NCBI RefSeq assembly: GCF_018141405.1
Contig: NZ_CP058648.1
Location: forward strand, 1,069,001 to 1,133,000
Direction of reading: 5' to 3'
From: Serpentinicella alkaliphila
GTDB taxonomy: Bacteria; Bacillota; Clostridia; Peptostreptococcales; Natronincolaceae
DNA: 64,000 nt
Shown: piece after piece, positions 1 to 64,000 of the stretch
Position numbering within the stretch: the stretch's first letter is position 1
Layout of the letters: the number at the start of each line of letters is the position of its first letter
Program-made: the position numbers and the translations under genes
The notes under the pieces: model-generated
What the model was told of the DNA's origin: nothing
Database searches by the model: none
Seen by the model: the letters and a program-made list of their open reading frames with translations, nothing else

Positions 1-533
1 CTTACAAGCAAATAAGATCGAAACATCTTTTCAATAGCATTTAAAAGTGCTAACTTAGATATGCTAGAATCGGCTTTTACCTCATAAATATCCGCATTAA
101 TAAGTTCCCAATTAAGTTTTTGTAGCTTTTTGCATTGAGAGCTATCAATAAGCTCTAAGGGAGTAGTTGCAAAAATATTCCCTGACATTATTTCATGAGC
201 ACCCCAAAACTTGTTATGAATTTCTAAAACACCACTATAGCTTAAGTCAGAGGTTCTTATCTCCGAAAATTTTTCGAGATAATCATCGTCATAATAGTTT
301 TTAGTGGTAACTGGTTTATATAAAAACACTTCGTCGGAAATCTTGTCAATTTTTAAACCATGATAATTTAACTTTCCTTCAGATTTGCTATTGAATCCGC
401 CAGATTTTATTACTTCTTGTTTATATAGAGATAGATTTTCAATTAATTTTTCAATTATTTCTACTTCTCTTTTAGGATTATTTAAAGATAATTTCTTAAC
501 AGTAGTTTTTATATTAGTTATTAAAGAGTTCAT
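1..533 (-). CDS. Hypothetical protein, 3' part beyond the window
   Basis: Open frame on the minus strand from an ATG at 533 to the left edge without a stop (about 177 codons), so the C-terminus is missing. The start follows an AAGGATGG ribosome binding site. The protein begins MNSLITNIKTTVKKLSL and is rich in Lys, Ile, Asn and Ser, with no signal peptide or membrane segment. I do not recognise the family. It lies about 50 bases downstream of the FadR-type regulator on the same strand, so the two may be cotranscribed. Confidence 0.65.
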   Translation of the reverse strand, partial: MNSLITNIKTTVKKLSLNNPKREVEIIEKLIENLSLYKQEVIKSGGFNSKSEGKLNYHGLKIDKISDEVFLYKPVTTKNYYDDDYLEKFSEIRTSDLSYSGVLEIHNKFWGAHEIMSGNIFATTPLELIDSSQCKKLQKLNWELINADIYEVKADSSISKLALLNAIEKMFRSYLLV

Positions 534-583
534 TTGCACCATCCTTGCGGAAAATTACATTTAAATAGACTAATTAAAGCGAA

Positions 584-1291
584 TTAAAAGTTTTTCAAAT
601 ACTGTTCTTCAATGAAATCTATATGTTCCTTCATACAAGCTTTAGCTTCTAAGGGCTGTTTATTCTTAATAGCCTCGTATATTCTGTAATGTTGTGATGA
701 AACCAAATCTTTCTTTTCTACAGTTGTCGTAATTTTACCCCTTGCTTCTTGAACTGAAATATCAATTAGTCCAGAAGATAAATGTAAAATATTTAAAAGT
801 AATAGGTTTTTAGAAGCTTTGGCTATAGAATAATGAAACCTTTGATCCGCAATTTCACTTCTCAGAGTATCATTAATTTTATCAGCCTCGATTAACTCTA
901 CAACTAGTGATCTTAACAGTTCAATTTCTTCATCTGTACATCGCTTTGCGGCCAAATAGGCTGCCTCTAATTCAATAATTCTTCTAAGCTCTATTATTTC
1001 TTGAGGGTTACTTTGTTGTAGAGTAAACAACAAAGTAAGTGGTTGAAATAAAAATTCTTCAAAGCTTTCTTTTATATAGCTACCTTCACCTTGTCTAACA
1101 TGTATAAGCCCTATAATTTCTAAGGCCCTAAAGGCTTCCCTTACAGAAGCTCGACTCACTTGTAATTGTTCGGATAAATCTCTTTCAGAAGGAAGTTTTT
1201 GACCTCTTTTAAGTTCTCCACTAATAATCATTTGTTCTATTTGTTTAATTACTTGTTCGTATACTTTAGTAGTCTTTATTGGACTAAACAT
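584..1291 (-). CDS. FadR-subfamily GntR transcriptional regulator
   Basis: A 235-residue regulator with an N-terminal winged helix (residues about 8-75, containing GQKLPSERDLSEQLQVSRAS, the classic GntR helix-turn-helix) and a C-terminal all-helical FCD ligand-binding domain (about 95-230). FadR-type regulators usually bind small organic acids through a metal held by His/Asp residues. The open frame extends further upstream, but the start chosen here (MFSPIKTTK) has AGGAG 8 bases before it and matches the family N-terminus. It lies between a CofE-like gene and an unknown gene, all on the minus strand, with a terminator separating it from the CofE-like gene. The ligand is unknown. Confidence 0.9.
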   Translation of the reverse strand: MFSPIKTTKVYEQVIKQIEQMIISGELKRGQKLPSERDLSEQLQVSRASVREAFRALEIIGLIHVRQGEGSYIKESFEEFLFQPLTLLFTLQQSNPQEIIELRRIIELEAAYLAAKRCTDEEIELLRSLVVELIEADKINDTLRSEIADQRFHYSIAKASKNLLLLNILHLSSGLIDISVQEARGKITTTVEKKDLVSSQHYRIYEAIKNKQPLEAKACMKEHIDFIEEQYLKNF

Positions 1292-1384
1292 GACACACGC
1301 TCCTAAAAATTGATATAAAGGCCCAATTTCAGTAAATACACTATTGTTTTTATTATACTTTAAGATATAGTTCATTACAACGAG

Positions 1385-1421
1385 AAAAAAGTCCCTGTAG
1401 ATTAAACTAAGGGACTGAAAA
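1385..1421 (-). terminator. Intrinsic terminator of the CofE-like gene
   Basis: Read on the minus strand, GTCCCT and AGGGAC form a stem followed by a run of six U, starting just beyond the stop codon of the CofE-like gene and before the FadR-type gene. Confidence 0.8.
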
Positions 1422-1424
1422 CCA

Positions 1425-2615
1425 TTATTTTGTGTAATTATCGAAATACCCTTGTACAAGTACTATAGGTGTACCTTTATCTCCGCTACCTGATGTTAAA
1501 TCTGAAAGAGAACCAAGTAAGTCTGTAAGTCGTCTTGGTGTTGTTCCTTGAGCAACCATTGCTCCAGTAAGGTCACCCTCTTTATTTTTAATATATTCAG
1601 AAATAGCTTTCTTTAGCTCTTCTCCACGCAGGTTTGCGAAGTCATTATCAGCTAAATACTTTAATTTTACTTCATTTGGAGTACCTTCTAATCCAGATGT
1701 ATAAGCTGGAGAAACAACAGGGTCAGCCAACTCCCATATTTTACCTACAGGATCTTTAAAAGCTCCATCTCCATAAATCATAACCTCAACAGCTTTACCA
1801 GTTAAGGCTTTAAGTTTTTCGTGTATTTCATCTACTACAGGCTGACAATTTCTTGGGAATAGCTTCACACTTTCCTCGGTAGATTTGTTTGATCCTAGTA
1901 AACCATATGATTCGTTAAATCCACTTCCATCTATTGAGGTAGAAAGAATATCATCTAAGCTATATACCTTTTCTCCACCATTAGCCTTTAATATTTTTTT
2001 AGTTCTAAATCTAGTATGGATATCGCAGGTTAAAACATTTTTAGTATAATTTAGTATAGTTTTAGGGTCATTAGAGAAAATGATTTCACATTCTACGCCA
2101 TACCCTTCAACCAATGATTTGTAGTAATCTATATAATCAATACCTGTAAAAGTATGTTTAATATATCCAAAATTATCTCTAAATTGTTTTTCTGTAAGTG
2201 TATCTGTCCAAGGATTAATTCCTTTTTCATCAAGTAACTCAATATCAACTAAGTGATTACCAACTTCATCTGAAGGGTAGCTTAGCATTAAAACTATTTT
2301 TTTCGCACCCTTTGCTATACCTCTTAAACAAATTGCAAAGCGATTACGACTTAAAATCGGAAAAATAACGCCAAAAGTCTCTTCTGCAAATTTAGAACTA
2401 ACATCCTTAGCTATAGCATCAATACTTGCATAGTTACCTTGTGCTCTTGCTACTATAGACTCTGTTACTGCAACAACGTCCTTATCATTTAATGAAAACC
2501 CTTCGGATTTTGATGCTTGTAATACACTATCAACAACAATCTCAGCGATATTATCACCTTTATGTATAATTGGTGCTCTTAAACCTCTTACAATAGTTCC
2601 AACTATTCTTTCCAT
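1425..2615 (-). CDS. CofE-like (coenzyme F420-0:L-glutamate ligase family) protein
   Basis: A 396-residue protein starting MERIVGTIVRGLRAPII. The segments DVVAVTESIVARAQG near residue 50, the Arg-rich FPILSRNRF, and MIYGDGAFKDPVGKIWE in the C-terminal half recall the F420-0 gamma-glutamyl ligase fold (PF01996). That family adds glutamates to F420, but most clostridia lack F420 and keep these homologues with unknown substrates, so I do not assign a reaction. The start has AGGAG 8 bases upstream; a start six codons earlier lacks one. It is transcribed divergently from a LysR-type gene 115 bases away, which may regulate it. No F420 biosynthesis gene is nearby. Confidence 0.8.
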   Translation of the reverse strand: MERIVGTIVRGLRAPIIHKGDNIAEIVVDSVLQASKSEGFSLNDKDVVAVTESIVARAQGNYASIDAIAKDVSSKFAEETFGVIFPILSRNRFAICLRGIAKGAKKIVLMLSYPSDEVGNHLVDIELLDEKGINPWTDTLTEKQFRDNFGYIKHTFTGIDYIDYYKSLVEGYGVECEIIFSNDPKTILNYTKNVLTCDIHTRFRTKKILKANGGEKVYSLDDILSTSIDGSGFNESYGLLGSNKSTEESVKLFPRNCQPVVDEIHEKLKALTGKAVEVMIYGDGAFKDPVGKIWELADPVVSPAYTSGLEGTPNEVKLKYLADNDFANLRGEELKKAISEYIKNKEGDLTGAMVAQGTTPRRLTDLLGSLSDLTSGSGDKGTPIVLVQGYFDNYTK

Positions 2616-2730
2616 TAGTATCTCTCCTAACACTTTATTATCATAGAGTTATTCTCTACTTGTACTATATATTATATTTATGATATAAGTAAAATAAATA
2701 GATGTAATATTACACATAAGGAGAAGTTAT

Positions 2731-3624
2731 ATGATTGGTAAATTAGATTTATATAAAGTATTTACTGAAGTTGTGAGAAATCAAAGCTTTTCTAAAGCTG
2801 CTAAGGAGCTATATATGACTCAACCAGCTGTAAGTCAAGGAATAAAGCAATTAGAAAAGGAACTGCAAATTAGACTTTTTACAAGAACAGCTAAAGGAGT
2901 TACATTAACTAATGAAGCACATATATTATTTGAGTATGTAAGCTCTGCTATTAACTTAATAAATGTTGGCGAAAAAAAGCTGTTGGAATCAAAAGACTTG
3001 ATGACAGGAGAATTAAAAATAGGAGTAGGAGATACAATCTCTAAGTATTACTTATTGCCATATTTAGAAAAGTTTCACAATTTATCACCTAATATAAAGC
3101 TAAAAATAATGAATAGAACAACTATGGAATTAATTAATATGACCAAGTCAGGAGAGGTAGATTTAGCAATTTGCAATCTACCTATAAAAGATCCTGCTAT
3201 TGAGGTAAAGAAGATTATAGATATACATGATATTTTTGTATGTGGAGACAAGTTTAAACATCTAACAAAGGAACCAATGAATATTGAAGTGCTACTGAAA
3301 CATCCTTTAATTTTTCTAGAGCCCAAATCTAACTCAAGAAATTATGTAGAGAAATATTTGTTAACAAAGGGTATAAAAATAAAACCAGAAATAGAATTGG
3401 GATCTCATGATCTATTACTTGAATTTGCAAAAATAAATCTTGGAATAGCCTGTGTAGTTAAGGAATTTTCCCAAGAATATTTAAATACAGGTTTAGTTCA
3501 TAAAATTCACTTAAATAAAAGTATTCCAAAGCGGGGGATGGGAGTATGTTATTTAAAGAGTGTATCATTGTCTCCGGCATCAAAAAGGTTTATTGAGATA
3601 TTAGAAGAAAGCCATACTGCTTAA
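2731..3624 (+). CDS. LysR-family transcriptional regulator
   Basis: A 297-residue LysR-type regulator. The N-terminal helix-turn-helix (about residues 6-65) includes SFSKAAKELYMTQPAVSQ followed by the linker helix, and a periplasmic-binding-protein-like effector domain covers about 90-290. The start follows AAGGAGAAG. It is divergent from the CofE-like gene, the usual arrangement for a LysR regulator and its target, so regulation of that gene is a reasonable inference. The effector is unknown. Confidence 0.93.
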   Translation: MIGKLDLYKVFTEVVRNQSFSKAAKELYMTQPAVSQGIKQLEKELQIRLFTRTAKGVTLTNEAHILFEYVSSAINLINVGEKKLLESKDLMTGELKIGVGDTISKYYLLPYLEKFHNLSPNIKLKIMNRTTMELINMTKSGEVDLAICNLPIKDPAIEVKKIIDIHDIFVCGDKFKHLTKEPMNIEVLLKHPLIFLEPKSNSRNYVEKYLLTKGIKIKPEIELGSHDLLLEFAKINLGIACVVKEFSQEYLNTGLVHKIHLNKSIPKRGMGVCYLKSVSLSPASKRFIEILEESHTA

Positions 3625-3652
3625 GTGGAAAATAACTAAACTAACATTTTAA

Positions 3653-3678
3653 CATCCGACAGGGTGGATTTTTTTTAT
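3653..3678 (+). terminator. Weak intrinsic terminator after the LysR gene
   Basis: A short imperfect hairpin (ATCC pairing with GGAT, extended across one mismatch) is followed by eight T residues. The stem is short, so this is tentative. Confidence 0.4.
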
Positions 3679-3894
3679 AAAAAATTGATGTAAATATAAA
3701 AATCAGGTTATGTCAATATGATCAAATAATAAGGTAAGCAGAAATATAGCAATGGTTATTAAAGACTTTGTGAGGTACAAAGTGTATTTAAAAAAGAATT
3801 AATCATAGTACAACTTAATTTTGGTATAAAATTCTAAAAAAAAGAAAAAAATAGGAATAAAATCCTAAATTTTAAATAAGATTTAATAAATATA

Positions 3895-3968
3895 ACAGGA
3901 GACGAAGAAGTACGCTTAATAATTGGGCACTTTAAGGCGTATGGAGTGAGTGGTGCAACCGACCTGAG
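3895..3968 (+). ncRNA. Cyclic-di-GMP-II riboswitch aptamer (RF01786 class)
   Basis: The core AATTGGGCACTT and, 28 bases on, GTGGTGCAACCGACC closely match the class II c-di-GMP aptamer known from Clostridium acetobutylicum, as I recall that sequence. Supporting structure is visible: GGCAC/GTGC pairing, a pseudoknot between GTACGCTT (3910-3917) and AAGGCGTAT (3933-3941), and a closing P1 helix between CAGG (3896-3899) and CCTG (3963-3966). It lies about 150 bases upstream of a sensor kinase gene. Class II aptamers bind c-di-GMP and in clostridia control motility, pili and surface proteins. Confidence 0.88.
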
Positions 3969-4007
3969 TTATTGTTGTAATATACAATAGTTTAGGTCGA
4001 TTTTTTT
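3960..4007 (+). terminator. Riboswitch expression-platform terminator
   Basis: CGACCTGAGTTATTGT pairs with ACAATAGTTTAGGTCG (about 16 pairs including G-U wobbles) and is followed by seven T. Its 5' arm reuses the aptamer's 3' P1 strand (CCTG) and part of the conserved CCGACC. Ligand-stabilised P1 should therefore block the terminator, so I infer that c-di-GMP turns the downstream genes on. Confidence 0.85.
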
Positions 4008-4118
4008 AAAAGCAAAATGAGACAGGTCCTGTAACATCAATATATAAGAGGGATGCTCTTAAATTAAAATGATTTTTTTTTGTTAATAAAGTAACAGTTA
4101 GATAAAGGAGGGGTTTTC

Positions 4119-5825
4119 TTGTTAGAAATTAAAGAATACAGGAAAATATCTTTATTACAAGGATATCCAGAGTTCATTAAAATCACTTTTATTTTTAGAT
4201 ATTTAACTTTATTGATTACATCATTGTTCTACTTATTTGGAAGTGTGGAACACTCCTTTCTAAGAAAATGGATCATTATATTCTGCATAAGTTTATCTGC
4301 AATAGTACTTAATCTATTATACATAAAAAGTGAGCAATCTAAATATAATACGATAGTATTAATCCTAATTGAAACTATAGGAAATTCAGCAATACTCATT
4401 CCATCTGGAGGGTTAAATAGCCCATATGTATGGTATTCACTGAATACAATTTTAGTAGCTGCAGTGAAACTGGATTATAAGGTTTGTTGGTTAAATTTAG
4501 CTATATATTTATTTAATTCAACTTACATTACTAACTTATTAGTTAATGAACAAGTTAATTTGTTTGAAGCTTTTGTTAAAGAATCAAATCTAATACTAAG
4601 TTTTGTTTTAATTACAGGAGTTATATTACTTTTAGCCAAATATGCCCAAGAAAATGAAGAAAAAACTAATAATTTAAAGATAGCTAACAGTAAACTAATC
4701 TATGCAAACCATAGAATAAAAGAATCAATGAATCATATTATGGATTTATATAAATCTGTTGAGCTGTTTGCATCACAAGAAAATAGTAGAGATTTAATTA
4801 ATATAATAACAGAGTATTGTAATAAAGTAATAAGAACTGAGACTGTAATATTTATGAGTCAAACCAAAGGTATTACGCCAATAACAATTAGGTCAGAAAT
4901 GGAACAATTAGATAAAAAAATTGCAAATGAGTTGCAAAGCAAAAATATTTGCTTAGCTAACTGTGAGACTCTCGAACATATTATAAATGATAAAAGGTTT
5001 TTGTTTGTATCGGTGGGGAACAATTGCAAAAACTTTGGCGCTATCGGAATAGATTTGGATTCAAGTTTAAAAATAAATACAGAAGAAGAGGTAGTAGAGC
5101 AGTTAAAGTTAGTAGCAAATCTTAGCTCTATATTATTTGAGAAATTCGAGCTTCAGCAATTTGCAGAGGAGCTACTAATAAATAAAGAGCAAAATAGAAT
5201 AGCTGATGAGATACATGATGGAACACTACAAAGATTATTTAGCACTTCATGTGGAATTTATGAAACGATTAAAAGACTTAAAAAAAGCAGTCTAATAGAC
5301 ATTGAAAGGGATTTAAATATTATTAGGAAATCACTTAATGAAACAATGAGAGAACTGAGAGAAACCGTATACGGGCTTAGTTGGAAGAAGAATGGAGAAA
5401 ACAACTTTATTGCACAAATACTAAATTTTATAAATGATACTAAGGTATTAAACAATATAAATATAGAGTTTAGTCTAAATGGTTCAGATGAAATGCTTTC
5501 ACTCAAGCAAAAGAAGGCACTATATAGAATAATTTGTGAAGGAACGAGTAATGCCATAAGGCATGCAAAAGCAACTAATATATACATAATTCTTACCTTA
5601 GATAGAGAGTATACTACTTTAGAGATTATAGATAATGGTGTAGGCTTTGACATAAAAAGAGTAGAGAGTGAGAATAAGATGGGATTAGGCATTGGAAATA
5701 TAAGGAATTTGGTTAATACATTAAGAGGGGATATTTATTTTAACAGCTCAATCGGTGGAGGAACGATAATAGAAATTACGGTTTCAAATAATGAAAATCT
5801 TTTAGTTAAGGAGGAAGTCGGATGA
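4119..5825 (+). CDS. NarL/DegS-type membrane sensor histidine kinase
   Basis: A 568-residue kinase with a TTG start behind AAAGGAGGGG. About six N-terminal membrane segments (residues 25-175) are followed by a coiled coil (about 178-215), a GAF-like region (about 220-345), and a HisKA_3 dimerisation domain with the H-box ADEIHDGTLQRL (phospho-acceptor His366). The ATPase domain has an N-box near GTSNAIRHA (Asn478), DNGVGFD (about 505-511) and MGLGIGNIRN. This layout is typical of NarX/DegS/LiaS-type kinases paired with LuxR-type regulators. Its stop overlaps the start of the partner regulator. It is the first gene behind the c-di-GMP-II riboswitch, so its level should follow c-di-GMP. The signal sensed is unknown. 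Confidence 0.93.
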   Translation: MLEIKEYRKISLLQGYPEFIKITFIFRYLTLLITSLFYLFGSVEHSFLRKWIIIFCISLSAIVLNLLYIKSEQSKYNTIVLILIETIGNSAILIPSGGLNSPYVWYSLNTILVAAVKLDYKVCWLNLAIYLFNSTYITNLLVNEQVNLFEAFVKESNLILSFVLITGVILLLAKYAQENEEKTNNLKIANSKLIYANHRIKESMNHIMDLYKSVELFASQENSRDLINIITEYCNKVIRTETVIFMSQTKGITPITIRSEMEQLDKKIANELQSKNICLANCETLEHIINDKRFLFVSVGNNCKNFGAIGIDLDSSLKINTEEEVVEQLKLVANLSSILFEKFELQQFAEELLINKEQNRIADEIHDGTLQRLFSTSCGIYETIKRLKKSSLIDIERDLNIIRKSLNETMRELRETVYGLSWKKNGENNFIAQILNFINDTKVLNNINIEFSLNGSDEMLSLKQKKALYRIICEGTSNAIRHAKATNIYIILTLDREYTTLEIIDNGVGFDIKRVESENKMGLGIGNIRNLVNTLRGDIYFNSSIGGGTIIEITVSNNENLLVKEEVG

Positions 5826-6460
5826 TTAATATACTAATTGTGGATGATCATCCCCTAGTTAGGAAGGGGCTAGTATCAATTTTATCACTTGAGGATGATA
5901 TTAACGAAATCAAAGAAGCCGCTAACATTAAAGAGGCAACGAATTTACTTGAAACATATAACCCACAAATCACAATTCTAGATTTAAACTTAGGAAAAGA
6001 ATACGGATTAGATTTGATTAGTAAAGCTAAGTCAAAAACTGATAGCAAATTTATTATTATAACCTCTTCTTATAAAAAGGAAGACTTTGAAAAAGCTCAA
6101 GAAATAGGAGTAGATGGATACATATTAAAGGATGCTTTTACAGAAGATATCATATACGCGTTAAGTATAGTTAAGAGGGGAAAAAAGTTTATTGATAATG
6201 AAATATTGCAACAGAGCATGAAAAATAATAAAAGAGAAAAAGAAAAATTAGACGAGTTAACTTCTAGAGAGATGGAAGTTCTAGAAGAGTTAGGTAAAGG
6301 GCAAAGCAATATTGAAATAGCACAAACACTTTATATCTCACCTTATACAGTAAAGAAGCATGTCAGTAGCATATTAAGCAAGCTAAATTTACATCACCGG
6401 ACTGAGGCAGCACTTTATATTAATAGTTCATTAAAATTAAAGCGATCTACGATTATTTGA
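5822..6460 (+). CDS. NarL/LuxR-family response regulator
   Basis: A 212-residue regulator. The receiver domain (1-120) has the acidic pair Asp8/Asp9, phospho-acceptor Asp54 (ILDLNLG) and Lys103 (YILKDAF). The LuxR-type helix-turn-helix (about 145-205) contains LTSREMEVLEELGKGQSN and YTVKKHVSSILSKL. The ATG overlaps the kinase stop by four bases, so it is the kinase's partner. The camelysin-like gene starts 25 bases downstream, which makes the fibre locus its obvious target, either in one transcript or by activation of a later promoter. Confidence 0.95.
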   Translation: MINILIVDDHPLVRKGLVSILSLEDDINEIKEAANIKEATNLLETYNPQITILDLNLGKEYGLDLISKAKSKTDSKFIIITSSYKKEDFEKAQEIGVDGYILKDAFTEDIIYALSIVKRGKKFIDNEILQQSMKNNKREKEKLDELTSREMEVLEELGKGQSNIEIAQTLYISPYTVKKHVSSILSKLNLHHRTEAALYINSSLKLKRSTII

Positions 6461-6485
6461 TGCAAAAATTAGAGGAGGAGTTAAA

Positions 6486-7016
6486 TTGGCAAGAAAAAAA
6501 AGAAAGGGAATTGGTATAGGAAAACAAATAATAATAGTTTCTTGTGTAATTGCACTGAATCTAGTAGGAATAAGTTATGCTCTATGGAATACAGGAACGA
6601 TTATTGAATCAACTGTTTCTACTGGGTATATTAATCCTGTATTTACTACAGGGGGTAGAACCTATTCAGTAGGAACACTGGATTTACTAACGAATGAGAT
6701 TGTTGAGTTGGAAATAGAAGTTGATCATGATGCTGGAACCGTGCCTCATAAATTTATAGGTTACGATGTATATTCATATCCAACGAATATAGATATTAGT
6801 TTTACAGGTAATGGTATAAAACTTACTGCTCCTGAAATTCCTGGAGAATACACCTATGAGGTAGTACTAAGGTATATTCAGTATAATGGCTTTGGTTGGG
6901 AGAAAGATTTAACGATAAAGGGCGGAATAAATGTAACGGAACCACTTCCAGTTTTGGGTACAGATACAGTTGGGATTGAAAAAATAGAATTTGATAGCGG
7001 ACTACAAGAAAAGTGA
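6486..7016 (+). CDS. Camelysin/TasA-like secreted protein (SipW-type signal)
   Basis: A 176-residue protein with a TTG start behind AGAGGAGGAG. The basic N-terminus (MARKKRKGIGIG) leads to a hydrophobic stretch ending ISYALWNTG, the form of signal peptide cut by SipW-type peptidases in TasA and camelysin proteins. After cleavage the mature chain has the usual small beta-rich start (TVSTGYINPVFT). The rest looks like an immunoglobulin-type beta domain (GTVPHKFIGYDVYS; GEYTYEVVLRYI). It is smaller than TasA (about 260 residues) and could be a minor fibre component. It follows the response regulator directly and precedes the signal peptidase gene. Confidence 0.75.
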   Translation: MARKKRKGIGIGKQIIIVSCVIALNLVGISYALWNTGTIIESTVSTGYINPVFTTGGRTYSVGTLDLLTNEIVELEIEVDHDAGTVPHKFIGYDVYSYPTNIDISFTGNGIKLTAPEIPGEYTYEVVLRYIQYNGFGWEKDLTIKGGINVTEPLPVLGTDTVGIEKIEFDSGLQEK

Positions 7017-7104
7017 TATTAAAATAAATTGCTTTAATGAAGCTTATGAGGAAATGTAGTCGATGTTAATTATAAGAGATTCATATGTTAAGCGGGGGAT
7101 ATAA

Positions 7105-8310
7105 GTGGTAGTTTATAGTGTTTTGCAAGGCATTATACTTAAAAAAAAGTGGATAATATTGACTTCATTAGCAATAGCAATATATTTAGTAGAGAACTCA
7201 CCGTTAGTCACGGTATTAGGGAGTTATAAATTTAATTATGTGATAAAGCCTATTTTATGGAGTGGGCTAATTATTCTTGTGTGGATGTTTCCACAGGTAA
7301 GATCTCAGACAAAGTTAAAGTATAGAGAAAATATAAATATGTGGGCGTTTAATTTCGCAGTTATGTTTATATTAATTTCAATTGTGGCAGGATTGTTTGA
7401 CGGACTAGGAAAAAGCCCGTATAACCATTCTGTCTCAGGATTATTTTTTAATATCATATTTGTTGTACCTAAATTGGTGGCCCTAGAGGTTATAAGAAAC
7501 TATATAGTAAATACAATATTAAAAGAAGAGAAGTTATATATTTTTATTATAATAGCCTCTATTATAACTATTGTAAGTTTTCAGTTAAGTAGAATTTTAT
7601 CCTTAGAGGGATTAGATAGCAAAGTACAGTTTGTAGGACAGTACTTTGCACCAGAATTTTGTCATAATCTACTCGCTACCTATTTAGTTTTTATTGGAGG
7701 ACTTATACCTTCTATTATTTACATGGGAATTTTGCAAGGTTTTCATTGGATGTCTCCAATATTACCAGATTTAAAATGGATAACTTCAGCCTTAATCGGC
7801 ATACTAGTTCCAATGTTTTTTCTTATTACTATTCAGAGTATTCACCTTACACAGAGTAAAAAGCTAAAAAGAAGAGAAAAAACCCAGGAGAGCCCTATAA
7901 GTTGGATGACGACTAGTGTGTTATCTATAATGATTGTATGGTTTTCTTTAGGAGTATTTCCAATATATCCATCAGCAGTAGCTACAGGAAGTATGGAACC
8001 AATTATCTACCCTGGTGATGTGATTTTAGTGAAGCAGAATATTATAGTAAATGAACTTCAAGAAGGCGATGTAATACAGTTTCAAAGAGGCAATATTTTA
8101 ATAACTCACAGAATTATTGATATAGAGGAGGATAGAGGGGCATTAGTAGGTTTTGTAACCAAAGGTGATAACAACTCTTCTGTAGACGTGGAAATTGTCA
8201 AGCCTGAATATGTAAGAGGCAAAATTGTAAAAGTTGTCCCTAAAGTAGGTTGGCCTACTTTGCTATTTAGGAGTAGAAAGAATGTAAATTTAGATGAAAT
8301 TGTGTTCTAG
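7105..8310 (+). CDS. sipW: SipW-type signal peptidase I with polytopic N-terminal domain
   Basis: A 401-residue membrane protein with a GTG start behind GCGGGGGA. The C-terminal 120 residues are an ER/SipW-type signal peptidase: catalytic Ser296 in ATGSMEPIIYPGD, His335 in LITHRIIDI (in place of the lysine of the bacterial Lep type) and Asp355 in TKGDNN. Ordinary SipW has about 190 residues. Here an extra 270 residues with around eight hydrophobic segments precede the peptidase and are not part of the catalytic family. It should cut the SipW-type signals of the two neighbouring camelysin/TasA-like proteins at the outer face of the membrane. Confidence 0.88.
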   Translation: MVVYSVLQGIILKKKWIILTSLAIAIYLVENSPLVTVLGSYKFNYVIKPILWSGLIILVWMFPQVRSQTKLKYRENINMWAFNFAVMFILISIVAGLFDGLGKSPYNHSVSGLFFNIIFVVPKLVALEVIRNYIVNTILKEEKLYIFIIIASIITIVSFQLSRILSLEGLDSKVQFVGQYFAPEFCHNLLATYLVFIGGLIPSIIYMGILQGFHWMSPILPDLKWITSALIGILVPMFFLITIQSIHLTQSKKLKRREKTQESPISWMTTSVLSIMIVWFSLGVFPIYPSAVATGSMEPIIYPGDVILVKQNIIVNELQEGDVIQFQRGNILITHRIIDIEEDRGALVGFVTKGDNNSSVDVEIVKPEYVRGKIVKVVPKVGWPTLLFRSRKNVNLDEIVF

Positions 8311-8341
8311 AGGATATGTTGACAAACTATCCTCTATTTTT
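8309..8341 (+). terminator. Intrinsic terminator after the signal peptidase gene
   Basis: AGAGGATA and TATCCTCT form a stem around an 11-base loop, followed by ATTTTT. The stem begins within the stop codon. Some read-through is possible because the run of T is broken by one A. Confidence 0.7.
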
Positions 8342-8379
8342 AATTTATATACCAACAATAAAAAGTTGTTATATAAATT
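8342..8379 (+). repeat. AT-rich inverted repeat upstream of the TasA-like gene
   Basis: AATTTATATA pairs with TATATAAATT, and CAAC with GTTG across one mismatch, giving a 14-pair hairpin about 190 bases before the TasA-like gene. No T-tract follows. It may act as an mRNA end-protecting structure or as a binding site. Confidence 0.5.
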
Positions 8380-8567
8380 GTAAGTCTAAATGAGTAAAGT
8401 ATGGTTTGCATTTAAAAAAACTTGGTTCTCTAGAGGTAGTATAAATTCTACTTTTGTGGGATTTGAGCTAAAGAAATCAGGGCTATAATTAACATATAGC
8501 AAGTATATTAAAGATATAAATGCTACTTGCGAAATTACAAATCAAATTAAAAGGAGAGGAATTATTA

Positions 8568-9290
8568 ATGAAAAAAACTAAATTTATTGCAATGGCATTA
8601 GTAGTTGCAGTTATGATGATGGGGGCAGGTTATGCATTCTGGACTGATCAACTAACAATCACGAGTACGGTATCAACTGGAGAGTTTAGGGTTGATTTTA
8701 CCGGACAAGGGATGTTTGGAAAAGAGAGATATAAAGCAAATCCAAATGCATATGCAAGTTGGAGAGATGGACATTATATGGGTAAAGCAGATAATGTACA
8801 AGATCCTGGGACTTTCATTGTTAATAAGGTTGACGATAAATCATTAGAAGTAAAAATTAGTAATATGTATCCAGGTACTATGGTAAAGATTGCAGCTAAG
8901 GCCCAAAATAACGGAACAATACCAGCGGTAGTAAACAATGTTGAGATTGAAAATATTAATGTTAATGACAAATTAGCAAAAGTATTAGAATTTAGTGGTA
9001 AGGCAAAAATATTAAGAAATAATGGGTCAGTTGAAAGTATTGATGTTCCGAATTCAAGACTAGGTGGAGCTGATGGAAAAACTTCTCTAGAAGATGCATT
9101 AAATAGTGCACTTAAAGGTATAAGATTAGAACCAGGTGAGTCTGTGGAGTTTAGCACTGCGGGTGGAGGATCACATGCACTAACTATAGAACTACCTGTT
9201 TCAGTCAAAAATGAAGATGATGTTGAAAATGCAATAGCTAACTTCAAAATTATTATTAATTGGGAACAACATAACGCAAAATATTTCTAA
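8568..9290 (+). CDS. TasA/CalY-like fibre protein
   Basis: A 240-residue protein. The start used (MKKTKFIAMALVV) follows AAGGAGAGGA; the open frame extends 16 codons upstream without a binding site. A SipW-type signal ends GAGYAFWTD, followed by TITSTVSTGEFRVDF, the typical start of mature TasA/camelysin. MYPGTMVKIAAKAQNNGTIPA (split here from residue about 102) recalls the donor-strand groove region of the TasA fold, in which subunits polymerise into amyloid-like fibres. A separate TATAAT box lies at 8484-8489, so it may have its own promoter as expected for an abundant structural protein. Confidence 0.85.
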   Translation: MKKTKFIAMALVVAVMMMGAGYAFWTDQLTITSTVSTGEFRVDFTGQGMFGKERYKANPNAYASWRDGHYMGKADNVQDPGTFIVNKVDDKSLEVKISNMYPGTMVKIAAKAQNNGTIPAVVNNVEIENINVNDKLAKVLEFSGKAKILRNNGSVESIDVPNSRLGGADGKTSLEDALNSALKGIRLEPGESVEFSTAGGGSHALTIELPVSVKNEDDVENAIANFKIIINWEQHNAKYF

Positions 9291-9305
9291 GCTTTATTAA
9301 TTAAG

Positions 9306-9331
9306 TTGGGGAGAAATCTCCAATTTTTTTA
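9306..9331 (+). terminator. Intrinsic terminator after the TasA-like gene
   Basis: TTGGGGA and TCTCCAA form a hairpin with a GAAA loop, followed by eight T. The tight tetraloop and long T-tract suit a strong terminator. Confidence 0.85.
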
Positions 9332-9453
9332 TAAAAACCTGATCTTAATAAAAACTACCCCTATATAAGTAGTAAAAATATAAAGTTAGTATAACATTTT
9401 AAAGGAGATTAAATGCTTTTATAGAATTATTTGATCAAAAGGAGGGGTTTTGG

Positions 9454-10542
9454 TTGAAACGCAAAATAAGAAAAAAATATAGGATGAGTATAATATATGT
9501 ATTGTTATTTTTAATTGGAATCACATTTGTTTCAACTTATAGAGGAATTAAATACCCTGGATTTGAAGAACACAAGAGTTCTGTTTATGAATATAAAAAA
9601 CTTTCGAATATAAATTATGAAGTATTATTAAAACCTAACATTGTATATAATAACAGTAGTCTTCCAGAGGGACAGATTTATGTTACAGAGTTTGTAGATT
9701 ATTTAGATGCACATTTTAGGTACGAATTTATGGGAGAAAAGAGTTCAGAAATAAAAGGAGAATATAAGATAATAGCTGAAGTTAAAGGATATACAATAGA
9801 AAACAAAGAAGAGAAAGATATCTGGACAAAGGAATATACACTTTTAAATAGCACAGAATTTAGTGAAATAGGTAAGAGAATATTAATAGAAGAGAAAGTA
9901 TCAATTGATTTAGATAAATACAATGAATTTGTTAAACTAGTTACTTCTGAATCAAAAATTGGATTAAATAGTAAATTAATTGTATCAATGATTATTAATA
10001 TGGATGTAACTACAGATCATGGAAAAGTTCAAGAAACCATAAATCCAACACTAGTAATTCCGCTTAATGTTGGTTATTTTAGTATTGATAATCTTGGAAC
10101 AATTTATGATGTAGGCTCCATTGATGAAATTAAAAATGTTAAACTTCCAGTTGAAAAACAATTAATATTAACATATGTAATCATTTTAGTTATTTTTATT
10201 TCTGTTTTAATAAGTATGAAGTTTCTAACTACTAATGGTGATGAAGATGATAATGTTCTTAAAATTATCAAAATGATATTTAAACAACATGGTAATCGAT
10301 TGGTTGCTATTACAAATGAATTAGATACTACTTACGAAAATATGTATAGTGTGAAAGGAATAGAGGATTTAGTTAAAATAGCCGATGAAGTAGAAAAACC
10401 TATTATATATAAATATAGAAACAACATTAAAGAGATTTTAGAGTTTTATGTTCTAGATAGTCCGTCAATTTATGTATTTGATTTGAATCAGGCACTAGAA
10501 GCAGATAATAGAGTTATTGTAGAGTCCAAATCAAATAGTTAA
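9454..10542 (+). CDS. DUF5305-like membrane protein of the fibre locus
   Basis: A 362-residue protein with a TTG start behind AAAAGGAGGGG. One membrane segment lies near the N-terminus (about residues 12-30) and another at about 237-256 (LTYVIILVIFISVLISM), leaving an extracellular domain of about 200 residues and a cytoplasmic tail of about 100. The order LLKPNIVYNN, then YVTEFVDYLDAHFRYEF, then a beta-rich region resembles DUF5305, a family often found beside SipW-like peptidases in archaea and clostridia. The function is unknown; its place suggests help in export or assembly of the camelysin-like proteins. Confidence 0.65.
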   Translation: MKRKIRKKYRMSIIYVLLFLIGITFVSTYRGIKYPGFEEHKSSVYEYKKLSNINYEVLLKPNIVYNNSSLPEGQIYVTEFVDYLDAHFRYEFMGEKSSEIKGEYKIIAEVKGYTIENKEEKDIWTKEYTLLNSTEFSEIGKRILIEEKVSIDLDKYNEFVKLVTSESKIGLNSKLIVSMIINMDVTTDHGKVQETINPTLVIPLNVGYFSIDNLGTIYDVGSIDEIKNVKLPVEKQLILTYVIILVIFISVLISMKFLTTNGDEDDNVLKIIKMIFKQHGNRLVAITNELDTTYENMYSVKGIEDLVKIADEVEKPIIYKYRNNIKEILEFYVLDSPSIYVFDLNQALEADNRVIVESKSNS

Positions 10543-10567
10543 ACTATAAATAAAATAGTAAAAAACA

Positions 10568-10604
10568 AAAGAAGTCAATAGATGCTAAAATGACTTCTTT
10601 TTTA
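10568..10604 (+). terminator. Intrinsic terminator after the DUF5305-like gene
   Basis: AAAGAAGTCA and TGACTTCTTT form a ten-pair stem with a 13-base loop and a T-tract. Confidence 0.85.
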
Positions 10605-10743
10605 GTATAAAAATAAATATATAGACGAGTATACTACTGATGGACTATTAAATTAAATCAAAAGTAGCACTAAAAGTAACCTTTTGAATGGAATAAATTG
10701 ACGATAATTATATAAAATATAGTAAAGATAGGTAACTTGCTTT

Positions 10744-11994
10744 ATGGAGGTGTTTAATATCAAGAATTTCTTTAAAAGAGTAGGGAGATTTTTAATTTTT
10801 ACTATGGTAATGATTTTTATCACAAGTAGTCTAATGCAAACTTCATATTCAACTTTTTCACTAGGCAAACCTAATATAATGGTAACAATATTTAGCAATG
10901 GGACTATTGAAACTGAAGGCAATTTATTTGGAGAGGATTTATGGTATCCTGGTAAAGAAAAGAGTGGAGTTATACGCATTAATAATTATTATAAACCTAT
11001 ATATACCGATGACATTGGCTTTGAAATAAATCTAGAAAAGTATAACAGAATATATACTAAAGACAGTATATACAATGAGTTTAATAACAAAATGAGACTG
11101 ACATTAAGTCGAGGGAAGTTAGATGCAATTTCAACTAAAATTATTGATAATGTTAGTTTGGAGCAATTAATAAAAGGATACAATTTTGAAGAAAGAAAGA
11201 GATTCATAATTGAAAAAAATGACTTTGTGGATTTAAAGTACACTTTAACTATGCATGAAGAGGCAGGTAATGAGTTGCAAAATATAACCGCAACAATATC
11301 GATGACGCTAAATGTTAATGAGAGAGCAGCTCATGAACAACCAATCAATGGAGGTAAGGGTAGTAATGGCGGTAATGCTAGTAATGGCGGTAATGGTAGT
11401 GATGGATGGGGAACTAATATTGAAAAACCCGTTGAAAAACCAATTCCTTGGGATATTAAAGATCACTGGGCTAAGAACTGTATATTGTGGTTAATTGAAA
11501 AAGGGATAATCACTGGTTATGAGGATGGGACGATAAGACCAAACAACTATATTACACGGGCAGAGACTGCTGCGTTACTAGCTAGGGCATTCAAACTAGA
11601 AACATCTGATAAGCTATATTCTGGGTATCTAGACCCAATCCCTTATTGGGCGAGGGGATATATACTAGCTTTAACAGAACAAGAAATCTTTATTGGTTCT
11701 CCTGCAAATGGAGGCAGGGTGTTTATGGCTAATGCCTTTATTACAAGAGAACAGACGGTTGCTGTATTTATAAGGGCTTTTAGTCTTTGCTTAGAGGAAG
11801 AAGTAGAGTTAGGTTTTATTGATAAAGACGAAATATCCGAATGGGCATTAGATTATGTTAAGGCTGGAGTTGGTAACAGAATCTTAAACGGATATCCAGA
11901 TAATACTTTACGGCCTAAAAATAGTATTACAAGAGCTGAAGTATTCGCCATTTTATGCAGACTCTTAAAAATGAGTCAGGAAGTGGTAAATTAA
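10744..11994 (+). CDS. SLH-domain surface protein with camelysin-like N-terminal domain
   Basis: A 416-residue exported protein. A signal sequence (about residues 13-37) is followed by a beta-rich domain (about 38-200) whose DLWYPGKEKSGVIRINN resembles the camelysin/TasA fold. Next is a Gly/Asn/Ser-rich linker (about 203-226), then three S-layer-homology repeats (about 236-285, 297-350, 356-410) with TRAETAALLARAF, TREQTVAVFIRAF and TRAEVFAILCRLL. SLH repeats bind pyruvylated wall polymers, so it probably anchors the fibre to the wall, the role TapA has in Bacillus. The start is uncertain: the best Shine-Dalgarno, GGAGGTG at 10746-10752, lies just inside the ATG used here and is better placed for an AUC codon at 10759. 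Confidence 0.85.
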   Translation: MEVFNIKNFFKRVGRFLIFTMVMIFITSSLMQTSYSTFSLGKPNIMVTIFSNGTIETEGNLFGEDLWYPGKEKSGVIRINNYYKPIYTDDIGFEINLEKYNRIYTKDSIYNEFNNKMRLTLSRGKLDAISTKIIDNVSLEQLIKGYNFEERKRFIIEKNDFVDLKYTLTMHEEAGNELQNITATISMTLNVNERAAHEQPINGGKGSNGGNASNGGNGSDGWGTNIEKPVEKPIPWDIKDHWAKNCILWLIEKGIITGYEDGTIRPNNYITRAETAALLARAFKLETSDKLYSGYLDPIPYWARGYILALTEQEIFIGSPANGGRVFMANAFITREQTVAVFIRAFSLCLEEEVELGFIDKDEISEWALDYVKAGVGNRILNGYPDNTLRPKNSITRAEVFAILCRLLKMSQEVVN

Positions 11995-12072
11995 ATGAAG
12001 TTTCAAGTAGAAGTAATTCGCAAGCAGTATCAAAGAAGTTAATGCATGATCAGTAAACAATTAACTTAAAAG

Positions 12073-12102
12073 CGGTATGGGAAAAATCTCATACCGTTTT
12101 AG
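12073..12102 (+). terminator. Intrinsic terminator closing the fibre locus
   Basis: CGGTATG and CATACCG form a hairpin followed by TTTTAGTTT. It lies about 80 bases beyond the SLH gene. Confidence 0.85.
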
Positions 12103-12106
12103 TTTG

Positions 12107-12654
12107 TTATTGCTATTTATAAATAAAAAGCCCGTGTAGGTATTATATGCGCTACGAATTTATTAACAAAAATAAATATATATGAATCATTTGAATAGAT
12201 GTTTCTAATACCACTCTAGACGTGTTTAGATTCATTAACAGATGTTATTTCAAATAGTGCTTCTGTGTATATTTCAATTGAATGTAATCCTAATATTCTA
12301 GGCTTTGAATCAAAAGATAGCATTAATTGTAACTCAAGACATGCCAAAAGTAAAAATATCATCACTGCCCAAATAAATAATCAATGTAATTATTTTTACA
12401 ATTAGTGGTCCCTCTAGCTGTAAGTGTAAATAAATACTTCCTCCTAGAAATAATAAAATATAGGATTACAATTACTTTTGACGCAAGATAGCTACCTTTA
12501 ATGTTAACTTATTCGTTAATTTTAATTAAGTGAAAATTAATGGAAATAAAAATATAAAATGGTATATAATAAAAAGATAGGTAGAAATTGAATGAACTAC
12601 CGTGTTTATTGGTAAAATATTAATAAGCTTTAGTTATAAGAGGAGGTACATATT
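12107..12654. other. Gene-free region with a possible decayed coding fragment
   Basis: No gene with a normal start is visible. On the plus strand a stop-free stretch of about 60 codons (about 12222-12403) reads DSLTDVISNSASVYISIECN and so on but has no ATG/GTG/TTG start or ribosome binding site, and ends in TAG. It could be the end of a lost gene or chance. The remainder is AT-rich, and the promoter of the cyclophilin gene is presumably near its right end. Confidence 0.4.
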
Positions 12655-13086
12655 TTGAAAAAAGTAGTATTTGAAACAGAAAAAGGGACAATAGTAGCGG
12701 AGTTATTTGAAAAGGATGCTCCGGGAACAGTTGCTAACTTTGAAAAATTAGTAAAAGAAGGTTTTTATAATGGGTTAACATTCCATAGAGTTATACCTAA
12801 TTTCGTTATCCAAGGTGGATGTCCTTATGGAACTGGTACAGGTGGGCCAGGATACTCTATCAAATGCGAAGTTAAAGATAATCCTAATAAGCATTTAAGA
12901 GGTTCTCTATCAATGGCTCATGCCGGAAGAGATACTGGTGGAAGTCAGTTCTTTATTTGTCACAGTCCTCAACCACATTTAGATGGTGGGCATACAGTAT
13001 TTGGTAAAGTAATTGAAGGTTTAGAAGTTGTTGATGATATAAGAGCCCAAGATAAAATGTTAAATGTAACAATAGTAGAAGAATAA
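12655..13086 (+). CDS. Cyclophilin-type peptidyl-prolyl cis-trans isomerase
   Basis: A 143-residue single-domain cytoplasmic cyclophilin, with a TTG start behind AGAGGAGG. The core motifs are all present: [41 protein letters not shown] and [11 protein letters not shown]. It speeds proline isomerisation during protein folding. It has its own terminator and no operon partner. Confidence 0.95.
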
Positions 13087-13091
13087 AAAAT

Positions 13092-13124
13092 AAAGGTCAA
13101 TCACAAAGTGGTTGGCCTTAATTT
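13092..13124 (+). terminator. Intrinsic terminator after the cyclophilin gene
   Basis: TAAGGTCAATCAC pairs with GTGGTTGGCCTTA (13 pairs including wobbles) around an AAA loop, followed by a short T-rich tail. Confidence 0.75.
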
Positions 13125-13248
13125 ATACACAATATAATAATAAGAATGGCTATATTGTGGATAAGATTACTTAAATTATTAAGTTTTCAACAAGTTGTTA
13201 TGAAAAAACGAATTATAGATAGATATTATATGAAAAGTGGGTGGAGAT

Positions 13249-13695
13249 TTGAGAATATTAGTTGATGCAGATGGATGTCCTGTTAAGGATATAATTTTAA
13301 AGGTAGCTAAGGAGCATAATGTTGAAACTATAATGATTAAAAATATTTGTCATGAGATTTATGATGATTATGCTACTATAATCACTGTAGACCAAGGAAA
13401 GGATATGGTTGATTTAGTTCTAATAAACAATACAAAATCTGGGGATATTATCGTTACACAGGACTATGGGGTAGCAGCTCTTGCTCTTGGAAAAAACGCA
13501 ATGGCAATTAATCAAAATGGATGGGAATATACCAATGGGAATATAGATGGATTACTTATGCAAAGACATATTAACCAACAGATAAGAAGAAAAGAAAAAA
13601 GGTATACAAAGATTCCAAAAAGAAGTAAGGAAGATAATATAAACTTTGAAAAGGCTTTTAGAGAACTAATAAAACAGAATATTAGCAATAATTAA
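13249..13695 (+). CDS. YaiI/YqxD family protein (DUF188)
   Basis: A 148-residue member of the UPF0178 (DUF188) family, recognised by the N-terminus RILVDADGCPVKDIIL, the central DIIVTQDYGVAALAL and the Arg-rich LLMQRHINQQIRRK. The fold is related to PIN/NYN-type nucleases, with acidic residues (DAD, TQDYG) in the right places, but no reaction has been established. The start is uncertain: TTG at 13249 gives the family N-terminus but follows GGAG by only two bases, while a GTG at 13237 adds four residues and has no binding site. Confidence 0.9.
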   Translation: MRILVDADGCPVKDIILKVAKEHNVETIMIKNICHEIYDDYATIITVDQGKDMVDLVLINNTKSGDIIVTQDYGVAALALGKNAMAINQNGWEYTNGNIDGLLMQRHINQQIRRKEKRYTKIPKRSKEDNINFEKAFRELIKQNISNN

Positions 13696-13793
13696 TGCTA
13701 TTGTTAAGGATCATTTCTTTATATATTCTATGTATTTATTAAAAATAATTTGGGAAACTTAAAAATACAATAGTTATGAAAGGAATGTTACAT

Positions 13794-14378
13794 ATGAGTT
13801 TTATGTGGGAATCTGTAATTTTAGTAATTGCAGGGATTATTTTGCTTAGAATATCAGGCTGTAAATCCATTTCACAGATGACCATAAGCCAAACGGTTGT
13901 AATGATATCAATAGGATCAATAATCATTCAACCAATTGTTGAAACGAGTGTTTGGAAAACAGTTGTTGCTGCTGTAATATTTATTACATTTCTAATTTTT
14001 GTAGAGCATATTCAGGTAAAATCAAATTTAATGGAAAATTTCCTAATGGGAAAAGCAAAGGTAGTAATACAGGAAGGAGGATTAGTTGTTGAAAATATGA
14101 AGAAGCTAAGATTTACAGTTGATCAACTAGAGATGAGATTAAGCCAACAGGGTATTTCTTCTAATATTACAGATGTAAAGGTGGCTACAATAGAAGCAAA
14201 TGGCCAGTTAGGTTAAGAGTTAATGCAAGATAAAAAGCCTCTCACTGTTGGTGAGTTTAAGCAAATGATGGAAGGATTAATTTTGCAACTGCAAAATAAT
14301 GGAACTCAAGCAAATATATTTACAGAGGTTACTTTAGATAGAGAAACTAAAGATAACAACGAAAGCTTCTTAGCATAA
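13794..14378 (+). pseudogene. DUF421 (YetF-type) membrane protein with in-frame stop
   Basis: The first part (140 residues from ATG 13794) has three membrane helices (about 5-75) and then the cytoplasmic DUF421 domain ([26 protein letters not shown]). It stops at TAA 14214-14216 right after [10 protein letters not shown]. The same frame then continues for 53 codons, ELMQDKKPLTVGEFKQ and on, to a second TAA at 14376. DUF421 proteins of this type carry a tyrosine between the two parts, so one base change (TAT or TAC to TAA) explains the break. The intact length would be 194 residues. The start could also be 13776. Confidence 0.8.
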
Positions 14379-14383
14379 AACAA

Positions 14384-14408
14384 AAAGCCAGGGTTTCCTG
14401 GCTTTAAA
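14384..14408. terminator. Bidirectional terminator between the DUF421 and ABC-F genes
   Basis: AAAGCCAGG and CCTGGCTTT form a perfect nine-pair stem with a GTTT loop and A/T-rich flanks on both sides, serving the two convergent genes. Confidence 0.85.
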
Positions 14409-14410
14409 TT

Positions 14411-16039
<1,629 letters not shown>

Positions 16040-16138
16040 CTATTATAACACATTTTAATTTTAAAAACATCCGTAAAATTGTGTATAATATATAATGGAA
16101 CAAAAACACAAATGTAATACATGTTGAGGAGAATTTAT

Positions 16139-18043
16139 ATGAATTTAATTAGTTTAGAGAATATTTCTAAAAGTTATAGTGAAAAACAATTACTTAATAA
16201 AATAAATCTAGGTATTAATTCCGGCGATAAAATTGGGATAATAGGAATCAATGGCACAGGTAAAACTACTTTACTTAAAATAATTGCTGGGGTAGAACAG
16301 CCAGATGAAGGTAAAATAATGAAAGGGAATTCAGTAGTAATAGAATACCTTTCACAAAGTCCTGAGTTTGATCCAAATGACACCGTATTAGAACAGGTAT
16401 TAAAGGGCAACTCACCAGAAATGAGGCTTTTGAGAGAATATAAACAAGTTAGTAATGATAAAAATGTTTCAAGTGATAGAATAATTAGCTTAACACAAAA
16501 AATGGATGCTTTAAATGCGTGGAATATAGAAAGTGAAGCTCAAACGGTTTTAACAAAACTAGGAATTACTGATTTTAACGCTAAAGTCGGTAACTTATCA
16601 GGTGGTCAAAAGAAAAGGATAGCCTTAGCAACCACATTAATTAGTCAATCTGATTTACTAATTTTAGATGAGCCAACCAACCATTTAGATAGTGACATGA
16701 TTGAGTGGTTAGAGCAGTATTTAAATAAACGAAAAGGTGCTTTACTTATGATTACCCACGACAGATACTTTTTAGATAGAGTAGTGAACCGTATAGTTGA
16801 ATTAGAAAGAGGAAATCTTTATGAGTACCAGGGTAACTATAGTGAGTTTCTAGTTAAAAAGCTAGAACGTCAAGAACTAGAGCAGGCTAATGAGAAAAAG
16901 AAAAAGGACCTTTTCAAAAGAGAATTAGCTTGGATGAGAAAGGGAGCAAAGGCTAGAACAACTAAGCAAAAAGCTAGAATCGATAGATTTGAAAAATTAA
17001 ATGATGAACTTGAAAATGAAAGTTCTACAGATAGATTAGAAATTTCAGTAGGTAGTAGTAGACTTGGGAAAAAAGTAATTGAGATAGATAATATAAGTAA
17101 ATCCTATGATGACAGAGTAATTATCAATAATTTTGAATATATTGTTCAAAAAGACGATAGAGTCGGAGTAGTAGGGCCTAATGGCAGCGGAAAAACTACT
17201 CTAATAAGTTTAATAACTGGTAAGATAAAGCCTGACAAGGGAGAAATTAGAGTTGGCGAAACCGTTAAGATTGGCCTGTTTTCTCAAGAAACAGACCATA
17301 TGGATGAAAGTCAAAGGGTAATTGAGTATATTAAGGAAGTAGCTGAATTTGTTACCACTGCAGATGGAGATAAAATAACCGCATCACAAATGTTAGAAAG
17401 ATTTTTGTTTCCAGGACCATTGCAATGGACCCCTATAGGGAAGCTTTCTGGTGGTGAAAGAAGAAGACTATACCTTTTAAAAGTGCTAATGGAAGCACCT
17501 AATGTTTTAGTACTTGATGAACCTACAAATGATTTAGATACAGAAACGTTAATGATATTGGAGGATTATTTAGAAGAGTTCCCTGGAGCAGTAATTACTG
17601 TATCCCATGATAGATATTTTTTAGACAAGGTTGTAGAGAAAATATTTTTTATTGATAAGGGCGGTAATATCATTCAAAACAATGGTAATTTTTCGGACTT
17701 TAAGGAAAAGTTTACTTTTGAAGAAGAACAACAAAGTCAAAAACATATTTTAAATATAGAAAAAAATCAAACTAGTAGTACAGATACAAGAAGAGAAAAA
17801 TCAAAGGCGCTAAAATTTTCTTTTAATGAACAAAGAGAGCATGAGGAAATTGATGGAATAATTGCAGGCTTAGAAAGTCAAATTATGGATATAGAAGAAC
17901 AAATTAATAAAGTATCTTCTAATCATGTACTTTTACAACAATTAATAACCGATAAGGAAACTAAAGAGAAACTATTAGAAGAAAAAATGGAAAGATGGAT
18001 GTATTTAAACGATTTAGCAGATAAAATTCAAAAACAAAAAGGT
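16139..18043 (+). CDS. ABC-F family ATPase (Uup type)
   Basis: A 634-residue protein with two ATP-binding domains. Domain 1 has GINGTGKTT, LSGGQKKRIALATTL and [11 protein letters not shown]; domain 2 has GPNGSGKTT, LSGGERRRLYLLKVL and LVLDEPTNDLD. A C-terminal coiled coil (about 545-630) is typical of Uup and of DNA- or ribosome-binding relatives. Proteins of this branch are linked to ribosome function and transposon precise excision in E. coli. The start follows TTGAGGAGAA; a start six codons earlier lacks a binding site. It is divergent from the YkpA-type gene. Confidence 0.92.
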
Positions 18044-18046
18044 TGA

Positions 18047-18076
18047 AGTCTAGGGTAATACCTAGGCTTATTTTTA
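18047..18076 (+). terminator. Intrinsic terminator after the Uup-type gene
   Basis: AGTCTAGG pairs with CCTAGGCT around GTAATA and is followed by a T-rich tail. Confidence 0.8.
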
Positions 18077-18148
18077 TGGTTATTTAGAGGACAAGCGTAA
18101 GATAATAATAAATATATAGGAAAAAGTGAATATTAATTTTAAGAATAT

Positions 18149-18188
18149 TTAACATTAACTGATGAAATATGTAGACTCGACAGTCGAG
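18149..18188 (+). promoter_or_regulatory. Promoter with overlapping palindromic operator for the ABC exporter
   Basis: A possible sigma-A promoter, TTAACA, 17 bases, TAGACT (18149-18177), is overlapped at its -10 by CTCGAC-A-GTCGAG (18176-18188). The latter is a perfect 6-1-6 inverted repeat, GC-rich in an AT-rich setting. The position suits a repressor such as a TetR-family protein, though no such gene is in the window. Confidence 0.6.
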
Positions 18189-18247
18189 ACATCAGGTCTA
18201 TTATTACCTATGCTATTGGTGATTACTTTTAATAGGAGGAAAACGAA

Positions 18248-19102
18248 TTGTTCCAAATAAGGGATCTAACTTTTAAATATCCTAAGGCTATTGAAGAAAC
18301 AATAAAAGGAATAACCTTTGAAATTAAAACTGGTGAGATATTTGGGCTATTAGGACCTAGTGGGGTAGGCAAATCTACAACACAGAAGATCCTAATCAAA
18401 TTACTAAATAACTATAAAGGTGAAGTATTATATAAAAATAAACCTTTAGACAGATTTGGAAAGGAATTTTATGAGGAGGTAGGCGTTGGCTTTGAGATGC
18501 CAGTCCATTTTTCTAAACTTACAGCAGTGGAGAATTTAGAATTCTTTAAAAAATTATATAAAACTAGTGCAAATGTGGATGAGCTTTTAGAAAAGGTCGG
18601 ACTTTATGATGATAGACATAAAAAAGCAGCTGAGTTTTCAAAGGGGATGAAATCAAGATTAAACTTTGTTAGGGCATTACTAAACAATCCCAAGGTATTG
18701 TTTTTAGACGAGCCAACTAATGGGCTAGACCCAAAAAATTCAAGAATAGTAAAAAATATAATTAGAGAGTTTAAAGAAAGTGGGGGGACGGTTTTACTGA
18801 CGACTCACCTAATGAACGATGTAGATGAATTATGTGATCGGGTTGCTTTCATGGCAGATGGAAAAATTGTGGAGACAGACTCTCCTAAAAATTTAAAACT
18901 TAAATTCGGAAAAAGAATAGTTGAAGTAGAATATATTGGTGGTAACGGCATAGTTAAAGAAGAGTTTAGTTTAGATAGATTAAAAAACAATGGAGAGTTT
19001 TTAAATATAGTTAATACAAAAGATATAATAACCATTCATAGTAAGGAAACAACCTTAGATGATATATTTATTAAAGTAACGGGAGTGGGAGACTATGAGT
19101 AA
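18248..19102 (+). CDS. ABC transporter ATP-binding protein
   Basis: A 284-residue ATPase with a TTG start behind AATAGGAGG. It has Walker A GPSGVGKST (about 38-46), signature FSKGMKSRLNFVRALL, Walker B VLFLDEPTNGLD and the H-loop TTHLM, followed by a C-terminal extension as in drug exporters. It overlaps the first permease gene by eight bases and forms a three-gene operon with two ABC-2 type permeases. This layout resembles the actinobacterial fluoroquinolone exporter (Rv2686c-Rv2688c type); the substrate here is unknown. Confidence 0.92.
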   Translation: MFQIRDLTFKYPKAIEETIKGITFEIKTGEIFGLLGPSGVGKSTTQKILIKLLNNYKGEVLYKNKPLDRFGKEFYEEVGVGFEMPVHFSKLTAVENLEFFKKLYKTSANVDELLEKVGLYDDRHKKAAEFSKGMKSRLNFVRALLNNPKVLFLDEPTNGLDPKNSRIVKNIIREFKESGGTVLLTTHLMNDVDELCDRVAFMADGKIVETDSPKNLKLKFGKRIVEVEYIGGNGIVKEEFSLDRLKNNGEFLNIVNTKDIITIHSKETTLDDIFIKVTGVGDYE

Positions 19103-19820
19103 TTTTCAAGTATTGTTTTTAGGTGAATTACAGAGGATGAAAAAGTACAATATTTTTACTGGTAGCATTGTAATTTCACTGCTATGGGTAGCTATGCTAC
19201 ATTTTACTGAGGTACAAGATGTAGGCTTTATATTTCCGCTACTATTATTTATAGATGCAACTTCGATGGCTATATTACTAATAGGAGTAACAATGTTTTA
19301 TGAGAAGCAAGAGAATGCATTGAAAACTTTAATGGTTTCTCCTATTAATAAGAGTGAATATATACTTGCAAAAACCTGTGCTAACATAATTACAAATTTA
19401 GAGGCGCTAGTTATACTATATATTTACGCCAGAATATTTAAAGAGATTAATTTAAACGTTTTATGGTTTGGAATTGCGGTCATTTTAGTCTCTTTTTTAC
19501 ATTCATTAATCGGTTTTTTATTTACTTATGCATCAAGAGATTTTACAGAACTTTTAATGGGGATGATGAAATATACATTTTTACTAATGATTCCACCATT
19601 ATTAGAGCAAGTTGGTCTTATAAGAAACCAACTGTTTAGTAGACTACTATATATACTGCCCACAAAGGCATCTCTACTTATTTTAAATGCCCCAGTCTCA
19701 GGAATAGAAACTTGGGAAATATATTATTCTATTATATATACTATTTTCCTATCAGCTTTACTATATGTTCAAGTAGTTAAGAAATTTACTAACTTTGCAA
19801 TTAAAGAAAGTGGGGTATAA
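19095..19820 (+). CDS. ABC-2 type permease, first subunit
   Basis: A 241-residue membrane protein with about six hydrophobic helices, starting inside the 3' end of the ATPase gene. TMFYEKQENALKTLMVSP, in the loop after the second helix, is the usual ABC-2 coupling segment. It very likely pairs with the following equal-length permease to form a heterodimer served by the upstream ATPase. Fluoroquinolone-exporter-type permeases have this size. Confidence 0.85.
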   Translation: MSNFQVLFLGELQRMKKYNIFTGSIVISLLWVAMLHFTEVQDVGFIFPLLLFIDATSMAILLIGVTMFYEKQENALKTLMVSPINKSEYILAKTCANIITNLEALVILYIYARIFKEINLNVLWFGIAVILVSFLHSLIGFLFTYASRDFTELLMGMMKYTFLLMIPPLLEQVGLIRNQLFSRLLYILPTKASLLILNAPVSGIETWEIYYSIIYTIFLSALLYVQVVKKFTNFAIKESGV

Positions 19821-19822
19821 GA

Positions 19823-20548
19823 ATGTATATAAATTTTGTTAAAAGCGAACTCAAAAAGTGGTTTGGAGATTCCTTAATGAAATTCATGTTAATATACCCA
19901 ATTATACTAGGCTTTATTGCAAGATTTATTGTACCTAAGATTGCTACTAGTAGTGGATTTACAGTTCAAGAGGCTGCTGACTTAATATTAGGTATACTGA
20001 TTCTTTTAGTACCTCATATATTTGGAGCAATTATTGGATTCTCAATATTAGATGATAGGGATGATAATATATTTACTTCAATAAAGGTAACCCCTTTAAA
20101 TATTATTAATTTTTTATTGTTTAAGGTGTTAACAGTTTTTATTCTATCATTTGTTGCATGTTTCTTTGTAATATGGTTTTCAAACATATGGACTTTAACA
20201 TATTATGAAATTATAGTTTTAGCAATGCTAGCATCTTTGGGAGCCCCTATTTCAGGACTATTAATAAATGTTGTTGCGAAAAATAAAATTGAGGGGTTTG
20301 CTATAATGAAAGGGACCGGAATAATTTTAGTATTTCCAATAGTTTCATTGTTTTTTAGAGATGTTAGAGAATTATTTTTTTCCTTTGCCCCAGGCTTCTG
20401 GGTTGTTAAAGCATTAAGTTCAATGGTTACAGGCAAAGGTTTGCTATTTTTAACTTTCAGTCAGTATTATTTAATAGGGATAATCTATTTATTAATTTTA
20501 AATATTTTATTATTTAAACTGTTTATTCATAAAGTAAAAGTAGATTAA
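19823..20548 (+). CDS. ABC-2 type permease, second subunit
   Basis: A 241-residue membrane protein with about six helices, starting two bases after the first permease stop. ILDDRDDNIFTSIKVTPL, after the second helix, is the coupling segment matching that of its partner. The two permeases are diverged copies of one fold. No regulatory or accessory gene follows in the operon. Confidence 0.85.
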   Translation: MYINFVKSELKKWFGDSLMKFMLIYPIILGFIARFIVPKIATSSGFTVQEAADLILGILILLVPHIFGAIIGFSILDDRDDNIFTSIKVTPLNIINFLLFKVLTVFILSFVACFFVIWFSNIWTLTYYEIIVLAMLASLGAPISGLLINVVAKNKIEGFAIMKGTGIILVFPIVSLFFRDVRELFFSFAPGFWVVKALSSMVTGKGLLFLTFSQYYLIGIIYLLILNILLFKLFIHKVKVD

Positions 20549-20632
20549 AACTGAATTACTTATATTAGTTATATAATTATAAATATTTAGAATAGAACTA
20601 TGTGTTTATTCTCAAAAATGGAGGGGTATCCT

Positions 20633-21895
20633 ATGAAAATAAGAATTCTTACTGTTGGTACAAGGGGAGACGTACAACCCTTTGTGGCACTAGGAGGTAG
20701 GCTAGTCCAATGTGGACATGAAGTAACTATATGTACGGCTGTGAATTTCAAAGAGTTTGTTGAGAGTAATGGAGTGTCTTTTTCACCAGTTAGAGTTGAC
20801 TTTCTAGAGTTAACTCAATCAGAAAAAGGTAAGAAAATGATGGGTGGTAGTCCATTAGAAATATTTAAAAATATGAAAACTTTAATTTTTCCAATGATGG
20901 AAAGGATGTTAGAGGATTTATGGGAGGCCTCAAAAGATGCAGAGGTTTTGATCTATAGTCCAAAGGCATTTGGAGGGTATGATATTGCAGAAAAGCTTAA
21001 GATACCGGTATTTTTAGCTCATCCAATACCAATTATTGCTCCGACTACATTATTTACAAATCCAGCGCTCCCTTTCTCTATTAATAATGGATTTCTAAAT
21101 AAAATTAGTTATAAAGCAAATTCTTTAATTATGGCTAGTTTCTTTAATATAATTAATAAATGGCGCAAAGAAACTTTAGGACTAAAAAACAAACGCACTC
21201 TATTTACTAATGACTTAGTGATAGATGGTAAACTCATACCAATTATTTACGGATGTAGTCCGACTGTAATCCCTTTTGATAATAACTGGGGGAGTAATGT
21301 GTCAATGGAAGGGTTTTGGTTTTTAGAAGATAAAGAATGGGAGCCACCAAAGGAGCTAGTAAGATTTTTAGAAAGGGGTATATCACCCATTGCAATAGGT
21401 TTTAGCAGTATGCCATTAAATAATCCCTTATCGGTTAAGCGTATGTTTGTTGAGGCGTTAGAAAGAACTGGACAAAGGGGAATTTTTATATCTGGATGGA
21501 GCGGAATTAAGGAAACTGAGAAAAATGATAACATTTTTGTCATAGACTCTATACCCCATTCATGGTTATTTCCTAAAACTAGAGGAATTATTCATCATGG
21601 AGGAGCTGGAACGACAGCTGCGGCATTACAGGCGGGTAAGCCAATGCTTATTTGTCCTTTTTCTGGGGATCAACCCTTTTGGGCAACACAAATGAAAAAA
21701 ATAGGTGTAGCAACATTCCCATTAAAAGAAAACGATATGTCAGTTGAAACGTTTATCGATAGGATAAAAGAGCTACTTAATAATAAAAGGTTAAGGGATA
21801 CAGCAGAAAGCATCGCAATTAAAATTAATAGTGAAAAAGGGATAGAAAAAACAATTAAATTTATACATGAAAAAATAGTTATGAGCAATAAATAA
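20633..21895 (+). CDS. UGT-like glycosyltransferase (GT1 family)
   Basis: A 420-residue GT-B enzyme. The N-terminal domain starts MKIRILTVGTRGDVQPFVAL, the acceptor-side signature of sterol/macrolide-type glucosyltransferases. The C-terminal donor-binding motif is GIIHHGGAGTTAAALQAGKP followed by DQPFWA. Such enzymes move a sugar from a UDP-sugar to a lipid or small hydrophobic acceptor. The start follows GGAGGGGTATCCT; 11 extra codons upstream are unlikely to be translated. It lies 85 bases after the ABC exporter, possibly in one transcript, which would fit export or inactivation of a hydrophobic compound, but that link is a guess. Confidence 0.88.
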   Translation: MKIRILTVGTRGDVQPFVALGGRLVQCGHEVTICTAVNFKEFVESNGVSFSPVRVDFLELTQSEKGKKMMGGSPLEIFKNMKTLIFPMMERMLEDLWEASKDAEVLIYSPKAFGGYDIAEKLKIPVFLAHPIPIIAPTTLFTNPALPFSINNGFLNKISYKANSLIMASFFNIINKWRKETLGLKNKRTLFTNDLVIDGKLIPIIYGCSPTVIPFDNNWGSNVSMEGFWFLEDKEWEPPKELVRFLERGISPIAIGFSSMPLNNPLSVKRMFVEALERTGQRGIFISGWSGIKETEKNDNIFVIDSIPHSWLFPKTRGIIHHGGAGTTAAALQAGKPMLICPFSGDQPFWATQMKKIGVATFPLKENDMSVETFIDRIKELLNNKRLRDTAESIAIKINSEKGIEKTIKFIHEKIVMSNK

Positions 21896-21927
21896 AAAAT
21901 AGCTTCCTTCAAAAGAAAGCTATTTTT
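21895..21927. terminator. Bidirectional terminator between glycosyltransferase and ilvE
   Basis: AAAAATAGCTT pairs with AAGCTATTTTT, giving U-tracts in both directions between two convergent genes. Confidence 0.85.
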
Positions 21928-21945
21928 GATATATACATTATATTA

Positions 21946-22965
21946 TTAAACTTCAACAATCCATCCTTCAGGTGCTTCTACATCTCCGAATTGTATACCA
22001 TAAAGCGTATTATATAGCTTTTTAGTAACTGGGCCAACTTCCTTCTCACTATAGAATACGTGTAGATTATCTTTATAGTGAATACCACCAATAGGAGTAA
22101 TAACTGCTGCAGTTCCACAAGCCCCTGCTTCTTTAAACTCATCTAAGTTATCAACTAATACATCTCTCTCTTCAACTTCCATACCCAAGTACTCTTTTGC
22201 TAAATGCATTAAAGAATACTTAGTAATGCTTGGTAGTATTGAAGGTGAGTTTGGAGTAACAAATTTGTTATCTTTAGTGATACCGAAGAAGTTTGCTGCG
22301 CCTACTTCTTCTATTTTAGTATGAGTTAAAGGATCTAAGTAAATACAATCAGCAAAACCTTTTTCTACAGCTAACTTATGAGGATAAAGACTAGCTGCAT
22401 AGTTTCCACCAACTTTAACCCTTCCTGTACCAGTTGGTGCAGCTCTATCATAATCTGTTACTATAAAGTTTACAGGAGTTAAACCACTTTTAAAGTAAGA
22501 CCCCACAGGAAGACAGAAAATACAGAATAAATATTCAGGAGCAGGTTTTACACCAATATTATGGCCAACACCAATTATAAATGGTCTAATATATAAAGTA
22601 GCGCCGGTACCATATGGTGGTACAAAATGCTCGTTTGCTTTTACCACTTGCTTAACAGCATCAATAAATTTTTCTTCTGGAATTTCAGGCATCAAAAGCC
22701 TTCTACAACTATCTTGCATTCTTTTCGCATTTTGATCTGGTCTAAACAACTGAATCTTGCCATCTTGTCTACGATATGCCTTTAATCCTTCGAAAGACTG
22801 TTGACCGTAATGGAGAGCGGTTGAGGCTTCACTTATTGAAAGCATATTATCTTCAACTAATGCACCTTCATCCCATTGACCATTTTGCCATTTCGATACA
22901 TAACGAAAGTCCGTTTTCGTATAATTATAACTTAAATTTTTCCAATCTATATCTACCTTTGACAT
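21946..22965 (-). CDS. ilvE: Branched-chain amino acid aminotransferase
   Basis: A 339-residue PLP enzyme of the class IV fold, type II BCAT branch. [14 protein letters not shown], the Arg-containing [14 protein letters not shown] and [15 protein letters not shown] (with the PLP-binding Lys) are diagnostic. It converts leucine, isoleucine and valine to their 2-oxo acids, and back, using 2-oxoglutarate. The start follows AAGGGGGGATTTT. It stands alone, with no ilv or leu genes beside it and no visible T-box leader. Confidence 0.96.
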
Positions 22966-23107
22966 AAAATCCCCCCCTTAATAACTATGAATGTATTTAA
23001 ACAATCATACTAGATAAATTAATTAATATTTTAACAGATTATTGAATTTGATTGAAGTATTATTTTTTAATTTTTCAAATAATTTAGTAATATTTATAAA
23101 TTTGTTG

Positions 23108-24193
23108 CTATCTAGGTTTGCTGATAAACAATTGAGTATAGATATATCCGTATCTATTACTAGGTCTGACTCCAATACCGATATGAGTAAAGTTTGGATT
23201 CAATATGTTTTTTCTATGACCACTAGAATTCATTAATGCAGTATGAGCATTTTGAACATTGTTATTACCTGCTAAGTTTTCACCTGCGTGCAAGTATTTT
23301 ATTCCGAATGAATCTAACATCTCAAAAGGACTTCCATAGGTCGGAGAATAATGACTAAAGTAGTTTTGGTCAACCATATCTTGAGATTTTATTCTAGCGA
23401 CTCTAGTTAATTCTAAATCAACCTGTAAAGGCTGAAGATCATTCTGCTGCCTTGCTTGGTTAACTAAATCTACCATTTGTCTTTCCTGATCAGACAATTC
23501 TCTAATAGGTCCTTCAGCTGGTTGCTGTTGTTGAGGTTGTTGTCTGGCTGGGGTTTGTTGAATAGGAGGCTCTTCTGTTGTAGCAGGAGTTCTCCTAGTA
23601 TCAGTTCTTTCTACTTCTGGAGCTTGAGGTGTTTGAGTTCCTGGAGTCTGGCCTCCTGGCGCTAATTCATCTTGGCCAATTCTAGTATCATCAGGTGTAC
23701 CTGGGACGGTTCTTGTAGTTCCAGGGGCCTGCGGAGTAGGTACAAGTGCAATATCTCTTTGGTCTCGTGCTGGTTGCTCTTGTTCTTCAGCAGGTATTCC
23801 AACTACATCAGGATCTGTTTCTAAGTCAGGTGTTTGCTGATCAGGAGCAGGAGTAACAGTTTCATCCTCACGAATTACTGGCTGTGCTAAATTTGTTGGG
23901 ATACAGCCAATTCGATTATTATCTAATTGGACAGCATACCAGTCCCCTACATGATCCAATACTCTAACAACATCATTTCTTTTTAGAGTACCAATTTTGT
24001 CAAACTGATTACCAAACCCAGATTTTACTTCTGCGTTATCTGAGGTGATTTTACAGTATTCAATACGTGCCATATCAAAGATAGATGATTGAGTAGTTTC
24101 TAATTGATCTCTTGGTATTGGACGTTCTTGTCCTCTGCAACCGGTAATAGCAAGAATTGCTATAATAGTAAGTATTAAAAATTTCCTTTTCAT
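23108..24193 (-). CDS. CAP/SCP-domain lipoprotein with SH3-like domain
   Basis: A 361-residue lipoprotein. The signal peptide ends in the lipobox LAITGC (Cys19). A bacterial SH3-like domain (about 45-105, with VKSGFGNQFDKIGTL and GDWYAVQLD) is followed by a Pro/Thr/Gln-rich linker (about 110-230). A YkwD-type CAP domain ends the chain (about 236-360), with LVNQARQQNDLQPLQVD, the His-containing QNYFSHYSP, and AGENLAGNN then NSSGHRKNIL. CAP proteins of spore formers are often wall- or spore-associated, but the activity is not settled. Confidence 0.92.
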   Translation of the reverse strand: MKRKFLILTIIAILAITGCRGQERPIPRDQLETTQSSIFDMARIEYCKITSDNAEVKSGFGNQFDKIGTLKRNDVVRVLDHVGDWYAVQLDNNRIGCIPTNLAQPVIREDETVTPAPDQQTPDLETDPDVVGIPAEEQEQPARDQRDIALVPTPQAPGTTRTVPGTPDDTRIGQDELAPGGQTPGTQTPQAPEVERTDTRRTPATTEEPPIQQTPARQQPQQQQPAEGPIRELSDQERQMVDLVNQARQQNDLQPLQVDLELTRVARIKSQDMVDQNYFSHYSPTYGSPFEMLDSFGIKYLHAGENLAGNNNVQNAHTALMNSSGHRKNILNPNFTHIGIGVRPSNRYGYIYTQLFISKPR

Positions 24194-24407
24194 ATAATAC
24201 TATCCCTCCAAATTAATATTTAATAATAGTAATGAATAATTATATTATTTGCATCGATAGATAAAATACCAAAGTAAATAATGGTTTTTTGTAAATATAA
24301 AGGAAGATATAAAACACATTTATTTTGAATAAAAACTATACATGTAATACATACTTTTACCAATACAGTTTAGATCTGATGACTCTTATATAAGGTGTGA
24401 TTTAAAT

Positions 24408-25325
24408 ATGAAAGATCAGGATTATATGTTCAAAAACTATAAAATACTTGGAAATACTTTTAAGGAGCAAAACCAATTACATAAAGCCTTAGATTTTTTC
24501 AATAAGGCATATAATTGTAGAGGTGGAGACAATGATAATGAATTATTGCTAGATATGGGCTTAATTTATGATGAACTGGAGGATTACACATCTGCTGAAA
24601 AAAAATATCTTGAGGTTATTGAAAATAACCCGGAGGATGCGAGAGGTTATTATAGTTTAGGTATGACTTATGATAATCAAAAAGACTATTTAAGAGCAAT
24701 TAGCTATTACAAAAAAGCTATCGAGATTGATCCTCTATATGATAAAGCATACTTTTTTATTGCTAATGCTTATGATGAAATGGGTAATAAAAGAAAGGCT
24801 GTTGAATATTACAACAAAACTGCAGAGGTAAATCCTCTCTATTTTTGGGCTTATGTAAATTCTGGATGTATTTATGAGGAATTAGATGAAAATGAGAAAG
24901 CACTTATGATGATGGAGAGGGCATTGAGTATAGAGAGTAATAATTATAAGGCTTTATTTAATATGGGGGTAATACTAAACAAGCTGGGAAAAACTGAAGA
25001 GAGTATTAATTATTATAAGGAGGCAATAAATGTAAATCCGAATTTTGCATTTAGTTTTTTGAACTTAGCAATTATATTAAAAGAAAAGAAAGAATATGAA
25101 GAGGCTGTGAAAGTTTTAGATAAAGGAATAAGCTATAATGCCAATGTATCCGTTTTATACTATAATAGAGCTTGTATTTTAGTGCATCTAGATAAAATAG
25201 AGAATGCACTTGAGGATATTAAAATGGCACTTCTATTAAATCCTGGACTTAAGCAATACACTAAATTAGATGAAGAGTTAAAGGTGCTTGAGGGTATAGA
25301 GGAATTCACTGATTTATTTCACTAA
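24408..25325 (+). CDS. Tetratricopeptide repeat protein
   Basis: A 305-residue protein made almost wholly of about eight 34-residue TPR units, for example AISYYKKAIEIDPLYDKAYF and SINYYKEAINVNPNFAFSFL. It has no signal peptide or catalytic domain, so it is probably a cytoplasmic scaffold for protein contacts. It begins behind TAAGGTG and converges with the tocopherol-cyclase-like gene, leaving only 12 bases between stops. Confidence 0.9.
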   Translation: MKDQDYMFKNYKILGNTFKEQNQLHKALDFFNKAYNCRGGDNDNELLLDMGLIYDELEDYTSAEKKYLEVIENNPEDARGYYSLGMTYDNQKDYLRAISYYKKAIEIDPLYDKAYFFIANAYDEMGNKRKAVEYYNKTAEVNPLYFWAYVNSGCIYEELDENEKALMMMERALSIESNNYKALFNMGVILNKLGKTEESINYYKEAINVNPNFAFSFLNLAIILKEKKEYEEAVKVLDKGISYNANVSVLYYNRACILVHLDKIENALEDIKMALLLNPGLKQYTKLDEELKVLEGIEEFTDLFH

Positions 25326-25337
25326 AATAATTATTAT

Positions 25338-26309
25338 TTAAGAAAGTTCAGTGATTTCTCCACATACCTCCATACCACAATTAGTTCCAAATCCTTCTTC
25401 TAACAAAATGCCATCGAAAGAATAAAGTCTGAAGAATACAGTTGAGGAAATACTTTCAATAATATCACGAGTCATTAAGCCATTTACAGGGGCTTTTAGC
25501 TTACCACCTATGTTTAGCTCTCCACATACCAAAAGTTTATACCTGAAATCTTTAAGGAGTATTTTTATTTTATTATTCTCCCAGTTTAATAATTCAATTT
25601 TAGCTCCAGTATGGGTAGCAAAGGTATAAAACTTCTTATTTACTTTTAAAAAGGAAATAAATCCAACAAAAGAAAAACTCATTAAAGGAATTCTAGCAAT
25701 TGAAAACATTAAAGAAATAGGTTTTTCAACAAAGTGATTACATTGAATCCAAATCCATGATTTTGGGAAGGATTTTCCCCAATTTTTTTCAATATATCCA
25801 TAGCCATCTGAAAAATTAACGTCATTAGAATTTACTTTTAAAGTTCCATTAATTTCGTGATGAATGTTGACTATACCATGATAGCACTCCATAAAAGGTA
25901 TAAAGGAAAAGGGGCCCATAATACCTGGTGAAAAAAGTTTTTTAGGAAATTTAACTATATTTTCAAAGCTTAAACTTCCATTTACCTCAATATCCTTATT
26001 TTTTAGATTGAGTTCTATATATTCAGGGCTAAAATAATTTCTATCAATAATAACTTCAAACTTATCATTTGAATACTTATATTTGGAAATGTGATATGTA
26101 AAATAATAGCTTTCGTTATTTATACCATTTATTAATTGTATAAAACAATGTCCATCTCCATCTTTGTCTAATGAAATTCCAGGAATTATAGCCCATACAT
26201 GATTATGACAACTGCTAATTAATTTAATATACCATCCTTCAAAATAGTTCTTTTTATGAAGATTTCCTTGGAATATTTCTGGGTTAAATAGCTTATATAA
26301 ACTAGGCAT
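25338..26309 (-). CDS. Tocopherol cyclase-like protein
   Basis: A 323-residue protein. YFEGWYIKLIS near residue 22, FSDGYGYIEKNWGKSFPKSW (about 168-187) and WIQCNHF fit the tocopherol cyclase-like family (PF14249). The plant and cyanobacterial enzymes close the chromanol ring of vitamin E. Clostridia do not make tocopherol, so the substrate here must differ, and the bacterial homologues are best regarded as lipocalin-like proteins of unknown role. It lies 27 bases downstream of the Rieske oxidoreductase gene on the same strand and is probably cotranscribed with it. Confidence 0.82.
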   Translation of the reverse strand: MPSLYKLFNPEIFQGNLHKKNYFEGWYIKLISSCHNHVWAIIPGISLDKDGDGHCFIQLINGINNESYYFTYHISKYKYSNDKFEVIIDRNYFSPEYIELNLKNKDIEVNGSLSFENIVKFPKKLFSPGIMGPFSFIPFMECYHGIVNIHHEINGTLKVNSNDVNFSDGYGYIEKNWGKSFPKSWIWIQCNHFVEKPISLMFSIARIPLMSFSFVGFISFLKVNKKFYTFATHTGAKIELLNWENNKIKILLKDFRYKLLVCGELNIGGKLKAPVNGLMTRDIIESISSTVFFRLYSFDGILLEEGFGTNCGMEVCGEITELS

Positions 26310-26336
26310 TATAAATCTCCCTCTTTTTTTGTTTTT

Positions 26337-27884
26337 CTAATTACTCTCATCTTCAAAATCATCAATTATTAAGGTGTCTAATGGGTCTATAGCTGGGCCT
26401 TCTATTACCTCACCTCTATAGGTAAATCTAGAACCATGGCAAGGACAGTCCCATGATTTTTCTGCATCATTCCATTGAACCTCACAGCCTAAATGGGAAC
26501 AAGTCGTATCTACAAAGTGTAGCTCTCCATTACTATCACGGAAAACTCCCACTCTTTTATCATGAATCTCTACAACCTTACCTTCACCCTCTTGAACTGA
26601 AATATTGTTAGCAGGAGACTGAAGTTTACCTAAGATAAAGTGTTTTGCTACATCTAAATTTTCTTTTAAATAGTTTCTTATAGAAGCACCTGGATTAAAT
26701 CTTGTTGGATCATATACTTCTGACCAGGGGCTCTGCCCTTTTGTAATCAAGTCTTTTAATATTAATGCGGACACAGTACTATTAGTCATGCCCCACTTTC
26801 CGAAGCCTGTTGCGACAAATATATTGGGTGTTGTAGAAGTTAATTTACCAATATAGGGCACGTTATCTACAGTGGAGCAATCTTGAGCAGACCATTTATA
26901 GGGGATTGATTCAATATTGTAGATGCCCTCAACAAAAGTTTTTAGGTTATCGTAATGCTTAGAGGGAGCCTCTCCCTGTCCAGTCTTATGATGCTCACCA
27001 CCAATTAAAACTAATTTCCCTTCTTCAAAGGGCTGAGATCTTAAGGAACGGGTTGGTTTCTCGGCACTAATATACATACCTTCTGGAAACTCTTCTTTTA
27101 TTTTTACACCTAGAATATAGGATCTTTCTTGATATATTCTCGTAAAGTATAAACCTGGATTATCGTAAAACGGGTAGTGTGAAGCTACTATAACATATTT
27201 AGCTTTGACTTTATAATCTGAGTCAGTCATTATCTCCAAAGGAGTATCCTCTACTATATCAATGGCTTTAGTATTTTCAAAAATATAGCTACCTTGACCC
27301 GGAATTTGTTTTGCAAGACTTAATAAGTATTTACGAGGGTGAAATTGAGCCTGATTTTTAAACTCAATAGCCCCTTTTACCGTAAAGGGTAGGGGAATTT
27401 CCTCTCTATAAGTAGCTTCTATACCTAGGCTAATGGCTGCTTCTACCTCATCTTGAATTTTTTCAACATAATCTTCAGATCGTGTATATACGTAGGCTGA
27501 TTGCCAGCTAAAATCACAGTCAATGTCGTTGTCACTAACTATAGTGGAAATAGTTTTGATAGCTTGCTCATTTGCATCTGCATATAATTTTGCCCTTTCT
27601 TCACCAAAAGTGCTAATTAAGTCAGCATATATTAAACCATGTTGAGAGGTTATTTTTGCTGTAGTATTCCCGGTTGTACCGAGTATTATTTTATCTGCTT
27701 CTAAAACTGCCACAGATAGGCCTTCTTGTTTAAGTAAATACGCAGTTGTAATTCCGACCATTCCACCGCCAACGATAGCAACATCTACTGTGATATTTTC
27801 GTTCAAGGATGGGTAATCCGTTTCTGGTGTAGAATCAATCCAATATGAGTTTGAATGCATATTGCAAATGTCTATATTATTCAT
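26337..27884 (-). CDS. FAD-dependent oxidoreductase with C-terminal Rieske domain
   Basis: A 515-residue two-domain enzyme. The N-terminal DAO-type FAD domain has VDVAIVGGGMVGITTAYLL (about 33-51) and ATGFGKWGMTNS near residue 360. The C-terminal Rieske [2Fe-2S] domain (about 425-510) has both ligand boxes, CSHLGCEV and CPCHGSRF. The pairing suggests electron transfer between FAD and the cluster during oxidation of an amine or similar substrate; the substrate is unknown. The start follows TTGGAGG. It is the first gene of a likely two-gene operon with the tocopherol-cyclase-like gene. Confidence 0.93.
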   Translation of the reverse strand: MNNIDICNMHSNSYWIDSTPETDYPSLNENITVDVAIVGGGMVGITTAYLLKQEGLSVAVLEADKIILGTTGNTTAKITSQHGLIYADLISTFGEERAKLYADANEQAIKTISTIVSDNDIDCDFSWQSAYVYTRSEDYVEKIQDEVEAAISLGIEATYREEIPLPFTVKGAIEFKNQAQFHPRKYLLSLAKQIPGQGSYIFENTKAIDIVEDTPLEIMTDSDYKVKAKYVIVASHYPFYDNPGLYFTRIYQERSYILGVKIKEEFPEGMYISAEKPTRSLRSQPFEEGKLVLIGGEHHKTGQGEAPSKHYDNLKTFVEGIYNIESIPYKWSAQDCSTVDNVPYIGKLTSTTPNIFVATGFGKWGMTNSTVSALILKDLITKGQSPWSEVYDPTRFNPGASIRNYLKENLDVAKHFILGKLQSPANNISVQEGEGKVVEIHDKRVGVFRDSNGELHFVDTTCSHLGCEVQWNDAEKSWDCPCHGSRFTYRGEVIEGPAIDPLDTLIIDDFEDESN

Positions 27885-28106
27885 GAATTAAAACCTCCAA
27901 AGTTAATTATTAGTTTATTAAATATATGATTGGCGAATTGAAATAAAAATATCCTATACTTTTTCAATATTTTAAATGGTTAGAGGATAATTATAAGGTT
28001 AAATAAGCTAGAGAAAGCTTACATAAATTGGACCTATGATTAAAAAAATTATTTTTGTATAATGTTGATAAACAATAAACCAATGAAAAATAAAGGGTAG
28101 GCTGAT

Positions 28107-29099
28107 ATGAAAATAACAAAAACTCAAAAATTGTATATATCAACATTTTGTATAATAATCGGCGCTATTATGCCAGTAACAGCTATTGTGAGAATGGAAC
28201 CGTTACATATTGACGCTGTTAGTATTCTTAAATCCAGTATGGACTATAAGCATTACGAGACATCAATTAGTAGTATTAACTTAAGAAGGCCAGAGATCTT
28301 TGAGGTAGCTGAAAAAGAGGAGATAAAAATAGAGTCTAAACAAATAAATAATAGTATTAATACAACGGAAAACAGACCTAAAGAGCAAAACATAACAAAT
28401 AGTCAGAAAGAGACAGTTATAGAAAGGGAAACTATCCCTAAAGTACAAAAGGAATTGAATTTGTCAGGCTATTTGAATTCTTACGTTTTAGATATAATAA
28501 AAACATATGGGAAAACACCGTATTTACTAAATAATGATTATGAGAACTACAATGGAGTAACCACTACGCTTTACTATCAAGACCAAGTCCTACTAAAAGC
28601 CCATCCAAGTGGAAATAGGGCTAGTCACTGCTCCGGAATTACATTTGAAGTCTTTTTTAAGGCAATGCAAAGAAGAAATCAGCAGCTTGGCATACCAAAG
28701 GACGACATTAATGGGATGAATTGGGACCAGATGTTTGATTTTATACTGCATTGGTACGCAGCTCAAGGTCCAAAACCACAAAGTAATATTACTGTTGCAC
28801 TTGAAAAGTATGGACTAGGGGTAGGGATAAAAGATTTAGAGGATGCACGAGCAGGGGATTTTATTGATATAAGTAGAGAAAACAGTACAGGACATACTGG
28901 GGTATTTTTAAATTGGGTTAGAGAAGGAGATAAAGTTGTAGGAGTAAGGTATTGGTCTAGTCAAGGAACAACCCATGGAATATCAAATAATACAGAGTAT
29001 TTTAATGTTCGAAGAGCAGATGGCAGAAAGTACGGTAATGTAATAATAAACAGGGTATATATAGGAAGAGTTTTACCAGTAGGTCAATATAAGAAATAA
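28107..29099 (+). CDS. Secreted or membrane-anchored protein, cysteine-peptidase-like
   Basis: A 330-residue protein with one N-terminal hydrophobic helix (about 9-27) acting as signal or anchor, then a Lys/Glu/Asn-rich spacer to about 120. The C-terminal domain has a lone Cys in RASHCSGITFEVFF (about 175), GDFIDISRENSTGHTGVFLN (about 251-270) with a likely catalytic His, and a third polar site in RYWSSQGTTHGIS. Cys then His in this order, with the GDF and GHTGVF motifs, recalls the NlpC/P60-CHAP fold, which cuts peptidoglycan peptides. I infer a wall-acting role; the exact family is not recognised. Confidence 0.7.
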   Translation: MKITKTQKLYISTFCIIIGAIMPVTAIVRMEPLHIDAVSILKSSMDYKHYETSISSINLRRPEIFEVAEKEEIKIESKQINNSINTTENRPKEQNITNSQKETVIERETIPKVQKELNLSGYLNSYVLDIIKTYGKTPYLLNNDYENYNGVTTTLYYQDQVLLKAHPSGNRASHCSGITFEVFFKAMQRRNQQLGIPKDDINGMNWDQMFDFILHWYAAQGPKPQSNITVALEKYGLGVGIKDLEDARAGDFIDISRENSTGHTGVFLNWVREGDKVVGVRYWSSQGTTHGISNNTEYFNVRRADGRKYGNVIINRVYIGRVLPVGQYKK

Positions 29100-29177
29100 T
29101 TCTTGTTTAAAATTCATATCATTACCTGGAAATGAAATAGATTTTTCCAAAAAATTTGCTTATTTTCCCTAAATAGT

Positions 29178-29236
29178 TTGACAAAGTATGAATAAGATGT
29201 TATATTTAATGTATAAAATGATAATCATTATCATTT
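29178..29236 (+). promoter_or_regulatory. Consensus promoter with Fur box
   Basis: A near-perfect sigma-A promoter, TTGACA (29178-29183), 17 bases, TATATT (29201-29206). It is followed by AAATGATAAT-C-ATTATCATTT (29216-29236), a perfect 10-1-10 palindrome that matches the Fur consensus GATAATGATAATCATTATC. The box covers about +4 to +24, where bound Fur would block transcription when iron is plentiful. It controls the DUF2325 gene. Confidence 0.88.
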
Positions 29237-29270
29237 GTACATAGATTTTGTTACATAAAGGGGAATGGGT

Positions 29271-29570
29271 ATGAAGGCTTTATTAGTGGGAGCAGATAAA
29301 TTAGGGAATATTCCAAATACATTAATGAACTACGGTGTGCAGGATTATATTCACTGGGACGGAAGAAAAAAGAAGATGAGAAGTTTGGATATTCCTGCAG
29401 AGGTAGGCATGGTAGTTGTCTTTTATGACTTTATAGAGCACAATATAACTAAAATTATAAAGGAAAAGGCTAAACAAAAAGATATTCCTTGTATATTTAG
29501 TAAAAGATCAATTAGTGATATAGCTGTTCAAATGGAAAAGTGTACTAACTGTAATCTGTGCAAGAACTAA
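29271..29570 (+). CDS. DUF2325 domain protein, likely Fur-regulated
   Basis: A 99-residue protein starting MKALLVGADKLGNIPNTL, with the DUF2325 pattern: a Rossmann-like start, VVVFYDFIEHNITKIIKEKA in the middle and IPCIFSKRS near the end. The tail carries a CxxCxxC cluster (CTNCNLC), which might hold iron or another metal. It is a single-gene unit with its own promoter, Fur box and terminator. The start used follows AAAGGGGA; an ATG two codons earlier is too close to that site. The function of the family is unknown; Fur control suggests a role in iron supply or its shortage. Confidence 0.88.
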   Translation: MKALLVGADKLGNIPNTLMNYGVQDYIHWDGRKKKMRSLDIPAEVGMVVVFYDFIEHNITKIIKEKAKQKDIPCIFSKRSISDIAVQMEKCTNCNLCKN

Positions 29571-29580
29571 ACAAAAAAAG

Positions 29581-29607
29581 AAAAATCAGCATTAGCTGAT
29601 TTTTTTA
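29581..29607. terminator. Bidirectional terminator after the DUF2325 gene
   Basis: AAAAATCAGC and GCTGATTTTTTT form a hairpin with an ATTA loop. Runs of A and T on both sides let it serve the DUF2325 gene and the converging small gene. Confidence 0.88.
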
Positions 29608-29613
29608 ATGTTA

Positions 29614-29805
29614 TTAAAATTTGTTGAAAAAGTCTTTAAAACTCTTATCTTCATCAGAACTTCCTGCACCAAAATAATTAACAGAAGGCATTATTTCTTT
29701 ATATGTGATGTTATTAACACCTTTATTTTGTTTTTTTGAATTCTCATTAAATGTTTGTAGATTGATTTTGTGTAACTTTTCCATTGAATTTTCTTTATTT
29801 TTCAA
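29614..29805 (-). CDS. Small hypothetical protein
   Basis: A 63-residue, polar, Lys/Asn-rich protein ending SSDEDKSFKDFFNKF. It has no signal peptide, cysteine or membrane segment. A strong GGAGGTG lies seven bases before a TTG at 29805, which I take as the start; the ATG five codons earlier overlaps that binding site. A shared terminator follows directly. The good ribosome binding site and terminator support a real gene. No family recognised. Confidence 0.6.
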   Translation of the reverse strand: MKNKENSMEKLHKINLQTFNENSKKQNKGVNNITYKEIMPSVNYFGAGSSDEDKSFKDFFNKF

Positions 29806-30057
29806 ACTAAGCACCTCCATAAAAGTAAAAATAATAAGTTTTTATAATTACTAATTATAGCACGGGAAAATACTATAATCAATATAATTATCTAAAAAAT
29901 TGAAAAATTCTGAAAATTTTATTATTATACCTAATATGGTAGAATTAAACAGATATTATTTCAAATTTACTTGATGGGAATAGTGTATTCATAATATATG
30001 AGAACATAATAGGATTGCTTTCAGAAAATACAAAAAATGGGGCTGGGTGGTAGAAGT

Positions 30058-30987
30058 ATGATTAAGTTGATCAGGGTTAGAAAATTATATAAAAGTACTG
30101 AGGCCGTAAAGGGAATTGATATGGAAATAAGGGAAGGGGAAATACTTGGTTTGCTTGGACCAAATGGGGCAGGAAAATCAACTACAATTTCTATTATATC
30201 AACCTTGTTCCCACCGACGGAGGGACAAGTCATCTTTGAGGGGCAGGATATAGTCAAAAATCCTAAAGCTATTAGAAGGTTATTGGGTATGGTACCTCAG
30301 GAGATAGCCTTATATCCTGAATTATCTGCTTATGAGAATCTTAAGTTTTTCGGAAAGTTATACGGGTTAAATGGGGCAGAGCTGGAATCGAAAATAGATG
30401 AAGTTTTAAATATTATAGGGATGAGTGAAAAGGCAAAAACTCCAGTTAAAACATATTCCGGGGGAATGAAAAGAAGGGTTAATATAGGCTGTGCTTTGCT
30501 TCATAATCCTAAAATATTAATAATGGATGAGCCGACAGTCGGAATAGATACTCAATCAAGAACTTATATTTTAGAGACTGTTAAAAAGCTCAATAGGGAA
30601 GGTATGACTATAGTTTATACAAGTCACTATATGGATGAAGTCGAGTACTTATGTGATAGAATATATATTATGGATGATGGACACATAATAGCTCAAGGTA
30701 CAAAGGAAGAGTTAAAAGCAAGCATGACTAAGGAGAATACAATCATAATAAATTTTGAATATATTAATAATAATTTAGTTGATGCTATTAAAAGTATGCA
30801 GGATGTTAAGTCTTTAATAGTTGAAGGGGACACAATAAAGGTTACTTGTGAAAAAAACTCTAACTTACTCCAAAAAACTTTACTAATAGCTCAAGATTTA
30901 GACTGCGTAATTACATCTTTTTTTGTAAAGGAGCCTACGTTAGAAGACGTGTTCCTAAGTAAGACGGGAAGAACTTTGAGGGATTAA
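30058..30987 (+). CDS. ABC transporter ATP-binding protein (DrrA-like), no permease nearby
   Basis: A 309-residue ATPase with Walker A GPNGAGKST, Q-loop MVPQEIALYPELSAYENL, signature YSGGMKRRVNIGCALL, Walker B ILIMDEPTVGID and H-loop TSHYM, followed by a C-terminal DUF4162-type tail. This type usually powers ABC-2 exporters of drugs or lipids. No permease follows: the next gene is asnS with its own promoter. Its ribosome binding site (GGGTGGTAGAAG) is weak. Confidence 0.9.
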   Translation: MIKLIRVRKLYKSTEAVKGIDMEIREGEILGLLGPNGAGKSTTISIISTLFPPTEGQVIFEGQDIVKNPKAIRRLLGMVPQEIALYPELSAYENLKFFGKLYGLNGAELESKIDEVLNIIGMSEKAKTPVKTYSGGMKRRVNIGCALLHNPKILIMDEPTVGIDTQSRTYILETVKKLNREGMTIVYTSHYMDEVEYLCDRIYIMDDGHIIAQGTKEELKASMTKENTIIINFEYINNNLVDAIKSMQDVKSLIVEGDTIKVTCEKNSNLLQKTLLIAQDLDCVITSFFVKEPTLEDVFLSKTGRTLRD

Positions 30988-31065
30988 AGTTTAAAGTAAG
31001 AAAGATTAAATATTAATGTATATGAAACTTTTTTTGGGGGATTATTAACATAAAGATGAAATATT

Positions 31066-31094
31066 TTGACATACATTTATGGAAGTAATATAAT
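31066..31094 (+). promoter_or_regulatory. Sigma-A promoter of asnS
   Basis: TTGACA, 17 bases, TATAAT: a full consensus promoter about 70 bases before the asnS start, downstream of the ABC ATPase gene. Confidence 0.9.
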
Positions 31095-31112
31095 ATCAAT
31101 AGCAAATACTAG

Positions 31113-31144
31113 CTTTTCGTTGCAGTGTGACGAAAGGTTTTTTT
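31113..31144 (+). terminator. Terminator-like hairpin in the asnS leader
   Basis: CTTTTCGT pairs with ACGAAAGG around a nine-base loop and is followed by seven T. It begins only about a dozen bases after the predicted transcription start of asnS, so besides ending upstream transcripts it could attenuate asnS itself. Confidence 0.75.
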
Positions 31145-31165
31145 CATTAAAAAGGAGGTAAGAGC

Positions 31166-32557
31166 ATGAAAGCAACATTGATAAGAGAAATCTTTAAGGA
31201 TACTGCTTCTTATGAAAATCAACAAATAAAAGTACAAGGCTGGATTAGAACTGTAAGAGCATCTAAAGCTTTTGGTTTTATTGAATTAAATGACGGGAGT
31301 TTTTTCAAAAATGTTCAAGTTGTTTTTGAAGAGAATTTGAGTAACTTTAAAGAAATATCTAAATTATCTATTAGTACTGCAATTACAGTCGTAGGAGAAT
31401 TAGTAATTACACCAAATTCAAAGCAACCCTTTGAAATTAAAGCTGTAGAGATAAATGTAGATGCCTTAGCTGATTTAGATTATCCTTTACAAAAGAAAAG
31501 ACATTCATTTGAATTTTTAAGAGAAATTGCACATCTAAGACCTAGAAGCAATACATTTTCAGCAGTTTTTAGAGTACGTTCTATTGCTGCTTATGCTGTC
31601 CATAGGTTTTTCCAAGAAAAAGGTTTTGTATATGTACATACACCAATCATCACTACTAGTGACTGCGAGGGCGCTGGTGAAATGTTTAGGGTTTCAACGT
31701 TAGATTTTCATAATATGCCTTTAAACGAAGAAAAAAATATTGATTTTACAAAAGACTTCTTCGGAAAAGAGACAAGTTTGACAGTTAGCGGACAGTTAAA
31801 TGTGGAAGCCTATGCAATGGCGTTTAGAAATGTTTATACCTTTGGACCAACCTTTAGAGCAGAGAATTCTAATACTGCAAGACATGCAGCTGAGTTTTGG
31901 ATGATTGAACCAGAAATCTCCTTTGCTGATTTACAGGATGATATGGAATTAGCAGAAGAAATGCTAAAATATATTATTAATTATGTTTTAGAAAATGCAC
32001 CTGATGAAATAGAGTTCTTTAATAACTTTGTTGATAAAGGTCTTAAAGAGCGTCTAAATCTTGTAGTGAATTCTGAATTTGGAAAAGTTACTTATACAGA
32101 GGCAATAGATATACTTAAAAACTCTGGCGAACAGTTTGAATACCCAGTTGAGTGGGGAAGTGATCTTCAAACAGAGCATGAAAGATATTTAACAGAGAAA
32201 GCATTTAAGAAGCCTTTATTTGTTACAGATTATCCAAAAGATATTAAAGCATTTTATATGAAATTAAATGATGACAATAAAACCGTTGCGGCTATGGACT
32301 TATTAGTTCCAGGTGTAGGTGAAATAATAGGTGGTAGTCAAAGAGAAGATAGATTAGACATATTAGAGGAAAGAATGACTGCCATGGGATTAAGTAAAGA
32401 AGACTATTGGTGGTATTTAGATCTAAGAAAATATGGAGGAGTTAAACATGCAGGCTTCGGACTTGGGTTTGAGAGAGCGATTATGTACATGACAGGAATT
32501 ACTAATATAAGAGATGTAATATCTTATCCTAGAACCCCAAAAACTGCAGAGTTTTAA
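31166..32557 (+). CDS. asnS: Asparaginyl-tRNA synthetase
   Basis: A 463-residue class IIb synthetase. The N-terminal OB-fold anticodon domain (about 15-105) contains [20 protein letters not shown]. The catalytic core has motif 2 [20 protein letters not shown] and motif 3 [15 protein letters not shown]; the sequence AENSNT..HAAEF is typical of AsnRS. It charges tRNA-Asn. The ATG follows AAAGGAGGT. Length is normal, and no T-box leader is present. Confidence 0.97.
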
Positions 32558-32564
32558 CTTGATG

Positions 32565-32600
32565 GCTCAGTTTATTATAATGAACTGGGCTTTTAATTTT
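32565..32600 (+). terminator. Intrinsic terminator after asnS
   Basis: GCTCAGTT pairs with AACTGGGC around a ten-base loop, followed by TTTTAATTTT. Confidence 0.8.
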
Positions 32601-32662
32601 CTATAGTATAAAGACCTGCTTCTATAGGAGCATGAATAATTTACTAGAAAGCTAAAATGTGG

Positions 32663-32668
32663 TATAAT
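32663..32668 (+). promoter_or_regulatory. Probable -10 element of the agr-like operon
   Basis: TATAAT preceded by TGTGG, close to an extended -10 form, about 55 bases before agrB. No clear -35 is present. Confidence 0.5.
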
Positions 32669-32723
32669 GTCAAAGCGTATTTCTTTTATATTAAATGGGA
32701 ATAGGGAGAGAAGTAAGAGATAA

Positions 32724-33326
32724 ATGATTAGAGAAAAGGCTAATTTCATTAATAAAATAGCTGAAGAACAAAAGTTAAGTCGTGATGATACAGAAGTGAT
32801 TCTATTTGGATACAATTTATTAGTTAACAGTATTCTCGGCTTTGTTTCAATCTTGGGAGTAGCCTATATTTTAGGCATATTTCTAACGGTTTTAGTAGCT
32901 ACGATAACTGCAGCATTTTTTCGGGCTTTTACTGGGGGGGCACATGCAAACAGCCCTACTAAGTGTATCCTATTTGGAGCCTGCATTTTTAATTTACTAG
33001 GTTTAATAACTGTTCATTTAAACAATGCTATTTCAAATACAAATTACATAGGAACATTGTTTATTATGGTGATTAGCATTGCGGTCATTAGTTTTTACTT
33101 ATATGCACCGGCAGATGCACCGGGAAAACCTATAACTGCCAAGGTACATAGAAAAAAATTGAAGACATTAGCATTTATTTCTCTTTTAATTTGGGGTATC
33201 TTTATGATGGTTTGCTTTAGGGGAGCGACCATGCCACAGCAGCTTGTTTTAGCCAGTTGCTTAGGTTTGATTTGGCAAAGTGTATCACTATGGCCAATAA
33301 CTTATATGTTATTTGGGCACAAATAA
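32724..33326 (+). CDS. agrB: AgrB-like peptide cyclase/protease
   Basis: A 200-residue membrane protein with about five to six helices. FRAFTGGAHANSPTKCILFG (about 72-91) holds the catalytic His and, seven residues on, Cys of AgrB proteases. AgrB removes the C-terminal tail of AgrD and joins the new carboxyl end to a side chain to make a cyclic (thio)lactone. The 40-codon agrD lies 18 bases downstream. The ribosome binding site is weakly placed. Confidence 0.95.
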   Translation: MIREKANFINKIAEEQKLSRDDTEVILFGYNLLVNSILGFVSILGVAYILGIFLTVLVATITAAFFRAFTGGAHANSPTKCILFGACIFNLLGLITVHLNNAISNTNYIGTLFIMVISIAVISFYLYAPADAPGKPITAKVHRKKLKTLAFISLLIWGIFMMVCFRGATMPQQLVLASCLGLIWQSVSLWPITYMLFGHK

Positions 33327-33344
33327 AGTTTAGGGGGAATACCA

Positions 33345-33467
33345 ATGAAAAAGAAATTAGTTTCTTTATTTGTAACTCTATTGACTTTTTTAGCTCTAAC
33401 TAATGTGGCAGCAGCATCAACTATAACGTTTTATCAACCAGAATTACCAAACAAGTTTAAAAAATAA
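33345..33467 (+). CDS. agrD: AgrD-like cyclic lactone autoinducer precursor
   Basis: A 40-residue peptide with ATG behind TAGGGGGAAT, right after agrB. It has the AgrD plan: an amphipathic N-terminus (MKKKLVSLFVTLLTFLALT), a small-residue stretch (NVAAA), the autoinducer core STITF with Tyr, and the conserved C-terminal recognition tail QPELPNKFKK. Clostridial AgrD peptides of the CLWFT type align here with Ser in the place of the ring Cys, so the product should be a five-residue lactone, not a thiolactone. Confidence 0.88.
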   Translation: MKKKLVSLFVTLLTFLALTNVAAASTITFYQPELPNKFKK

Positions 33468-33490
33468 TAATCAGTTTTAGGAGGAATATT

Positions 33491-33946
33491 GTGATTTTCT
33501 TAAGCAACTTTATACATGCATGGTTTTTTTGTCTTGCTCCCTTAAGTTTTTTAAACTATAGGCCTGAAAGAAGGCAACATTTGATTTTCACATTAATTTA
33601 TGGCTGTTCAGTATATCTTTCTAGAAGAATATATGAATTTTTACCTGTACCATTTGGTACCCATACATTTATTTTAATATTAATTAGCATAATACTATTT
33701 ACATACTTGTGTAAAATATCAGCTAAGCAGAGTATTATTATGACAGTAATTGTATTTATAGTATTAATACTTGCAGATGGTATGATCAGCTTACCGGTTA
33801 TGAATTTACTAAATATAACGATGAAATCATATGAGGAAAACATTCTACACAGGGCGATAGCTTTAGGCTTAGGCATTGTTCCTTTAGTAACAATGGTTTT
33901 AGTAGGTAGACTTATTAACATGAAAAAGGTATTGTTAAGAGCTTAG
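33491..33946 (+). CDS. Small polytopic membrane protein of the agr-like locus
   Basis: A 151-residue protein with four or five membrane helices and no soluble domain. GTG start behind TTTAGGAGGAA. It lies between agrD and the sensor kinase gene, 23 bases from each. Canonical AgrC has six or seven N-terminal helices; the kinase next door has only two, so this protein may be the missing part of a split peptide sensor. That is inference: I do not recognise a family. Confidence 0.8.
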   Translation: MIFLSNFIHAWFFCLAPLSFLNYRPERRQHLIFTLIYGCSVYLSRRIYEFLPVPFGTHTFILILISIILFTYLCKISAKQSIIMTVIVFIVLILADGMISLPVMNLLNITMKSYEENILHRAIALGLGIVPLVTMVLVGRLINMKKVLLRA

Positions 33947-33968
33947 TTAAGAATAAAATAGGATGTGA

Positions 33969-34901
33969 ATGCTATTGAAAAAAATAACCAAATGGCTGAA
34001 AAGTTTTACTACATTAGAAGTTTATATATTAATATTGCTATCGCAAATATTTATTTCTCTTTTAGCAGTAATGCATTACTGTTATAGAGAACTTGGACTT
34101 TATGTAGATTACTATGAAACTATTCCTTCAAGTTACTTGGTTATTTCACTTTTATTATTAAGCGGTTCAATAGGAGGCCTAGGTCTTTATTGGTTTAAAG
34201 AGATGAATTCAATAGCTGAGCAGGAAAAGACATATGAACTTCAGGATATAAAACTACGTCAAATGCAAGAAGCTAATGATCTACTTAGCTCACAAAAGCA
34301 CGATTTTTTAAACAGTCTACAAGTTATTTGGGGATTAGCGTTAATTAATGATCGGGATAAGGCCGTAAGTTATATTCAGAAACTTACCAATGATTTGAAA
34401 ACTGATAAGATAGAAATTTCAGAAATTAATAAAGAGGAGCATCCATACTTATATACTCTATTAATAAATAAACTTCATAAATGTAAGGACTCAAATATTG
34501 ATATGGAATTGAATTTATATGACTTACAACGTTTAAGTGCTATCAACCCCATAGATTTAGTGAACATCTTTGGAAATTTAATTGATAATGCAATTTACGA
34601 AGTAAAAAAACTACCAGTGGAATATAGGAAAATTTGTATCGATATATACGAGGAATATGAGGATATAAACATTGAAATTTTTAACAAAGGGCCCAAAATA
34701 GAGCGACATATTATGGATAAAATGTTTCAGAGGGGATTCACAACTAAGGGTGAGGAAGGCACAGGGATTGGTCTATATAATGTCAAAAATATTGTTGAGA
34801 AATACGGTGGATCTATAGAGGTTGTTAGCGATGAGGAATACGGTACAAACTTTATAATTAGATTCAAAAATGTAAACCTTATGTACACAGAAAGTAACTA
34901 A
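33969..34901 (+). CDS. AgrC-like sensor histidine kinase (HPK10 type)
   Basis: A 310-residue kinase with two N-terminal membrane helices (about 17-38 and 55-75), a helical linker and a short HisKA-like segment with SSQKHDFLNSLQVI (His111), as in AgrC/Spo0B-type proteins. The ATPase domain has NLIDNAIYEV (N-box, Asn207) and GEEGTGIGLYNVKNIVEKYG. AgrC detects the extracellular cyclic peptide. The usual LytTR response regulator AgrA does not follow: a terminator and then nifJ come next. Confidence 0.9.
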   Translation: MLLKKITKWLKSFTTLEVYILILLSQIFISLLAVMHYCYRELGLYVDYYETIPSSYLVISLLLLSGSIGGLGLYWFKEMNSIAEQEKTYELQDIKLRQMQEANDLLSSQKHDFLNSLQVIWGLALINDRDKAVSYIQKLTNDLKTDKIEISEINKEEHPYLYTLLINKLHKCKDSNIDMELNLYDLQRLSAINPIDLVNIFGNLIDNAIYEVKKLPVEYRKICIDIYEEYEDINIEIFNKGPKIERHIMDKMFQRGFTTKGEEGTGIGLYNVKNIVEKYGGSIEVVSDEEYGTNFIIRFKNVNLMYTESN

Positions 34902-34911
34902 AGCGTTTACA

Positions 34912-34944
34912 AAAAGTCAATTGAATGAAAGTTGACTTTTTTTT
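34912..34944 (+). terminator. Intrinsic terminator of the agr-like operon
   Basis: AAAAGTCAA and TTGACTTTT form a nine-pair stem followed by more T. Confidence 0.88.
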
Positions 34945-35280
34945 ATACACTTTTAGGAAATATTTAACGTGCTTAATTTTATAACTTTGTGTTATAATTA
35001 TGTTGCATATTTAGTATCTAATTATATTAGATTACTGAACAAGTGTAAAACCTAATGATTTCAGTACTTATACGTATATAGCCCTATAATTGTAGACAAC
35101 ACAGGGATATCTAATATTAAAAAATAATTGCAATTTTCAAACTAAATCGTTTATAATGGGATGTATATGAAATGTTATTTATTTTGGCATTACATTAACG
35201 TGTAAGTACCAAGATTGTTTGTTCTGTCTAAATTTGAGATAGAAATATCCACTAATTTAAAAAATAAGGGGGAAATACAC
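34945..35280. other. Upstream region of nifJ
   Basis: No gene seen. Two TATAAT boxes are present, at 34993-34998 and 35152-35157; the second has TTGCAA 18 bases upstream (35128-35133) and is the better promoter candidate. No Rex-type TTGTTAA(N4)TTAACAA palindrome is visible. Confidence 0.5.
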
Positions 35281-38200
35281 ATGGCAAGAAAGATGAAGAC
35301 TATGGATGGTAACTGCGCTGCAGCACACGTAGCTTACGCATTCACAGATGTAGCTGCTATCTATCCGATTACTCCGTCATCAAATATGGCAGAGTACGTT
35401 GATGAGTGGAGCTCTTATGGTCAAAAAAATATGTTTGGTCAAGAAGTTAAAGTAGTTGAGATGCAATCAGAGGCTGGAGCAGCTGGTGCAGTTCATGGTT
35501 CTTTAGCTGTTGGTGCTTTAACTACAACGTTTACTGCATCTCAAGGTTTACTATTAATGATTCCTAACATGTACAAAATTGCTGGGGAATTATTACCTGG
35601 AGTATTCCACGTAAGTGCTAGAGCATTAGCTGGACATGCTTTATCAATTTTCGGAGATCACTCTGACGTTATGGCTGCAAGACAAACTGGATGCGCTATG
35701 CTTGCATCTGGAAGTGTTCAAGAAGTTATGGACTTAGCTGGGGTTGCTCATTTAGCAACTATTAAAGGAAGAGTACCTTTCGTTCACTTCTTTGATGGAT
35801 TCAGAACTTCTCACGAAGTACAAAAAATTGAAGTTATCGAATACGATGAGTTTGAAAAATTAGTTGATTGGGATGCTGTTAGAGCATTTAGAAATAATGC
35901 ATTAAATCCAGAGCACCCAGTATTAAGAGGAACAGCTCAAAATCCAGATATCTTCTTCCAAGCTAAAGAAGCATCAAACAGATTCTACGATGCTTTACCA
36001 GATATCGTAAATGATTATATGCAAGAAATTAACAAGTTAAGAGGAACTGATTACAAACCATTTAACTACTATGGTGCACCAGATGCAGAAAACATCATCA
36101 TTGCCATGGGTTCAGTTACAGATGCAATTGAAGAAACAATTGACTACTTAGCAAAAAAAGGAGAAAAAGTAGGGGTTCTTAAAGTTCACCTTTACAGACC
36201 ATTCTCTGAAAAATACTTCTTTGATGTATTACCACAAACAGTAAAAAGAATTACTGTTTTAGATAGATGTAAAGAGCCAGGTTCTTTAGGAGAGCCATTA
36301 TTAGAAGATATCAAAACTATGTTCTACGATAAAGATGTTAGACCAATGATTATTGGTGGTAGATTTGGATTAGGATCAAAAGATACTACTCCAGCTCAAA
36401 TCAAAGCTGTTTATGATAACTTAAAAGCTGAGACTCCTAAAAAAGGATTCACAGTTGGTATCGTAGATGACGTAACTAACACTTCAATCGAAGTTACAGA
36501 TAAAATTTCTGCAGCACCAGAAGGTACAATTAGATGTAAATTCTGGGGATTAGGTTCAGACGGAACTGTTGGAGCAAACAAAAGTGCTATCAAAATTATC
36601 GGAGATAACACTGATATGTATGCTCAAGCATATTTCTCATATGACTCTAAAAAATCTGGTGGGGTTACTATTTCTCACTTAAGATTTGGAAAACAACCAA
36701 TTAAATCAACTTATTTAATTGATGAGGCTGACTTTATTGCCTGTCACAATCAATCATATGTTAACCAATATGATTTATTAAAAGGATTAAAACCAGGTGG
36801 TACTTTCTTACTAAACTGTATGTGGTCACAAGAAGAGTTAGATGCAAAGTTACCAGCTAAAATGAAAAAATACCTTGCAGATAACAACATCAACTTCTAC
36901 ACAATCAATGCTACTGATATCGCAGTAGAATTAGGATTAGGTGGAAAAATCAATATGATTATGGAAGCTTCTTTCTTTAAATTAGCTGACGTAATTGCAT
37001 TAGAAGATGCTGTAAGACTTATGAAAGAGTCTATCGTAGATGACTACGGAATGAAAGGTTCAAAAGTTGTTGAAATGAACAACGCTGCTGTAGACCGTGG
37101 AATCGAATCTTTAGTAAAAGTTGACGTTCCTGCTACTTGGGGAAGTGTTGCTATTGAAGAAGCTGCTGCTACTGCAGAAGAGCCAGCATTTATCACTAAC
37201 ATCTTAAGACCAATGAATGCTCAAGCTGGAGATGCTCTACCAGTAAGTACTTTCGTTGGAGTAGAAGATGGTACATTCCCTCTTGAAACTTCAAGATACG
37301 AAAAAAGATGTATCGGAGTTACAGTACCAGAGTGGATTGCAGAAAATTGTATACAATGTAACCAATGTTCATTCGTATGTCCACATGCTGCAATTAGACC
37401 ATTCTTATTAAATGAAGAAGAAATGAGCAAAGCACCAGAAGGATTTAACACCTTAAAACCTGTTGGTAAAGAGTTCGAAGGATTACAATATAGATTACAA
37501 GTTAGCCCACTTGACTGTACAGGTTGTGGAAACTGCGTTGACATCTGTCCATCTAAAAACAAAGCAATTGTTATGATGCCAGTTGAGCCACAAGTTGAAG
37601 CACAAAAAGAAAACTGGGATTTCGCAGTAACTATCGAGGATAAATCTTATTTAACAAATATTGAAACAGTTAAAGGAAGCCAATTTGCTCAACCATTATT
37701 TGAGTTCTCAGGAGCTTGTGCAGGTTGTGGAGAGACTCCTTATGTAAAACTTATTACTCAATTATTTGGAGATAGAATGGTAATTGGTAATGCAACTGGA
37801 TGTTCTTCTATCTACGGAGGAAGTGCTCCATCAGTACCATACTGTACAAATAAAGAAGGCAAAGGTCCAGCTTGGGCAAACTCATTATTCGAAGACAATG
37901 CTGAATTCGGATATGGTATGTTCTTAGGAAACGCTCAAATTAGAGACAGAATTGCTAACTATATGAATCAAGCATTAGAAATGAATATATCTGCAGAGTT
38001 AAAAGAAGCTTTCCAAGCATGGTTAGCTGGTAAAGACGATGCAAAAGCTTCTAAAGCTGCAACAGCTACAATGTTACCTCTTCTTAAAAAAGAAGCTGCA
38101 GACAATAAAGTAGTTGCTGATATCTTAGATTTAAAAGACTTCTTCATTAAACAATCTACTTGGGTATTTGGTGGAGACGGTTGGGCATATGACATCGGAT

Positions 38201-38799
38201 TCGGTGGTTTAGACCATGTTATCGCATCTGGTGAAGACGTAAACATTTTAGTTATGGATACTGAGGTTTACTCAAATACTGGAGGACAATCTTCTAAAGC
38301 ATCTCCAACAGCTGCAATTGCTAAATTTGCTACTGCTGGTAAGAAAACTAAGAAGAAAGACCTAGGTATGATTGCAATGAGCTACGGATATGTTTATGTT
38401 GCTCAAATAGCTATGGGAGCTGACAAAAACCAAGCACTTAAAGCTATTAAAGAAGCAGAAGCTTATAACGGACCATCTGTAATTATTGCATACTCACCAT
38501 GTATCGCTCATGGTATCCAAGCTGGTATGGGTAAAACTCAAGAGCAAGCTAGAAGAGCTGTTGAAACAGGATACTGGCATTTATACAGATACAATCCTGA
38601 GTTAAAAGATCAAGGTAAAAATCCATTTATCTTAGACTCAAAAGAGCCAACTGCATCATTCAGAGACTTCTTAATGAGTGAGGTACGTTACAAATCATTA
38701 ACTAAGTCATTCCCTGAAATAGCTGAGAAGTTATTTGAGAAAAATGAGCAAGAAGCTAAAGAAAGATACGAAGGTTACAAAAGATTGGCACAATTATAA
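35281..38799 (+). CDS. nifJ: Pyruvate:ferredoxin (flavodoxin) oxidoreductase
   Basis: A 1172-residue fused single-chain PFOR, normal length. It oxidises pyruvate with CoA to acetyl-CoA and CO2, passing electrons to ferredoxin. The N-terminal domain starts MARKMKTMDGNCAAAHVAYA and has YPITPSSNMAE. Two 4Fe-4S ferredoxin motifs, CIQCNQCSFVCP and CTGCGNCVDICP, lie near 680-760. The C-terminal TPP domain has CAGCGETPYVK and GDGWAYDIGFGG. The start follows AAGGGGGAA; the frame upstream is not coding. Codon use is more biased and even than in the neighbouring genes, as expected for a very highly expressed gene. Confidence 0.97.
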   Translation: MARKMKTMDGNCAAAHVAYAFTDVAAIYPITPSSNMAEYVDEWSSYGQKNMFGQEVKVVEMQSEAGAAGAVHGSLAVGALTTTFTASQGLLLMIPNMYKIAGELLPGVFHVSARALAGHALSIFGDHSDVMAARQTGCAMLASGSVQEVMDLAGVAHLATIKGRVPFVHFFDGFRTSHEVQKIEVIEYDEFEKLVDWDAVRAFRNNALNPEHPVLRGTAQNPDIFFQAKEASNRFYDALPDIVNDYMQEINKLRGTDYKPFNYYGAPDAENIIIAMGSVTDAIEETIDYLAKKGEKVGVLKVHLYRPFSEKYFFDVLPQTVKRITVLDRCKEPGSLGEPLLEDIKTMFYDKDVRPMIIGGRFGLGSKDTTPAQIKAVYDNLKAETPKKGFTVGIVDDVTNTSIEVTDKISAAPEGTIRCKFWGLGSDGTVGANKSAIKIIGDNTDMYAQAYFSYDSKKSGGVTISHLRFGKQPIKSTYLIDEADFIACHNQSYVNQYDLLKGLKPGGTFLLNCMWSQEELDAKLPAKMKKYLADNNINFYTINATDIAVELGLGGKINMIMEASFFKLADVIALEDAVRLMKESIVDDYGMKGSKVVEMNNAAVDRGIESLVKVDVPATWGSVAIEEAAATAEEPAFITNILRPMNAQAGDALPVSTFVGVEDGTFPLETSRYEKRCIGVTVPEWIAENCIQCNQCSFVCPHAAIRPFLLNEEEMSKAPEGFNTLKPVGKEFEGLQYRLQVSPLDCTGCGNCVDICPSKNKAIVMMPVEPQVEAQKENWDFAVTIEDKSYLTNIETVKGSQFAQPLFEFSGACAGCGETPYVKLITQLFGDRMVIGNATGCSSIYGGSAPSVPYCTNKEGKGPAWANSLFEDNAEFGYGMFLGNAQIRDRIANYMNQALEMNISAELKEAFQAWLAGKDDAKASKAATATMLPLLKKEAADNKVVADILDLKDFFIKQSTWVFGGDGWAYDIGFGGLDHVIASGEDVNILVMDTEVYSNTGGQSSKASPTAAIAKFATAGKKTKKKDLGMIAMSYGYVYVAQIAMGADKNQALKAIKEAEAYNGPSVIIAYSPCIAHGIQAGMGKTQEQARRAVETGYWHLYRYNPELKDQGKNPFILDSKEPTASFRDFLMSEVRYKSLTKSFPEIAEKLFEKNEQEAKERYEGYKRLAQL

Positions 38800-38820
38800 T
38801 AATACTTGAATAATATATTA

Positions 38821-38850
38821 AGAGACGGAGAGTTTTCCGTCTCTTTTTTT
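38821..38850 (+). terminator. Intrinsic terminator after nifJ
   Basis: AGAGACGGA and TCCGTCTCT form a perfect stem with a six-base loop and further T residues. Confidence 0.9.
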
Positions 38851-38913
38851 CAATTAAATAACACTTAAGAGGGGCATAATATTTGCATTAGCAAATTTTA
38901 AGAGGTGATTTTA

Positions 38914-40110
38914 ATGTTAGGACTAACCTTAGAGGGCGGTGGAGCCAGAGGATCATATCAAATTGGAGCATGGAAGGCATTCAGGGAAATAGGAATTGAG
39001 TTTGATGGAATTACTGGTACATCTGTGGGGGCCTTGAATGGTGCATTAATGGTACAGGATGACTATGATCTGGCCTATGAGCTATGGTACAATATGGAGC
39101 CCTACAGGATTCTTAATGTTGATGATAGAATTTATGAAGTACTAGATGATGATAGGATAAGCTCTAAGGAACTAAATATTATTTATAAGCAAATAGTAAA
39201 AGTTGTTAAAGGAATTGGTTTAGATAGTAAACCTCTTCAACTCCTTGTGAATAAATGTCTTAAGGAGGCCATTATACGTAACTCTCATATGGATTTTGGC
39301 TTTGTTACTGTATGTCTAACAGATTTAAAGCCCCTTAAATTATATAAAGAAAATGTACCAATAGGTAAAATGGGTGATTATTTACTTGCTTCTTCATGTT
39401 TACCTATATTTAGATCAAAGGAGTATGATGGAAAAAAATTTTTAGATGGGGCCTTCTATAATAATCTTCCTGTGGATATGTTGTATGAAAAAGGGTATAA
39501 AGAAGTTATAGCTCTAAGATTAAATAGTCAGGGTATAATTAAAAAGAACTGTTTTAAGGAATTAAATTTAACATTTATAAAGCCATACCAAGATTTGGGC
39601 AAGATATTAGATTTTTCTAGGGAACGGGCCCGTAGAAACCTCCAACTAGGATATTATGACACGTTAAAACACTTCAAGAATCTCAAAGGAAAAGAATATT
39701 ATATTTTAGGAGACATTAGTGATGAAAAGGCATTTAAATTTTTTATGTCCCTAAGCAATGAAAGTATAATAATGCTTGGTAATTTATTTAATATACCTCA
39801 ATATATGTCCTTAACAAGAGCCTTATTAGAGGGCATAATACCCAAGCTATTTAACCTTTTAGATTTAGACGAACAATCGAGGTATAGTGATCTATTTTTT
39901 GCTATACTGGAGCAAATGGCCTTAAGAAAGAAAATCAATCCTTTTCATATATATACAATTGATATGCTAGTTGAAAATATTGAAAGGTATAATAGTGGGG
40001 ATAGAACAAAGCCAAAAAAATATAAATCTGAAATATTTCCAAATAAAAAAGTGTTAATAAAAAGGTCTGTAGATATTATTTTATTAAATGAACCGTACAT
40101 TCATATATAA
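38914..40110 (+). CDS. Patatin-like phospholipase
   Basis: A 398-residue patatin-family lipase. The oxyanion loop LEGGGARGSYQIGAW lies at the N-terminus, the nucleophile elbow is GTSVGALNG (Ser about 40), and the catalytic Asp is in LDGAFYNNLP. Patatins use this Ser-Asp dyad to cut acyl chains from phospholipids. The C-terminal half (about 210-398) is an extension typical of clostridial members. The start follows AAGAGGTG. The cardiolipin synthase gene begins at or overlapping its end, so the two lipid genes are coupled. Confidence 0.93.
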   Translation: MLGLTLEGGGARGSYQIGAWKAFREIGIEFDGITGTSVGALNGALMVQDDYDLAYELWYNMEPYRILNVDDRIYEVLDDDRISSKELNIIYKQIVKVVKGIGLDSKPLQLLVNKCLKEAIIRNSHMDFGFVTVCLTDLKPLKLYKENVPIGKMGDYLLASSCLPIFRSKEYDGKKFLDGAFYNNLPVDMLYEKGYKEVIALRLNSQGIIKKNCFKELNLTFIKPYQDLGKILDFSRERARRNLQLGYYDTLKHFKNLKGKEYYILGDISDEKAFKFFMSLSNESIIMLGNLFNIPQYMSLTRALLEGIIPKLFNLLDLDEQSRYSDLFFAILEQMALRKKINPFHIYTIDMLVENIERYNSGDRTKPKKYKSEIFPNKKVLIKRSVDIILLNEPYIHI

Positions 40111-40126
40111 TCGGGTGGTGGTATTA

Positions 40127-41566
40127 GTGAATGCTTTTAGCTCTTTTACATGGCTATTTACAATAGTTGTAATATTCGTAAGTATTTTAATTGTTCTAGA
40201 TAATCGAAACTCCTCCAGAACAGTAGCTTGGTTATTAATATTAATTTTTGTGCCGGTTCTAGGACTATTCCTATATTTATATATTGGGCAAAATCATAGA
40301 AAGAAGAAAACTTTTAAAATTAAGCAGAAACAGGATTACAGAATATTAAAGAATTTATTAGGAGCGCAAGTATTCTTTCTAAAATATGTTGATTATCTTA
40401 ACAGTGGAGATGGAAGTGTAAAAGAGAAGGTAATCCCATTACTTATAAATAATGCTGATTCTCCTATCACAACAAATAATGATGTAAAGATATTACTAAA
40501 TGGTGATGAAACATTTAAGGAAATTATTAGAGCAATAAAGTGTGCAAAGCATCATATACATATGGAGTACTTTATAATAAAGGACAGTGATATTGGGAGA
40601 AGGATTCAAACGCATCTTATTAAGAAAGCTAAGGAAGGGGTAGAGGTTAGACTTATCTATGATGCAGTAGGATCATGGGAGCTTAACAAAGATTTCTTTA
40701 AACCGATGATAGAGGTTGGAATTAAAGTTAAGGCGTTTTTGCCTGTTACTCTTCCTTTCTTCGGTAGTCGTTTGAATTATAGGAATCACAGAAAAGTATT
40801 AGTAGTAGATGGTAAGATAGGTTTTTTAGGGGGTCTAAATGTAGGAGATGAATACTTAGGAAAAGAAAAAAAGTTTGGTTTTTGGAGAGACACACATCTA
40901 AAAATTACTGGAGAGGCCATATATGTCTTGCAAGTAATATTTCTTAGGGATTGGTTTTTCGTAAGTAAGGAAGAATTGGAAAGCAAAGAGTATTTTCCAA
41001 GTCAAGGTTATTGCGGGATAACACCAGTACAAATAACTGCTAGTGGACCGGATGTTTATTGGCAATCAATACACCAAGGTATTTTTACTGCTATAAGCTC
41101 TGCAAATAAGTGCATATATATAACTACACCATATTTAGTTCCAGACGAATCAATATTACTTGCCTTAAAAACCGCTGCATTAAGAGGCGTAGATGTTAGA
41201 GTTTTAATGCCTCATAAGCCGGATCATAGGACAGTTTTCTGTGCATCTAAATCATATTACATGGAATTACTAGAAACAGGAGTTAAAATATATCAGTATA
41301 AGAAAGGATTTATTCATAGTAAAACAATTGTCATAGATGATGATTTTACGACAATAGGTACAACTAATATAGATATTAGAAGTTTTCAACTAAATTTTGA
41401 GGTTAATGCTTTCGTTTATAATAGTGAAATTAGTGCTGAGATGAAAAAACACTATTTTGAAGATTTAAAGGATAGTACTGAAATAACATTAGAAGAATTA
41501 AGCAAGAGATCAGTTTTTGATAGAATGAAGGAATCTTTAGCAAGGTTATTCTCACCAATACTTTAA
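40127..41566 (+). CDS. cls: Cardiolipin synthase
   Basis: A 479-residue phospholipase-D-type synthase that joins two phosphatidylglycerols into cardiolipin at the membrane. Two N-terminal helices are followed by two HKD motifs, HRKVLVVDGKIGFLGGLN and HSKTIVIDDDFTTIGTTNID. The GTG at 40127 follows GGGTGGTGG; an in-frame ATG at 40088 would add 13 residues and overlap the patatin gene by 23 bases, but has no binding site. Coupled to the patatin gene, it suggests joint phospholipid turnover. Confidence 0.95.
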   Translation: MNAFSSFTWLFTIVVIFVSILIVLDNRNSSRTVAWLLILIFVPVLGLFLYLYIGQNHRKKKTFKIKQKQDYRILKNLLGAQVFFLKYVDYLNSGDGSVKEKVIPLLINNADSPITTNNDVKILLNGDETFKEIIRAIKCAKHHIHMEYFIIKDSDIGRRIQTHLIKKAKEGVEVRLIYDAVGSWELNKDFFKPMIEVGIKVKAFLPVTLPFFGSRLNYRNHRKVLVVDGKIGFLGGLNVGDEYLGKEKKFGFWRDTHLKITGEAIYVLQVIFLRDWFFVSKEELESKEYFPSQGYCGITPVQITASGPDVYWQSIHQGIFTAISSANKCIYITTPYLVPDESILLALKTAALRGVDVRVLMPHKPDHRTVFCASKSYYMELLETGVKIYQYKKGFIHSKTIVIDDDFTTIGTTNIDIRSFQLNFEVNAFVYNSEISAEMKKHYFEDLKDSTEITLEELSKRSVFDRMKESLARLFSPIL

Positions 41567-41580
41567 TCGGTAATATAAGT

Positions 41581-41617
41581 AAAAGTGGACAAATGTCAGT
41601 TCAAATGTCCACTTTTT
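41581..41617. terminator. Bidirectional terminator between cls and argH
   Basis: AAAAGTGGACA pairs with TGTCCACTTTT around a 14-base loop; A and T tracts on both sides serve both convergent genes. Confidence 0.85.
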
Positions 41618-41622
41618 AAGTC

Positions 41623-43014
41623 TTATTTTAATAAAGATTTGGCTTTTTCTATTTGTCTTCTAACTTCGCTTCTAGCTGTACCACCGTAAGTAGATCGACG
41701 ATCGACTGCAGATTCTGGAGTAAGAATATCGAAAATATCATTATCAAATATTTCATGATGATTTTTCCACTCTTCAATAGTTAAATTTTCTAAGTCTTTA
41801 TTGTTTCTAATACAATATTGAACTAGGTTTCCAACGATATGATGAGTATCTCTAAAAGGTACTCCCTTTAGAACTAAGTATTCTGCTACGTCAGTAGCTA
41901 GTAAGAACCCCTTATTTAAATGTTTTTTCACTTCCTCTTCTTTAACTTGTATTTCCGAAATTAATGGAGTTAGAACATCTAAAATAATATTTACTGTTTC
42001 GATTGAATGAAAAACAGGACGTTTGTCCTCTTGGAGATCTCTATTATATGTTAAGGGTAATCCCTTCATATTAACCATCAAATCGTAAAGGCTACTCAAA
42101 ATACCACTGGTTTTCCCACGGGCAATTTCTAAGGCATCAGGGTTTTTCTTGTTTGGCATCATACTAGAACCAGTACAAAATGCATCAGGAAGTTCTATAA
42201 AGTTGAACTCTGAAGTTCCCCAAATAATTAAATCTTCGCACAGTCGGCTAGTGTGTAAAGCAAAGGTAGATGCAGCAAATAGAAACTCTAATAAATAATC
42301 CCTATCTGAAACTGTGTCTAAACTGTTTTCAGTTATAAAGGCGAAGTTTAGTTCATTTTTTGTAAATTCTCTATCTATAGGCAAGGTAGAACCTGCTAAG
42401 GCTCCAGCGCCTAAAGGACTAAAGTTAGTAGTTTCATAGGCAGATGTAAACCTTTTTAAATCCCTATTGAATTTCCAAAAATATGCCATCCAATAATGGC
42501 CTAAAGAGATGGGTTGTGCATGCTGTAAGTGAGTAAAACCAGGAACAATGATATCTACATCAGCATTTGCCTTCTCAATTAATATCTTTAGTAGGGCCGT
42601 CATCTTTTCTTGAATAAGCAAAATTGCATCCTTCATAAATAGTCTGTAGTCCGTTGCAACTTGATCATTTCTTGATCTGCCTGTATGTATTTTAGCTCCT
42701 AGAGGACCTAATTTTTCAATTAAACGAGCCTCTATATTCATATGTACATCTTCTAAAGCGATTTTAGGTATTAAAGTACCATCATGTATTTCCTTTTCAA
42801 TTTCATCGAAGGCACTTAATATTTGCTCTAATTCTTGGGTTGTTAAAATTCCGATATGTGTTAACATTTTTGCCTGAGCTTTGTTTCCGATAATATCATG
42901 TTTATAGAAACGCCAGTCCATATCTATAGATTGACTAAATTGTTGCATAATTTCCGCTGGAGAGCTAGCAAATCTTCCACTCCAAAGGGCTTTATTTTCA
43001 TTTTGATTGTTCAT
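41623..43014 (-). CDS. argH: Argininosuccinate lyase
   Basis: A 463-residue enzyme of the fumarase/aspartase superfamily. It splits argininosuccinate into arginine and fumarate, the last step of arginine synthesis. The signature GSSMMPNKKNPDALE holds the catalytic Ser loop; HTGRSRNDQVATDYRL and FTHLQHAQPIS are the other conserved regions. The start follows AGGAGGAAATATTAAGTT. No argG is beside it, which is unusual as the two are normally neighbours. ARG-box-like sites lie upstream. Confidence 0.97.
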   Translation of the reverse strand: MNNQNENKALWSGRFASSPAEIMQQFSQSIDMDWRFYKHDIIGNKAQAKMLTHIGILTTQELEQILSAFDEIEKEIHDGTLIPKIALEDVHMNIEARLIEKLGPLGAKIHTGRSRNDQVATDYRLFMKDAILLIQEKMTALLKILIEKANADVDIIVPGFTHLQHAQPISLGHYWMAYFWKFNRDLKRFTSAYETTNFSPLGAGALAGSTLPIDREFTKNELNFAFITENSLDTVSDRDYLLEFLFAASTFALHTSRLCEDLIIWGTSEFNFIELPDAFCTGSSMMPNKKNPDALEIARGKTSGILSSLYDLMVNMKGLPLTYNRDLQEDKRPVFHSIETVNIILDVLTPLISEIQVKEEEVKKHLNKGFLLATDVAEYLVLKGVPFRDTHHIVGNLVQYCIRNNKDLENLTIEEWKNHHEIFDNDIFDILTPESAVDRRSTYGGTARSEVRRQIEKAKSLLK

Positions 43015-43102
43015 AACTTAATATTTCCTCCTTAGCATAAGACATTTAAATTCATTGATTATTATATACAAATAGACTATATTACATAACTATAAAAGTC
43101 AA

Positions 43103-43119
43103 CTGAATAAATATGCATA
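43103..43119. promoter_or_regulatory. ARG-box-like operator upstream of argH
   Basis: CTGAATAAATATGCATA matches the Firmicutes ArgR operator (CATGAATAAAAATKCAAK) at most positions and lies about 90 bases before argH. A second partly palindromic copy, ATGAGTAATTATTCAG, is at 43179-43194, just before the dUTPase gene. AT-rich sequence makes chance matches possible. Confidence 0.5.
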
Positions 43120-43214
43120 AATAATTAAAAATTTAACCTAGAGCTACTTTTCTAACCATACTCCTTATGTTAAAATAATGAGTAATTATTCAGCTTAATT
43201 TAAGGAGGTTTGTG

Positions 43215-43700
43215 ATGGAACTTCATCAGTTGTTTTATATCCAAAGTCAATTAGACAAAAAAATTGCTGCCAATCATAATTTATATAAACAGGATTTAAC
43301 TTCATCTAAAATATTGGCGCTTTTAGTTGAGTTAGGAGAGCTAGCAAATGAAACGAGATGTTTTAAGTTTTGGAGCTTAAAAGGTCCTTCTGAAAAGGAA
43401 AAGATTATTGAAGAATATGTAGATTGTTTACATTTTATTTTAAGTATTGGGCTTGATAATGGATTTGTATTTACAAATATTGAAGTTACACCGAAAGAAG
43501 GTAATTTAGTAGATCATTTTCAGTCTGTATTCTCTAAAACTATACAAATTAAAGAGGATTTAACAGATGAAAAATATTTGGCGTTGTTTACAGATTTTCT
43601 GTCCCTGAGTCATTCATTAGGATTTAGTTACGAAGATATTTTCAAATCTTATATGATGAAGAATGAAATTAACCATAAGCGACAAGCAGAGGGGTATTAA
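43215..43700 (+). CDS. Dimeric dUTPase / MazG-like nucleotide pyrophosphohydrolase
   Basis: A 161-residue all-alpha protein of the dimeric dUTPase family. Metal-binding acidic motifs are LLVELGELANETRCFKFW (ExxE) and EEYVDCLHFIL (ExxD). It would hydrolyse dUTP, keeping uracil out of DNA. The ATG follows TAAGGAGG; a GTG directly before it could also serve. It converges with trpA across a shared terminator. Confidence 0.9.
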   Translation: MELHQLFYIQSQLDKKIAANHNLYKQDLTSSKILALLVELGELANETRCFKFWSLKGPSEKEKIIEEYVDCLHFILSIGLDNGFVFTNIEVTPKEGNLVDHFQSVFSKTIQIKEDLTDEKYLALFTDFLSLSHSLGFSYEDIFKSYMMKNEINHKRQAEGY

Positions 43701-43731
43701 AAAATACAGCATTTGTATGCTGTATTTTTTA
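43700..43731. terminator. Bidirectional terminator of dUTPase gene and trp operon
   Basis: AAAAATACAGCAT and ATGCTGTATTTTT form a perfect 13-pair stem with a four-base loop. Confidence 0.9.
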
Positions 43732-43741
43732 ATATGATAAT

Positions 43742-44527
43742 TTAATTCTTAAGAGGTGAAACCATATCTTTTATAAACTCTTTTATTTCTTCTAAATTAC
43801 AATTAGATTCTTCAATTTTATTTACTAAGGCAGAGCCAACAATAATTCCATCCACATGGGTTTTTAGTTCATCAATAGTAGCTTTATTGGAGATTCCAAA
43901 TCCAAGTGCTAAAGGAAGATCAGTATATTGACGTACACTATTTAAAAATGAGCTTAAGTCTTTATTAAAGTCCTTGCGAATTCCAGTTACCCCGAGGGAG
44001 GAGACACAATATACAAAGCCTTTACAGTCACTAACTATTTTTTCTATCCTATTATTAGAAGTAGGTGTTACTAAAGGTATGAGTGAGATATCTGTTTCTT
44101 TTATTAAACTTAAAAGCTCATCTCTTTCCTCGTAGGGTAGGTCTGGAATAATTAGGCCGTTAACATTTGCTTTTAGGCATTTTTCAATAAACCCAGAGGC
44201 TCCACTTGCTAGTATTGTATTAAAATAAACTAATATAACAATTGGAATATTTGTTTTCTTCCGTAGGTTTAATATTGAGTTAAAGACTTGATTTACTTTT
44301 GTACTATTTAGTATGGATTTTTGAGCTGCACTTTCTATAACTGGCCCATCAGCTAAGGGATCGGAAAAAGGTATTCCAATTTCTATTATGTCAGCACCTT
44401 CGTGCTCTAGAAGTAAAATAAGCTCTTCGGTTTTCTCTAGAGTAGGATGACCCGCAACAATAAAAGGTATAAAAGCTACTTTATTTAAGGACTTTAATTT
44501 TTTGAAAGTGTTTTCAATTATATTCAT
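43742..44527 (-). CDS. trpA: Tryptophan synthase alpha chain
   Basis: A 261-residue TIM-barrel enzyme that splits indole-3-glycerol phosphate to indole and glyceraldehyde-3-phosphate. FIPFIVAGHPTLEKTEELI, IIEIGIPFSDPLADGPVIE (catalytic Glu/Asp) and the phosphate loop LGFGIS are present. The start follows GGAGGAAAACAAA; the frame runs further up but overlaps trpB. It is the last gene of the trp operon, 22 bases after trpB. Confidence 0.97.
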   Translation of the reverse strand: MNIIENTFKKLKSLNKVAFIPFIVAGHPTLEKTEELILLLEHEGADIIEIGIPFSDPLADGPVIESAAQKSILNSTKVNQVFNSILNLRKKTNIPIVILVYFNTILASGASGFIEKCLKANVNGLIIPDLPYEERDELLSLIKETDISLIPLVTPTSNNRIEKIVSDCKGFVYCVSSLGVTGIRKDFNKDLSSFLNSVRQYTDLPLALGFGISNKATIDELKTHVDGIIVGSALVNKIEESNCNLEEIKEFIKDMVSPLKN

Positions 44528-44549
44528 TTTGTTTTCCTCCTCCACTTTT

Positions 44550-45719
44550 TTATATATTCTCCAAAACTGTATGGACATCCTTATCACCACGGCCTGAAAG
44601 GTTAATAACTATAATATGAGATTTATGTTTTGTAGGGGCAAGTTTTAAGGCATATGCTAAGGCATGGGAGCTCTCTAAAGCAGGAATAACTCCTTCTGTT
44701 TTTGCCAAAAGGCCAAAGGCATTCAAAGCTTCCTCATCTGTAATAGAGTGGTACTTTACTCTTTTACTATCCCTTAAAAAAGCGTGCTCTGGCCCGATTC
44801 CTGGATAATCTAAACCTGCAGATATAGAATGGGCTGGAAGAATATGTCCTTCACTATCTTGAAGTAAATAGGTTTTCATTCCATGGAGTACTCCTATACT
44901 ACCTTTAGTTAGAGTAGCTGCATGGTGCTCAGTATCTATGCCTAAGCCTGCAGCCTCAACACCAATCATTTCAACTTCAGTATCTTCAAGAAACGGGTAA
45001 AATAGACCCATAGCATTACTTCCACCACCTACACAGGCGATGAGGGTATTAGGAAGCCTATTTTCCTTCTCTAAAACCTGTTTTTTTGTCTCTTCTCCTA
45101 TAATTTTTTGAAAGTTTCTAACCATAAGGGGATATGGATGAGGTCCCACAACAGAGCCAATAATATAAAAGGTATCATCCACTTTAGCAACCCACTCTCT
45201 AATGGCTTCATTAGTTGCGTCCTTTAAAGTTCTTGTACCAGAGGTAACTGAAACAACCTTTGCCCCTAATAGTTCCATACGGAATACATTAAGCTTTTGC
45301 CTACGTATATCCTCCTCGCCCATAAACACGGTACATTCCATACCAAATAAGGCTGCTGCGGTGGCAGTTGCAACTCCATGCTGGCCTGCTCCAGTCTCTG
45401 CTATAACTTTCTTCTTACCCATATATTTAGCTAATAGAATTTGACCAATAACGTTATTTATCTTATGAGCACCCGTATGGTTTAGATCTTCTCTCTTAAG
45501 ATAGATTTTTGCACCACCTAATTTACGAGTTAATCTCTCTGCATAATAGAGGGAAGTTGGACGGCCAACATACTCTTTTAAATAATATATATATTCTTTT
45601 TTAAAGGACTCGGTAGTACTATAGGTTAAATATGCATTTTCTAATTCTTCAAGGGCATTCATTAAAGTTTCAGGTACATACTGTCCCCCAAAGTCACCAA
45701 ATTTTCTATTTAATATCAT
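44550..45719 (-). CDS. trpB: Tryptophan synthase beta chain
   Basis: A 389-residue PLP enzyme that condenses indole with serine. It has [13 protein letters not shown], the PLP lysine in [35 protein letters not shown] and the phosphate-binding GGGSNAMG. This is the standard TrpB1 type that works with TrpA. Its start lies inside the 3' end of trpF, so the two are translationally coupled. Confidence 0.97.
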
Positions 45720-46326
45720 TTGCCATCACCCTTCCTATAAATTTATCAATAAGTTGTTGATTTTTTGTATTATCTTTTTCAATTCCGGAGCTTACATCGA
45801 TTACCTGGGGCTTAACTGTTTTTATAGCTGAACAAACATTATGTTCATTCAAACCACCTGCGAGAATTATATTATGGGTATTTGAAATACCTTTTACTAA
45901 ATTCCAGTTAAAAGTCTCTCCTGTACCTCCTCTAGAGGTAGGTGAATAGGTATCCAAAAGAAAACCTATGGGTGATTTGTAACTATTTAAGACATTAACA
46001 GATTCCATTGATTTTACTGAAATACTTTTCCATAGGGGAGCTATAATGCATCTACAGTAATCTTCAGTCTCATTTCCATGGAGCTGGACTAAATCTAAAC
46101 CGTATTTATCTACAATATAATTAATAGTCGATATAGATTCATTAACAAAGACCCCAACTGTCTTAATATCCTTTCTGAGACTATCCTTTAAACTAGCGAA
46201 GTGATTTGTTGAAATTTGTCTTTTACTTGGGGCAAATACAAAGCCCACATAATCTATAGGAAAATTATTTATAATATTTATTTCTTCTAAAGTACGAATT
46301 CCACAAAGCTTAATTTTAGGTACCAT
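45706..46326 (-). CDS. trpF: Phosphoribosylanthranilate isomerase
   Basis: A 206-residue TIM-barrel isomerase with the N-terminal Cys motif [31 protein letters not shown] and the phosphate site [12 protein letters not shown]. It converts phosphoribosylanthranilate to CdRP. The start is between ATG 46326 and a TTG three codons earlier, which is nearer to an AAGGAG. It overlaps the end of the trpC fragment by about ten bases. Confidence 0.95.
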
Positions 46327-46750
46327 ATGCCTCAATCAGCTCCTTAGCTTTATCTTTTATATTAGTTGCTTTCATAAAGCCTTCCCCGACTAAAATTGCA
46401 TCAATATTTGTTTTTCTTAGAACCTGTACATCCTTAGAGTTACTTATACCACTTTCGCTAACAACTAATATGTTATTAGGAATATATTTTCTTAGCTCAA
46501 GAGTTCTATTAATATTTAATGAAAAGTCTTTTAAATTACGGTTATTTATACCTATAATTCTGGCCCTTGCATATAGTGCCTTTGCAATTTCATCTCTGTT
46601 ATGAACTTCAATTATAGTGTCCAGTCCTAGGGAGTAGGCAAGACTATTAAAGTGCCTCAATTTATTCTCATCTAATATTGAAGCAATTAGTAGTATACAA
46701 CTTGCCCCTAAATATTTAGATTCATATATTTGGTATGGATCAACTATAAA
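46316..46750 (-). pseudogene. trpC: trpC 3' fragment, separated by an insertion sequence
   Basis: The C-terminal 144 codons of indole-3-glycerol phosphate synthase: IVDPYQIYESKYLGASCILL, IIGINNRNLKDFSLN, LVVSESGIS and AILVGEGFMK (phosphate loop). The part upstream sits on the far side of the insertion sequence. Read across the element with one copy of the 7-base duplication removed, the two parts join in frame as RKDF-IVDPYQ. Confidence 0.93.
46744..46750. repeat. Target-site duplication, left copy
   Basis: CTATAAA directly left of the insertion sequence, repeated exactly at 48437-48443 on its right. Confidence 0.88.
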
Positions 46751-48436
46751 CATGAGTTATGCAGTTCGTGTAAATAAATGTAAATAAGACTGATGTATCG
46801 TATATTATAATATACTAAAAAATATTTTTGTTTTATATGTCTTGAAATAGCAAAAAAGACTTGACTTTTTAAACCCGCCCCAATAATCAAAGTGAATGGT
46901 ATTAATAGCCATTACTCTTGATGAATGGGTGATAAATATGACTCTTGGGAAACCGAAATATAGAAATTTACAACAAGGAAATGGGGGCGGAACGCCAGTT
47001 TTAAAAGCAATTTGGGATAAATTTGATTTTTCACTTCTGCTTACGCAATCGGGTATTGTAAAACGTAATGGTGTACCCACTTGGCTTATTGCTTTTGCTT
47101 ATGTGGTAGGACTTATTGCTAATAAAAATTCTGTCTCACGTATTTCTGATTATGCTACTAAGGATAGCTTATTACAACCGATGTTTCGGAATCTTAAAAT
47201 GGCTCAATATACCTTTAGCCGCTTTTTTACAACTGATTATAATTGGGGTTTATTTAGTTTTAAAAGAGTACAAAGACTACAACAAGAAGAAGAAACTGCA
47301 TTTACTGAAGGAGATGTTATTGTACTTGATGATACAAAGGTGGCTCATGCCCATGGAAAGAAAATCCCTTTCCTTTGTTGGTTATATGATAGCTCCATTA
47401 AAATAAATATCTGGTGTATGAATATAGTTGCTACAACTGTTGTATTAAAGAACGGACTTAAATATCCATTGTTTTGGCGTATTTGGCGTAAGGTAGAAAA
47501 TAGCGATGAAAAACAGACAAAAATAGATCTTTCAAAAGAAATGCTAATGGATATTCGCCGGATTTACACAGGGGTACTATGGGTTGCCATGGACCGCCGG
47601 TTTTTATGCAAAGACTTTTTAATTGGCTCACAGATCATCAATATGATTGGGTTACTAAGGCAAAACGTAATACAGCACTTTATCGAAAAGAAATTGAGAA
47701 TATTACAGGCCGAGAACGCTTTATCCCTGTAAAGCCTTCAATGCTTATTAAAGAAGTTTTTTTCAAACTTCTTATTAGTGGTCTTAAAAGATAAAGTAAG
47801 TGCTATATCCATACCTAATATTTATATCAAGTTACCCTACCGTTTAGTTGGAAAGCAGGGTAAAGTAGTAACTAAGTATCGTTATACGCCTATTTAAAAG
47901 CAGTTGTAGCTACAAGACTCAAAGAAGATACTGAAATGATGAAGGATGAATTTGAGAAAAACAAAGAGGTTGCGGCTACATATCGTGGGGCTTACCTTTT
48001 GATTAGTAATAGGGTCGATAATCCTGAAGAAGCTTTAGATGCATATATTAAGCGTTGGAGCATTGAGGTTTTTTTTAGAACTGCAAAACAAGAACTGGGG
48101 TTGAATTCTTGCCACTCAACGTCGGAAAGTCATCATTACGCCCATATTGAGCTCATTTTTACAGCAGAAACTTTACTTGTCTATGCAAGATGGGAACTCA
48201 ATAATAAAGGCGCTGAAGAAGGCTTCACCCACGGCGAAATGGTCCGAAACTTTTTCAACGCCACATACCGTATCGTTATAAAAGCACAGCAATGCTTTCA
48301 AACTATACAAGTACATTTTGACACAGAAGTTAGGCAATTTGCAAGACTTATTGATAAATTTTGGCCGAAGAATTTATTGTTAGGTTGGTTTACTGTGCAA
48401 AATTCCCAGTATATGGAGTCAATTGCATAACTCATG
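46751..48436 (+). mobile_element. Insertion sequence (IS4-like DDE type) inside trpC
   Basis: A 1686-base element bounded by a perfect 13-base terminal inverted repeat, CATGAGTTATGCA at the left and TGCATAACTCATG at the right (16 of 18 bases match when extended). It is flanked by a 7-base target duplication, CTATAAA. It carries one transposase gene on the plus strand, opposite to the trp operon. The uninterrupted trpC reading on either side shows that the insertion is recent, although the transposase is broken. Confidence 0.93.
46938..48430 (+). pseudogene. IS4-like DDE transposase, frameshifted
   Basis: From ATG 46938 (MTLGKPKYRNLQQ) the frame holds the first catalytic Asp region VIVLDDTKVAHAHGK and the second, VLWVAMDRRF. 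It then shifts at the T-run near 47600 to FMQRLFNWLTDHQYDWVTK in another frame, shifts again near 47786 (GLK to DKVSAISIPN), meets a stop near 47897, and continues in the original second frame as KAVVATRLKEDTEMM to RWSIEVFFRTAKQELGL, which holds the catalytic Glu. About 500 residues would be encoded if repaired. At least three breaks are needed, so it is not functional as it stands. The stop lies inside the right inverted repeat. Confidence 0.9.
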
Positions 48437-48788
48437 CTATAAAGTCTTTTCTAAGAAGAGGAAGCTGGGTCATAGCTGATATATCTTTTAAATAATTAGG
48501 ACTTCCCTTAAAGAAGTGTTCTTCGGTTAATACTGAAATACAGTTAACGCTAGTTGAATAGTCCTTAACTATTTGTCTAATATTAAAGTGCTCACTTATA
48601 ACTCCTTTAGAAGGAGAGGCCTGCTTAACTTCACCAATTATAGATAAGCCATCCTTTGAGATTGATTCATAAAAGCTATTAGGCTGATTAATATTAGATA
48701 TACTAGCTAATAAAATTGGAAGTGGAAAACGTTGTTTTTGTATTTTAACAGTCTCTTTTTTCTTTTTAACAATCATATCTAAAATCAT
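48437..48788 (-). pseudogene. trpC: trpC 5' fragment
   Basis: The N-terminal 117 codons of indole-3-glycerol phosphate synthase, from ATG 48788 (overlapping the trpD stop as ATGA) to RKDFI at the insertion point, then two codons (GCA TGA) from the element. It keeps IIGEVKQASPSKG and LTEEHFFKGSPNYL (catalytic Lys and Glu side). The missing 3' half contains further catalytic and phosphate-binding residues, so this fragment cannot be active. Confidence 0.93.
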
Positions 48789-49801
48789 AATAATAACCTC
48801 GTTTCTTCAACATAATCTGTTAATTTCCTATAAGCTGCACCACTATCTAATAAATTAGAGGCTAAAGTAATGCCATCTCTAAAGTTATCAACCTTCCTTC
48901 CGATATAAAGGGCCGCAGCGCTATTAAGTAGCAAGATGTCACGCTTTGGGCCTTGTTCCCCTAAAAATATTGATTTTATGATCTTCCCATTTTCTCTTGC
49001 ATCACCACCATTTAAATCCTCGTGTTTACAAAGAGTGAATCCGTAATCTTTAGGATTTAAATAGTAAGTAAATATTTTATTTTCTCTAAGCTCCGTTATT
49101 TTTGTATCAGTAGTTACAGTAATTTCATCGATACCATCCATACCATGCACGACTAATGCATGCTTTGTTCCAAGGTTTTTAAGAACGTGAGCTAAAGGCT
49201 CTGTTAGACTTTCTTCAAATACTCCTAGTACTTGGGCTTTCGCAGAGGCTGGATTAGACAAAGGTCCTAAAATGTTAAAAATAGTTCTAAATCCCAGTTC
49301 CTTTCGAGTCTCTGCCACATGCTTCATCGCAGAATGGAAATTTGGTGCAAATAGAAATCCTAAATTGTGATTTAAAATACAGTGCTCTACTTGAGTGGGG
49401 GATAGATAAATATTCGCTCCTAAGGCTTCTAAAACATCTGCGGATCCACTTTTGCTTGTAACAGAACGATTGCCATGCTTCACAACTGGTATGCCAGCGG
49501 ATGCAGCTATAAAGGCTACGGCTGTTGAAATATTAAAAGTATTGCTATTATCACCACCTGTACCACAGGTATCAATTGTGTATAGATCATTTAAATCTAT
49601 TGAAGAGCACTTTTTTCGTAAAACTTTAGCTCCACCGGTGATTTCTTCTATTGTTTCTCCCTTTAGTTTAAGAGCTGTTAAGAAGCTACTTATTAAGGTT
49701 GGGCTTACTAATCCGCTCATAATCTCATTTAAAGCTTCAGTCATCTCATACTCTGATAAGCTAATACCATGGACTAATTTATTTATTGAATCTTTAATCA
49801 T
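48785..49801 (-). CDS. trpD: Anthranilate phosphoribosyltransferase
   Basis: A 338-residue enzyme adding phosphoribose from PRPP to anthranilate. CGTGGDNSNTFNIST is the PRPP-binding loop and KHGNRSVTSKSGSADVLEAL the second conserved region. The start overlaps the end of trpG by eight bases and follows AAAGGGGAG; its stop overlaps the trpC start. Confidence 0.97.
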   Translation of the reverse strand: MIKDSINKLVHGISLSEYEMTEALNEIMSGLVSPTLISSFLTALKLKGETIEEITGGAKVLRKKCSSIDLNDLYTIDTCGTGGDNSNTFNISTAVAFIAASAGIPVVKHGNRSVTSKSGSADVLEALGANIYLSPTQVEHCILNHNLGFLFAPNFHSAMKHVAETRKELGFRTIFNILGPLSNPASAKAQVLGVFEESLTEPLAHVLKNLGTKHALVVHGMDGIDEITVTTDTKITELRENKIFTYYLNPKDYGFTLCKHEDLNGGDARENGKIIKSIFLGEQGPKRDILLLNSAAALYIGRKVDNFRDGITLASNLLDSGAAYRKLTDYVEETRLLL

Positions 49802-50369
49802 GGAAGCACTCCCCTTTAACAAAGTTTTCAATAATTTTATTGCCACAGTCAGTTGTTATAGACTCAGGATGGAATTGAAGGCCGATTAAAGGGTATTCCT
49901 TATGCTGTATTGCCATTAGCTCACCATTAGTGGTAGATGATAATACTTCAAAGGAATCTGGTAATGTATTCTGATCCACCACTAAAGAGTGATATCTCGT
50001 AACTGTTAAAGGACTAATAATACCCCTAAAAATACTCTTACCCTTATGAGTAATGTAGCTAGTTTTACCATGATATAATTCCTTAGCATAAGTGATATTT
50101 GCCCCAAAGGCTGCTCCAATACACTGATGCCCTAAACAGACTCCAAGAATAGGTATATGTGGTGACAGTTCCTTTATAATCTCAATACAATTACCTGCCT
50201 CTTTAGGAGATTTAGGGCCAGGAGAAATAACTATTTTACTTGGGGATAAATTTAAAATATCCCTAGGTTTTAATTTGTCATTTCTAAACACCTTAACTTC
50301 ATCATATACACCTAAATATTGATATAGATTATAGGTAAAAGAATCATAATTATCTATTAATAGAATCAC
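49794..50369 (-). CDS. trpG: Anthranilate synthase component II (glutamine amidotransferase)
   Basis: A 191-residue class I glutaminase. It has the Cys nucleophile in LGVCLGHQCIGAAFG and His/Glu in LQFHPESI, plus the N-terminal LLIDNYDSFTYNLYQYL. It provides ammonia to TrpE. In clostridia TrpG may also serve PabB. It starts 15 bases after trpE. Confidence 0.97.
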   Translation of the reverse strand: MILLIDNYDSFTYNLYQYLGVYDEVKVFRNDKLKPRDILNLSPSKIVISPGPKSPKEAGNCIEIIKELSPHIPILGVCLGHQCIGAAFGANITYAKELYHGKTSYITHKGKSIFRGIISPLTVTRYHSLVVDQNTLPDSFEVLSSTTNGELMAIQHKEYPLIGLQFHPESITTDCGNKIIENFVKGECFHD

Positions 50370-50384
50370 AGAAATTCCTCCTCT

Positions 50385-51794
50385 TTAACAAAATTCAATT
50401 GCTTTAACTAAGGATTGTATTTTGTTTTTACATTCTTCATATTCATTTTCTGGGATGGAATCAGCAACTATTCCAGCACCAGCCTGTAGAAATACTTTGT
50501 TTTCCTTAATAACCATAGTACGTATAGCGATACACATATCTAAGTCACCATCAAAGCTAAAGTATCCAACGGCACCCCCATAGGGCCCTCGTTTTTCCTC
50601 TTCAAGTTCTTCTATAATTTCCATAGCACGTATTTTAGGAGCTCCAGAAAGGGTTCCGGCAGGTAAAAAATGAGATAGAATTGAAAAGCTATCTTCCGTT
50701 TCCTTTTTAATTCCTTCAACCGTTGAAACAATATGCATAACATGGGAATAATTATGGACATCCATAAAGTTTGTTACTTTAACAGAACCAATTTTAGAAA
50801 TTCGCCCCATATCATTTCTCGCTAAATCTACTAACATGACGTGTTCTGCCCGCTCTTTATAATCATTCAAAAGTTCTTCTTTTAAATACTCATCCTCTTC
50901 CTTTGTTTTTCCTCTTTTTCTAGTACCTGCAATCGGACAAGTGTATACATTGTCACCTCGAACCTCAACTAGCATTTCAGGAGAACTACCAACTAACTGA
51001 TAATCACCAAAATTAAAGTAAAACAAATAGGGGGATGGATTAATTTCTCTAAGCTGTCTGTATAAGGTAAAGGGCTTTTTATTAGTTTCTACACACCATC
51101 TTTGAGAAAGAACTACTTGAAAAATATCACCTTCTTTAATGTAATCTTTGGCTTTGTTTACTTTCTCAATAAACTCGTACTTAAAACTATCTAAATTTTC
51201 TATTACATTTAATGTAGGTGTTGTTTTATCTAGAGTAGATGAGGAATTTAATTGGGTAGAAAGCTCTTTCTCAATAGCTTTTAATCTTGAGAGCCCCCTA
51301 TGCTTACCTAACTCTGAATTTTCCTCTAAAACAACTAGGTGTATTTGACTATGAAAGTGATCGTATACTATGACTTCCTTAACAACCATAAGATGAATAT
51401 CTGGTAGCTTTAATGTATCCATATTAGTAGTAGGTAATTTTTCATGTTGCTTAACTATGTCATAAGCAATCATACCTACAGCTCCACCAATAAACGGAAT
51501 ATTTGACTTATTTTCGACTAAATAATTACTTAAGTAATTTTTAATTAGGTCTAAGCTATTTCCAGTGAGGTTCACTTCATTGCCTTCATTAAAAATTGAT
51601 AGTTTTGTTCCACAACCTTTAATAATTGTTTTAGGATACTTGCTTATAAAGGAAAATCTCCCTCTTATAGGGTCCTTGCTTTCTAGAAGAAAGCCTGGGG
51701 CTTCCTTTACGTATCGTTCATATAAAGTAATTGGGGTATCCCTATCTCCCGATAGAGTTTTAATATAGGGTATAAGACATTGAGTTGTATCCAT
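50385..51794 (-). CDS. trpE: Anthranilate synthase component I
   Basis: A 469-residue chorismate-binding enzyme. FQVVLSQRW, VGSSPEMLVEV, CPIAGTRKRGKTKEED and LPAGTLSGAPKIRAMEII are the conserved core. N-terminal tryptophan feedback-binding sequence is expected around LLESKD (about 30). The start (MDTTQCL) follows AAGGGAG; the frame extends six codons upstream to a GTG. It is the first gene of trpEGDCFBA, behind the T-box leader. Confidence 0.97.
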   Translation of the reverse strand: MDTTQCLIPYIKTLSGDRDTPITLYERYVKEAPGFLLESKDPIRGRFSFISKYPKTIIKGCGTKLSIFNEGNEVNLTGNSLDLIKNYLSNYLVENKSNIPFIGGAVGMIAYDIVKQHEKLPTTNMDTLKLPDIHLMVVKEVIVYDHFHSQIHLVVLEENSELGKHRGLSRLKAIEKELSTQLNSSSTLDKTTPTLNVIENLDSFKYEFIEKVNKAKDYIKEGDIFQVVLSQRWCVETNKKPFTLYRQLREINPSPYLFYFNFGDYQLVGSSPEMLVEVRGDNVYTCPIAGTRKRGKTKEEDEYLKEELLNDYKERAEHVMLVDLARNDMGRISKIGSVKVTNFMDVHNYSHVMHIVSTVEGIKKETEDSFSILSHFLPAGTLSGAPKIRAMEIIEELEEEKRGPYGGAVGYFSFDGDLDMCIAIRTMVIKENKVFLQAGAGIVADSIPENEYEECKNKIQSLVKAIEFC

Positions 51795-51826
51795 TTTAAA
51801 TTCTCCCTTCACTTAAAAATATAAAT

Positions 51827-51867
51827 AAAAAAGACCATTCCTATCCCATATATGGGACGAAATGGTC
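51827..51867 (-). terminator. Second T-box terminator (proximal to trpE)
   Basis: GACCATTTCGTCCCAT pairs with ATGGGATAGGAATGGTC, followed by six U. Its 5' side overlaps the antiterminator pairing region next to the CCGCG T-box. Confidence 0.9.
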
Positions 51868-51925
51868 GTTAAATCGCGGTGCCACCCAATTTAGCAATTG
51901 CTATAGACCTTGGGATTGTCGTAAG

Positions 51926-51964
51926 AAAATAAAAAGCACTTCATCCCTTTTGGGACGAAATGCT
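51926..51964 (-). terminator. First T-box terminator
   Basis: AGCATTTCGTCCC pairs with GGGATGAAGTGCT around AAAA, followed by UUUUUAUUUUC. It shares the TTTCGTCCC arm sequence with the second terminator, suggesting module duplication. Confidence 0.9.
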
Positions 51965-52207
51965 GAATTTCGTTATGCCACCCAATGCTTATAAGCATTT
52001 GCTCACTTAATCAGATACAGAGTTTAAAACTCGATATCATACCTCTATAACGTGAGGACACGGCATCGGCTACTATAATTCACCTAGCATCTCATAGATC
52101 CATTCCTTCTATACCTTTGTACCGGACCTTTCACCAGACGCCGGCTCGCTAAAACAAATTTATAAAAGTACTACTTCTAATCATCGACTTATATATAATT
52201 TAATTTA

Positions 52208-52235
52208 GTATACAATATAAAAAAGAAGATGTAAA
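52208..52235 (-). promoter_or_regulatory. Probable promoter of the trp operon
   Basis: On the minus strand TTTACA (52235-52230), 16 bases, TATACT (52213-52208). It would start transcription near 52201, just before the T-box Stem I. Confidence 0.55.
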
Positions 52236-52375
52236 TATACTTTTTTAAAAATTCACACTTTTCAGAAATTAACAAATAAAATTTTTAAAAAACATATTGT
52301 AAGAGTAGAAAACTTATGCTAAACTGTTCATGTGGCATAAACAAATGTCTATGATATGAAAAAGGATGAGGCCTA

Positions 52376-52825
52376 ATGATAAATAAGGATGGAAATACAT
52401 ATTACATTGTAAATGCAAAGGCGTTACCAGATATATTTATAAAAACCATGGAAGTAAAGGAATTACTTAAAAGGGGAGAGGTTACAACTATACACGATGC
52501 GGTTGAGCAGGTGGGTATTAGTAGAGGGGCATACTATAAATATAAGGATTACATTTTTCCTTTTTATGAACTAAGTCAAGGCAAAATTATTACATTCGCA
52601 TTAATATTAGAGCATGCTTCCGGAATACTATCCGAAGTCCTAAACCAAATTGCAAAGGCTGGAGGGAGTATACTAACTATAAATCAAAACATTCCTGCCC
52701 ATGGAATAGCAAATGTAACGATTTCTTTAGAAACAAAGAATATGAATATGAATATTGAAGAATTAATTAATTCAATTAAAAAGCTTCAAGGTGTTAAAGA
52801 GGTCAATATATTAGGGAAAGAGTAA
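52376..52825 (+). CDS. UPF0735 ACT-domain protein (PheB/ThrR-like)
   Basis: A 149-residue protein with an N-terminal helix-turn-helix-like segment ([20 protein letters not shown], about 41-60) and a C-terminal ACT domain (about 70-145, with [20 protein letters not shown]). ACT domains bind amino acids. Bacillus PheB/ThrR-type proteins have been linked to control of threonine genes, as I recall. It stands 65 bases before hom and thrB, so it probably senses threonine or a related amino acid and controls them. Confidence 0.88.
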
Positions 52826-52889
52826 TAACTTTTCCAAATATATTGATTTTTATATATTTTAAATTTGTATAATTAGGAGGAGCATTTAG

Positions 52890-54182
52890 ATGAAGAAGGT
52901 AAAAGTAGCATTGTTAGGTTTTGGTACAGTTGGAACTGGTACATGGCAAATTATTAATGATAATAGGGAAGAGATTGTAAAGCATTGTGGCTATGAAATA
53001 GAGATTTCTAAAATCCTAGTACAGGATACTACTAAAAAAAGAAATATTGATATTCCTGAAGATGTTCTTACATCAAATTTTGATGATATAGTAAACGACG
53101 AGGAAATAGAAATGGTAGTAGAGTTAATGGGAGGCATAGATCAGGCAAAGGAATACATTTTAGAAGCTATAAAACGTAAAAAACATATAGTTACTGCCAA
53201 TAAGGCCCTTATAGCAAACTTCGGTAAAGAAATAATTGAAGCTGCTGAACAAGAGGATGTGAAGTTCTTTTATGAAGCAAGTGTGTGCGGCGGTATTCCA
53301 ATTATCCACTCAATAAAGGAAAGCTTAACTGGAAATAAAATTCAGGAAATTATCGGAATTGTAAATGGAACAACAAACTTTATTTTAACTAAAATGACTA
53401 AGGAAAAGGCTTCGTTCAAAGATGTTTTAAAGGAAGCTCAGGATTTAGGTTATGCAGAGGCGGACCCTACAGCTGATATAGAAGGATATGATGCGGCTCA
53501 TAAATTAACTATTTTAGCATCTCTGGCATTTAATACTCCAGTGATCTTTGATGAAGTATATAGAGAAGGTATTTCTAGAATTGATAAAATTGATATTGAG
53601 TATGCAGAACAAATGGGATATATAATTAAGCTATTGGCAATTGCAAAGGAAAAAGAAGGGGAGCTAGAGCTAAGAGTTCATCCAACCTTTATCTCTAAAT
53701 ATCATCCATTGGCTTCAGTAAATGATTCTTTTAATGCAGTATTCTTAAAGGGGAATGCTGTAGGGGAGCTAATGTTTTATGGACGTGGGGCAGGAGATTT
53801 ACCTACAGGAAGTGCAGTAGTTGGGGATATAGTATCTATTTTAAAAAATAGATATAATCCATATAGTCTGACGCAATTTAATAGTAATATGCCAAATAAA
53901 AAAGTTAAACATATGGATGATGTAACCTGTGAGTACTATGTGCGGTTAATGGTTGACGATCAACCAGGAGTTTTAGGTAAAATTGCTTCTTGTTTTGGTA
54001 AAAATGGAGTAAGTTTATCTTCAGTAATTCAAAAAGGTGAAAATGTTCGTCCAGTAGCCTTAGTGTTTGTTACTCATTACACTACGGAAGGTAATGTTCA
54101 AAAGGCAATGGAAGAAATAAGAAGGATGCCAGATGTAATTGAAGTGGCAAATATTATTCGTCTAGAAAATGGAAAAAAATAA
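52890..54182 (+). CDS. hom: Homoserine dehydrogenase
   Basis: A 430-residue NAD(P)-dependent enzyme reducing aspartate semialdehyde to homoserine. Rossmann motif LLGFGTVGTGTWQII at the N-terminus, catalytic-domain VNGTTNFILTKM and DPTADIEGYDAAHKL (substrate-binding Asp/Lys), and a C-terminal ACT domain (about 350-425, QPGVLGKIASCFGKNG) for threonine feedback. The start follows TAGGAGGAG. It is in an operon with thrB; thrC is not nearby. Confidence 0.97.
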   Translation: MKKVKVALLGFGTVGTGTWQIINDNREEIVKHCGYEIEISKILVQDTTKKRNIDIPEDVLTSNFDDIVNDEEIEMVVELMGGIDQAKEYILEAIKRKKHIVTANKALIANFGKEIIEAAEQEDVKFFYEASVCGGIPIIHSIKESLTGNKIQEIIGIVNGTTNFILTKMTKEKASFKDVLKEAQDLGYAEADPTADIEGYDAAHKLTILASLAFNTPVIFDEVYREGISRIDKIDIEYAEQMGYIIKLLAIAKEKEGELELRVHPTFISKYHPLASVNDSFNAVFLKGNAVGELMFYGRGAGDLPTGSAVVGDIVSILKNRYNPYSLTQFNSNMPNKKVKHMDDVTCEYYVRLMVDDQPGVLGKIASCFGKNGVSLSSVIQKGENVRPVALVFVTHYTTEGNVQKAMEEIRRMPDVIEVANIIRLENGKK

Positions 54183-54224
54183 TTCATTATTAGCAAAGTA
54201 GGAAGACCGAGGAGGTTCGATAAG

Positions 54225-55124
54225 GTGTTTATTAAAGTAACAGTACCAGCAACAACTGCTAATATTGGTCCGGGCTTTGATTGTTTAGGAATTGCTCTTT
54301 CTCTGTATAATACTATTGAAGTAAAGGAAATAGAAGAGGGTATAAAAGTAGAGGTAGATGGTATCATTGAAAATGATCTAGAAGTTAATAAGGAAAATTT
54401 AGTTTATAAAAGTATGAACAGAATTTTTAAAGAGATAGGATATACACCTAAAGGTATTTATATAAGGCAAGTTAACAACATTCCGTTCTCTAGAGGCTTA
54501 GGCAGTAGTGCAGCCTGTATTGTTGGAGGACTATTAGCTGCTAATGAACTAGTAGGAAATCCATATTCCAAAGACCAGATTTTAAAAATGGCTGTGGAGA
54601 TTGAAGGGCACCCTGATAATGTAGCACCAGCTTTATTTGGTGGGTTTGTTGTTTCTACTAGTAGAAATGAAAGGGTAAGCTATATAAAATCAACTTTAAA
54701 TGAAAATTTAAAATTTTTAGTTGGAATACCTAAAGAGGGTTTAAGCACTAAAACCTCAAGGGAGGCCTTGCCAAATGAAGTAGTTTTTGAAGATGCAGTA
54801 TTTAATACAGGAAATGCAGCCTTGTTAGTAGCTGCATTTATGTCTGGTGATTATAGTAAAATAAGTGAAGCTATTAGCGACCGATTACACCAACCCTATA
54901 GGTTAAAACTAATGGAATCTTTAGAAAAAATATTTATAGAAGCACATAATGAAAATTTAAAAAGTATATTTTTAAGCGGAGCAGGACCAACAATTATTGC
55001 ACTTGATTGGAGTGACAATCAAGAAAAGGAAAAATTGTTTGCAGAAGTACTACAAACTGTTGATAAAAATTGGGAAATGTTAAAATTAACCGTAGATAAT
55101 AAAGGAGCTATTGTAGAATTATAG
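54225..55124 (+). CDS. thrB: Homoserine kinase
   Basis: A 299-residue GHMP kinase that phosphorylates homoserine with ATP. The N-terminus VTVPATTANIGPGFDCLGIA and ATP-binding loop PFSRGLGSSAACIVGG are diagnostic, with the C-terminal IFLSGAGPTI. GTG start behind GAGGAGGTTCGATAAG. It follows hom by 42 bases. Confidence 0.97.
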   Translation: MFIKVTVPATTANIGPGFDCLGIALSLYNTIEVKEIEEGIKVEVDGIIENDLEVNKENLVYKSMNRIFKEIGYTPKGIYIRQVNNIPFSRGLGSSAACIVGGLLAANELVGNPYSKDQILKMAVEIEGHPDNVAPALFGGFVVSTSRNERVSYIKSTLNENLKFLVGIPKEGLSTKTSREALPNEVVFEDAVFNTGNAALLVAAFMSGDYSKISEAISDRLHQPYRLKLMESLEKIFIEAHNENLKSIFLSGAGPTIIALDWSDNQEKEKLFAEVLQTVDKNWEMLKLTVDNKGAIVEL

Positions 55125-55189
55125 AAATATATAGAATATATGTATTATAATATATTAGAAATATATAGAATATATGTATTATAATATAT
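55122..55189 (+). repeat. Tandem duplication of a 34-base AT-rich unit
   Basis: Two exact 34-base copies, 55122-55155 and 55156-55189, start at the thrB stop codon. The unit holds TAGAAATATATAGAATATAT followed by GTATTATAATATAT. Each copy contains a TATAAT box, so the region could carry a doubled promoter element for the next gene. Confidence 0.92.
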
Positions 55190-55227
55190 AATAATAATAT
55201 ATGAGTATATTTCAAGAGGTGATATTT

Positions 55228-56340
55228 ATGGCAGATATTAGATTAAATAGGTTAGCAAAGCTACTAGTTGAATACTCCGCAGAAGTTAAAAAAGGTGATA
55301 AAGTGTATATACAAGCGGAGGATATAGCTATACCCTATATTGTTGAAGTTGCAAAAGAGGCTATTAAAAAAGGCGCAATAGTTGAGACGATTGTAAAAAT
55401 TCCGGAAGTAACAGAGTGTCTATATAAGTATGGGGATGAAGAACAAATTAGTTCTCCGAGTAAAAGGTTAAAGCAAGTAGTAAATAATGCAGATGTTTAT
55501 TTAACAGCCTGGGGTACAAAGAATACTAGATCAAATACGAATATAGACTCTAAAAAGATTCAGCAACTTGCCCGAGGGAATAAAGAAACTAGAGAGGAAT
55601 TCTCAAGGAAAATTGGGACAGGTGAGATTAGATGGTGTGGCACTCAATTTCCAACCCATGGAGATGCTCAAGAGGCAGGTATGAGCCTCGCGGAATATGA
55701 GGACTTTGTATATGGGGCTGGATTATTGGATAAGGAAGATCCAATTTCAGAGTGGAAGCGTATAGAAGAAGAGCAGGAAAGATGGATTAAATATTTAGAT
55801 ACAAAACATGAGCTACATATCCGCTCTAAGGATACAGATATAAAGGTTAATATTTCAGGAAGAAAGTGGATAAATTGCTGTGGAAAAGAAAATTTTCCTG
55901 ATGGTGAAATATTTACATCCCCAGTAGAGGATGGAGTTAACGGCCACATTACTTTTTCATTTCCTGGAATTTATGCAGGTAAAGAAATTGAAAATATATA
56001 TTTAGAGGTTCAAAATGGAAAAGTTGTGAAGGCTACTGCTTCTAAAGGAGAGGATTTACTTCAAGCACTTTTAGATACGGATGAGGGAGCGAGATTCTTT
56101 GGGGAGGTAGCCATTGGAACAAATTATGGAATAAAAAAATTTACTAGAAATATGCTTTTTGATGAAAAAATAGGTGGTACTATACATATGGCCATAGGTG
56201 ATTCTATGTTAGAGGCTAGAGGCAAAAACCGTTCAGCAATACATTGGGATATGTTATGTGATATGAGAGAGTCAGGAGAAATATATGCTGATGGACAACT
56301 GTTTTATAAAGATGGTAGGTTTATAGATAGTGTGCTTTAA
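55228..56340 (+). CDS. M29-family aminopeptidase
   Basis: A 370-residue metallopeptidase of the AmpS/PepS (aminopeptidase T) family. The start (MADIRLNRLAKLLVEY) follows CAAGAGGTG. NISGRKWINCCGKENFPDGE and SPVEDGVNGHITFSFPG in the middle hold metal-ligand Glu residues, and the end has GKNRSAIHWDMLCDMR with the conserved His and Asp. It removes N-terminal residues from peptides in the cytoplasm, using two metal ions. It is a single-gene unit. Confidence 0.93.
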   Translation: MADIRLNRLAKLLVEYSAEVKKGDKVYIQAEDIAIPYIVEVAKEAIKKGAIVETIVKIPEVTECLYKYGDEEQISSPSKRLKQVVNNADVYLTAWGTKNTRSNTNIDSKKIQQLARGNKETREEFSRKIGTGEIRWCGTQFPTHGDAQEAGMSLAEYEDFVYGAGLLDKEDPISEWKRIEEEQERWIKYLDTKHELHIRSKDTDIKVNISGRKWINCCGKENFPDGEIFTSPVEDGVNGHITFSFPGIYAGKEIENIYLEVQNGKVVKATASKGEDLLQALLDTDEGARFFGEVAIGTNYGIKKFTRNMLFDEKIGGTIHMAIGDSMLEARGKNRSAIHWDMLCDMRESGEIYADGQLFYKDGRFIDSVL

Positions 56341-56343
56341 GTA

Positions 56344-56382
56344 AAGGTAGTGGGTTTAATAGGCTCACTACTTTATTTATTT
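56344..56382 (+). terminator. Intrinsic terminator after the aminopeptidase gene
   Basis: AAGGTAGTGGG and CTCACTACTTT form a stem with small mismatches, followed by ATTTATTTT. Confidence 0.7.
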
Positions 56383-56485
56383 TAAGTTGTTTTGAATGCT
56401 TTATAAATGTTAACAATAATAGATAAGATAGGAAAAATATGTTAATATAATAGGGTGGAGATAATAGAGTAAGAGGGGATATTCA

Positions 56486-56908
56486 GTGATAAAACTAGCA
56501 GCATTATTAATTGGGGCATTAATAGCAATAATGATTCAAATGAATGGGACATTAGGAGAATTTACTAACGTATATTTTAGTTCATTTTTTACTCATGGCA
56601 TTGGTGCTGTAGGCATTCTATTTTTATTAATATTTGTTAAGCAAAATAAAAATAAGGATATTAATTTGTCTAAATACTTTTATATAGGAGGGGCACTTGG
56701 AGCAGTAATTATTATTTTAAATAATTTAAGCTTTCAAGCTTTAGGAGTATCAATGACAGTAGCCCTTACACTTTTAGGACAAGTAACAGCTTCTATAGTT
56801 ATTGATAATTGTGGTCTTCTTAACATGGAAAAGGTAAGCTTCAATAAAAAGAAGGTTGTAGGATTGTTTTTGATTATTATCGGAATCGTTGTAATGATGT
56901 TTTTTTAA
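56486..56908 (+). CDS. DUF606 (YdcZ) family small transporter, first of a pair
   Basis: A 140-residue membrane protein with about four to five helices. It belongs to the DUF606/YdcZ branch of the drug/metabolite transporter superfamily, seen in the N-terminal IALMIQMNGTLGEF-like segment (here ALIAIMIQMNGTLGEF) and ALTLLGQVTASIVIDN near residue 95. GTG start. A second DUF606 gene follows 12 bases on, and the two small proteins probably form an antiparallel heterodimer. Substrate unknown. Confidence 0.88.
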   Translation: MIKLAALLIGALIAIMIQMNGTLGEFTNVYFSSFFTHGIGAVGILFLLIFVKQNKNKDINLSKYFYIGGALGAVIIILNNLSFQALGVSMTVALTLLGQVTASIVIDNCGLLNMEKVSFNKKKVVGLFLIIIGIVVMMFF

Positions 56909-56920
56909 GGAGTTGAAACC

Positions 56921-57367
56921 ATGATTATATTGTACGGAATGATGGCAGTTTTAGCTGGGGCTATGGTAACGGTTTCATCTGCCTTAAATGCGCAGGTTGG
57001 GAGAAGACATGGAATTTATACAGCTGCCCTTATAAATAATTCCTTAGCAACAGTAATAACCGGTGTAATACTTTTGTTTCTATATAATGGGCTAGGAATC
57101 CAGGCAAATGTACTTTTAGAAATACCAACATGGGCTTTATTTGGTGGAGTTGCTGCAATTATTATAGTAGTAGGAAGCAATGTCATAATTCCACAGATGC
57201 CGATCATATACACATCACTACTAGTATTTATAGGACAATTTTCAATGGGATTAGTGATGGATATTTTAAATGGTAGGAGCTTGTCTGGAGGTAAACTATT
57301 TGGTTTTCTTTTAGTTTTAGGTGGGTTATTATATAACTTTTATATAGATAAAACAGGAAATAGATGA
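56921..57367 (+). CDS. DUF606 (YdcZ) family small transporter, second of a pair
   Basis: A 148-residue membrane protein with about five helices and the same family features as its neighbour: GAMVTVSSALNAQVGRRHG near the N-terminus and LLVFIGQFSMGLVMDILNGR. It starts behind TAAGGAGTTG, right after the first DUF606 gene, so the pair is one operon. Confidence 0.88.
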   Translation: MIILYGMMAVLAGAMVTVSSALNAQVGRRHGIYTAALINNSLATVITGVILLFLYNGLGIQANVLLEIPTWALFGGVAAIIIVVGSNVIIPQMPIIYTSLLVFIGQFSMGLVMDILNGRSLSGGKLFGFLLVLGGLLYNFYIDKTGNR

Positions 57368-57472
57368 CATATTTATTATTATAGTCTTAAGGACATATAT
57401 CATATATAATAAGTTAAAGAAAGTAAAAGAAGCATTTAGCCGTGAAAATATATAAATAAAGGGATGGTTCAT

Positions 57473-58651
57473 ATGAAGATTACATGGGATAAACAATATT
57501 TAAAATATTCTTTGTATGCAGCACTTACAATTGCTTTGTCCATAATTATTTATCAAGTACTAGATAATGCTGGCCATCTGTTAAATAAAGGTGGGGAATA
57601 TTTTAGATTTATACGTTCATTACTGAGACCGTTTATTATTGGTGGTTTTGTTGCTTATCTCTTAAATCCAGGAGTTAGATGGTTTGAAAAAAGAGTATAT
57701 TCAAGAATTGAAAGTTTTAAAAATAGAAACAAATTAATTAGAGTAATTAGTATTCTAACAATTTACTTTATTTTTATCGGATTTATAACAATTATATCTT
57801 TAAAAGTAGCACCTCAAATTGCGCAAAACATTAGAGACATCTCTAGGCGCGTCCCAGAATATTTTAATTATACAAGTAACTTAATTACCCAGTGGATTAA
57901 TGAACTTCAAGCTGAGAGTATATACAACTTTAGCCAACATGTAGAAAGAAATATTAGAGAAATATTTAATAAAACCAGTGAGATATTAGATTATGTCTTA
58001 AATAATGTTGTAATAAGTATAATGTCTATTACATCTGGAATTCTGAATTTTATATTGGCATTGATAATAGCATTTTATATGTTGATGGATAAGGAATCTT
58101 TTAAAGAGGGCGTTGAAAAATTATTAAGTGTAGTGATGTTGGACGAAAACGTAAAAAAGATTAAGGATTTTGGTAGAGAAGCAGATGAACTATTTGGAAA
58201 ATTTATTGTTGGAAAGTCTATAGATTCATTTATTATAGGGTGTATGTGTTTAGTTGGATTAAGCTTAATGAATATAAGGTATGCTTTACTACTGGCAGTT
58301 ATGGTTGGTATAACTAATATGATTCCATACTTTGGACCATTTATCGGAGGAGTGCCAGCTGTATTAGTAACTTTCTTCGACAGTCCAGTAAAGGCCCTAT
58401 GGGTAATGCTATTTATTTTAGCACTGCAGCAATTCGATGGTTTGTTTTTAGGACCAAAGATATTAGGGGATAGTGTGGGATTAAGTCCATTTTGGATTAT
58501 TTTTTCAATAGTTGTTGGTGGTGGAATCGCTGGAGTACTGGGTATGTTTTTAGGAGTACCTATGTTTGCAATAATAAGGTTATTAACTATTAGAATAATT
58601 GACAAGCAGTTAGATAAGAAAAAGAATAGAACAAAAAGGGAGTTAACCTAA
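57473..58651 (+). CDS. AI-2E family transporter (PF01594)
   Basis: A 392-residue membrane protein with about seven to eight helices and a large extracytoplasmic helical region (about 110-185). The C-terminal half has FIGGVPAVLVTF, QQFDGLFLGPKILGDSVGLS and GVLGMFLGVPMFAIIR, typical of the family. Members have been tied to autoinducer-2 export (TqsA), Na+/H+ exchange or sporulation (YtvI), so the substrate is open. The ATG used follows AAAGGGATGG; an in-frame ATG three codons earlier overlaps that site. Confidence 0.92.
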   Translation: MKITWDKQYLKYSLYAALTIALSIIIYQVLDNAGHLLNKGGEYFRFIRSLLRPFIIGGFVAYLLNPGVRWFEKRVYSRIESFKNRNKLIRVISILTIYFIFIGFITIISLKVAPQIAQNIRDISRRVPEYFNYTSNLITQWINELQAESIYNFSQHVERNIREIFNKTSEILDYVLNNVVISIMSITSGILNFILALIIAFYMLMDKESFKEGVEKLLSVVMLDENVKKIKDFGREADELFGKFIVGKSIDSFIIGCMCLVGLSLMNIRYALLLAVMVGITNMIPYFGPFIGGVPAVLVTFFDSPVKALWVMLFILALQQFDGLFLGPKILGDSVGLSPFWIIFSIVVGGGIAGVLGMFLGVPMFAIIRLLTIRIIDKQLDKKKNRTKRELT

Positions 58652-58730
58652 AGGAAAGGTTTGTCCAATATATTTACACTGTAAATTTTTTATACACATC
58701 ATTGCAAAGTAATTGTAATGATGGATTAGT

Positions 58731-58759
58731 TTGACGTAAAACTAAATTTCCGTTATTAT
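58731..58759 (+). promoter_or_regulatory. Probable promoter of the first thiolase gene
   Basis: TTGACG, 17 bases, TATTAT, about 160 bases before the start codon, giving a long untranslated leader. Confidence 0.6.
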
Positions 58760-58920
58760 AGTTTATAAGCCAGTTATTTAATAGTATTTGTCACTTAAGG
58801 ATAGAGGAAAATAAGTGGCACATAACTTGCATATAAAATAATGGAGAGATTATGTTTTTAAATATCGAACTTAAACTTAATATTTAAAGTATATAAAAAA
58901 TTGAAAGGTGGATGAATAAT

Positions 58921-60099
58921 ATGAGAGAAGTAGTTATTGTTAGTGCTGTTAGAACACCTGTTGGAAGTTTTAATGGAGCTTTAGCAGGAGTTTCAGCAGG
59001 AGAGCTAGGGGCTATAGCTATTAAAGAAGCTCTTATAAGAGCTGGAATTACAGGAGAACAAGTAGATGAAGTATATATGGGATGTATTCTTCAAGCTGGT
59101 TTAGGCCAAGGTGTAGCTAGACAAGCTTCTATCGGTGCAGGAATTCCTGTTGAAGTACCTGCTACATCAGTTAACATTCTTTGTGGATCAGGTCTAAGAA
59201 CAGTTGGTATGGCTGCTCAAACTATTATTGCTGGGGATAACGATATAGTTGTTGCTGGTGGAACAGAAAGTATGAGTAACTCTCCATATCTTTTACCTAA
59301 AGCAAGATGGGGAATGAGAATGGGTCATGAAAAGGTAATTGATTCAATGATTATGGATGGATTAACTGATGCATTCCACAACTACCATATGGGTATCACT
59401 GCTGAAAATGTAGCTGAAAAATATGGAATTACAAGAGAAGAGCAAGATCAATTTGCTTTAGGAAGTCAAAATAAAGCAGAAGCAGCTCAAAGAGCTGGAT
59501 TATTCGATAAAGAAATCGTACCTGTTACTATTCAAACTAGAAAAGGTGAAATAGTAGTTGATAAGGATGAATACATTAAATATGGTACTACTTTAGAAGG
59601 ATTACAAAAACAAAAACCTGCATTCAAAAAAGATGGTACAGTAACTGCTGGTAATGCTTCTGGTATTAATGATGGAGCTGCAGCAATCGTTGTTATGAGT
59701 GCTGATAAAGCAAAGGAATTAGGACTTAAACCAATAGCTAAAATTGTTGCTTTTGCTAATGCTGGGGTAGATCCATCTATCATGGGTATTGGACCAATCC
59801 CTGCGACTCAAAAAGCTTTAGCTAGAGCTGGTTGGACTGTAGAAGATTTAGAGTTAATCGAGTCTAACGAAGCATTTGCTGCTCAATCATTAGCAGTAGT
59901 TAAAGGATTAAATCTAGATGCGACCAAAGTAAACGTTAAGGGTGGAGCTATTGCAATTGGACATCCAATCGGAGCAAGTGGAGCTAGAATTCTAGTAACA
60001 TTACTTCATGCTATGGAAGAAAGAGATGCTAAAAAAGGTTTAGCTACTCTTTGCATCGGTGGCGGAATGGGAACATCTTTATTAGTTGAAAGATTATAA
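58921..60099 (+). CDS. thlA: Acetyl-CoA acetyltransferase (thiolase), first copy
   Basis: A 392-residue biosynthetic thiolase joining two acetyl-CoA to acetoacetyl-CoA, the entry to butyrate formation. The acylated Cys is in [12 protein letters not shown] (about 88), the His in [14 protein letters not shown], and the second Cys in [16 protein letters not shown]. The start follows AAAGGTGG. Codon use is biased toward a highly expressed pattern, as in nifJ. A second copy lies 0.9 kb downstream. Confidence 0.97.
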
Positions 60100-60120
60100 T
60101 TAACTATATTAACTATATAA

Positions 60121-60157
60121 AAAGTGCCTATACATTTTAAAATGTATAGGACTTTTT
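60121..60157 (+). terminator. Intrinsic terminator after the first thiolase gene
   Basis: AAAGTGCCTATACATTTT pairs with AAAATGTATAGGACTTT with one mismatch and is followed by more T. Confidence 0.88.
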
Positions 60158-60213
60158 GTTTTTTGCTATTAATTTAGGTAATACTATTTTTAAAAAGCAA
60201 ACGAGGTTTTAAT

Positions 60214-60927
60214 ATGAATGACTATTTAACTATTTTGCTCAGAATATTTACTATATTGCCTTTACTATTAATTTTAACTATATATATAATGGGAAAAAGG
60301 TCCATAGGAGAGTTACCGGTTTTTGATTTTCTAATCATAATTATTCTTGGCTCTGTGGTAGGTGCAGATATTGCAGATCCTAACATTAATCATATGCCAA
60401 CTGCTTTTGCTGTCGCAGTACTTGCAATATTTCAATTTATAATGAGTACCCTAATAATTAAGAAGCGTTGGTTTGGTAGGTTGGCATCCTTTGAGCCTAC
60501 TTTAATAATTCAAGATGGGATTTTTTTAGTAAATAACATGAGAAGAATAAAATACAGTATAGACGAAGTATTAATGATGCTTAGGGAGAAGGATGTATTT
60601 GATTTTTCTATAGTACAATTTGGCATAATTGAATCTAATGGTAAGATAACGGTTTTAAAAAAACCAGAGGAAGTTCCATTGAAGCCATCGCATATGAATA
60701 TACCAGGTAAATCAGAGGATTTACCAATTGTAATTGTGTTAGAGGGTAAGGTAGATAAAAACTCTATTAAATTAAATAATCTAACAGAAGAATGGGCTAA
60801 AGAAACGCTTAGGAGTAATGGCTATAACAATATAAAGGATATATTTATTGCTTCTTATACAAAGGAGAAAGGATTAGTTGTATCAACATATAATCAGAAC
60901 CAAAATATTAGAACCATAGGGCACTAA
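60214..60927 (+). CDS. DUF421 (YetF-type) membrane protein
   Basis: A 237-residue protein with three N-terminal membrane helices (about 8-85), MGKRSIGELPVFDFLIIIIL, and a cytoplasmic DUF421 domain (about 90-165: PTLIIQDGIFLVNNMRR, SIDEVLMMLREKDVFD), followed by a 60-residue C-terminal addition. The function is unknown; Bacillus relatives include YetF and spore germination-linked proteins. It is intact, unlike the DUF421 gene near 14 kb. Confidence 0.9.
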   Translation: MNDYLTILLRIFTILPLLLILTIYIMGKRSIGELPVFDFLIIIILGSVVGADIADPNINHMPTAFAVAVLAIFQFIMSTLIIKKRWFGRLASFEPTLIIQDGIFLVNNMRRIKYSIDEVLMMLREKDVFDFSIVQFGIIESNGKITVLKKPEEVPLKPSHMNIPGKSEDLPIVIVLEGKVDKNSIKLNNLTEEWAKETLRSNGYNNIKDIFIASYTKEKGLVVSTYNQNQNIRTIGH

Positions 60928-61020
60928 TAGGTTGAAGCGAAATACATATTTTAATAATAAAAAGCAGACAATTTAATAAGCACCGGAATGTGCAATAATG
61001 AAAATAAGAGGTGAATTGGT

Positions 61021-62199
61021 GTGAGAGAAGTAGTAATAGTTAGTGCAGCAAGAACGCCTATAGGTAGCTTTGGTGGAGTATTTAAGGATGTAAGTGCAGC
61101 AGAATTAGGATCCGTTGCTATAAAGGCAGCTATCGAGAGAGCAAATATTAAGCCTGAGGATGTTGAAGAGGTATTCATGGGCTGTATAATTCAGGCTGGA
61201 AAAAAACAAAATGTGGCAAGACAGGCAGCTGCTAAGGCAGGAATCCCTTTTGAAACACCTTCCACGACTATAAATAAGCTTTGTGGATCTGGATTAAGAA
61301 CCGTTTCCTTAGGGGCTCAAGCCATCCTTGCAGGAGATAATGATATTGTTGTGGCTGGGGGTACAGAAAGTATGTCGACAGCTCCGTATGTTATTGATGA
61401 TATGAGATGGGGGGCTAAAATGGGTCATGGGCAAGTATATGATACTTTACTTAAAGACGCATTAACCTGTGCTTTTTATGACTATCATATGGGAGTTACT
61501 GCAGAAAACCTTGTTGAAAAATATAATATTTCTAAAGAGGAACAGGATAAATTTGCACAGGGAAGTCAAAATAAGGCTGAGTATGCACAAAAAAATGGAC
61601 TTTTTGATAAGGAAATCATACCTGTTACAGTTAAAACTAGAAAAGGAGATATGGTAGTAGATAAAGATGAATACATTAAACACGGAGTGACTCTAGAATC
61701 TTTATTAAAATTAAAGCCTGTATTTAAAAAGGAAGGTACTGTTACTCCAGGTAATGCATCTGGTATTAACGATGGGGCTGCTGCGGTTGTTCTAATGAGT
61801 GCTGAAAAAGCAAAAGAGCTTGGCATTAAGCCACTGGCTAAAATAGTTGCATATGCCTCTGGCGGAGTAGATCCTTCGGTTATGGGATATGGGCCAGTAC
61901 CTGCAACTGAAAAGGTATTCAAAAAGTCAGGGTGGAAAGTTGAAGACTTAGATTTAATTGAAGCTAACGAGGCTTTTGCAGCACAGGCTTTAGCTGTGGC
62001 AAAGGGTTTAAACTTCAATATGGATATAGTAAATGTTCATGGTGGTGCAATAGCTCTAGGACATCCAGTTGGAGCAAGTGGTGCAAGAATATTAGTAACT
62101 TTATTATACGCAATGGAGCATAGAAATGCTAAAAAAGGATTAGCAACTCTATGTATCGGCGGTGGTATGGGAGTTTCAGTATTAGTTGAAAGATTATAA
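61021..62199 (+). CDS. Acetyl-CoA acetyltransferase (thiolase), second copy
   Basis: A 392-residue thiolase clearly paralogous to the first copy, with [13 protein letters not shown] (active Cys), [19 protein letters not shown] and [19 protein letters not shown] start behind AAGAGGTG. Codon use is less biased than in the first copy, suggesting lower or conditional expression. It has its own terminator and no other acyl-CoA gene beside it. Confidence 0.96.
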
Positions 62200-62210
62200 G
62201 GATTGTAGTT

Positions 62211-62242
62211 AAAGTCTACCAATGTGTAGGCTTTATTACTTT
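62211..62242 (+). terminator. Intrinsic terminator after the second thiolase gene
   Basis: AAAGTCTAC pairs with GTAGGCTTT, followed by ATTACTTTTTT. Confidence 0.7.
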
Positions 62243-62311
62243 TTTGCCAATAGTTCTCTGAATTGTTTTGTTTAAATGGACAGAAAATAAAGTAGGAAGG
62301 AGAAGATTTTA

Positions 62312-63337
62312 ATGAAATTATGGATACCAGATAGAGTATATTTTGAACCAACAGCAAGGGATTCGGAAGTGGGAAAAAGGGTATTACAATTCTGTAAAGA
62401 AAATAGCATTCCTATCCTTCAAACTACATCCCATAACCAAGTGAGAGATTTACCAGGTAAGGATGAAAAGGCAAAATATGCAGCAGCTAAAAAAACTTTG
62501 ATAGTTGGAACTAAAAGAAGTCTAAAGTTAGAAGTATGTAAACCCTCGGCCCACTATCAATTTTCTCTAATGACAAACTGTCCTGGAAGCTGTGAATACT
62601 GTTACTTGTTTTCAACACAGGGACAGAAACCATATGTACGCATATATGTAAATTTAGATGACATGTTTGATACTATAGAAAACTATATTGAAAAAAGACT
62701 TCCTAATGCCACAATGTTTGAGGCTGCTAGTACAGGGGATCCATTGGCTGTGGAGCATATAACTGGTACTTTAAAGGATACAATAGAGCATTTTGGTTCC
62801 CTACAAAAAGGCCGCCTTAGAGTAGTAACTAAATACTCAAATGTAGATAATATATTAAAGGCAAATCACAAGGGACATACAAGATTTAGATTTAGCATTA
62901 ATACAAATTATATTAATAGTAATTTTGAGCATAATGTTGCCCCGTTAGAGGAGCGGTTTAAAGCGGCAGATGACATTTCTAGAGCAGGTTATCCCTTAGG
63001 CTTTATTATTGCGCCGATAATGATGCATGATAACTGGAAAGAGGAGTATAAAAACTTATTTGAACAATTATATGAAAGTATACCCCATAAAAGAAATGGA
63101 CTGATAACATTCGAATTAATTCAACATAGATTCACTATGAGTGCAAAAAATGTTATTGAACAAAGATTTCCTAATACAAAATTAGAAATGAATCCTGAAA
63201 ATAGAGCCAAGAAATGGGGTAAATATGGAAAGACTAAATATATTTATAAAAAAGAAGAAGCTAATGAAATTAAAGAATATATTGAGAAACTAATTAAAAA
63301 ACACTTTGTCAATTCACATATTCAATATTTTACCTAA
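62312..63337 (+). CDS. splB: Spore photoproduct lyase
   Basis: A 341-residue radical SAM enzyme, normal length. The [4Fe-4S]-binding motif is NCPGSCEYCYL (Cys spacing 3 and 2). FEAASTGDPLAVEHITG and RFRFSINTNYI are other conserved regions. In germinating spores it reverses the spore photoproduct, the thymine dimer made by UV, using S-adenosylmethionine. The start follows AGGAAGGAGAAG. It marks the organism as an endospore former. Confidence 0.97.
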   Translation: MKLWIPDRVYFEPTARDSEVGKRVLQFCKENSIPILQTTSHNQVRDLPGKDEKAKYAAAKKTLIVGTKRSLKLEVCKPSAHYQFSLMTNCPGSCEYCYLFSTQGQKPYVRIYVNLDDMFDTIENYIEKRLPNATMFEAASTGDPLAVEHITGTLKDTIEHFGSLQKGRLRVVTKYSNVDNILKANHKGHTRFRFSINTNYINSNFEHNVAPLEERFKAADDISRAGYPLGFIIAPIMMHDNWKEEYKNLFEQLYESIPHKRNGLITFELIQHRFTMSAKNVIEQRFPNTKLEMNPENRAKKWGKYGKTKYIYKKEEANEIKEYIEKLIKKHFVNSHIQYFT

Positions 63338-63413
63338 TTATAACCTTCACTTAAAATTGATTTAATAATTGTATTTTAAAATTAAAATAAAGTAAAGATG
63401 TTGAGGTGTAGCT

Positions 63414-64000
63414 ATGTCAAATAAAAAAATAATTATAATGACTGCTTCAGTAGGTCACGGACACAATAAAGTTGCTTTAGCTACCAAAGAAAGCTTGCTT
63501 AAAGAGAATAAAAATCTAGATATAAAAGTTGTAGACTTTGTTAAAGTAATCGAAAGCTTATTTGATCAGCTTATTTTAAATGCATACTTTAAAATAATTG
63601 ATACTTTCCCTAGCTGGTATCATTATATTTATTCTATTACATCAAAAATGAGTAAGGATGGGAAAGTTAAAGATCTATTTGCCCATCGCTATAAGAAGAA
63701 AATTCTGAATATAATAGAGGATTTTAAACCTGATGCAATCATTTTTACTAATCCATTTATTCTAACAATTGTAGGATATTTAAAAAAGATAGGAAAAATA
63801 AATATTTATACAGCGGCGATAATTACAGACTATTCTGCCCATAATATTTGGTTAAACCCCTATATTAATAAATACTTTGTAGCTTCCAAAGAGTTAAGAA
63901 AAGAGTTAATTAATAAAGGTATATTTGAAGAAAAAATTATTGTTTCTGGGATTCCAATTCATAAAAAATTTTATGATGAGTGCAATATAGACCAAATAAT
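63414..64000 (+). CDS. MGDG synthase/UgtP-like glycosyltransferase, cut by window edge
   Basis: Open to the right edge (about 195 codons). The N-terminus IIIMTASVGHGHNKVALATK is the lipid-binding GHGH loop of the MGDG synthase-like N-terminal domain (PF06925), and IITDYSAHNIWLNPYINKYFV is a second family mark. Such enzymes move a sugar from UDP-sugar to diacylglycerol at the membrane. The C-terminal GT-B domain lies beyond the window. The start follows TTGAGGTG. Confidence 0.9.
   Translation, partial: MSNKKIIIMTASVGHGHNKVALATKESLLKENKNLDIKVVDFVKVIESLFDQLILNAYFKIIDTFPSWYHYIYSITSKMSKDGKVKDLFAHRYKKKILNIIEDFKPDAIIFTNPFILTIVGYLKKIGKINIYTAAIITDYSAHNIWLNPYINKYFVASKELRKELINKGIFEEKIIVSGIPIHKKFYDECNIDQI

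Follow-up and report, generated by a model that had tools for sequence, protein, structure and literature searches.

The DNA analysed here, called the window, is a stretch of 64,000 nucleotides from the genome of Serpentinicella alkaliphila. The locus in question begins with a class-II c-di-GMP riboswitch aptamer and an intrinsic terminator, followed on the same strand by the genes for a sensor histidine kinase and a NarL/LuxR-type response regulator (Table 1). Behind this pair lie the genes for a small secreted protein, a SipW-like signal peptidase, a TasA-like fibre protein, a DUF5305 protein and an SLH-domain surface protein, so the riboswitch does stand, as the original prediction had it, ahead of a two-component pair and a fibre locus. 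The gaps between the genes are short up to sipW and the fibre promoters carry a candidate operator, so that the pair and the fibre genes look like a single locus.

Table 1. Features of the riboswitch, two-component and fibre locus, in window coordinates
Feature	Position	Strand	Basis or remark
Class-II c-di-GMP riboswitch aptamer	3889..3973	+	RF01786, 72.2 bits, cut-off 53.5
P1 5' strand	3889-3899		
Pseudoknot, GCAC (loop) with GUGC	3927-3930 with 3953-3956		read from sequence
P1 3' strand	3963-3973		11 nt
Intrinsic terminator, 16 bp + U-run	3960..4007	+	0/200 shuffles as stable
Terminator 5' arm	3960-3975		
Terminator loop	3976-3983		
Terminator 3' arm	3984-3999		followed by ATTTTTTT
Sensor histidine kinase	4119..5825	+	Pfam HisKA_3, HATPase_c; TTG start; AAAGGAGGGG at 4104-4113
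NarL/LuxR-type response regulator	5822..6460	+	Pfam Response_reg, GerE
Small secreted protein	6486..7016	+	SipW-type-looking signal sequence, partial similarity to TasA-like protein
SipW-like signal peptidase	7105..8310	+	TIGR02228 81.1 bits, cut-off 51.85; Pfam Peptidase_S26
Promoter-proximal motif half upstream of tasA	8443..8464	+	unsupervised motif search, 9 loci
TATAAT before tasA	8484-8489		
TasA-like fibre protein	8568..9290	+	AbpX, TasA profile matches; structural match 8aur
DUF5305 protein	9454..10542	+	Pfam PF17231, 111.6 bits
Diverged motif upstream of SLH gene	10657..10696	+	by eye against relatives; matrix missed it
SLH-domain surface protein	10744..11994	+	Pfam SLH
Terminator-like hairpin	12069-12100		behind SLH gene

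The catalytic histidine of the kinase, H366, is invariant in seven orthologues. The small secreted protein has no Pfam or NCBIfam match; counterparts occur at the equivalent place in relatives. The signal peptidase does not reach the curated cut-off of the Bacillus SipW equivalog model NF046067 (70.2 against 190) but scores above the cut-off of TIGR02228, a less narrow signal peptidase model, and is therefore called SipW-like. The fibre protein is a similar case. The profile built from 15 relatives has matches to AbpX, an archaeal bundling protein (1.5e-16), and to TasA (8e-4). In the structural comparison, the predicted model, whose mean pLDDT is 71.7 with the first 80 residues poor, has the TasA fibre structure 8aur as its best match (Z = 8.3), the only one at Z ≥ 8 among the 995 chains aligned to it. 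The curated TasA/camelysin models are just missed (Peptidase_M73, 16.2 against 22.5; TIGR04088 SipW-type signal, 18.3 against 19). Since it resembles solved TasA in fold and profile but falls below the curated family models, the protein is described as TasA-like and is not filed as a family member.

The aptamer matches the class-II model from end to end (model positions 1-84 of 84, E = 2.7e-14 in the 64-kb search), above the curated cut-off, with 8 of the 11 P1 pairs formed in the alignment to RF01786 and the GCAC/GUGC pseudoknot in place. The c-di-GMP-II class originally assigned is thus confirmed, with its conserved core and pseudoknot. The span given for them, 3895-4007, ends correctly at the end of the terminator's U-run; its start misses the first 6 bases of P1. 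Rfam finds only two matches in the whole window, this aptamer among them, and no group I intron. At the 5' junction, an A replaces the U of the consensus UGA. This substitution, together with the fact that a bit score does not tell ligand specificity, could point to a relic or to a sensor of another dinucleotide, with the hairpin behind it acting as a plain attenuator or terminator. Such a reading is very unlikely, since the score is near those of the genome's other two class-II aptamers (70.9 and 76.7 bits), the aptamer of a relative (G015, 76.4 bits) has the identical A, and the position of the aptamer is kept in 10 of the 12 close orthologues described below. The preferred reading is that this aptamer presumably binds c-di-GMP. 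According to the Rfam models, the whole genome has the two further class-II matches and seven class-I matches, and it also has 24 GGDEF matches, so that c-di-GMP signalling through RNA is usual in S. alkaliphila.

The terminator with its tail, folded alone, reaches -18.7 kcal/mol (z = -5.9). Since the 3' strand of P1 falls entirely within the 5' arm of this hairpin, the aptamer and terminator folds are mutually exclusive, and the leader has the terminator, incompatible with the ligand-bound fold, that is expected of a transcriptional ON riboswitch. Over 3889-4007, the terminated form has the lowest energy. The aptamer's nested pairs are worth only about -8.5 kcal/mol (pseudoknot and ligand left out), so the ligand-free default should be termination, and ligand binding to the aptamer should prevent it, because all of the P1 3' strand lies in the terminator. 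The simplest reading, termination by default and read-through with ligand, is strongly predicted, and both the mutually exclusive terminator and the ON direction proposed originally are supported by this overlap. An OFF switch, in which the ligand promotes termination, can be given almost no weight: the direction is a computed prediction, and a longer leader fold pairs the P1 5' strand otherwise, with downstream sequence, but the terminator takes the aptamer's own P1 3' strand and the core-adjacent stem, both here and in 9 of 11 leaders compared, and the class-II switches of C. difficile, all four, are ON in the available text of PMC6200980. For the predicted ON switch, a promoter at the start of the aptamer is only suggested, by a TATAAT just upstream in three relatives (G012, G009 and G015); the sigma-70 scan gives 46 promoter-like sites against 53.9 in shuffles, which is no excess.

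A sample of 393 genomes from the order was searched for relatives of the kinase, with E 1e-35 as the limit. Three candidates per genome were scored and matches may be missed, so that the count is a lower bound: at least 23 of the 393 genomes have a match. In its own family, the kinase is present in 6 of 20 genomes. Twelve of the matches, those with E no higher than 1.7e-145, are close; the remaining 11 are distant. The close set consists of the S. alkaliphila kinase, G003, G012, G009, G015 and G018 (family f1), G074, G088, G093, G123 and G111 (f11), and G181 (f2). The ten that have the class-II aptamer at the head of the kinase gene cluster come from all three families; in G181, two genes lie between the aptamer and the kinase. 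In the other two, G003 and G111, no class-II aptamer is found up to E 1, which suggests that the kinase-regulator pair can work without the riboswitch. Among the 11 distant matches, a class-II aptamer is found only in G279, at 53.9 bits, just above the cut-off; the other distant loci were searched at the gathering threshold only (L081-L084, L119, L120) or up to E 1 (L118, L121-L124). Absence says little in G096, where the contig starts about 120 bases before the kinase, and in G036, where it ends about 285 bases before it. A genome contig search with the kinase returned one distant record only.

Gene order is largely kept among the 12 close loci. The pair, the small protein, SipW, TasA, DUF5305 and SLH genes are all present in seven (S. 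alkaliphila, G003, G012, G009, G074, G088 and G093). G015 has no SLH gene in the stretch examined; in G111 the DUF5305 gene precedes TasA and the stretch examined again has no SLH gene. The G018 contig stops after the kinase-regulator pair, and in G123 and G181 a different gene set surrounds the pair.

The terminator was compared in 11 leaders, the 10 close ones with an aptamer and that of G279, by a strict rule (a hairpin with five or more T in its tail and a 5' arm overlapping the P1 3' strand). Nine of them have such a terminator, overlapping the P1 3' strand by 6 to 11 nt. The leaders of G074, with a 13-bp stem (by eye) and a poor tail, and G093, with an imperfect stem, fail the rule, and the hairpins of G015 and G181 are unexceptional against shuffles (13 and 28 of 200). 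The P1 3' strands vary between leaders. They pair better with their own terminator arm (28 of 5000 permutations) and with their own P1 5' strand (43 of 5000) than with the corresponding strands from elsewhere; these figures are not strict probabilities because the leader sequences are few and related. The same design is present in 10 of 19 other class-II riboswitches of the relatives under a looser rule (overlap of 4 or more, -7 kcal/mol or better), so it is common in the class and not special to the kinase locus. These 19 controls are L047-L075 without the kinase loci L049, L052, L055 and L060, the below-cut-off L071-L075 and the contig-end L063.

The gap before tasA is 252-423 bases long in nine loci. 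An unsupervised search of these gaps gives one motif, with scores of 70, 94 and 120 at three widths, against 33-40, 43-50 and 54-57 in six shuffles each. In the loci checked by eye, a TATAAT box follows some 19 bases after the end of the motif. Seven of the nine tasA loci have a second, inverted half-site farther upstream, with the consensus TGGTACAAAAGTAGTAG. Of the 7 other loci with an SLH gene, 5 have an oppositely oriented site ahead of it (L076, L077, L078, L111 and L112, scores 16.3-22.2; absent from L113 and L114) by a matrix built from these seven upstream half-sites, which in random sequence gives 19 hits above 12 per megabase. Across 19 genomes, the pattern TNGNACAAAAGKAGTA matches exactly 9 times; 8 of these matches fall within kinase/fibre loci, and a reversed control pattern has 7 matches in those genomes. 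The full pattern is absent from the S. alkaliphila genome, where the tasA promoter retains only the promoter-proximal half. The inverted repeat is a candidate regulator site, or operator, to which the regulator encoded in the locus would bind. Since the riboswitch leaders have no strong matrix site, autoregulation of the pair is not supported.

The aptamer, the terminator, their mutual exclusion, the gene order, its conservation and the promoter motif can all be read from the sequences compared. These features as a whole are best explained by a class-II ON switch that acts on the two-component system and the following fibre genes; taken with the regulator's probable action on the tasA and SLH promoters, described below, this explanation has a probability of roughly three in four. 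Without ligand, the P1 3' strand would be drawn into the 16-bp terminator and transcription would stop near 4007. When c-di-GMP is bound, this strand would be kept by P1 and the pseudoknot, the terminator would be blocked, and transcription would read through into the kinase and regulator genes. It is by way of this predicted direction and the gene position that c-di-GMP would raise the level of a sensor system, as first proposed. Because the gaps are short, read-through past the regulator probably extends to the small secreted protein and SipW.

A second layer would build on the first. The phosphorylated regulator probably activates the separate tasA and SLH promoters at the conserved inverted-repeat site, as the motif and the parallel with BsaRS of C. 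perfringens suggest. Fibre output would then need both high c-di-GMP, which provides enough regulator, and the kinase's own signal, in an AND-like feed-forward. We give an even chance to this fuller arrangement, a two-layer AND gate conserved in several families of the order, in which c-di-GMP would set the level of the pair through the terminator and the signal-sensing pair would activate the TasA-fibre and SLH promoters through a locus-specific operator. Alternatively, the ON switch may serve the pair and the genes on its transcript, while an unrelated regulator owns the motif and runs tasA and SLH, with no AND gate. The owner of the motif is a candidate only, and the motif has diverged in the window's own genome, both of which suit this alternative; it is nevertheless unlikely, since the location of 8 of the 9 exact matches in these loci fits a dedicated local regulator and, in the available text of PMC7395162, an operon-encoded pair does this very job in C. 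perfringens.

The principle of both layers is already known, as class-II ON control of CmrRST and two-component control of the sipW-bsaA fibres. In the available parts of the sources, the signal transduction system cmrRST of C. difficile is under the control of one of that species' four class-II riboswitches, which is ON (PMC8844915, PMC11477304, PMC6200980); its regulation through a class-II riboswitch is positive (PMC8844915, PMC11477304), and CD630_32670, behind Cdi-2-2, is 18.8-fold up in RNA-seq with raised c-di-GMP (PMC6200980). Cdi-2-2/cmrRST resembles the present locus in its class-II aptamer, its ON direction and its signalling operon with a sensor kinase (PMC8844915, PMC6200980). It differs in having two regulators with the kinase and an invertible promoter switch, and the same parts describe no fibre genes behind it, whereas the SipW-TasA locus of S. 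alkaliphila begins, behind its riboswitch, with one kinase-regulator pair. The other C. difficile class-II switches, those of the adhesins CD2831 and CD3246 and of type IV pili, share the class, the ON direction and surface functions, but their direct targets are the adhesin or pilin genes themselves, reached in one case through a group I ribozyme (PMC11477304, available text); the S. alkaliphila switch would target a sensor pair first. The original prediction had set this locus apart from the pili and adhesin genes for which the class is better known. This contrast was overdrawn, given the cmrRST precedent and the TasA-type fibre genes, which are surface-matrix genes of the kind usually under c-di-GMP control.

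On the fibre side, the sipW-bsaABCRSD operon of C. perfringens likewise encodes a two-component pair along with SipW and secreted filament proteins. The available text of PMC7395162 describes BsaRS, the operon's own pair, as indispensable for sipW operon expression, with BsaR binding the sipW promoter. In that operon, the pair follows the fibre genes and is transcribed by read-through, and that text mentions no c-di-GMP riboswitch outside its reference list, whereas in S. alkaliphila the pair comes first, behind a riboswitch. The TasA fibre of B. subtilis (PDB 8aur, 5of1) is alike in the fold of the predicted model and in its SipW-linked gene context. It has only about 12% identity to the TasA-like protein in the structural alignment. 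We know of no control of B. subtilis TasA by a c-di-GMP riboswitch.

In the open-licence literature, searched by titles and abstract starts, no published description was found of a class-II switch and two-component control of TasA fibres in one conserved locus. The locus appears to unite riboswitch control of a signalling system with two-component control of TasA-like fibres, and it supplies a candidate operator, so that the way in which c-di-GMP reaches the protein matrix in these bacteria is now directly testable. Should the riboswitch alone prove right, the locus adds one more ordinary case to a well-studied class. The second layer, if it holds, is of more interest than the riboswitch itself. 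The inner (c-di-GMP) and outer (kinase) decisions on the matrix would then be multiplied within one cluster.

Some relatives have other arrangements of c-di-GMP aptamers. Two have switches of two classes in series (L113:12393-13657 and L114:12183-13442), a class-I aptamer before the gene adjoining the pair and then a class-II aptamer before the kinase. Another has a single class-II riboswitch followed by two consecutive kinase-regulator pairs (L078:3702-8956). Tandem class-II switches ahead of a putative surface anchor gene are described in the available text of PMC9481103. Outside the window, the S. alkaliphila genome has an array (L042:3036-3428; G000:C1 near 1601034-1601427) of a c-di-GMP-I-GGC aptamer (RF03167, 61.6 bits, cut-off 59) and then a pair of class-II aptamers separated by 2 nt. 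Directly downstream are an ORF whose end, LPKTG, we take to be a sorting-type motif, and an ORF that is presumably sortase-like. The last P1 3' strand of the array (CCTTTCTTT) and the Shine-Dalgarno region (AAAGAGAGGAG) are complementary, so control may well be translational here. Leaders of a similar kind occur at L047, L048 and L057. A tandem of two class-I c-di-GMP aptamers (L042:8156-8380) lies ahead of a secreted ORF, presumably transglutaminase-like. In the window itself, the minus strand has an ORF at 1425-2633 that we take to be a relative of coenzyme F420-0 glutamate ligase, and a T-box leader at 51850-52193 (RF00230, 107.5 bits).

Follow-up and report, generated by a model that had tools for sequence, protein, structure and literature searches.

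A c-di-GMP-II riboswitch, a two-component system and a TasA-SLH protein in a putative surface-fibre locus of Serpentinicella alkaliphila and other Clostridia

In Bacillus subtilis the linked genes tapA-sipW-tasA, which are under SinR/SlrR control, provide a dedicated Ser/His SipW-type peptidase, a TasA-fold subunit and SipW-type signal peptides. The Clostridium perfringens locus sipW-bsaABCRSD carries its own two-component system BsaRS, which is needed for expression, and sipW-bsaA yields a short transcript as well as read-through transcripts past an internal terminator (PMC7395162). In Clostridioides difficile a class II c-di-GMP riboswitch raises the expression of the signal transduction system encoded by cmrRST, which has a second promoter under a response regulator (PMC8844915, PMC11477304). 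That system comprises two response regulators and one kinase, has an invertible switch and is not linked to fibre genes. On the side of fibre assembly, the archaeal bundling pili AbpA/AbpX are donor-strand fibres (PMC11952670), and CapP (BC1280) of Bacillus cereus is a wall-located helper that promotes the assembly of TasA/CalY filaments (PMC13082335). CapP is under SinR and is located on the wall via a disordered C-domain, not via SLH domains.

The window, i.e. the whole 64,000-nt stretch of S. alkaliphila DNA studied here, contains seven + strand genes behind one c-di-GMP-II riboswitch, as identified from the list of open reading frames and by family searches. They encode, in this order, a NarL-type kinase, a response regulator, a small protein with a SipW-type signal peptide (the putative cargo), a long SipW-type peptidase, a TasA-like protein, a DUF5305 protein and an SLH protein. 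At the locus neither opposite-strand genes nor mobile elements were found between the seven genes, as the sequence-only reading had stated, and its claim that control, processing, subunit and wall-anchor genes lie together agrees with the riboswitch and the gene families matched at this one place. A strong terminator (12069..12108, + strand; -18.5 kcal/mol, z -6.8) ends the locus. The flanking genes, LysR upstream and cyclophilin downstream, are unrelated to it. Judged from its sequence, this conserved gene set most likely serves to make protein fibres that are attached to the cell wall.

The locus shares with tapA-sipW-tasA the dedicated peptidase, the SipW-type signal peptides and the linkage of the genes, and its subunit is a candidate for the TasA fold. 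The riboswitch, the two-component genes, DUF5305 and the SLH anchor are found only here, so that the difference from the Bacillus operon proposed earlier is real and even larger than the riboswitch and anchor named at that time. With sipW-bsaABCRSD it has in common that both are clostridial loci for SipW-dependent fibres, putative ones in the window, with their own two-component system; for the C. perfringens locus, however, a riboswitch is not reported and neither an SLH anchor nor DUF5305 is named (PMC7395162), and in the window the regulators come first. As in cmrRST, a c-di-GMP-II aptamer precedes a kinase and a response regulator, but here there is only one regulator gene. Precedents exist for the single ingredients (cmrRST, bsaRS, Bacillus TasA), and what is new is their combination, a variation on a known type of system. 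In the searchable papers, which included few subscription ones and therefore give weak evidence, control of TasA-type biofilm fibres by a c-di-GMP riboswitch plus a two-component system is not described, nor does any paper within the same limited scope join DUF5305 with a signal peptidase, or a c-di-GMP riboswitch with camelysin and a two-component system. The sole paper found that names Alkaliphilus together with c-di-GMP riboswitches deals with RNA structure prediction.

The aptamer (3889..3973, + strand) matches RF01786 over the full length of the model (1-84) with 72.2 bits (E 2.7e-14; gathering score 53.5 bits). The riboswitch had been placed at 3895; its presence stands, but its start moves to 3889. 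It is followed by an intrinsic terminator (3960..4006, + strand) with a 16-pair stem and a T run (-19.1 kcal/mol, z -6.4); the complete P1 3' arm of the aptamer lies within the 5' arm of this terminator, 11 nt being common to both. Such an overlap was seen in 19 of the 21 leaders compared. By this mutual exclusion of terminator and P1 the leader has the layout of an ON-switch, and it would accordingly respond to the ligand by read-through. The genome holds 24 GGDEF matches.

Behind the leader lie the genes for a membrane sensor histidine kinase of the NarL-partner type (4119..5825, + strand; TTG start, HisKA_3 and HATPase_c, phospho-acceptor H366) and for a NarL/LuxR-type response regulator (5822..6460, + strand; Response_reg 1e-20, GerE 1.4e-19, D54). 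The next gene (6486..7016, + strand) encodes a small secreted protein of 176 aa. Its N-terminus aligns with those of TasA-like proteins and of the relatives' proteins at the same position, which identifies a SipW-type signal peptide, and profile searches found no family match. The camelysin-like label given to it before is based on the signal peptide only. We regard the protein as a candidate minor subunit or initiator. The part of TapA could be played by this product or by the TasA-SLH protein.

The peptidase (7105..8310, + strand) is a signal peptidase I of the SipW/archaeal type (TIGR02228, 7.7e-23; 81.1 bits, cut-off 51.85) with an extra N-terminal membrane domain, a 250-aa extension that B. 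subtilis SipW does not have. Ser296 and His335, the predicted catalytic residues, are invariant in five aligned proteins, and the identity to relatives is 50-52% over the full length. With the Bacillus SipW equivalog NF046067 it reaches 70.2 bits, which is under the cut-off of 190. By these profiles the enzyme is of the SipW type, yet not Bacillus SipW itself.

The TasA-like subunit, again with a SipW-type signal peptide, is encoded at 8568..9290 (+ strand); the ORF caller had set the start at 8520, but the ribosome site and the signal peptide favour the ATG at 8568. The best PDB match of its predicted model is the TasA fibre 8aur (Z 7.9 over 151 aa), a Z that unrelated sandwiches also reach. 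The protein scores just under the cut-offs of PF12389 (16.2, cut-off 22.5) and TIGR04088 (18.5, cut-off 19) and does not reach that of the BsaA family TIGR04090 (12.4, cut-off 60). At E<0.01, PF12389 matches 18 of 26 relatives and TIGR04090 matches 11 of the 26 proteins in the alignment. When the subunit family profile was compared with the chains of solved structures, AbpX was matched with 2.1e-16 and TasA with 0.02, which links the subunit to the archaeal bundling pili as well. To our knowledge, neither a riboswitch nor an SLH anchor is known for AbpA/AbpX. By analogy with TasA, the subunits probably polymerise by donor-strand exchange.

The product of the gene at 9454..10542 (+ strand) is a DUF5305 membrane protein (PF17231, 4.8e-32, 112 bits) with 37-44% identity to relatives. 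A sequence search against solved structures gave no match, and an assembly factor or membrane platform is a possible role. The last gene (10744..11994, + strand) encodes the putative wall anchor. In its predicted fold, residues 41-197 (approximately) resemble TasA (5of2, Z 9.8 over 140 aa) and residues 233-413 (approximately) resemble the SLH part of Sap (3pyw, Z 22.7 over 175 aa), and PF00395 is found in three stretches. According to this model the protein combines a TasA-fold domain and three SLH domains in one chain, and the latter may serve in anchoring. The genome also encodes a homologue of the CsaB kind of pyruvyl-transferase (PF04230, 1.1e-48).

Hairpins resembling terminators follow sipW (about 8308..8341; -13.6 kcal/mol, z -4.5), tasA (9303..9326) and the DUF5305 gene (10567..10601; -11.3 kcal/mol, z -3.7), all on the + strand. 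By these signals the locus is more than one simple operon, and the riboswitch need not directly control all downstream genes. Between sipW and tasA lies a candidate operator-promoter (8444..8489, + strand), consisting of a 24-nt block (8444-8467) and a TATAAT 40 nt on. It precedes tasA in about 27 loci with this spacing fixed, and among all sites on the two strands of the window it scores best with a matrix trained without the window. In leave-one-out scoring the sites before tasA reach 12-48, while shuffled sequences (n 1255) have a 99th percentile of 3.9 and a maximum of 17.2. The window operator is degenerate, with a poor upstream half-site (12.2 before tasA, 5.6 before the SLH gene). The weaker copy before the SLH gene (10674..10719, + strand) ranks third among the + strand sites of the window (genome search E 0.53); several other loci also have the operator there, with strong copies in L011, L020, L028 and L056. 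In the loci scored it was not found before the kinase, regulator, cargo, peptidase or DUF5305 genes. An IUPAC pattern applied to ten genomes was too stiff and returned mostly known tasA sites, so that a sequence-only model was used instead. A further match at 38857 (score 9.4), upstream of a patatin-like gene, is probably due to chance and was rejected as a second operator. A conserved RNA hairpin in place of the operator was rejected in view of the fixed TATAAT spacing and of conserved letters instead of changing pairs.

Nearly the same gene order occurs in about 30 loci of Clostridia and Tissierellia and in Halobacillus, so the linkage, whose loss in relatives would have spoken against a functional unit, is kept. 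Of 26 testable loci, 15 have a c-di-GMP-II aptamer ahead of the kinase, and this is often the only such site of the genome. Chance neighbourhood was rejected, because genomes of 2-5 Mb have just 1-3 of these sites. No recognised c-di-GMP riboswitch was found in the other 11 kinase-led loci, including L010 and L011 of the same family, so that control by c-di-GMP is not obligatory. Three loci (L039, L041, L042) carry the aptamer directly before the structural genes, without kinase and regulator, and in Sedimentibacter (L029) a c-di-GMP-I aptamer takes the place of c-di-GMP-II. This swap of class and the regulator-free direct control suggest that the same fibres were repeatedly selected for control by c-di-GMP.

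We consider it probable that the locus makes biofilm fibres and is run by a two-step switch, a c-di-GMP riboswitch followed by a two-component regulator. The sequence itself gives us the parts, the fact that they stay linked in relatives, an ON-type leader, the operator and, by prediction, the folds; from these we infer ligand response, binding of the regulator to the operator, polymerisation, anchoring and the role of DUF5305. High c-di-GMP would bind the nascent leader RNA, P1 would form and the overlapping terminator would be blocked; read-through would then give kinase, regulator, small cargo and peptidase. If the signal of the kinase is present, the phosphorylated regulator would occupy the operator, which overlaps the -35 region in front of both tasA and the SLH gene, and activate these two genes. 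Trimmed by the peptidase, the TasA-like subunits would polymerise, with the DUF5305 protein as membrane-side assembly factor, and the TasA-SLH protein would cap or nucleate the fibre and fasten it to the wall, its three SLH domains holding pyruvylated wall polymer. The earlier notion of a c-di-GMP-controlled locus thus holds for the riboswitch at its head, but probably not as a single long transcript, given the internal terminators and the separate tasA and anchor promoters, on which c-di-GMP most likely acts via the two-component system.

That one long operon exists after all, with c-di-GMP driving all seven genes past leaky terminators and the two-component genes as passengers or feedback, seems quite unlikely to us. 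All genes lie on one strand, the internal terminators are moderate, L039, L041, L042 and L029 have the aptamer directly before the structural genes, and read-through past such a terminator is known from sipW-bsaA (PMC7395162). However, in about 27 loci a terminator together with the conserved promoter stands between the sipW and tasA genes, and where tasA is inverted (L031, L032, L035, L037) the operator-promoter moves along with it. The operator could also belong to another regulator than the linked one, and the weaker sites in loci where kinase and regulator are divergent or none is visible (L044 8, L049 7, L050 6) would fit this. We nevertheless hold it to be unlikely, because the operator is missing in L029, L039, L041 and L042, which do not have the two genes, because in 14 whole genomes every match with E<1e-3 lies at the fibre locus, which is unlike a global regulator, and because the upstream half-site forms a dyad, ACTAC-TAAA-GTAGT, that would fit a dimer of the LuxR type. 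The operator is accordingly best read as the putative target of the linked regulator.

A further reading accepts the riboswitch-kinase unit and the linked fibre genes, but takes the fibres not for biofilm matrix but, for instance, for spore appendages or S-layer decorations. TasA was first named as a spore-coat-associated protein, and the anchor is an SLH protein. This too we think unlikely, since the c-di-GMP gating and the matches to the BsaA, TasA and AbpX families speak for biofilm or bundling fibres outside the cell.

Beyond the window, the two-step switch might represent a Clostridia-wide AND gate of c-di-GMP and a two-component signal, combined with a TasA-SLH cap that fixes a fibre of the TasA/AbpX donor-strand type non-covalently to wall polymer; we give this wider proposal an even chance. 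If true, such fibres would be anchored without any sortase. The TasA-SLH fusion offers a concrete and testable anchor for how TasA-type fibres stay on the cell, and with riboswitch, operator and promoter at known coordinates the chain from messenger to fibre becomes testable, which bears on how Clostridia build a matrix under c-di-GMP.

A complete c-di-GMP-II aptamer lies at 3889-3973 of the + strand (72.2 bits in the covariance search, gathering cut-off 53.5). It is followed by seven genes, all on the + strand, and a strong terminator at 12069-12100 (+) that closes the locus. Pfam and NCBIfam identified the kinase, the regulator, the SipW/archaeal-type peptidase, DUF5305 and three SLH domains; these calls of the sequence-only reading, like that of the riboswitch, were borne out. 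The TasA-like protein scores slightly under the Pfam and NCBIfam cut-offs, and the 176-aa protein encoded at 6486-7016 (camelysin-like in that reading), which has no family match in either collection, is assigned solely from its SipW-type signal peptide and gene position. At 7105-7900 the peptidase gene encodes an N-terminal membrane domain of 250 aa that is conserved, contains invariant charged residues (D99, E128, R131) and matches no family; it is also present in the locus relatives. Elsewhere in the window a T-box leader is found at 51850-52193 (-; 107.5 bits).

The sequence-only reading had proposed a c-di-GMP-controlled surface-fibre locus, which proved to be real, larger and better conserved than could be seen from the window. 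DUF5305 relatives occur in five of 20 genomes of the family, each time within the same gene set, and the linkage is also kept in most of the about 40 loci with a long peptidase that came up when GTDB genomes were scanned with an alignment of the long SipW (L numbers denote locus copies or regions from other genomes). In an open-frame comparison the commonest order, present in most loci, is kinase, regulator, cargo (the small secreted protein), sometimes a second cargo, SipW, one or two TasA, DUF5305 and SLH; the DUF5305 locus L013 has no SLH gene there. In L010 a duplicate of the kinase-regulator pair (4-2375), diverged to 35% and 47% identity, lies directly upstream of the locus copy, and in L034 (6681-8413) two open frames stand in place of an intact kinase frame, owing either to mutation or to an assembly error.

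AlphaFold models were built from family alignments. The top solved match of the TasA-like subunit model (pLDDT 76) is the TasA fibre 8aur (Z 7.9, 151 residues, 4.1 A), a Z that alone is not decisive. The family profile matched the solved chains of AbpX (2.1e-16 and 1.1e-10) and TasA (0.02), and 18 of 26 family members matched camelysin PF12389 at E<0.01. In a preprint TasA, ABP and ABPx alike are presented as donor-strand exchanged fibres (PMC11952670). In the model of the SLH protein (10744-11994) a TasA-type domain is predicted to be fused to SLH repeats: the N-terminal domain matches TasA 5of2 (Z 9.8 over 140 residues; 1.5e-4 by Foldseek), and the C-terminal part, which comprises three SLH domains, matches B. 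anthracis Sap with Z 22.7. The host genome (3.26 Mb, one contig) has 24 GGDEF hits and a homologue of polysaccharide pyruvyl transferase, the type needed for SLH binding.

A terminator with a 16-pair stem (-19.1 kcal/mol, z -6.4) stands immediately 3' of the window aptamer, and the entire 11-nt P1 3' arm is included in the terminator's 5' arm. Because this terminator and the ligand-stabilised P1 are mutually exclusive, the leader has the layout of an ON switch, the type to which most class II c-di-GMP riboswitches in C. difficile belong (PMC11477304). Of the 21 rows inspected, which stand for 20 distinct sites because L012 and L016 are one locus, 19 show such an overlap; for L012/L016, L028 and L040 the script's choice of hairpin differed from the one that would be chosen by eye.

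RF01786 was searched over 34 whole genomes carrying long-peptidase loci. Of the 26 loci in which a kinase is preceded by 300 nt or more of sequence, 15 have an aptamer 3-169 nt before the kinase frame: the window, L013, L016, L019, L020, L021, L024, L025, L027, L028, L038 (45.9 bits, under the cut-off), L040, L045, L048 and L056. L045 is from Halobacillus litoralis, not a member of Clostridia. By cmscan and genome search no c-di-GMP aptamer was found before the kinase in L010, L011, L026, L030, L032, L034, L035, L036, L037, L044 and L049. L039, L041 and L042 possess neither kinase nor regulator, and their aptamer lies directly upstream of an SLH-cargo-TasA-SipW-DUF5305 set; these loci would represent a simpler, direct version of the same c-di-GMP control. 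In Sedimentibacter hydroxybenzoicus (L029, 8588-9345) neither the c-di-GMP-II aptamer nor the two-component genes are present, and in their place a c-di-GMP-I aptamer stands immediately upstream of the cargo gene; by eye, this aptamer (8588-8675) leads straight into a terminator hairpin, apparently an ON layout too. Second SipW-TasA-SLH clusters with a canonical short SipW and their own SLH protein (L019 15490-21053; L040 2003-5160) have a second c-di-GMP-II riboswitch directly before them. Upstream of a gene for a 545-aa secreted-type protein, region L014 (136-528; G000:C1:1601035-1601427) harbours a c-di-GMP-I-GGC aptamer and, about 140 nt on, two c-di-GMP-II aptamers in tandem, separated by 2 nt, and two tandem c-di-GMP-I aptamers follow 5 kb beyond (5256-5480). 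Two riboswitch classes stacked on one leader are unusual.

The sipW terminator is separated from tasA by about 150-380 nt, in which side-by-side reading revealed two conserved blocks, GGTACnAAAGTAGTAG and, in most loci 63-66 nt past it, ACTACnCTTTTGCAGGGCGTAAA. Counted from where the second block starts, TATAAT lies at exactly 40 nt in 16 of the 17 loci with that block, including the window; in L013 the hexamer at this distance is TATACT. The candidate operator, a 24-nt conserved block, was scored with a weight matrix that left out the scored locus (1255 first-order Markov shuffles: mean -10.5, 99th percentile 3.9, maximum 17.2). It is found upstream of tasA in about 27 loci (scores 12-48) and of the SLH gene in L011, L020, L028 and L056 (21-30; weaker in others), and in the scanned loci never upstream of the kinase, regulator, cargo, SipW or DUF5305 genes. 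In L031, L032, L035 and L037 tasA and the operator are inverted together, and the operator is absent from L029, L039, L041 and L042, which are without kinase and regulator. Over 14 whole genomes, matches of a sequence-only operator model at E<1e-3 were confined to the fibre locus (tasA, SLH); as most tasA sites were in this model, what the search adds is the lack of sites outside the locus. In the genome of L013 an operator-like site lies about 110 nt upstream of the riboswitch (E 1.2e-3). The window was excluded from the weight matrix, and over all its positions on both strands the best site is at 8444 (8444-8467), before tasA (12.2); the third-ranked + strand site is at 10674, before the SLH gene (5.6). 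The second-best site (38857-38902), before a patatin-like gene, is without TATAAT and probably due to chance. On the simplest reading the linked NarL-type regulator would bind the operator, which overlaps the -35 region, and act there as an activator.

We propose that c-di-GMP would raise the kinase-regulator-cargo-peptidase transcript, that the kinase would add a second condition, and that the regulator would then fire tasA and the anchor gene, with DUF5305 expressed by read-through from tasA or from its own start; the ligand, binding, fibre and anchoring steps are all proposals. For the first half, from riboswitch to signalling genes, the precedent is cmrRST of C. difficile, a signalling operon raised by a class II riboswitch and also served by a regulator-dependent promoter (PMC8844915). 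Control of fibre genes by a linked regulator has its precedent in sipW-bsaABCRSD of C. perfringens, where the linked BsaRS is required for expression (PMC7395162). New here are the joining of the two halves, the addition of DUF5305 and the predicted fusion of a TasA domain to SLH repeats.

Follow-up and report, generated by a model that had tools for sequence, protein, structure and literature searches.

Which signal would be made from an AgrD precursor that carries serine instead of cysteine in the ring-forming place, and which protein would sense it? The question is raised by a locus in the window, i.e., the whole 64,000-nucleotide stretch of Serpentinicella alkaliphila DNA analysed here. 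We consider it likely, based on sequence comparisons, that agrB, agrD, a membrane protein gene designated X and a kinase gene form one quorum-sensing operon, and that X and the kinase together would act as a two-protein receptor for its predicted serine lactone.

The probable agrB-agrD-X-kinase operon

The features of the locus are as follows:

32640..32668, forward strand: weak promoter-like site upstream of agrB (TTTACT-17-TATAAT, TG before the -10)
32724..33326, forward strand: agrB, membrane endopeptidase/cyclase of 200 aa (PF04647, E 1.1e-39)
33345..33467, forward strand: agrD, 40 aa (TIGR04223; alignment of 21 AgrDs)
33417..33431, forward strand: codons of the predicted lactone STITF (tca act ata acg ttt; position by alignment)
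33491..33946, forward strand: X, membrane protein of 151 aa, GTG start at 33491
33969..34901, forward strand: sensor kinase of 310 aa with SPOB_a (PF14689, E 5e-13) and HATPase_c (PF02518, E 3.4e-18) domains
34911..34946, forward strand: probable operon terminator, AAAAAGTCAA...TTGACTTTTTTTT, a T-rich hairpin after the kinase gene, read from the sequence

The 40-aa frame is, judged by sequence, a real agrD with Ser25 in the ring position. Its translation, MKKKLVSLFVTLLTFLALTNVAAASTITFYQPELPNKFKK, comprises a leader (residues 1–24) with an AAA end, the ring residues S25-T26-I27-T28-F29 and the tail YQPELPNKFKK. The sequence-only reading of this DNA had placed an AgrD gene after agrB and a serine instead of cysteine in its ring-forming place, and both claims hold: the product scores 36.3 bits with TIGR04223 (curated cut-off 19; E 4.5e-9) downstream of a PF04647 agrB, and in Cys-type relatives the residue aligned with Ser25 is Cys. 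Ala24, Tyr30-Gln31-Pro32 and Pro35 are invariant in all 21 aligned AgrDs, which argues against a chance occurrence, and the ring-nucleophile place before the YQP motif, taken here by Ser25, is occupied by Cys, Ser or Thr in relatives. The gene begins after a gap of 18 bases from the agrB end (33326), and a ribosome-binding-site-like AGGGGGA can be read just 5' of its ATG.

The AgrB protein combines its PF04647 score with the catalytic His and Cys and the supporting Arg and Gly. These residues (R67, G72, H74, and C81) are invariant across 17 aligned homologues, and their spacing is that of R70, G75, H77, and C84 of S. aureus AgrB, reported as necessary for peptidase activity (PMC10196373). No PDB sequence matched AgrB.

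The operon is completed by the 151-aa X and the 310-aa kinase, both absent from the sequence-only reading. The kinase possesses two apparent membrane helices, and its H111, invariant in the alignment, lies within QKHDF of the SPOB_a domain. In the promoter scan, sites such as that upstream of agrB were no more numerous than in shuffles. The terminator scanner demands three G-C pairs, and the hairpin at 34911..34946 is therefore unlisted by it. No response regulator gene was found in the operon, nor next to it in G005 and G016, the close relatives inspected. The kinase gene is followed, at 35215, by a gene that appears from its sequence to encode a 2-oxoacid:ferredoxin oxidoreductase-like protein of the pyruvate:ferredoxin type; the same neighbor follows the operon in both relatives, which points to vertical inheritance.

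Only two AgrD genes in the whole 3.26-Mb S. alkaliphila genome score above the TIGR04223 cut-off, that at 33345..33467 included. A second agr locus (L042, G000:C1, about 407–411 kb) encodes AgrB, AgrD and an AgrC-type kinase with SPOB_a and GHKL domains. In contrast to the STITF operon, it possesses a Cys-type AgrD (CWGFYHQP), a full-length AgrC of 448 aa and a 243-aa regulator-like gene, the product of which resembles the LytTR type in sequence. It is thus probable that S. alkaliphila produces two signals, a thiolactone and a lactone.

Ring residue among related AgrD proteins

Among 148 related genomes searched for orthologous operons, the nearest AgrBs (48% identity) were found in G005, G016 (Alkaliphilus sp.) and G019, with the AgrD rings STVIS, STVLS, and STVLS, respectively. 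Together with S. alkaliphila they form a supported AgrB clade of four (SH-aLRT 98). A local Cys-to-Ser mutation is rejected, since the three nearest orthologous operons keep Ser. The alignment of related AgrDs, which the sequence-only reading had proposed as a check, thus gave serine rather than cysteine in the nearest relatives, while AgrDs outside this group carry any of Ser, Thr, and Cys.

For our ring census, we drew on sampled genomes of both the order and the phylum, plus named contigs, which gave 123 distinct AgrB-AgrD pairs. The AgrB homologues were recovered by an alignment-based contig scan; a scan with a single AgrB sequence matched none. Cys occupies the ring position in 87 pairs, Ser in 28 and Thr in eight, these counts describing pairs picked by similarity and not population frequencies. 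Threonine rings are encoded, among others, by Geosporobacter ferrireducens (TTITS), Peptoclostridium litorale (TSIAA), Sporosalibacterium faouarense (TSVIA), and a Thermincola bin (TGSNG). We observed Thr-ring AgrDs beside an intact agrB in L012, L015, L017, L047, L050, L058, L100, and L102. From these sequences we predict that Thr-type AgrDs would give rise to threonine lactones; no description of threonine-closed AgrD peptides was found in the open-licence literature.

On the AgrB tree, a quick one in which 40 of 120 inner branches are weak, the three ring states require 20 changes or more, against a mean of 33 after shuffling, and Cys versus Ser/Thr at least 15. Supported branches alone account for at least seven changes for Ser and at least four for Thr. 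The ring-closing atom has switched many times while the AgrB peptidase residues stayed unchanged. Several AgrB columns were associated with the ring atom before tree correction; independent pairs on supported branches (five usable pairs) gave no signal.

Ser-type AgrDs with the rings SWxTW or STWFW were also observed in Desulfofundulus, a Desulfovirgula bin and an Armatimonadetes bin (L059, L060, L062, and L063), the gene order common to these loci being X-kinase-agrB-agrD. The Armatimonadetes case may represent transfer or misbinning.

Protein X and the sensor half of AgrC

Protein X has no family in Pfam or NCBIfam. Its AlphaFold2 model (pLDDT 85.6) is composed of five long helices and one short. 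Nothing convincing came from a comparison with PDB folds: the best E from Foldseek was 2.5, and the top Z score, 4.9, extended across half the chain. A missing match in itself proves nothing. A profile of 106 X proteins matches columns 12–156 of a profile built from 16 AgrC-type kinases of full length, among them the 448-aa AgrC from the second agr locus of S. alkaliphila, with a probability of 96.9% (E 1.3e-10), and the kinase profile matches columns 169–453 with a probability of 100%, so that together they cover AgrC in order. The controls gave 0.5% (AgrB-AgrC) and 0.8% (X-AgrB), and the 13 X proteins of the S. alkaliphila operon type, taken alone, still matched AgrC with a probability of 93.9%. 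In the reverse search, an HMM of the AgrC sensor was run on 929 ORFs. At E 1e-3 it recovered 23 X proteins but, of true AgrCs, no more than two; shuffled X yielded none at this threshold. A natural fusion was also detected: in L137/L220, agrB-agrD is followed by a gene encoding a 463-aa SPOB_a kinase, residues 56–188 of which match the X model (1.5e-8). As the X-AgrC identity is low (14%, a remote match), the assignment rests on profiles, order and fusion together. By these comparisons, X looks like the detached N-terminal sensor half of AgrC, the receptor being split in two genes.

By these profiles, X is homologous to the sensor and the kinase to the remainder of AgrC, as would be expected of an AgrC receptor made up of both. 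Canonical agrBDCA systems, in contrast, have a single-chain AgrC and an AgrA-type regulator in the operon; here, sensor and kinase are located on separate ORFs (33491-33946 and 33969-34901) and the operon holds no such regulator. In the proposed mechanism, X would supply helices 1–5 of the AgrC sensor, while the kinase would add the last helices, the phospho-accepting His111 domain and the ATPase; both proteins would sense cyclo-STITF, and phosphate would pass from H111 to a regulator encoded elsewhere, unlinked to the operon.

The X gene is found beside agrBD in most sampled loci. The agrB-agrD-X-kinase order occurs in 35 of the 123 loci and X-agrB-agrD in 43, the remainder being variants. 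For several X-agrB-agrD loci the reading was extended to wider flanks, and in two of them agrD is followed by a GGDEF and HD gene with an apparent N-terminal membrane part (L214:6579-8273 and L215:7369-9054); in a third, L219, the gene after agrD is of the same size and has a similar start. The sequence of these GGDEF-HD genes suggests a link of agr sensing to cyclic-di-GMP. Two tandem X genes precede agrB in L127, L128, L165, and L180. Separately, an AgrC-type kinase frame at G006:C23:17786-19081 is interrupted by a single in-frame TAA and may represent a broken gene.

X could instead be an accessory protein acting, e.g., in export, immunity or leader removal, with the kinase alone sensing the lactone, a role compatible with the lack of a named family, with the frequent position of X directly before agrB with no kinase found alongside, and with the loci in which a GGDEF-HD protein, not a kinase, comes after agrD. 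We regard it as rather unlikely, however, given that in profile comparisons X matches the AgrC sensor domain specifically and collinearly while the controls are clean, that a fused X-kinase occurs in an agrBD locus and that the kinase itself has just two apparent membrane helices.

In a broader view, which we find plausible and doubtful in equal measure, many clostridial agr systems, that of S. alkaliphila among them, would use a two-protein receptor, i.e., the detached sensor X and a separate output protein, and the rings of their signals would be freely interchangeable among the thiolactone, serine-lactone and threonine-lactone types. In that case, X would fill the receptor gap in several clostridial agrBD loci. 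The receptor of clostridial agr systems is often unsettled, and the X idea makes this question directly testable. Upstream of agrB in C. perfringens strain 13 lie two hypothetical genes that are co-transcribed with agrBD; of three plasmids, the sole one restoring function included both of them (PMC2706048).

The predicted lactone and known systems

According to the proposed mechanism, AgrB would cleave the Phe29-Tyr30 bond of AgrD, keeping Phe29 as a thioester on Cys81. The hydroxyl of Ser25 would then attack this thioester and close a five-residue lactone, and a signal-peptidase-like protease would cut after Ala24, directly before the ring residue, to release tail-less cyclo-STITF. All 36 Ser/Thr AgrDs carry Tyr after the ring and Pro two residues further on, and 32 of them have Ala directly before the ring residue, a pattern which fits leader removal right at the ring with no tail. 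We infer that AgrD yields cyclo-STITF, a pentapeptide lactone closed between Ser25 and Phe29 and devoid of a tail, with a calculated [M+H]+ of 550.287 (568.298 for the linear form); the five-residue Ser-Thr-Ile-Thr-Phe lactone put forward in the sequence-only reading stands as the best prediction.

The ring might instead close via Thr26, retain an N-terminal tail or rearrange to a cyclic amide. Thr26 has a hydroxyl too, and in a tail-less Ser lactone a free amino group lies next to the ester, so that an O-to-N rearrangement is chemically conceivable. Ser25, however, is the residue aligned with Cys throughout. Moreover, a Clostridium thermocellum peptide with the same positions is reported to be a lactone that matched a synthetic standard (PMC5322536), and we consider any such other closure unlikely. 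Very unlikely is a decayed or drifting Ser-type agrD devoid of a cyclic product in S. alkaliphila: Cys is the commoner ring residue (87 of 123) and the lactone is a prediction, but Ser is kept in four orthologous operons, and the frame, its flanks and the AgrB catalytic residues are all intact.

Serine-lactone rings such as that predicted for S. alkaliphila are already known elsewhere. Their restriction to a few staphylococci, claimed in the sequence-only reading, is contradicted by GBAP of Enterococcus faecalis, a Ser lactone (PMC7028047; PMC12312760), and by the serine lactone of C. thermocellum (PMC5322536). What seems new here, within the limited evidence of an open-literature search, is the proposed split AgrC receptor and the repeated exchange of Cys, Ser, and Thr, threonine included; no description of either was found in the open-licence literature.

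The Staphylococcus agrBDCA systems have in common with S. alkaliphila the AgrB and AgrD families and the AgrB catalytic residues, and in the Ser-lactone type of S. pseudintermedius, Ser replaces Cys as it does here. They differ in that for S. alkaliphila no exocyclic tail is predicted, AgrC appears to be in two pieces and the operon is devoid of agrA. The fsr/GBAP system of E. faecalis provides a Ser lactone outside staphylococci, as predicted for S. alkaliphila; yet, GBAP has a nine-residue ring with a two-residue tail, in contrast to the predicted five-residue, tail-less ring, and FsrC is a single-chain kinase. In Cys-type clostridial agr loci of the X-agrB-agrD order, X adjoins agrBD as well, whereas a thiolactone is predicted there and a GGDEF/HD gene comes next in some. 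The closest peptide is that of Clostridium (Acetivibrio) thermocellum Clo1313_2818, reported as a tail-less S25-F29 pentapeptide lactone, confirmed by LC-MS/MS against a synthetic standard and cut after A24, with Y30 and P35 as landmarks (PMC5322536). Compared by these reported landmarks, A24, S25, F29, Y30, and P35 bear the same numbers as in the S. alkaliphila AgrD. The C. thermocellum gene is reported to lie outside an apparent agr operon and to lack a neighboring agrB, whereas in S. alkaliphila agrB, X and the kinase gene adjoin; the likeness is thus one of peptide, not of operon.
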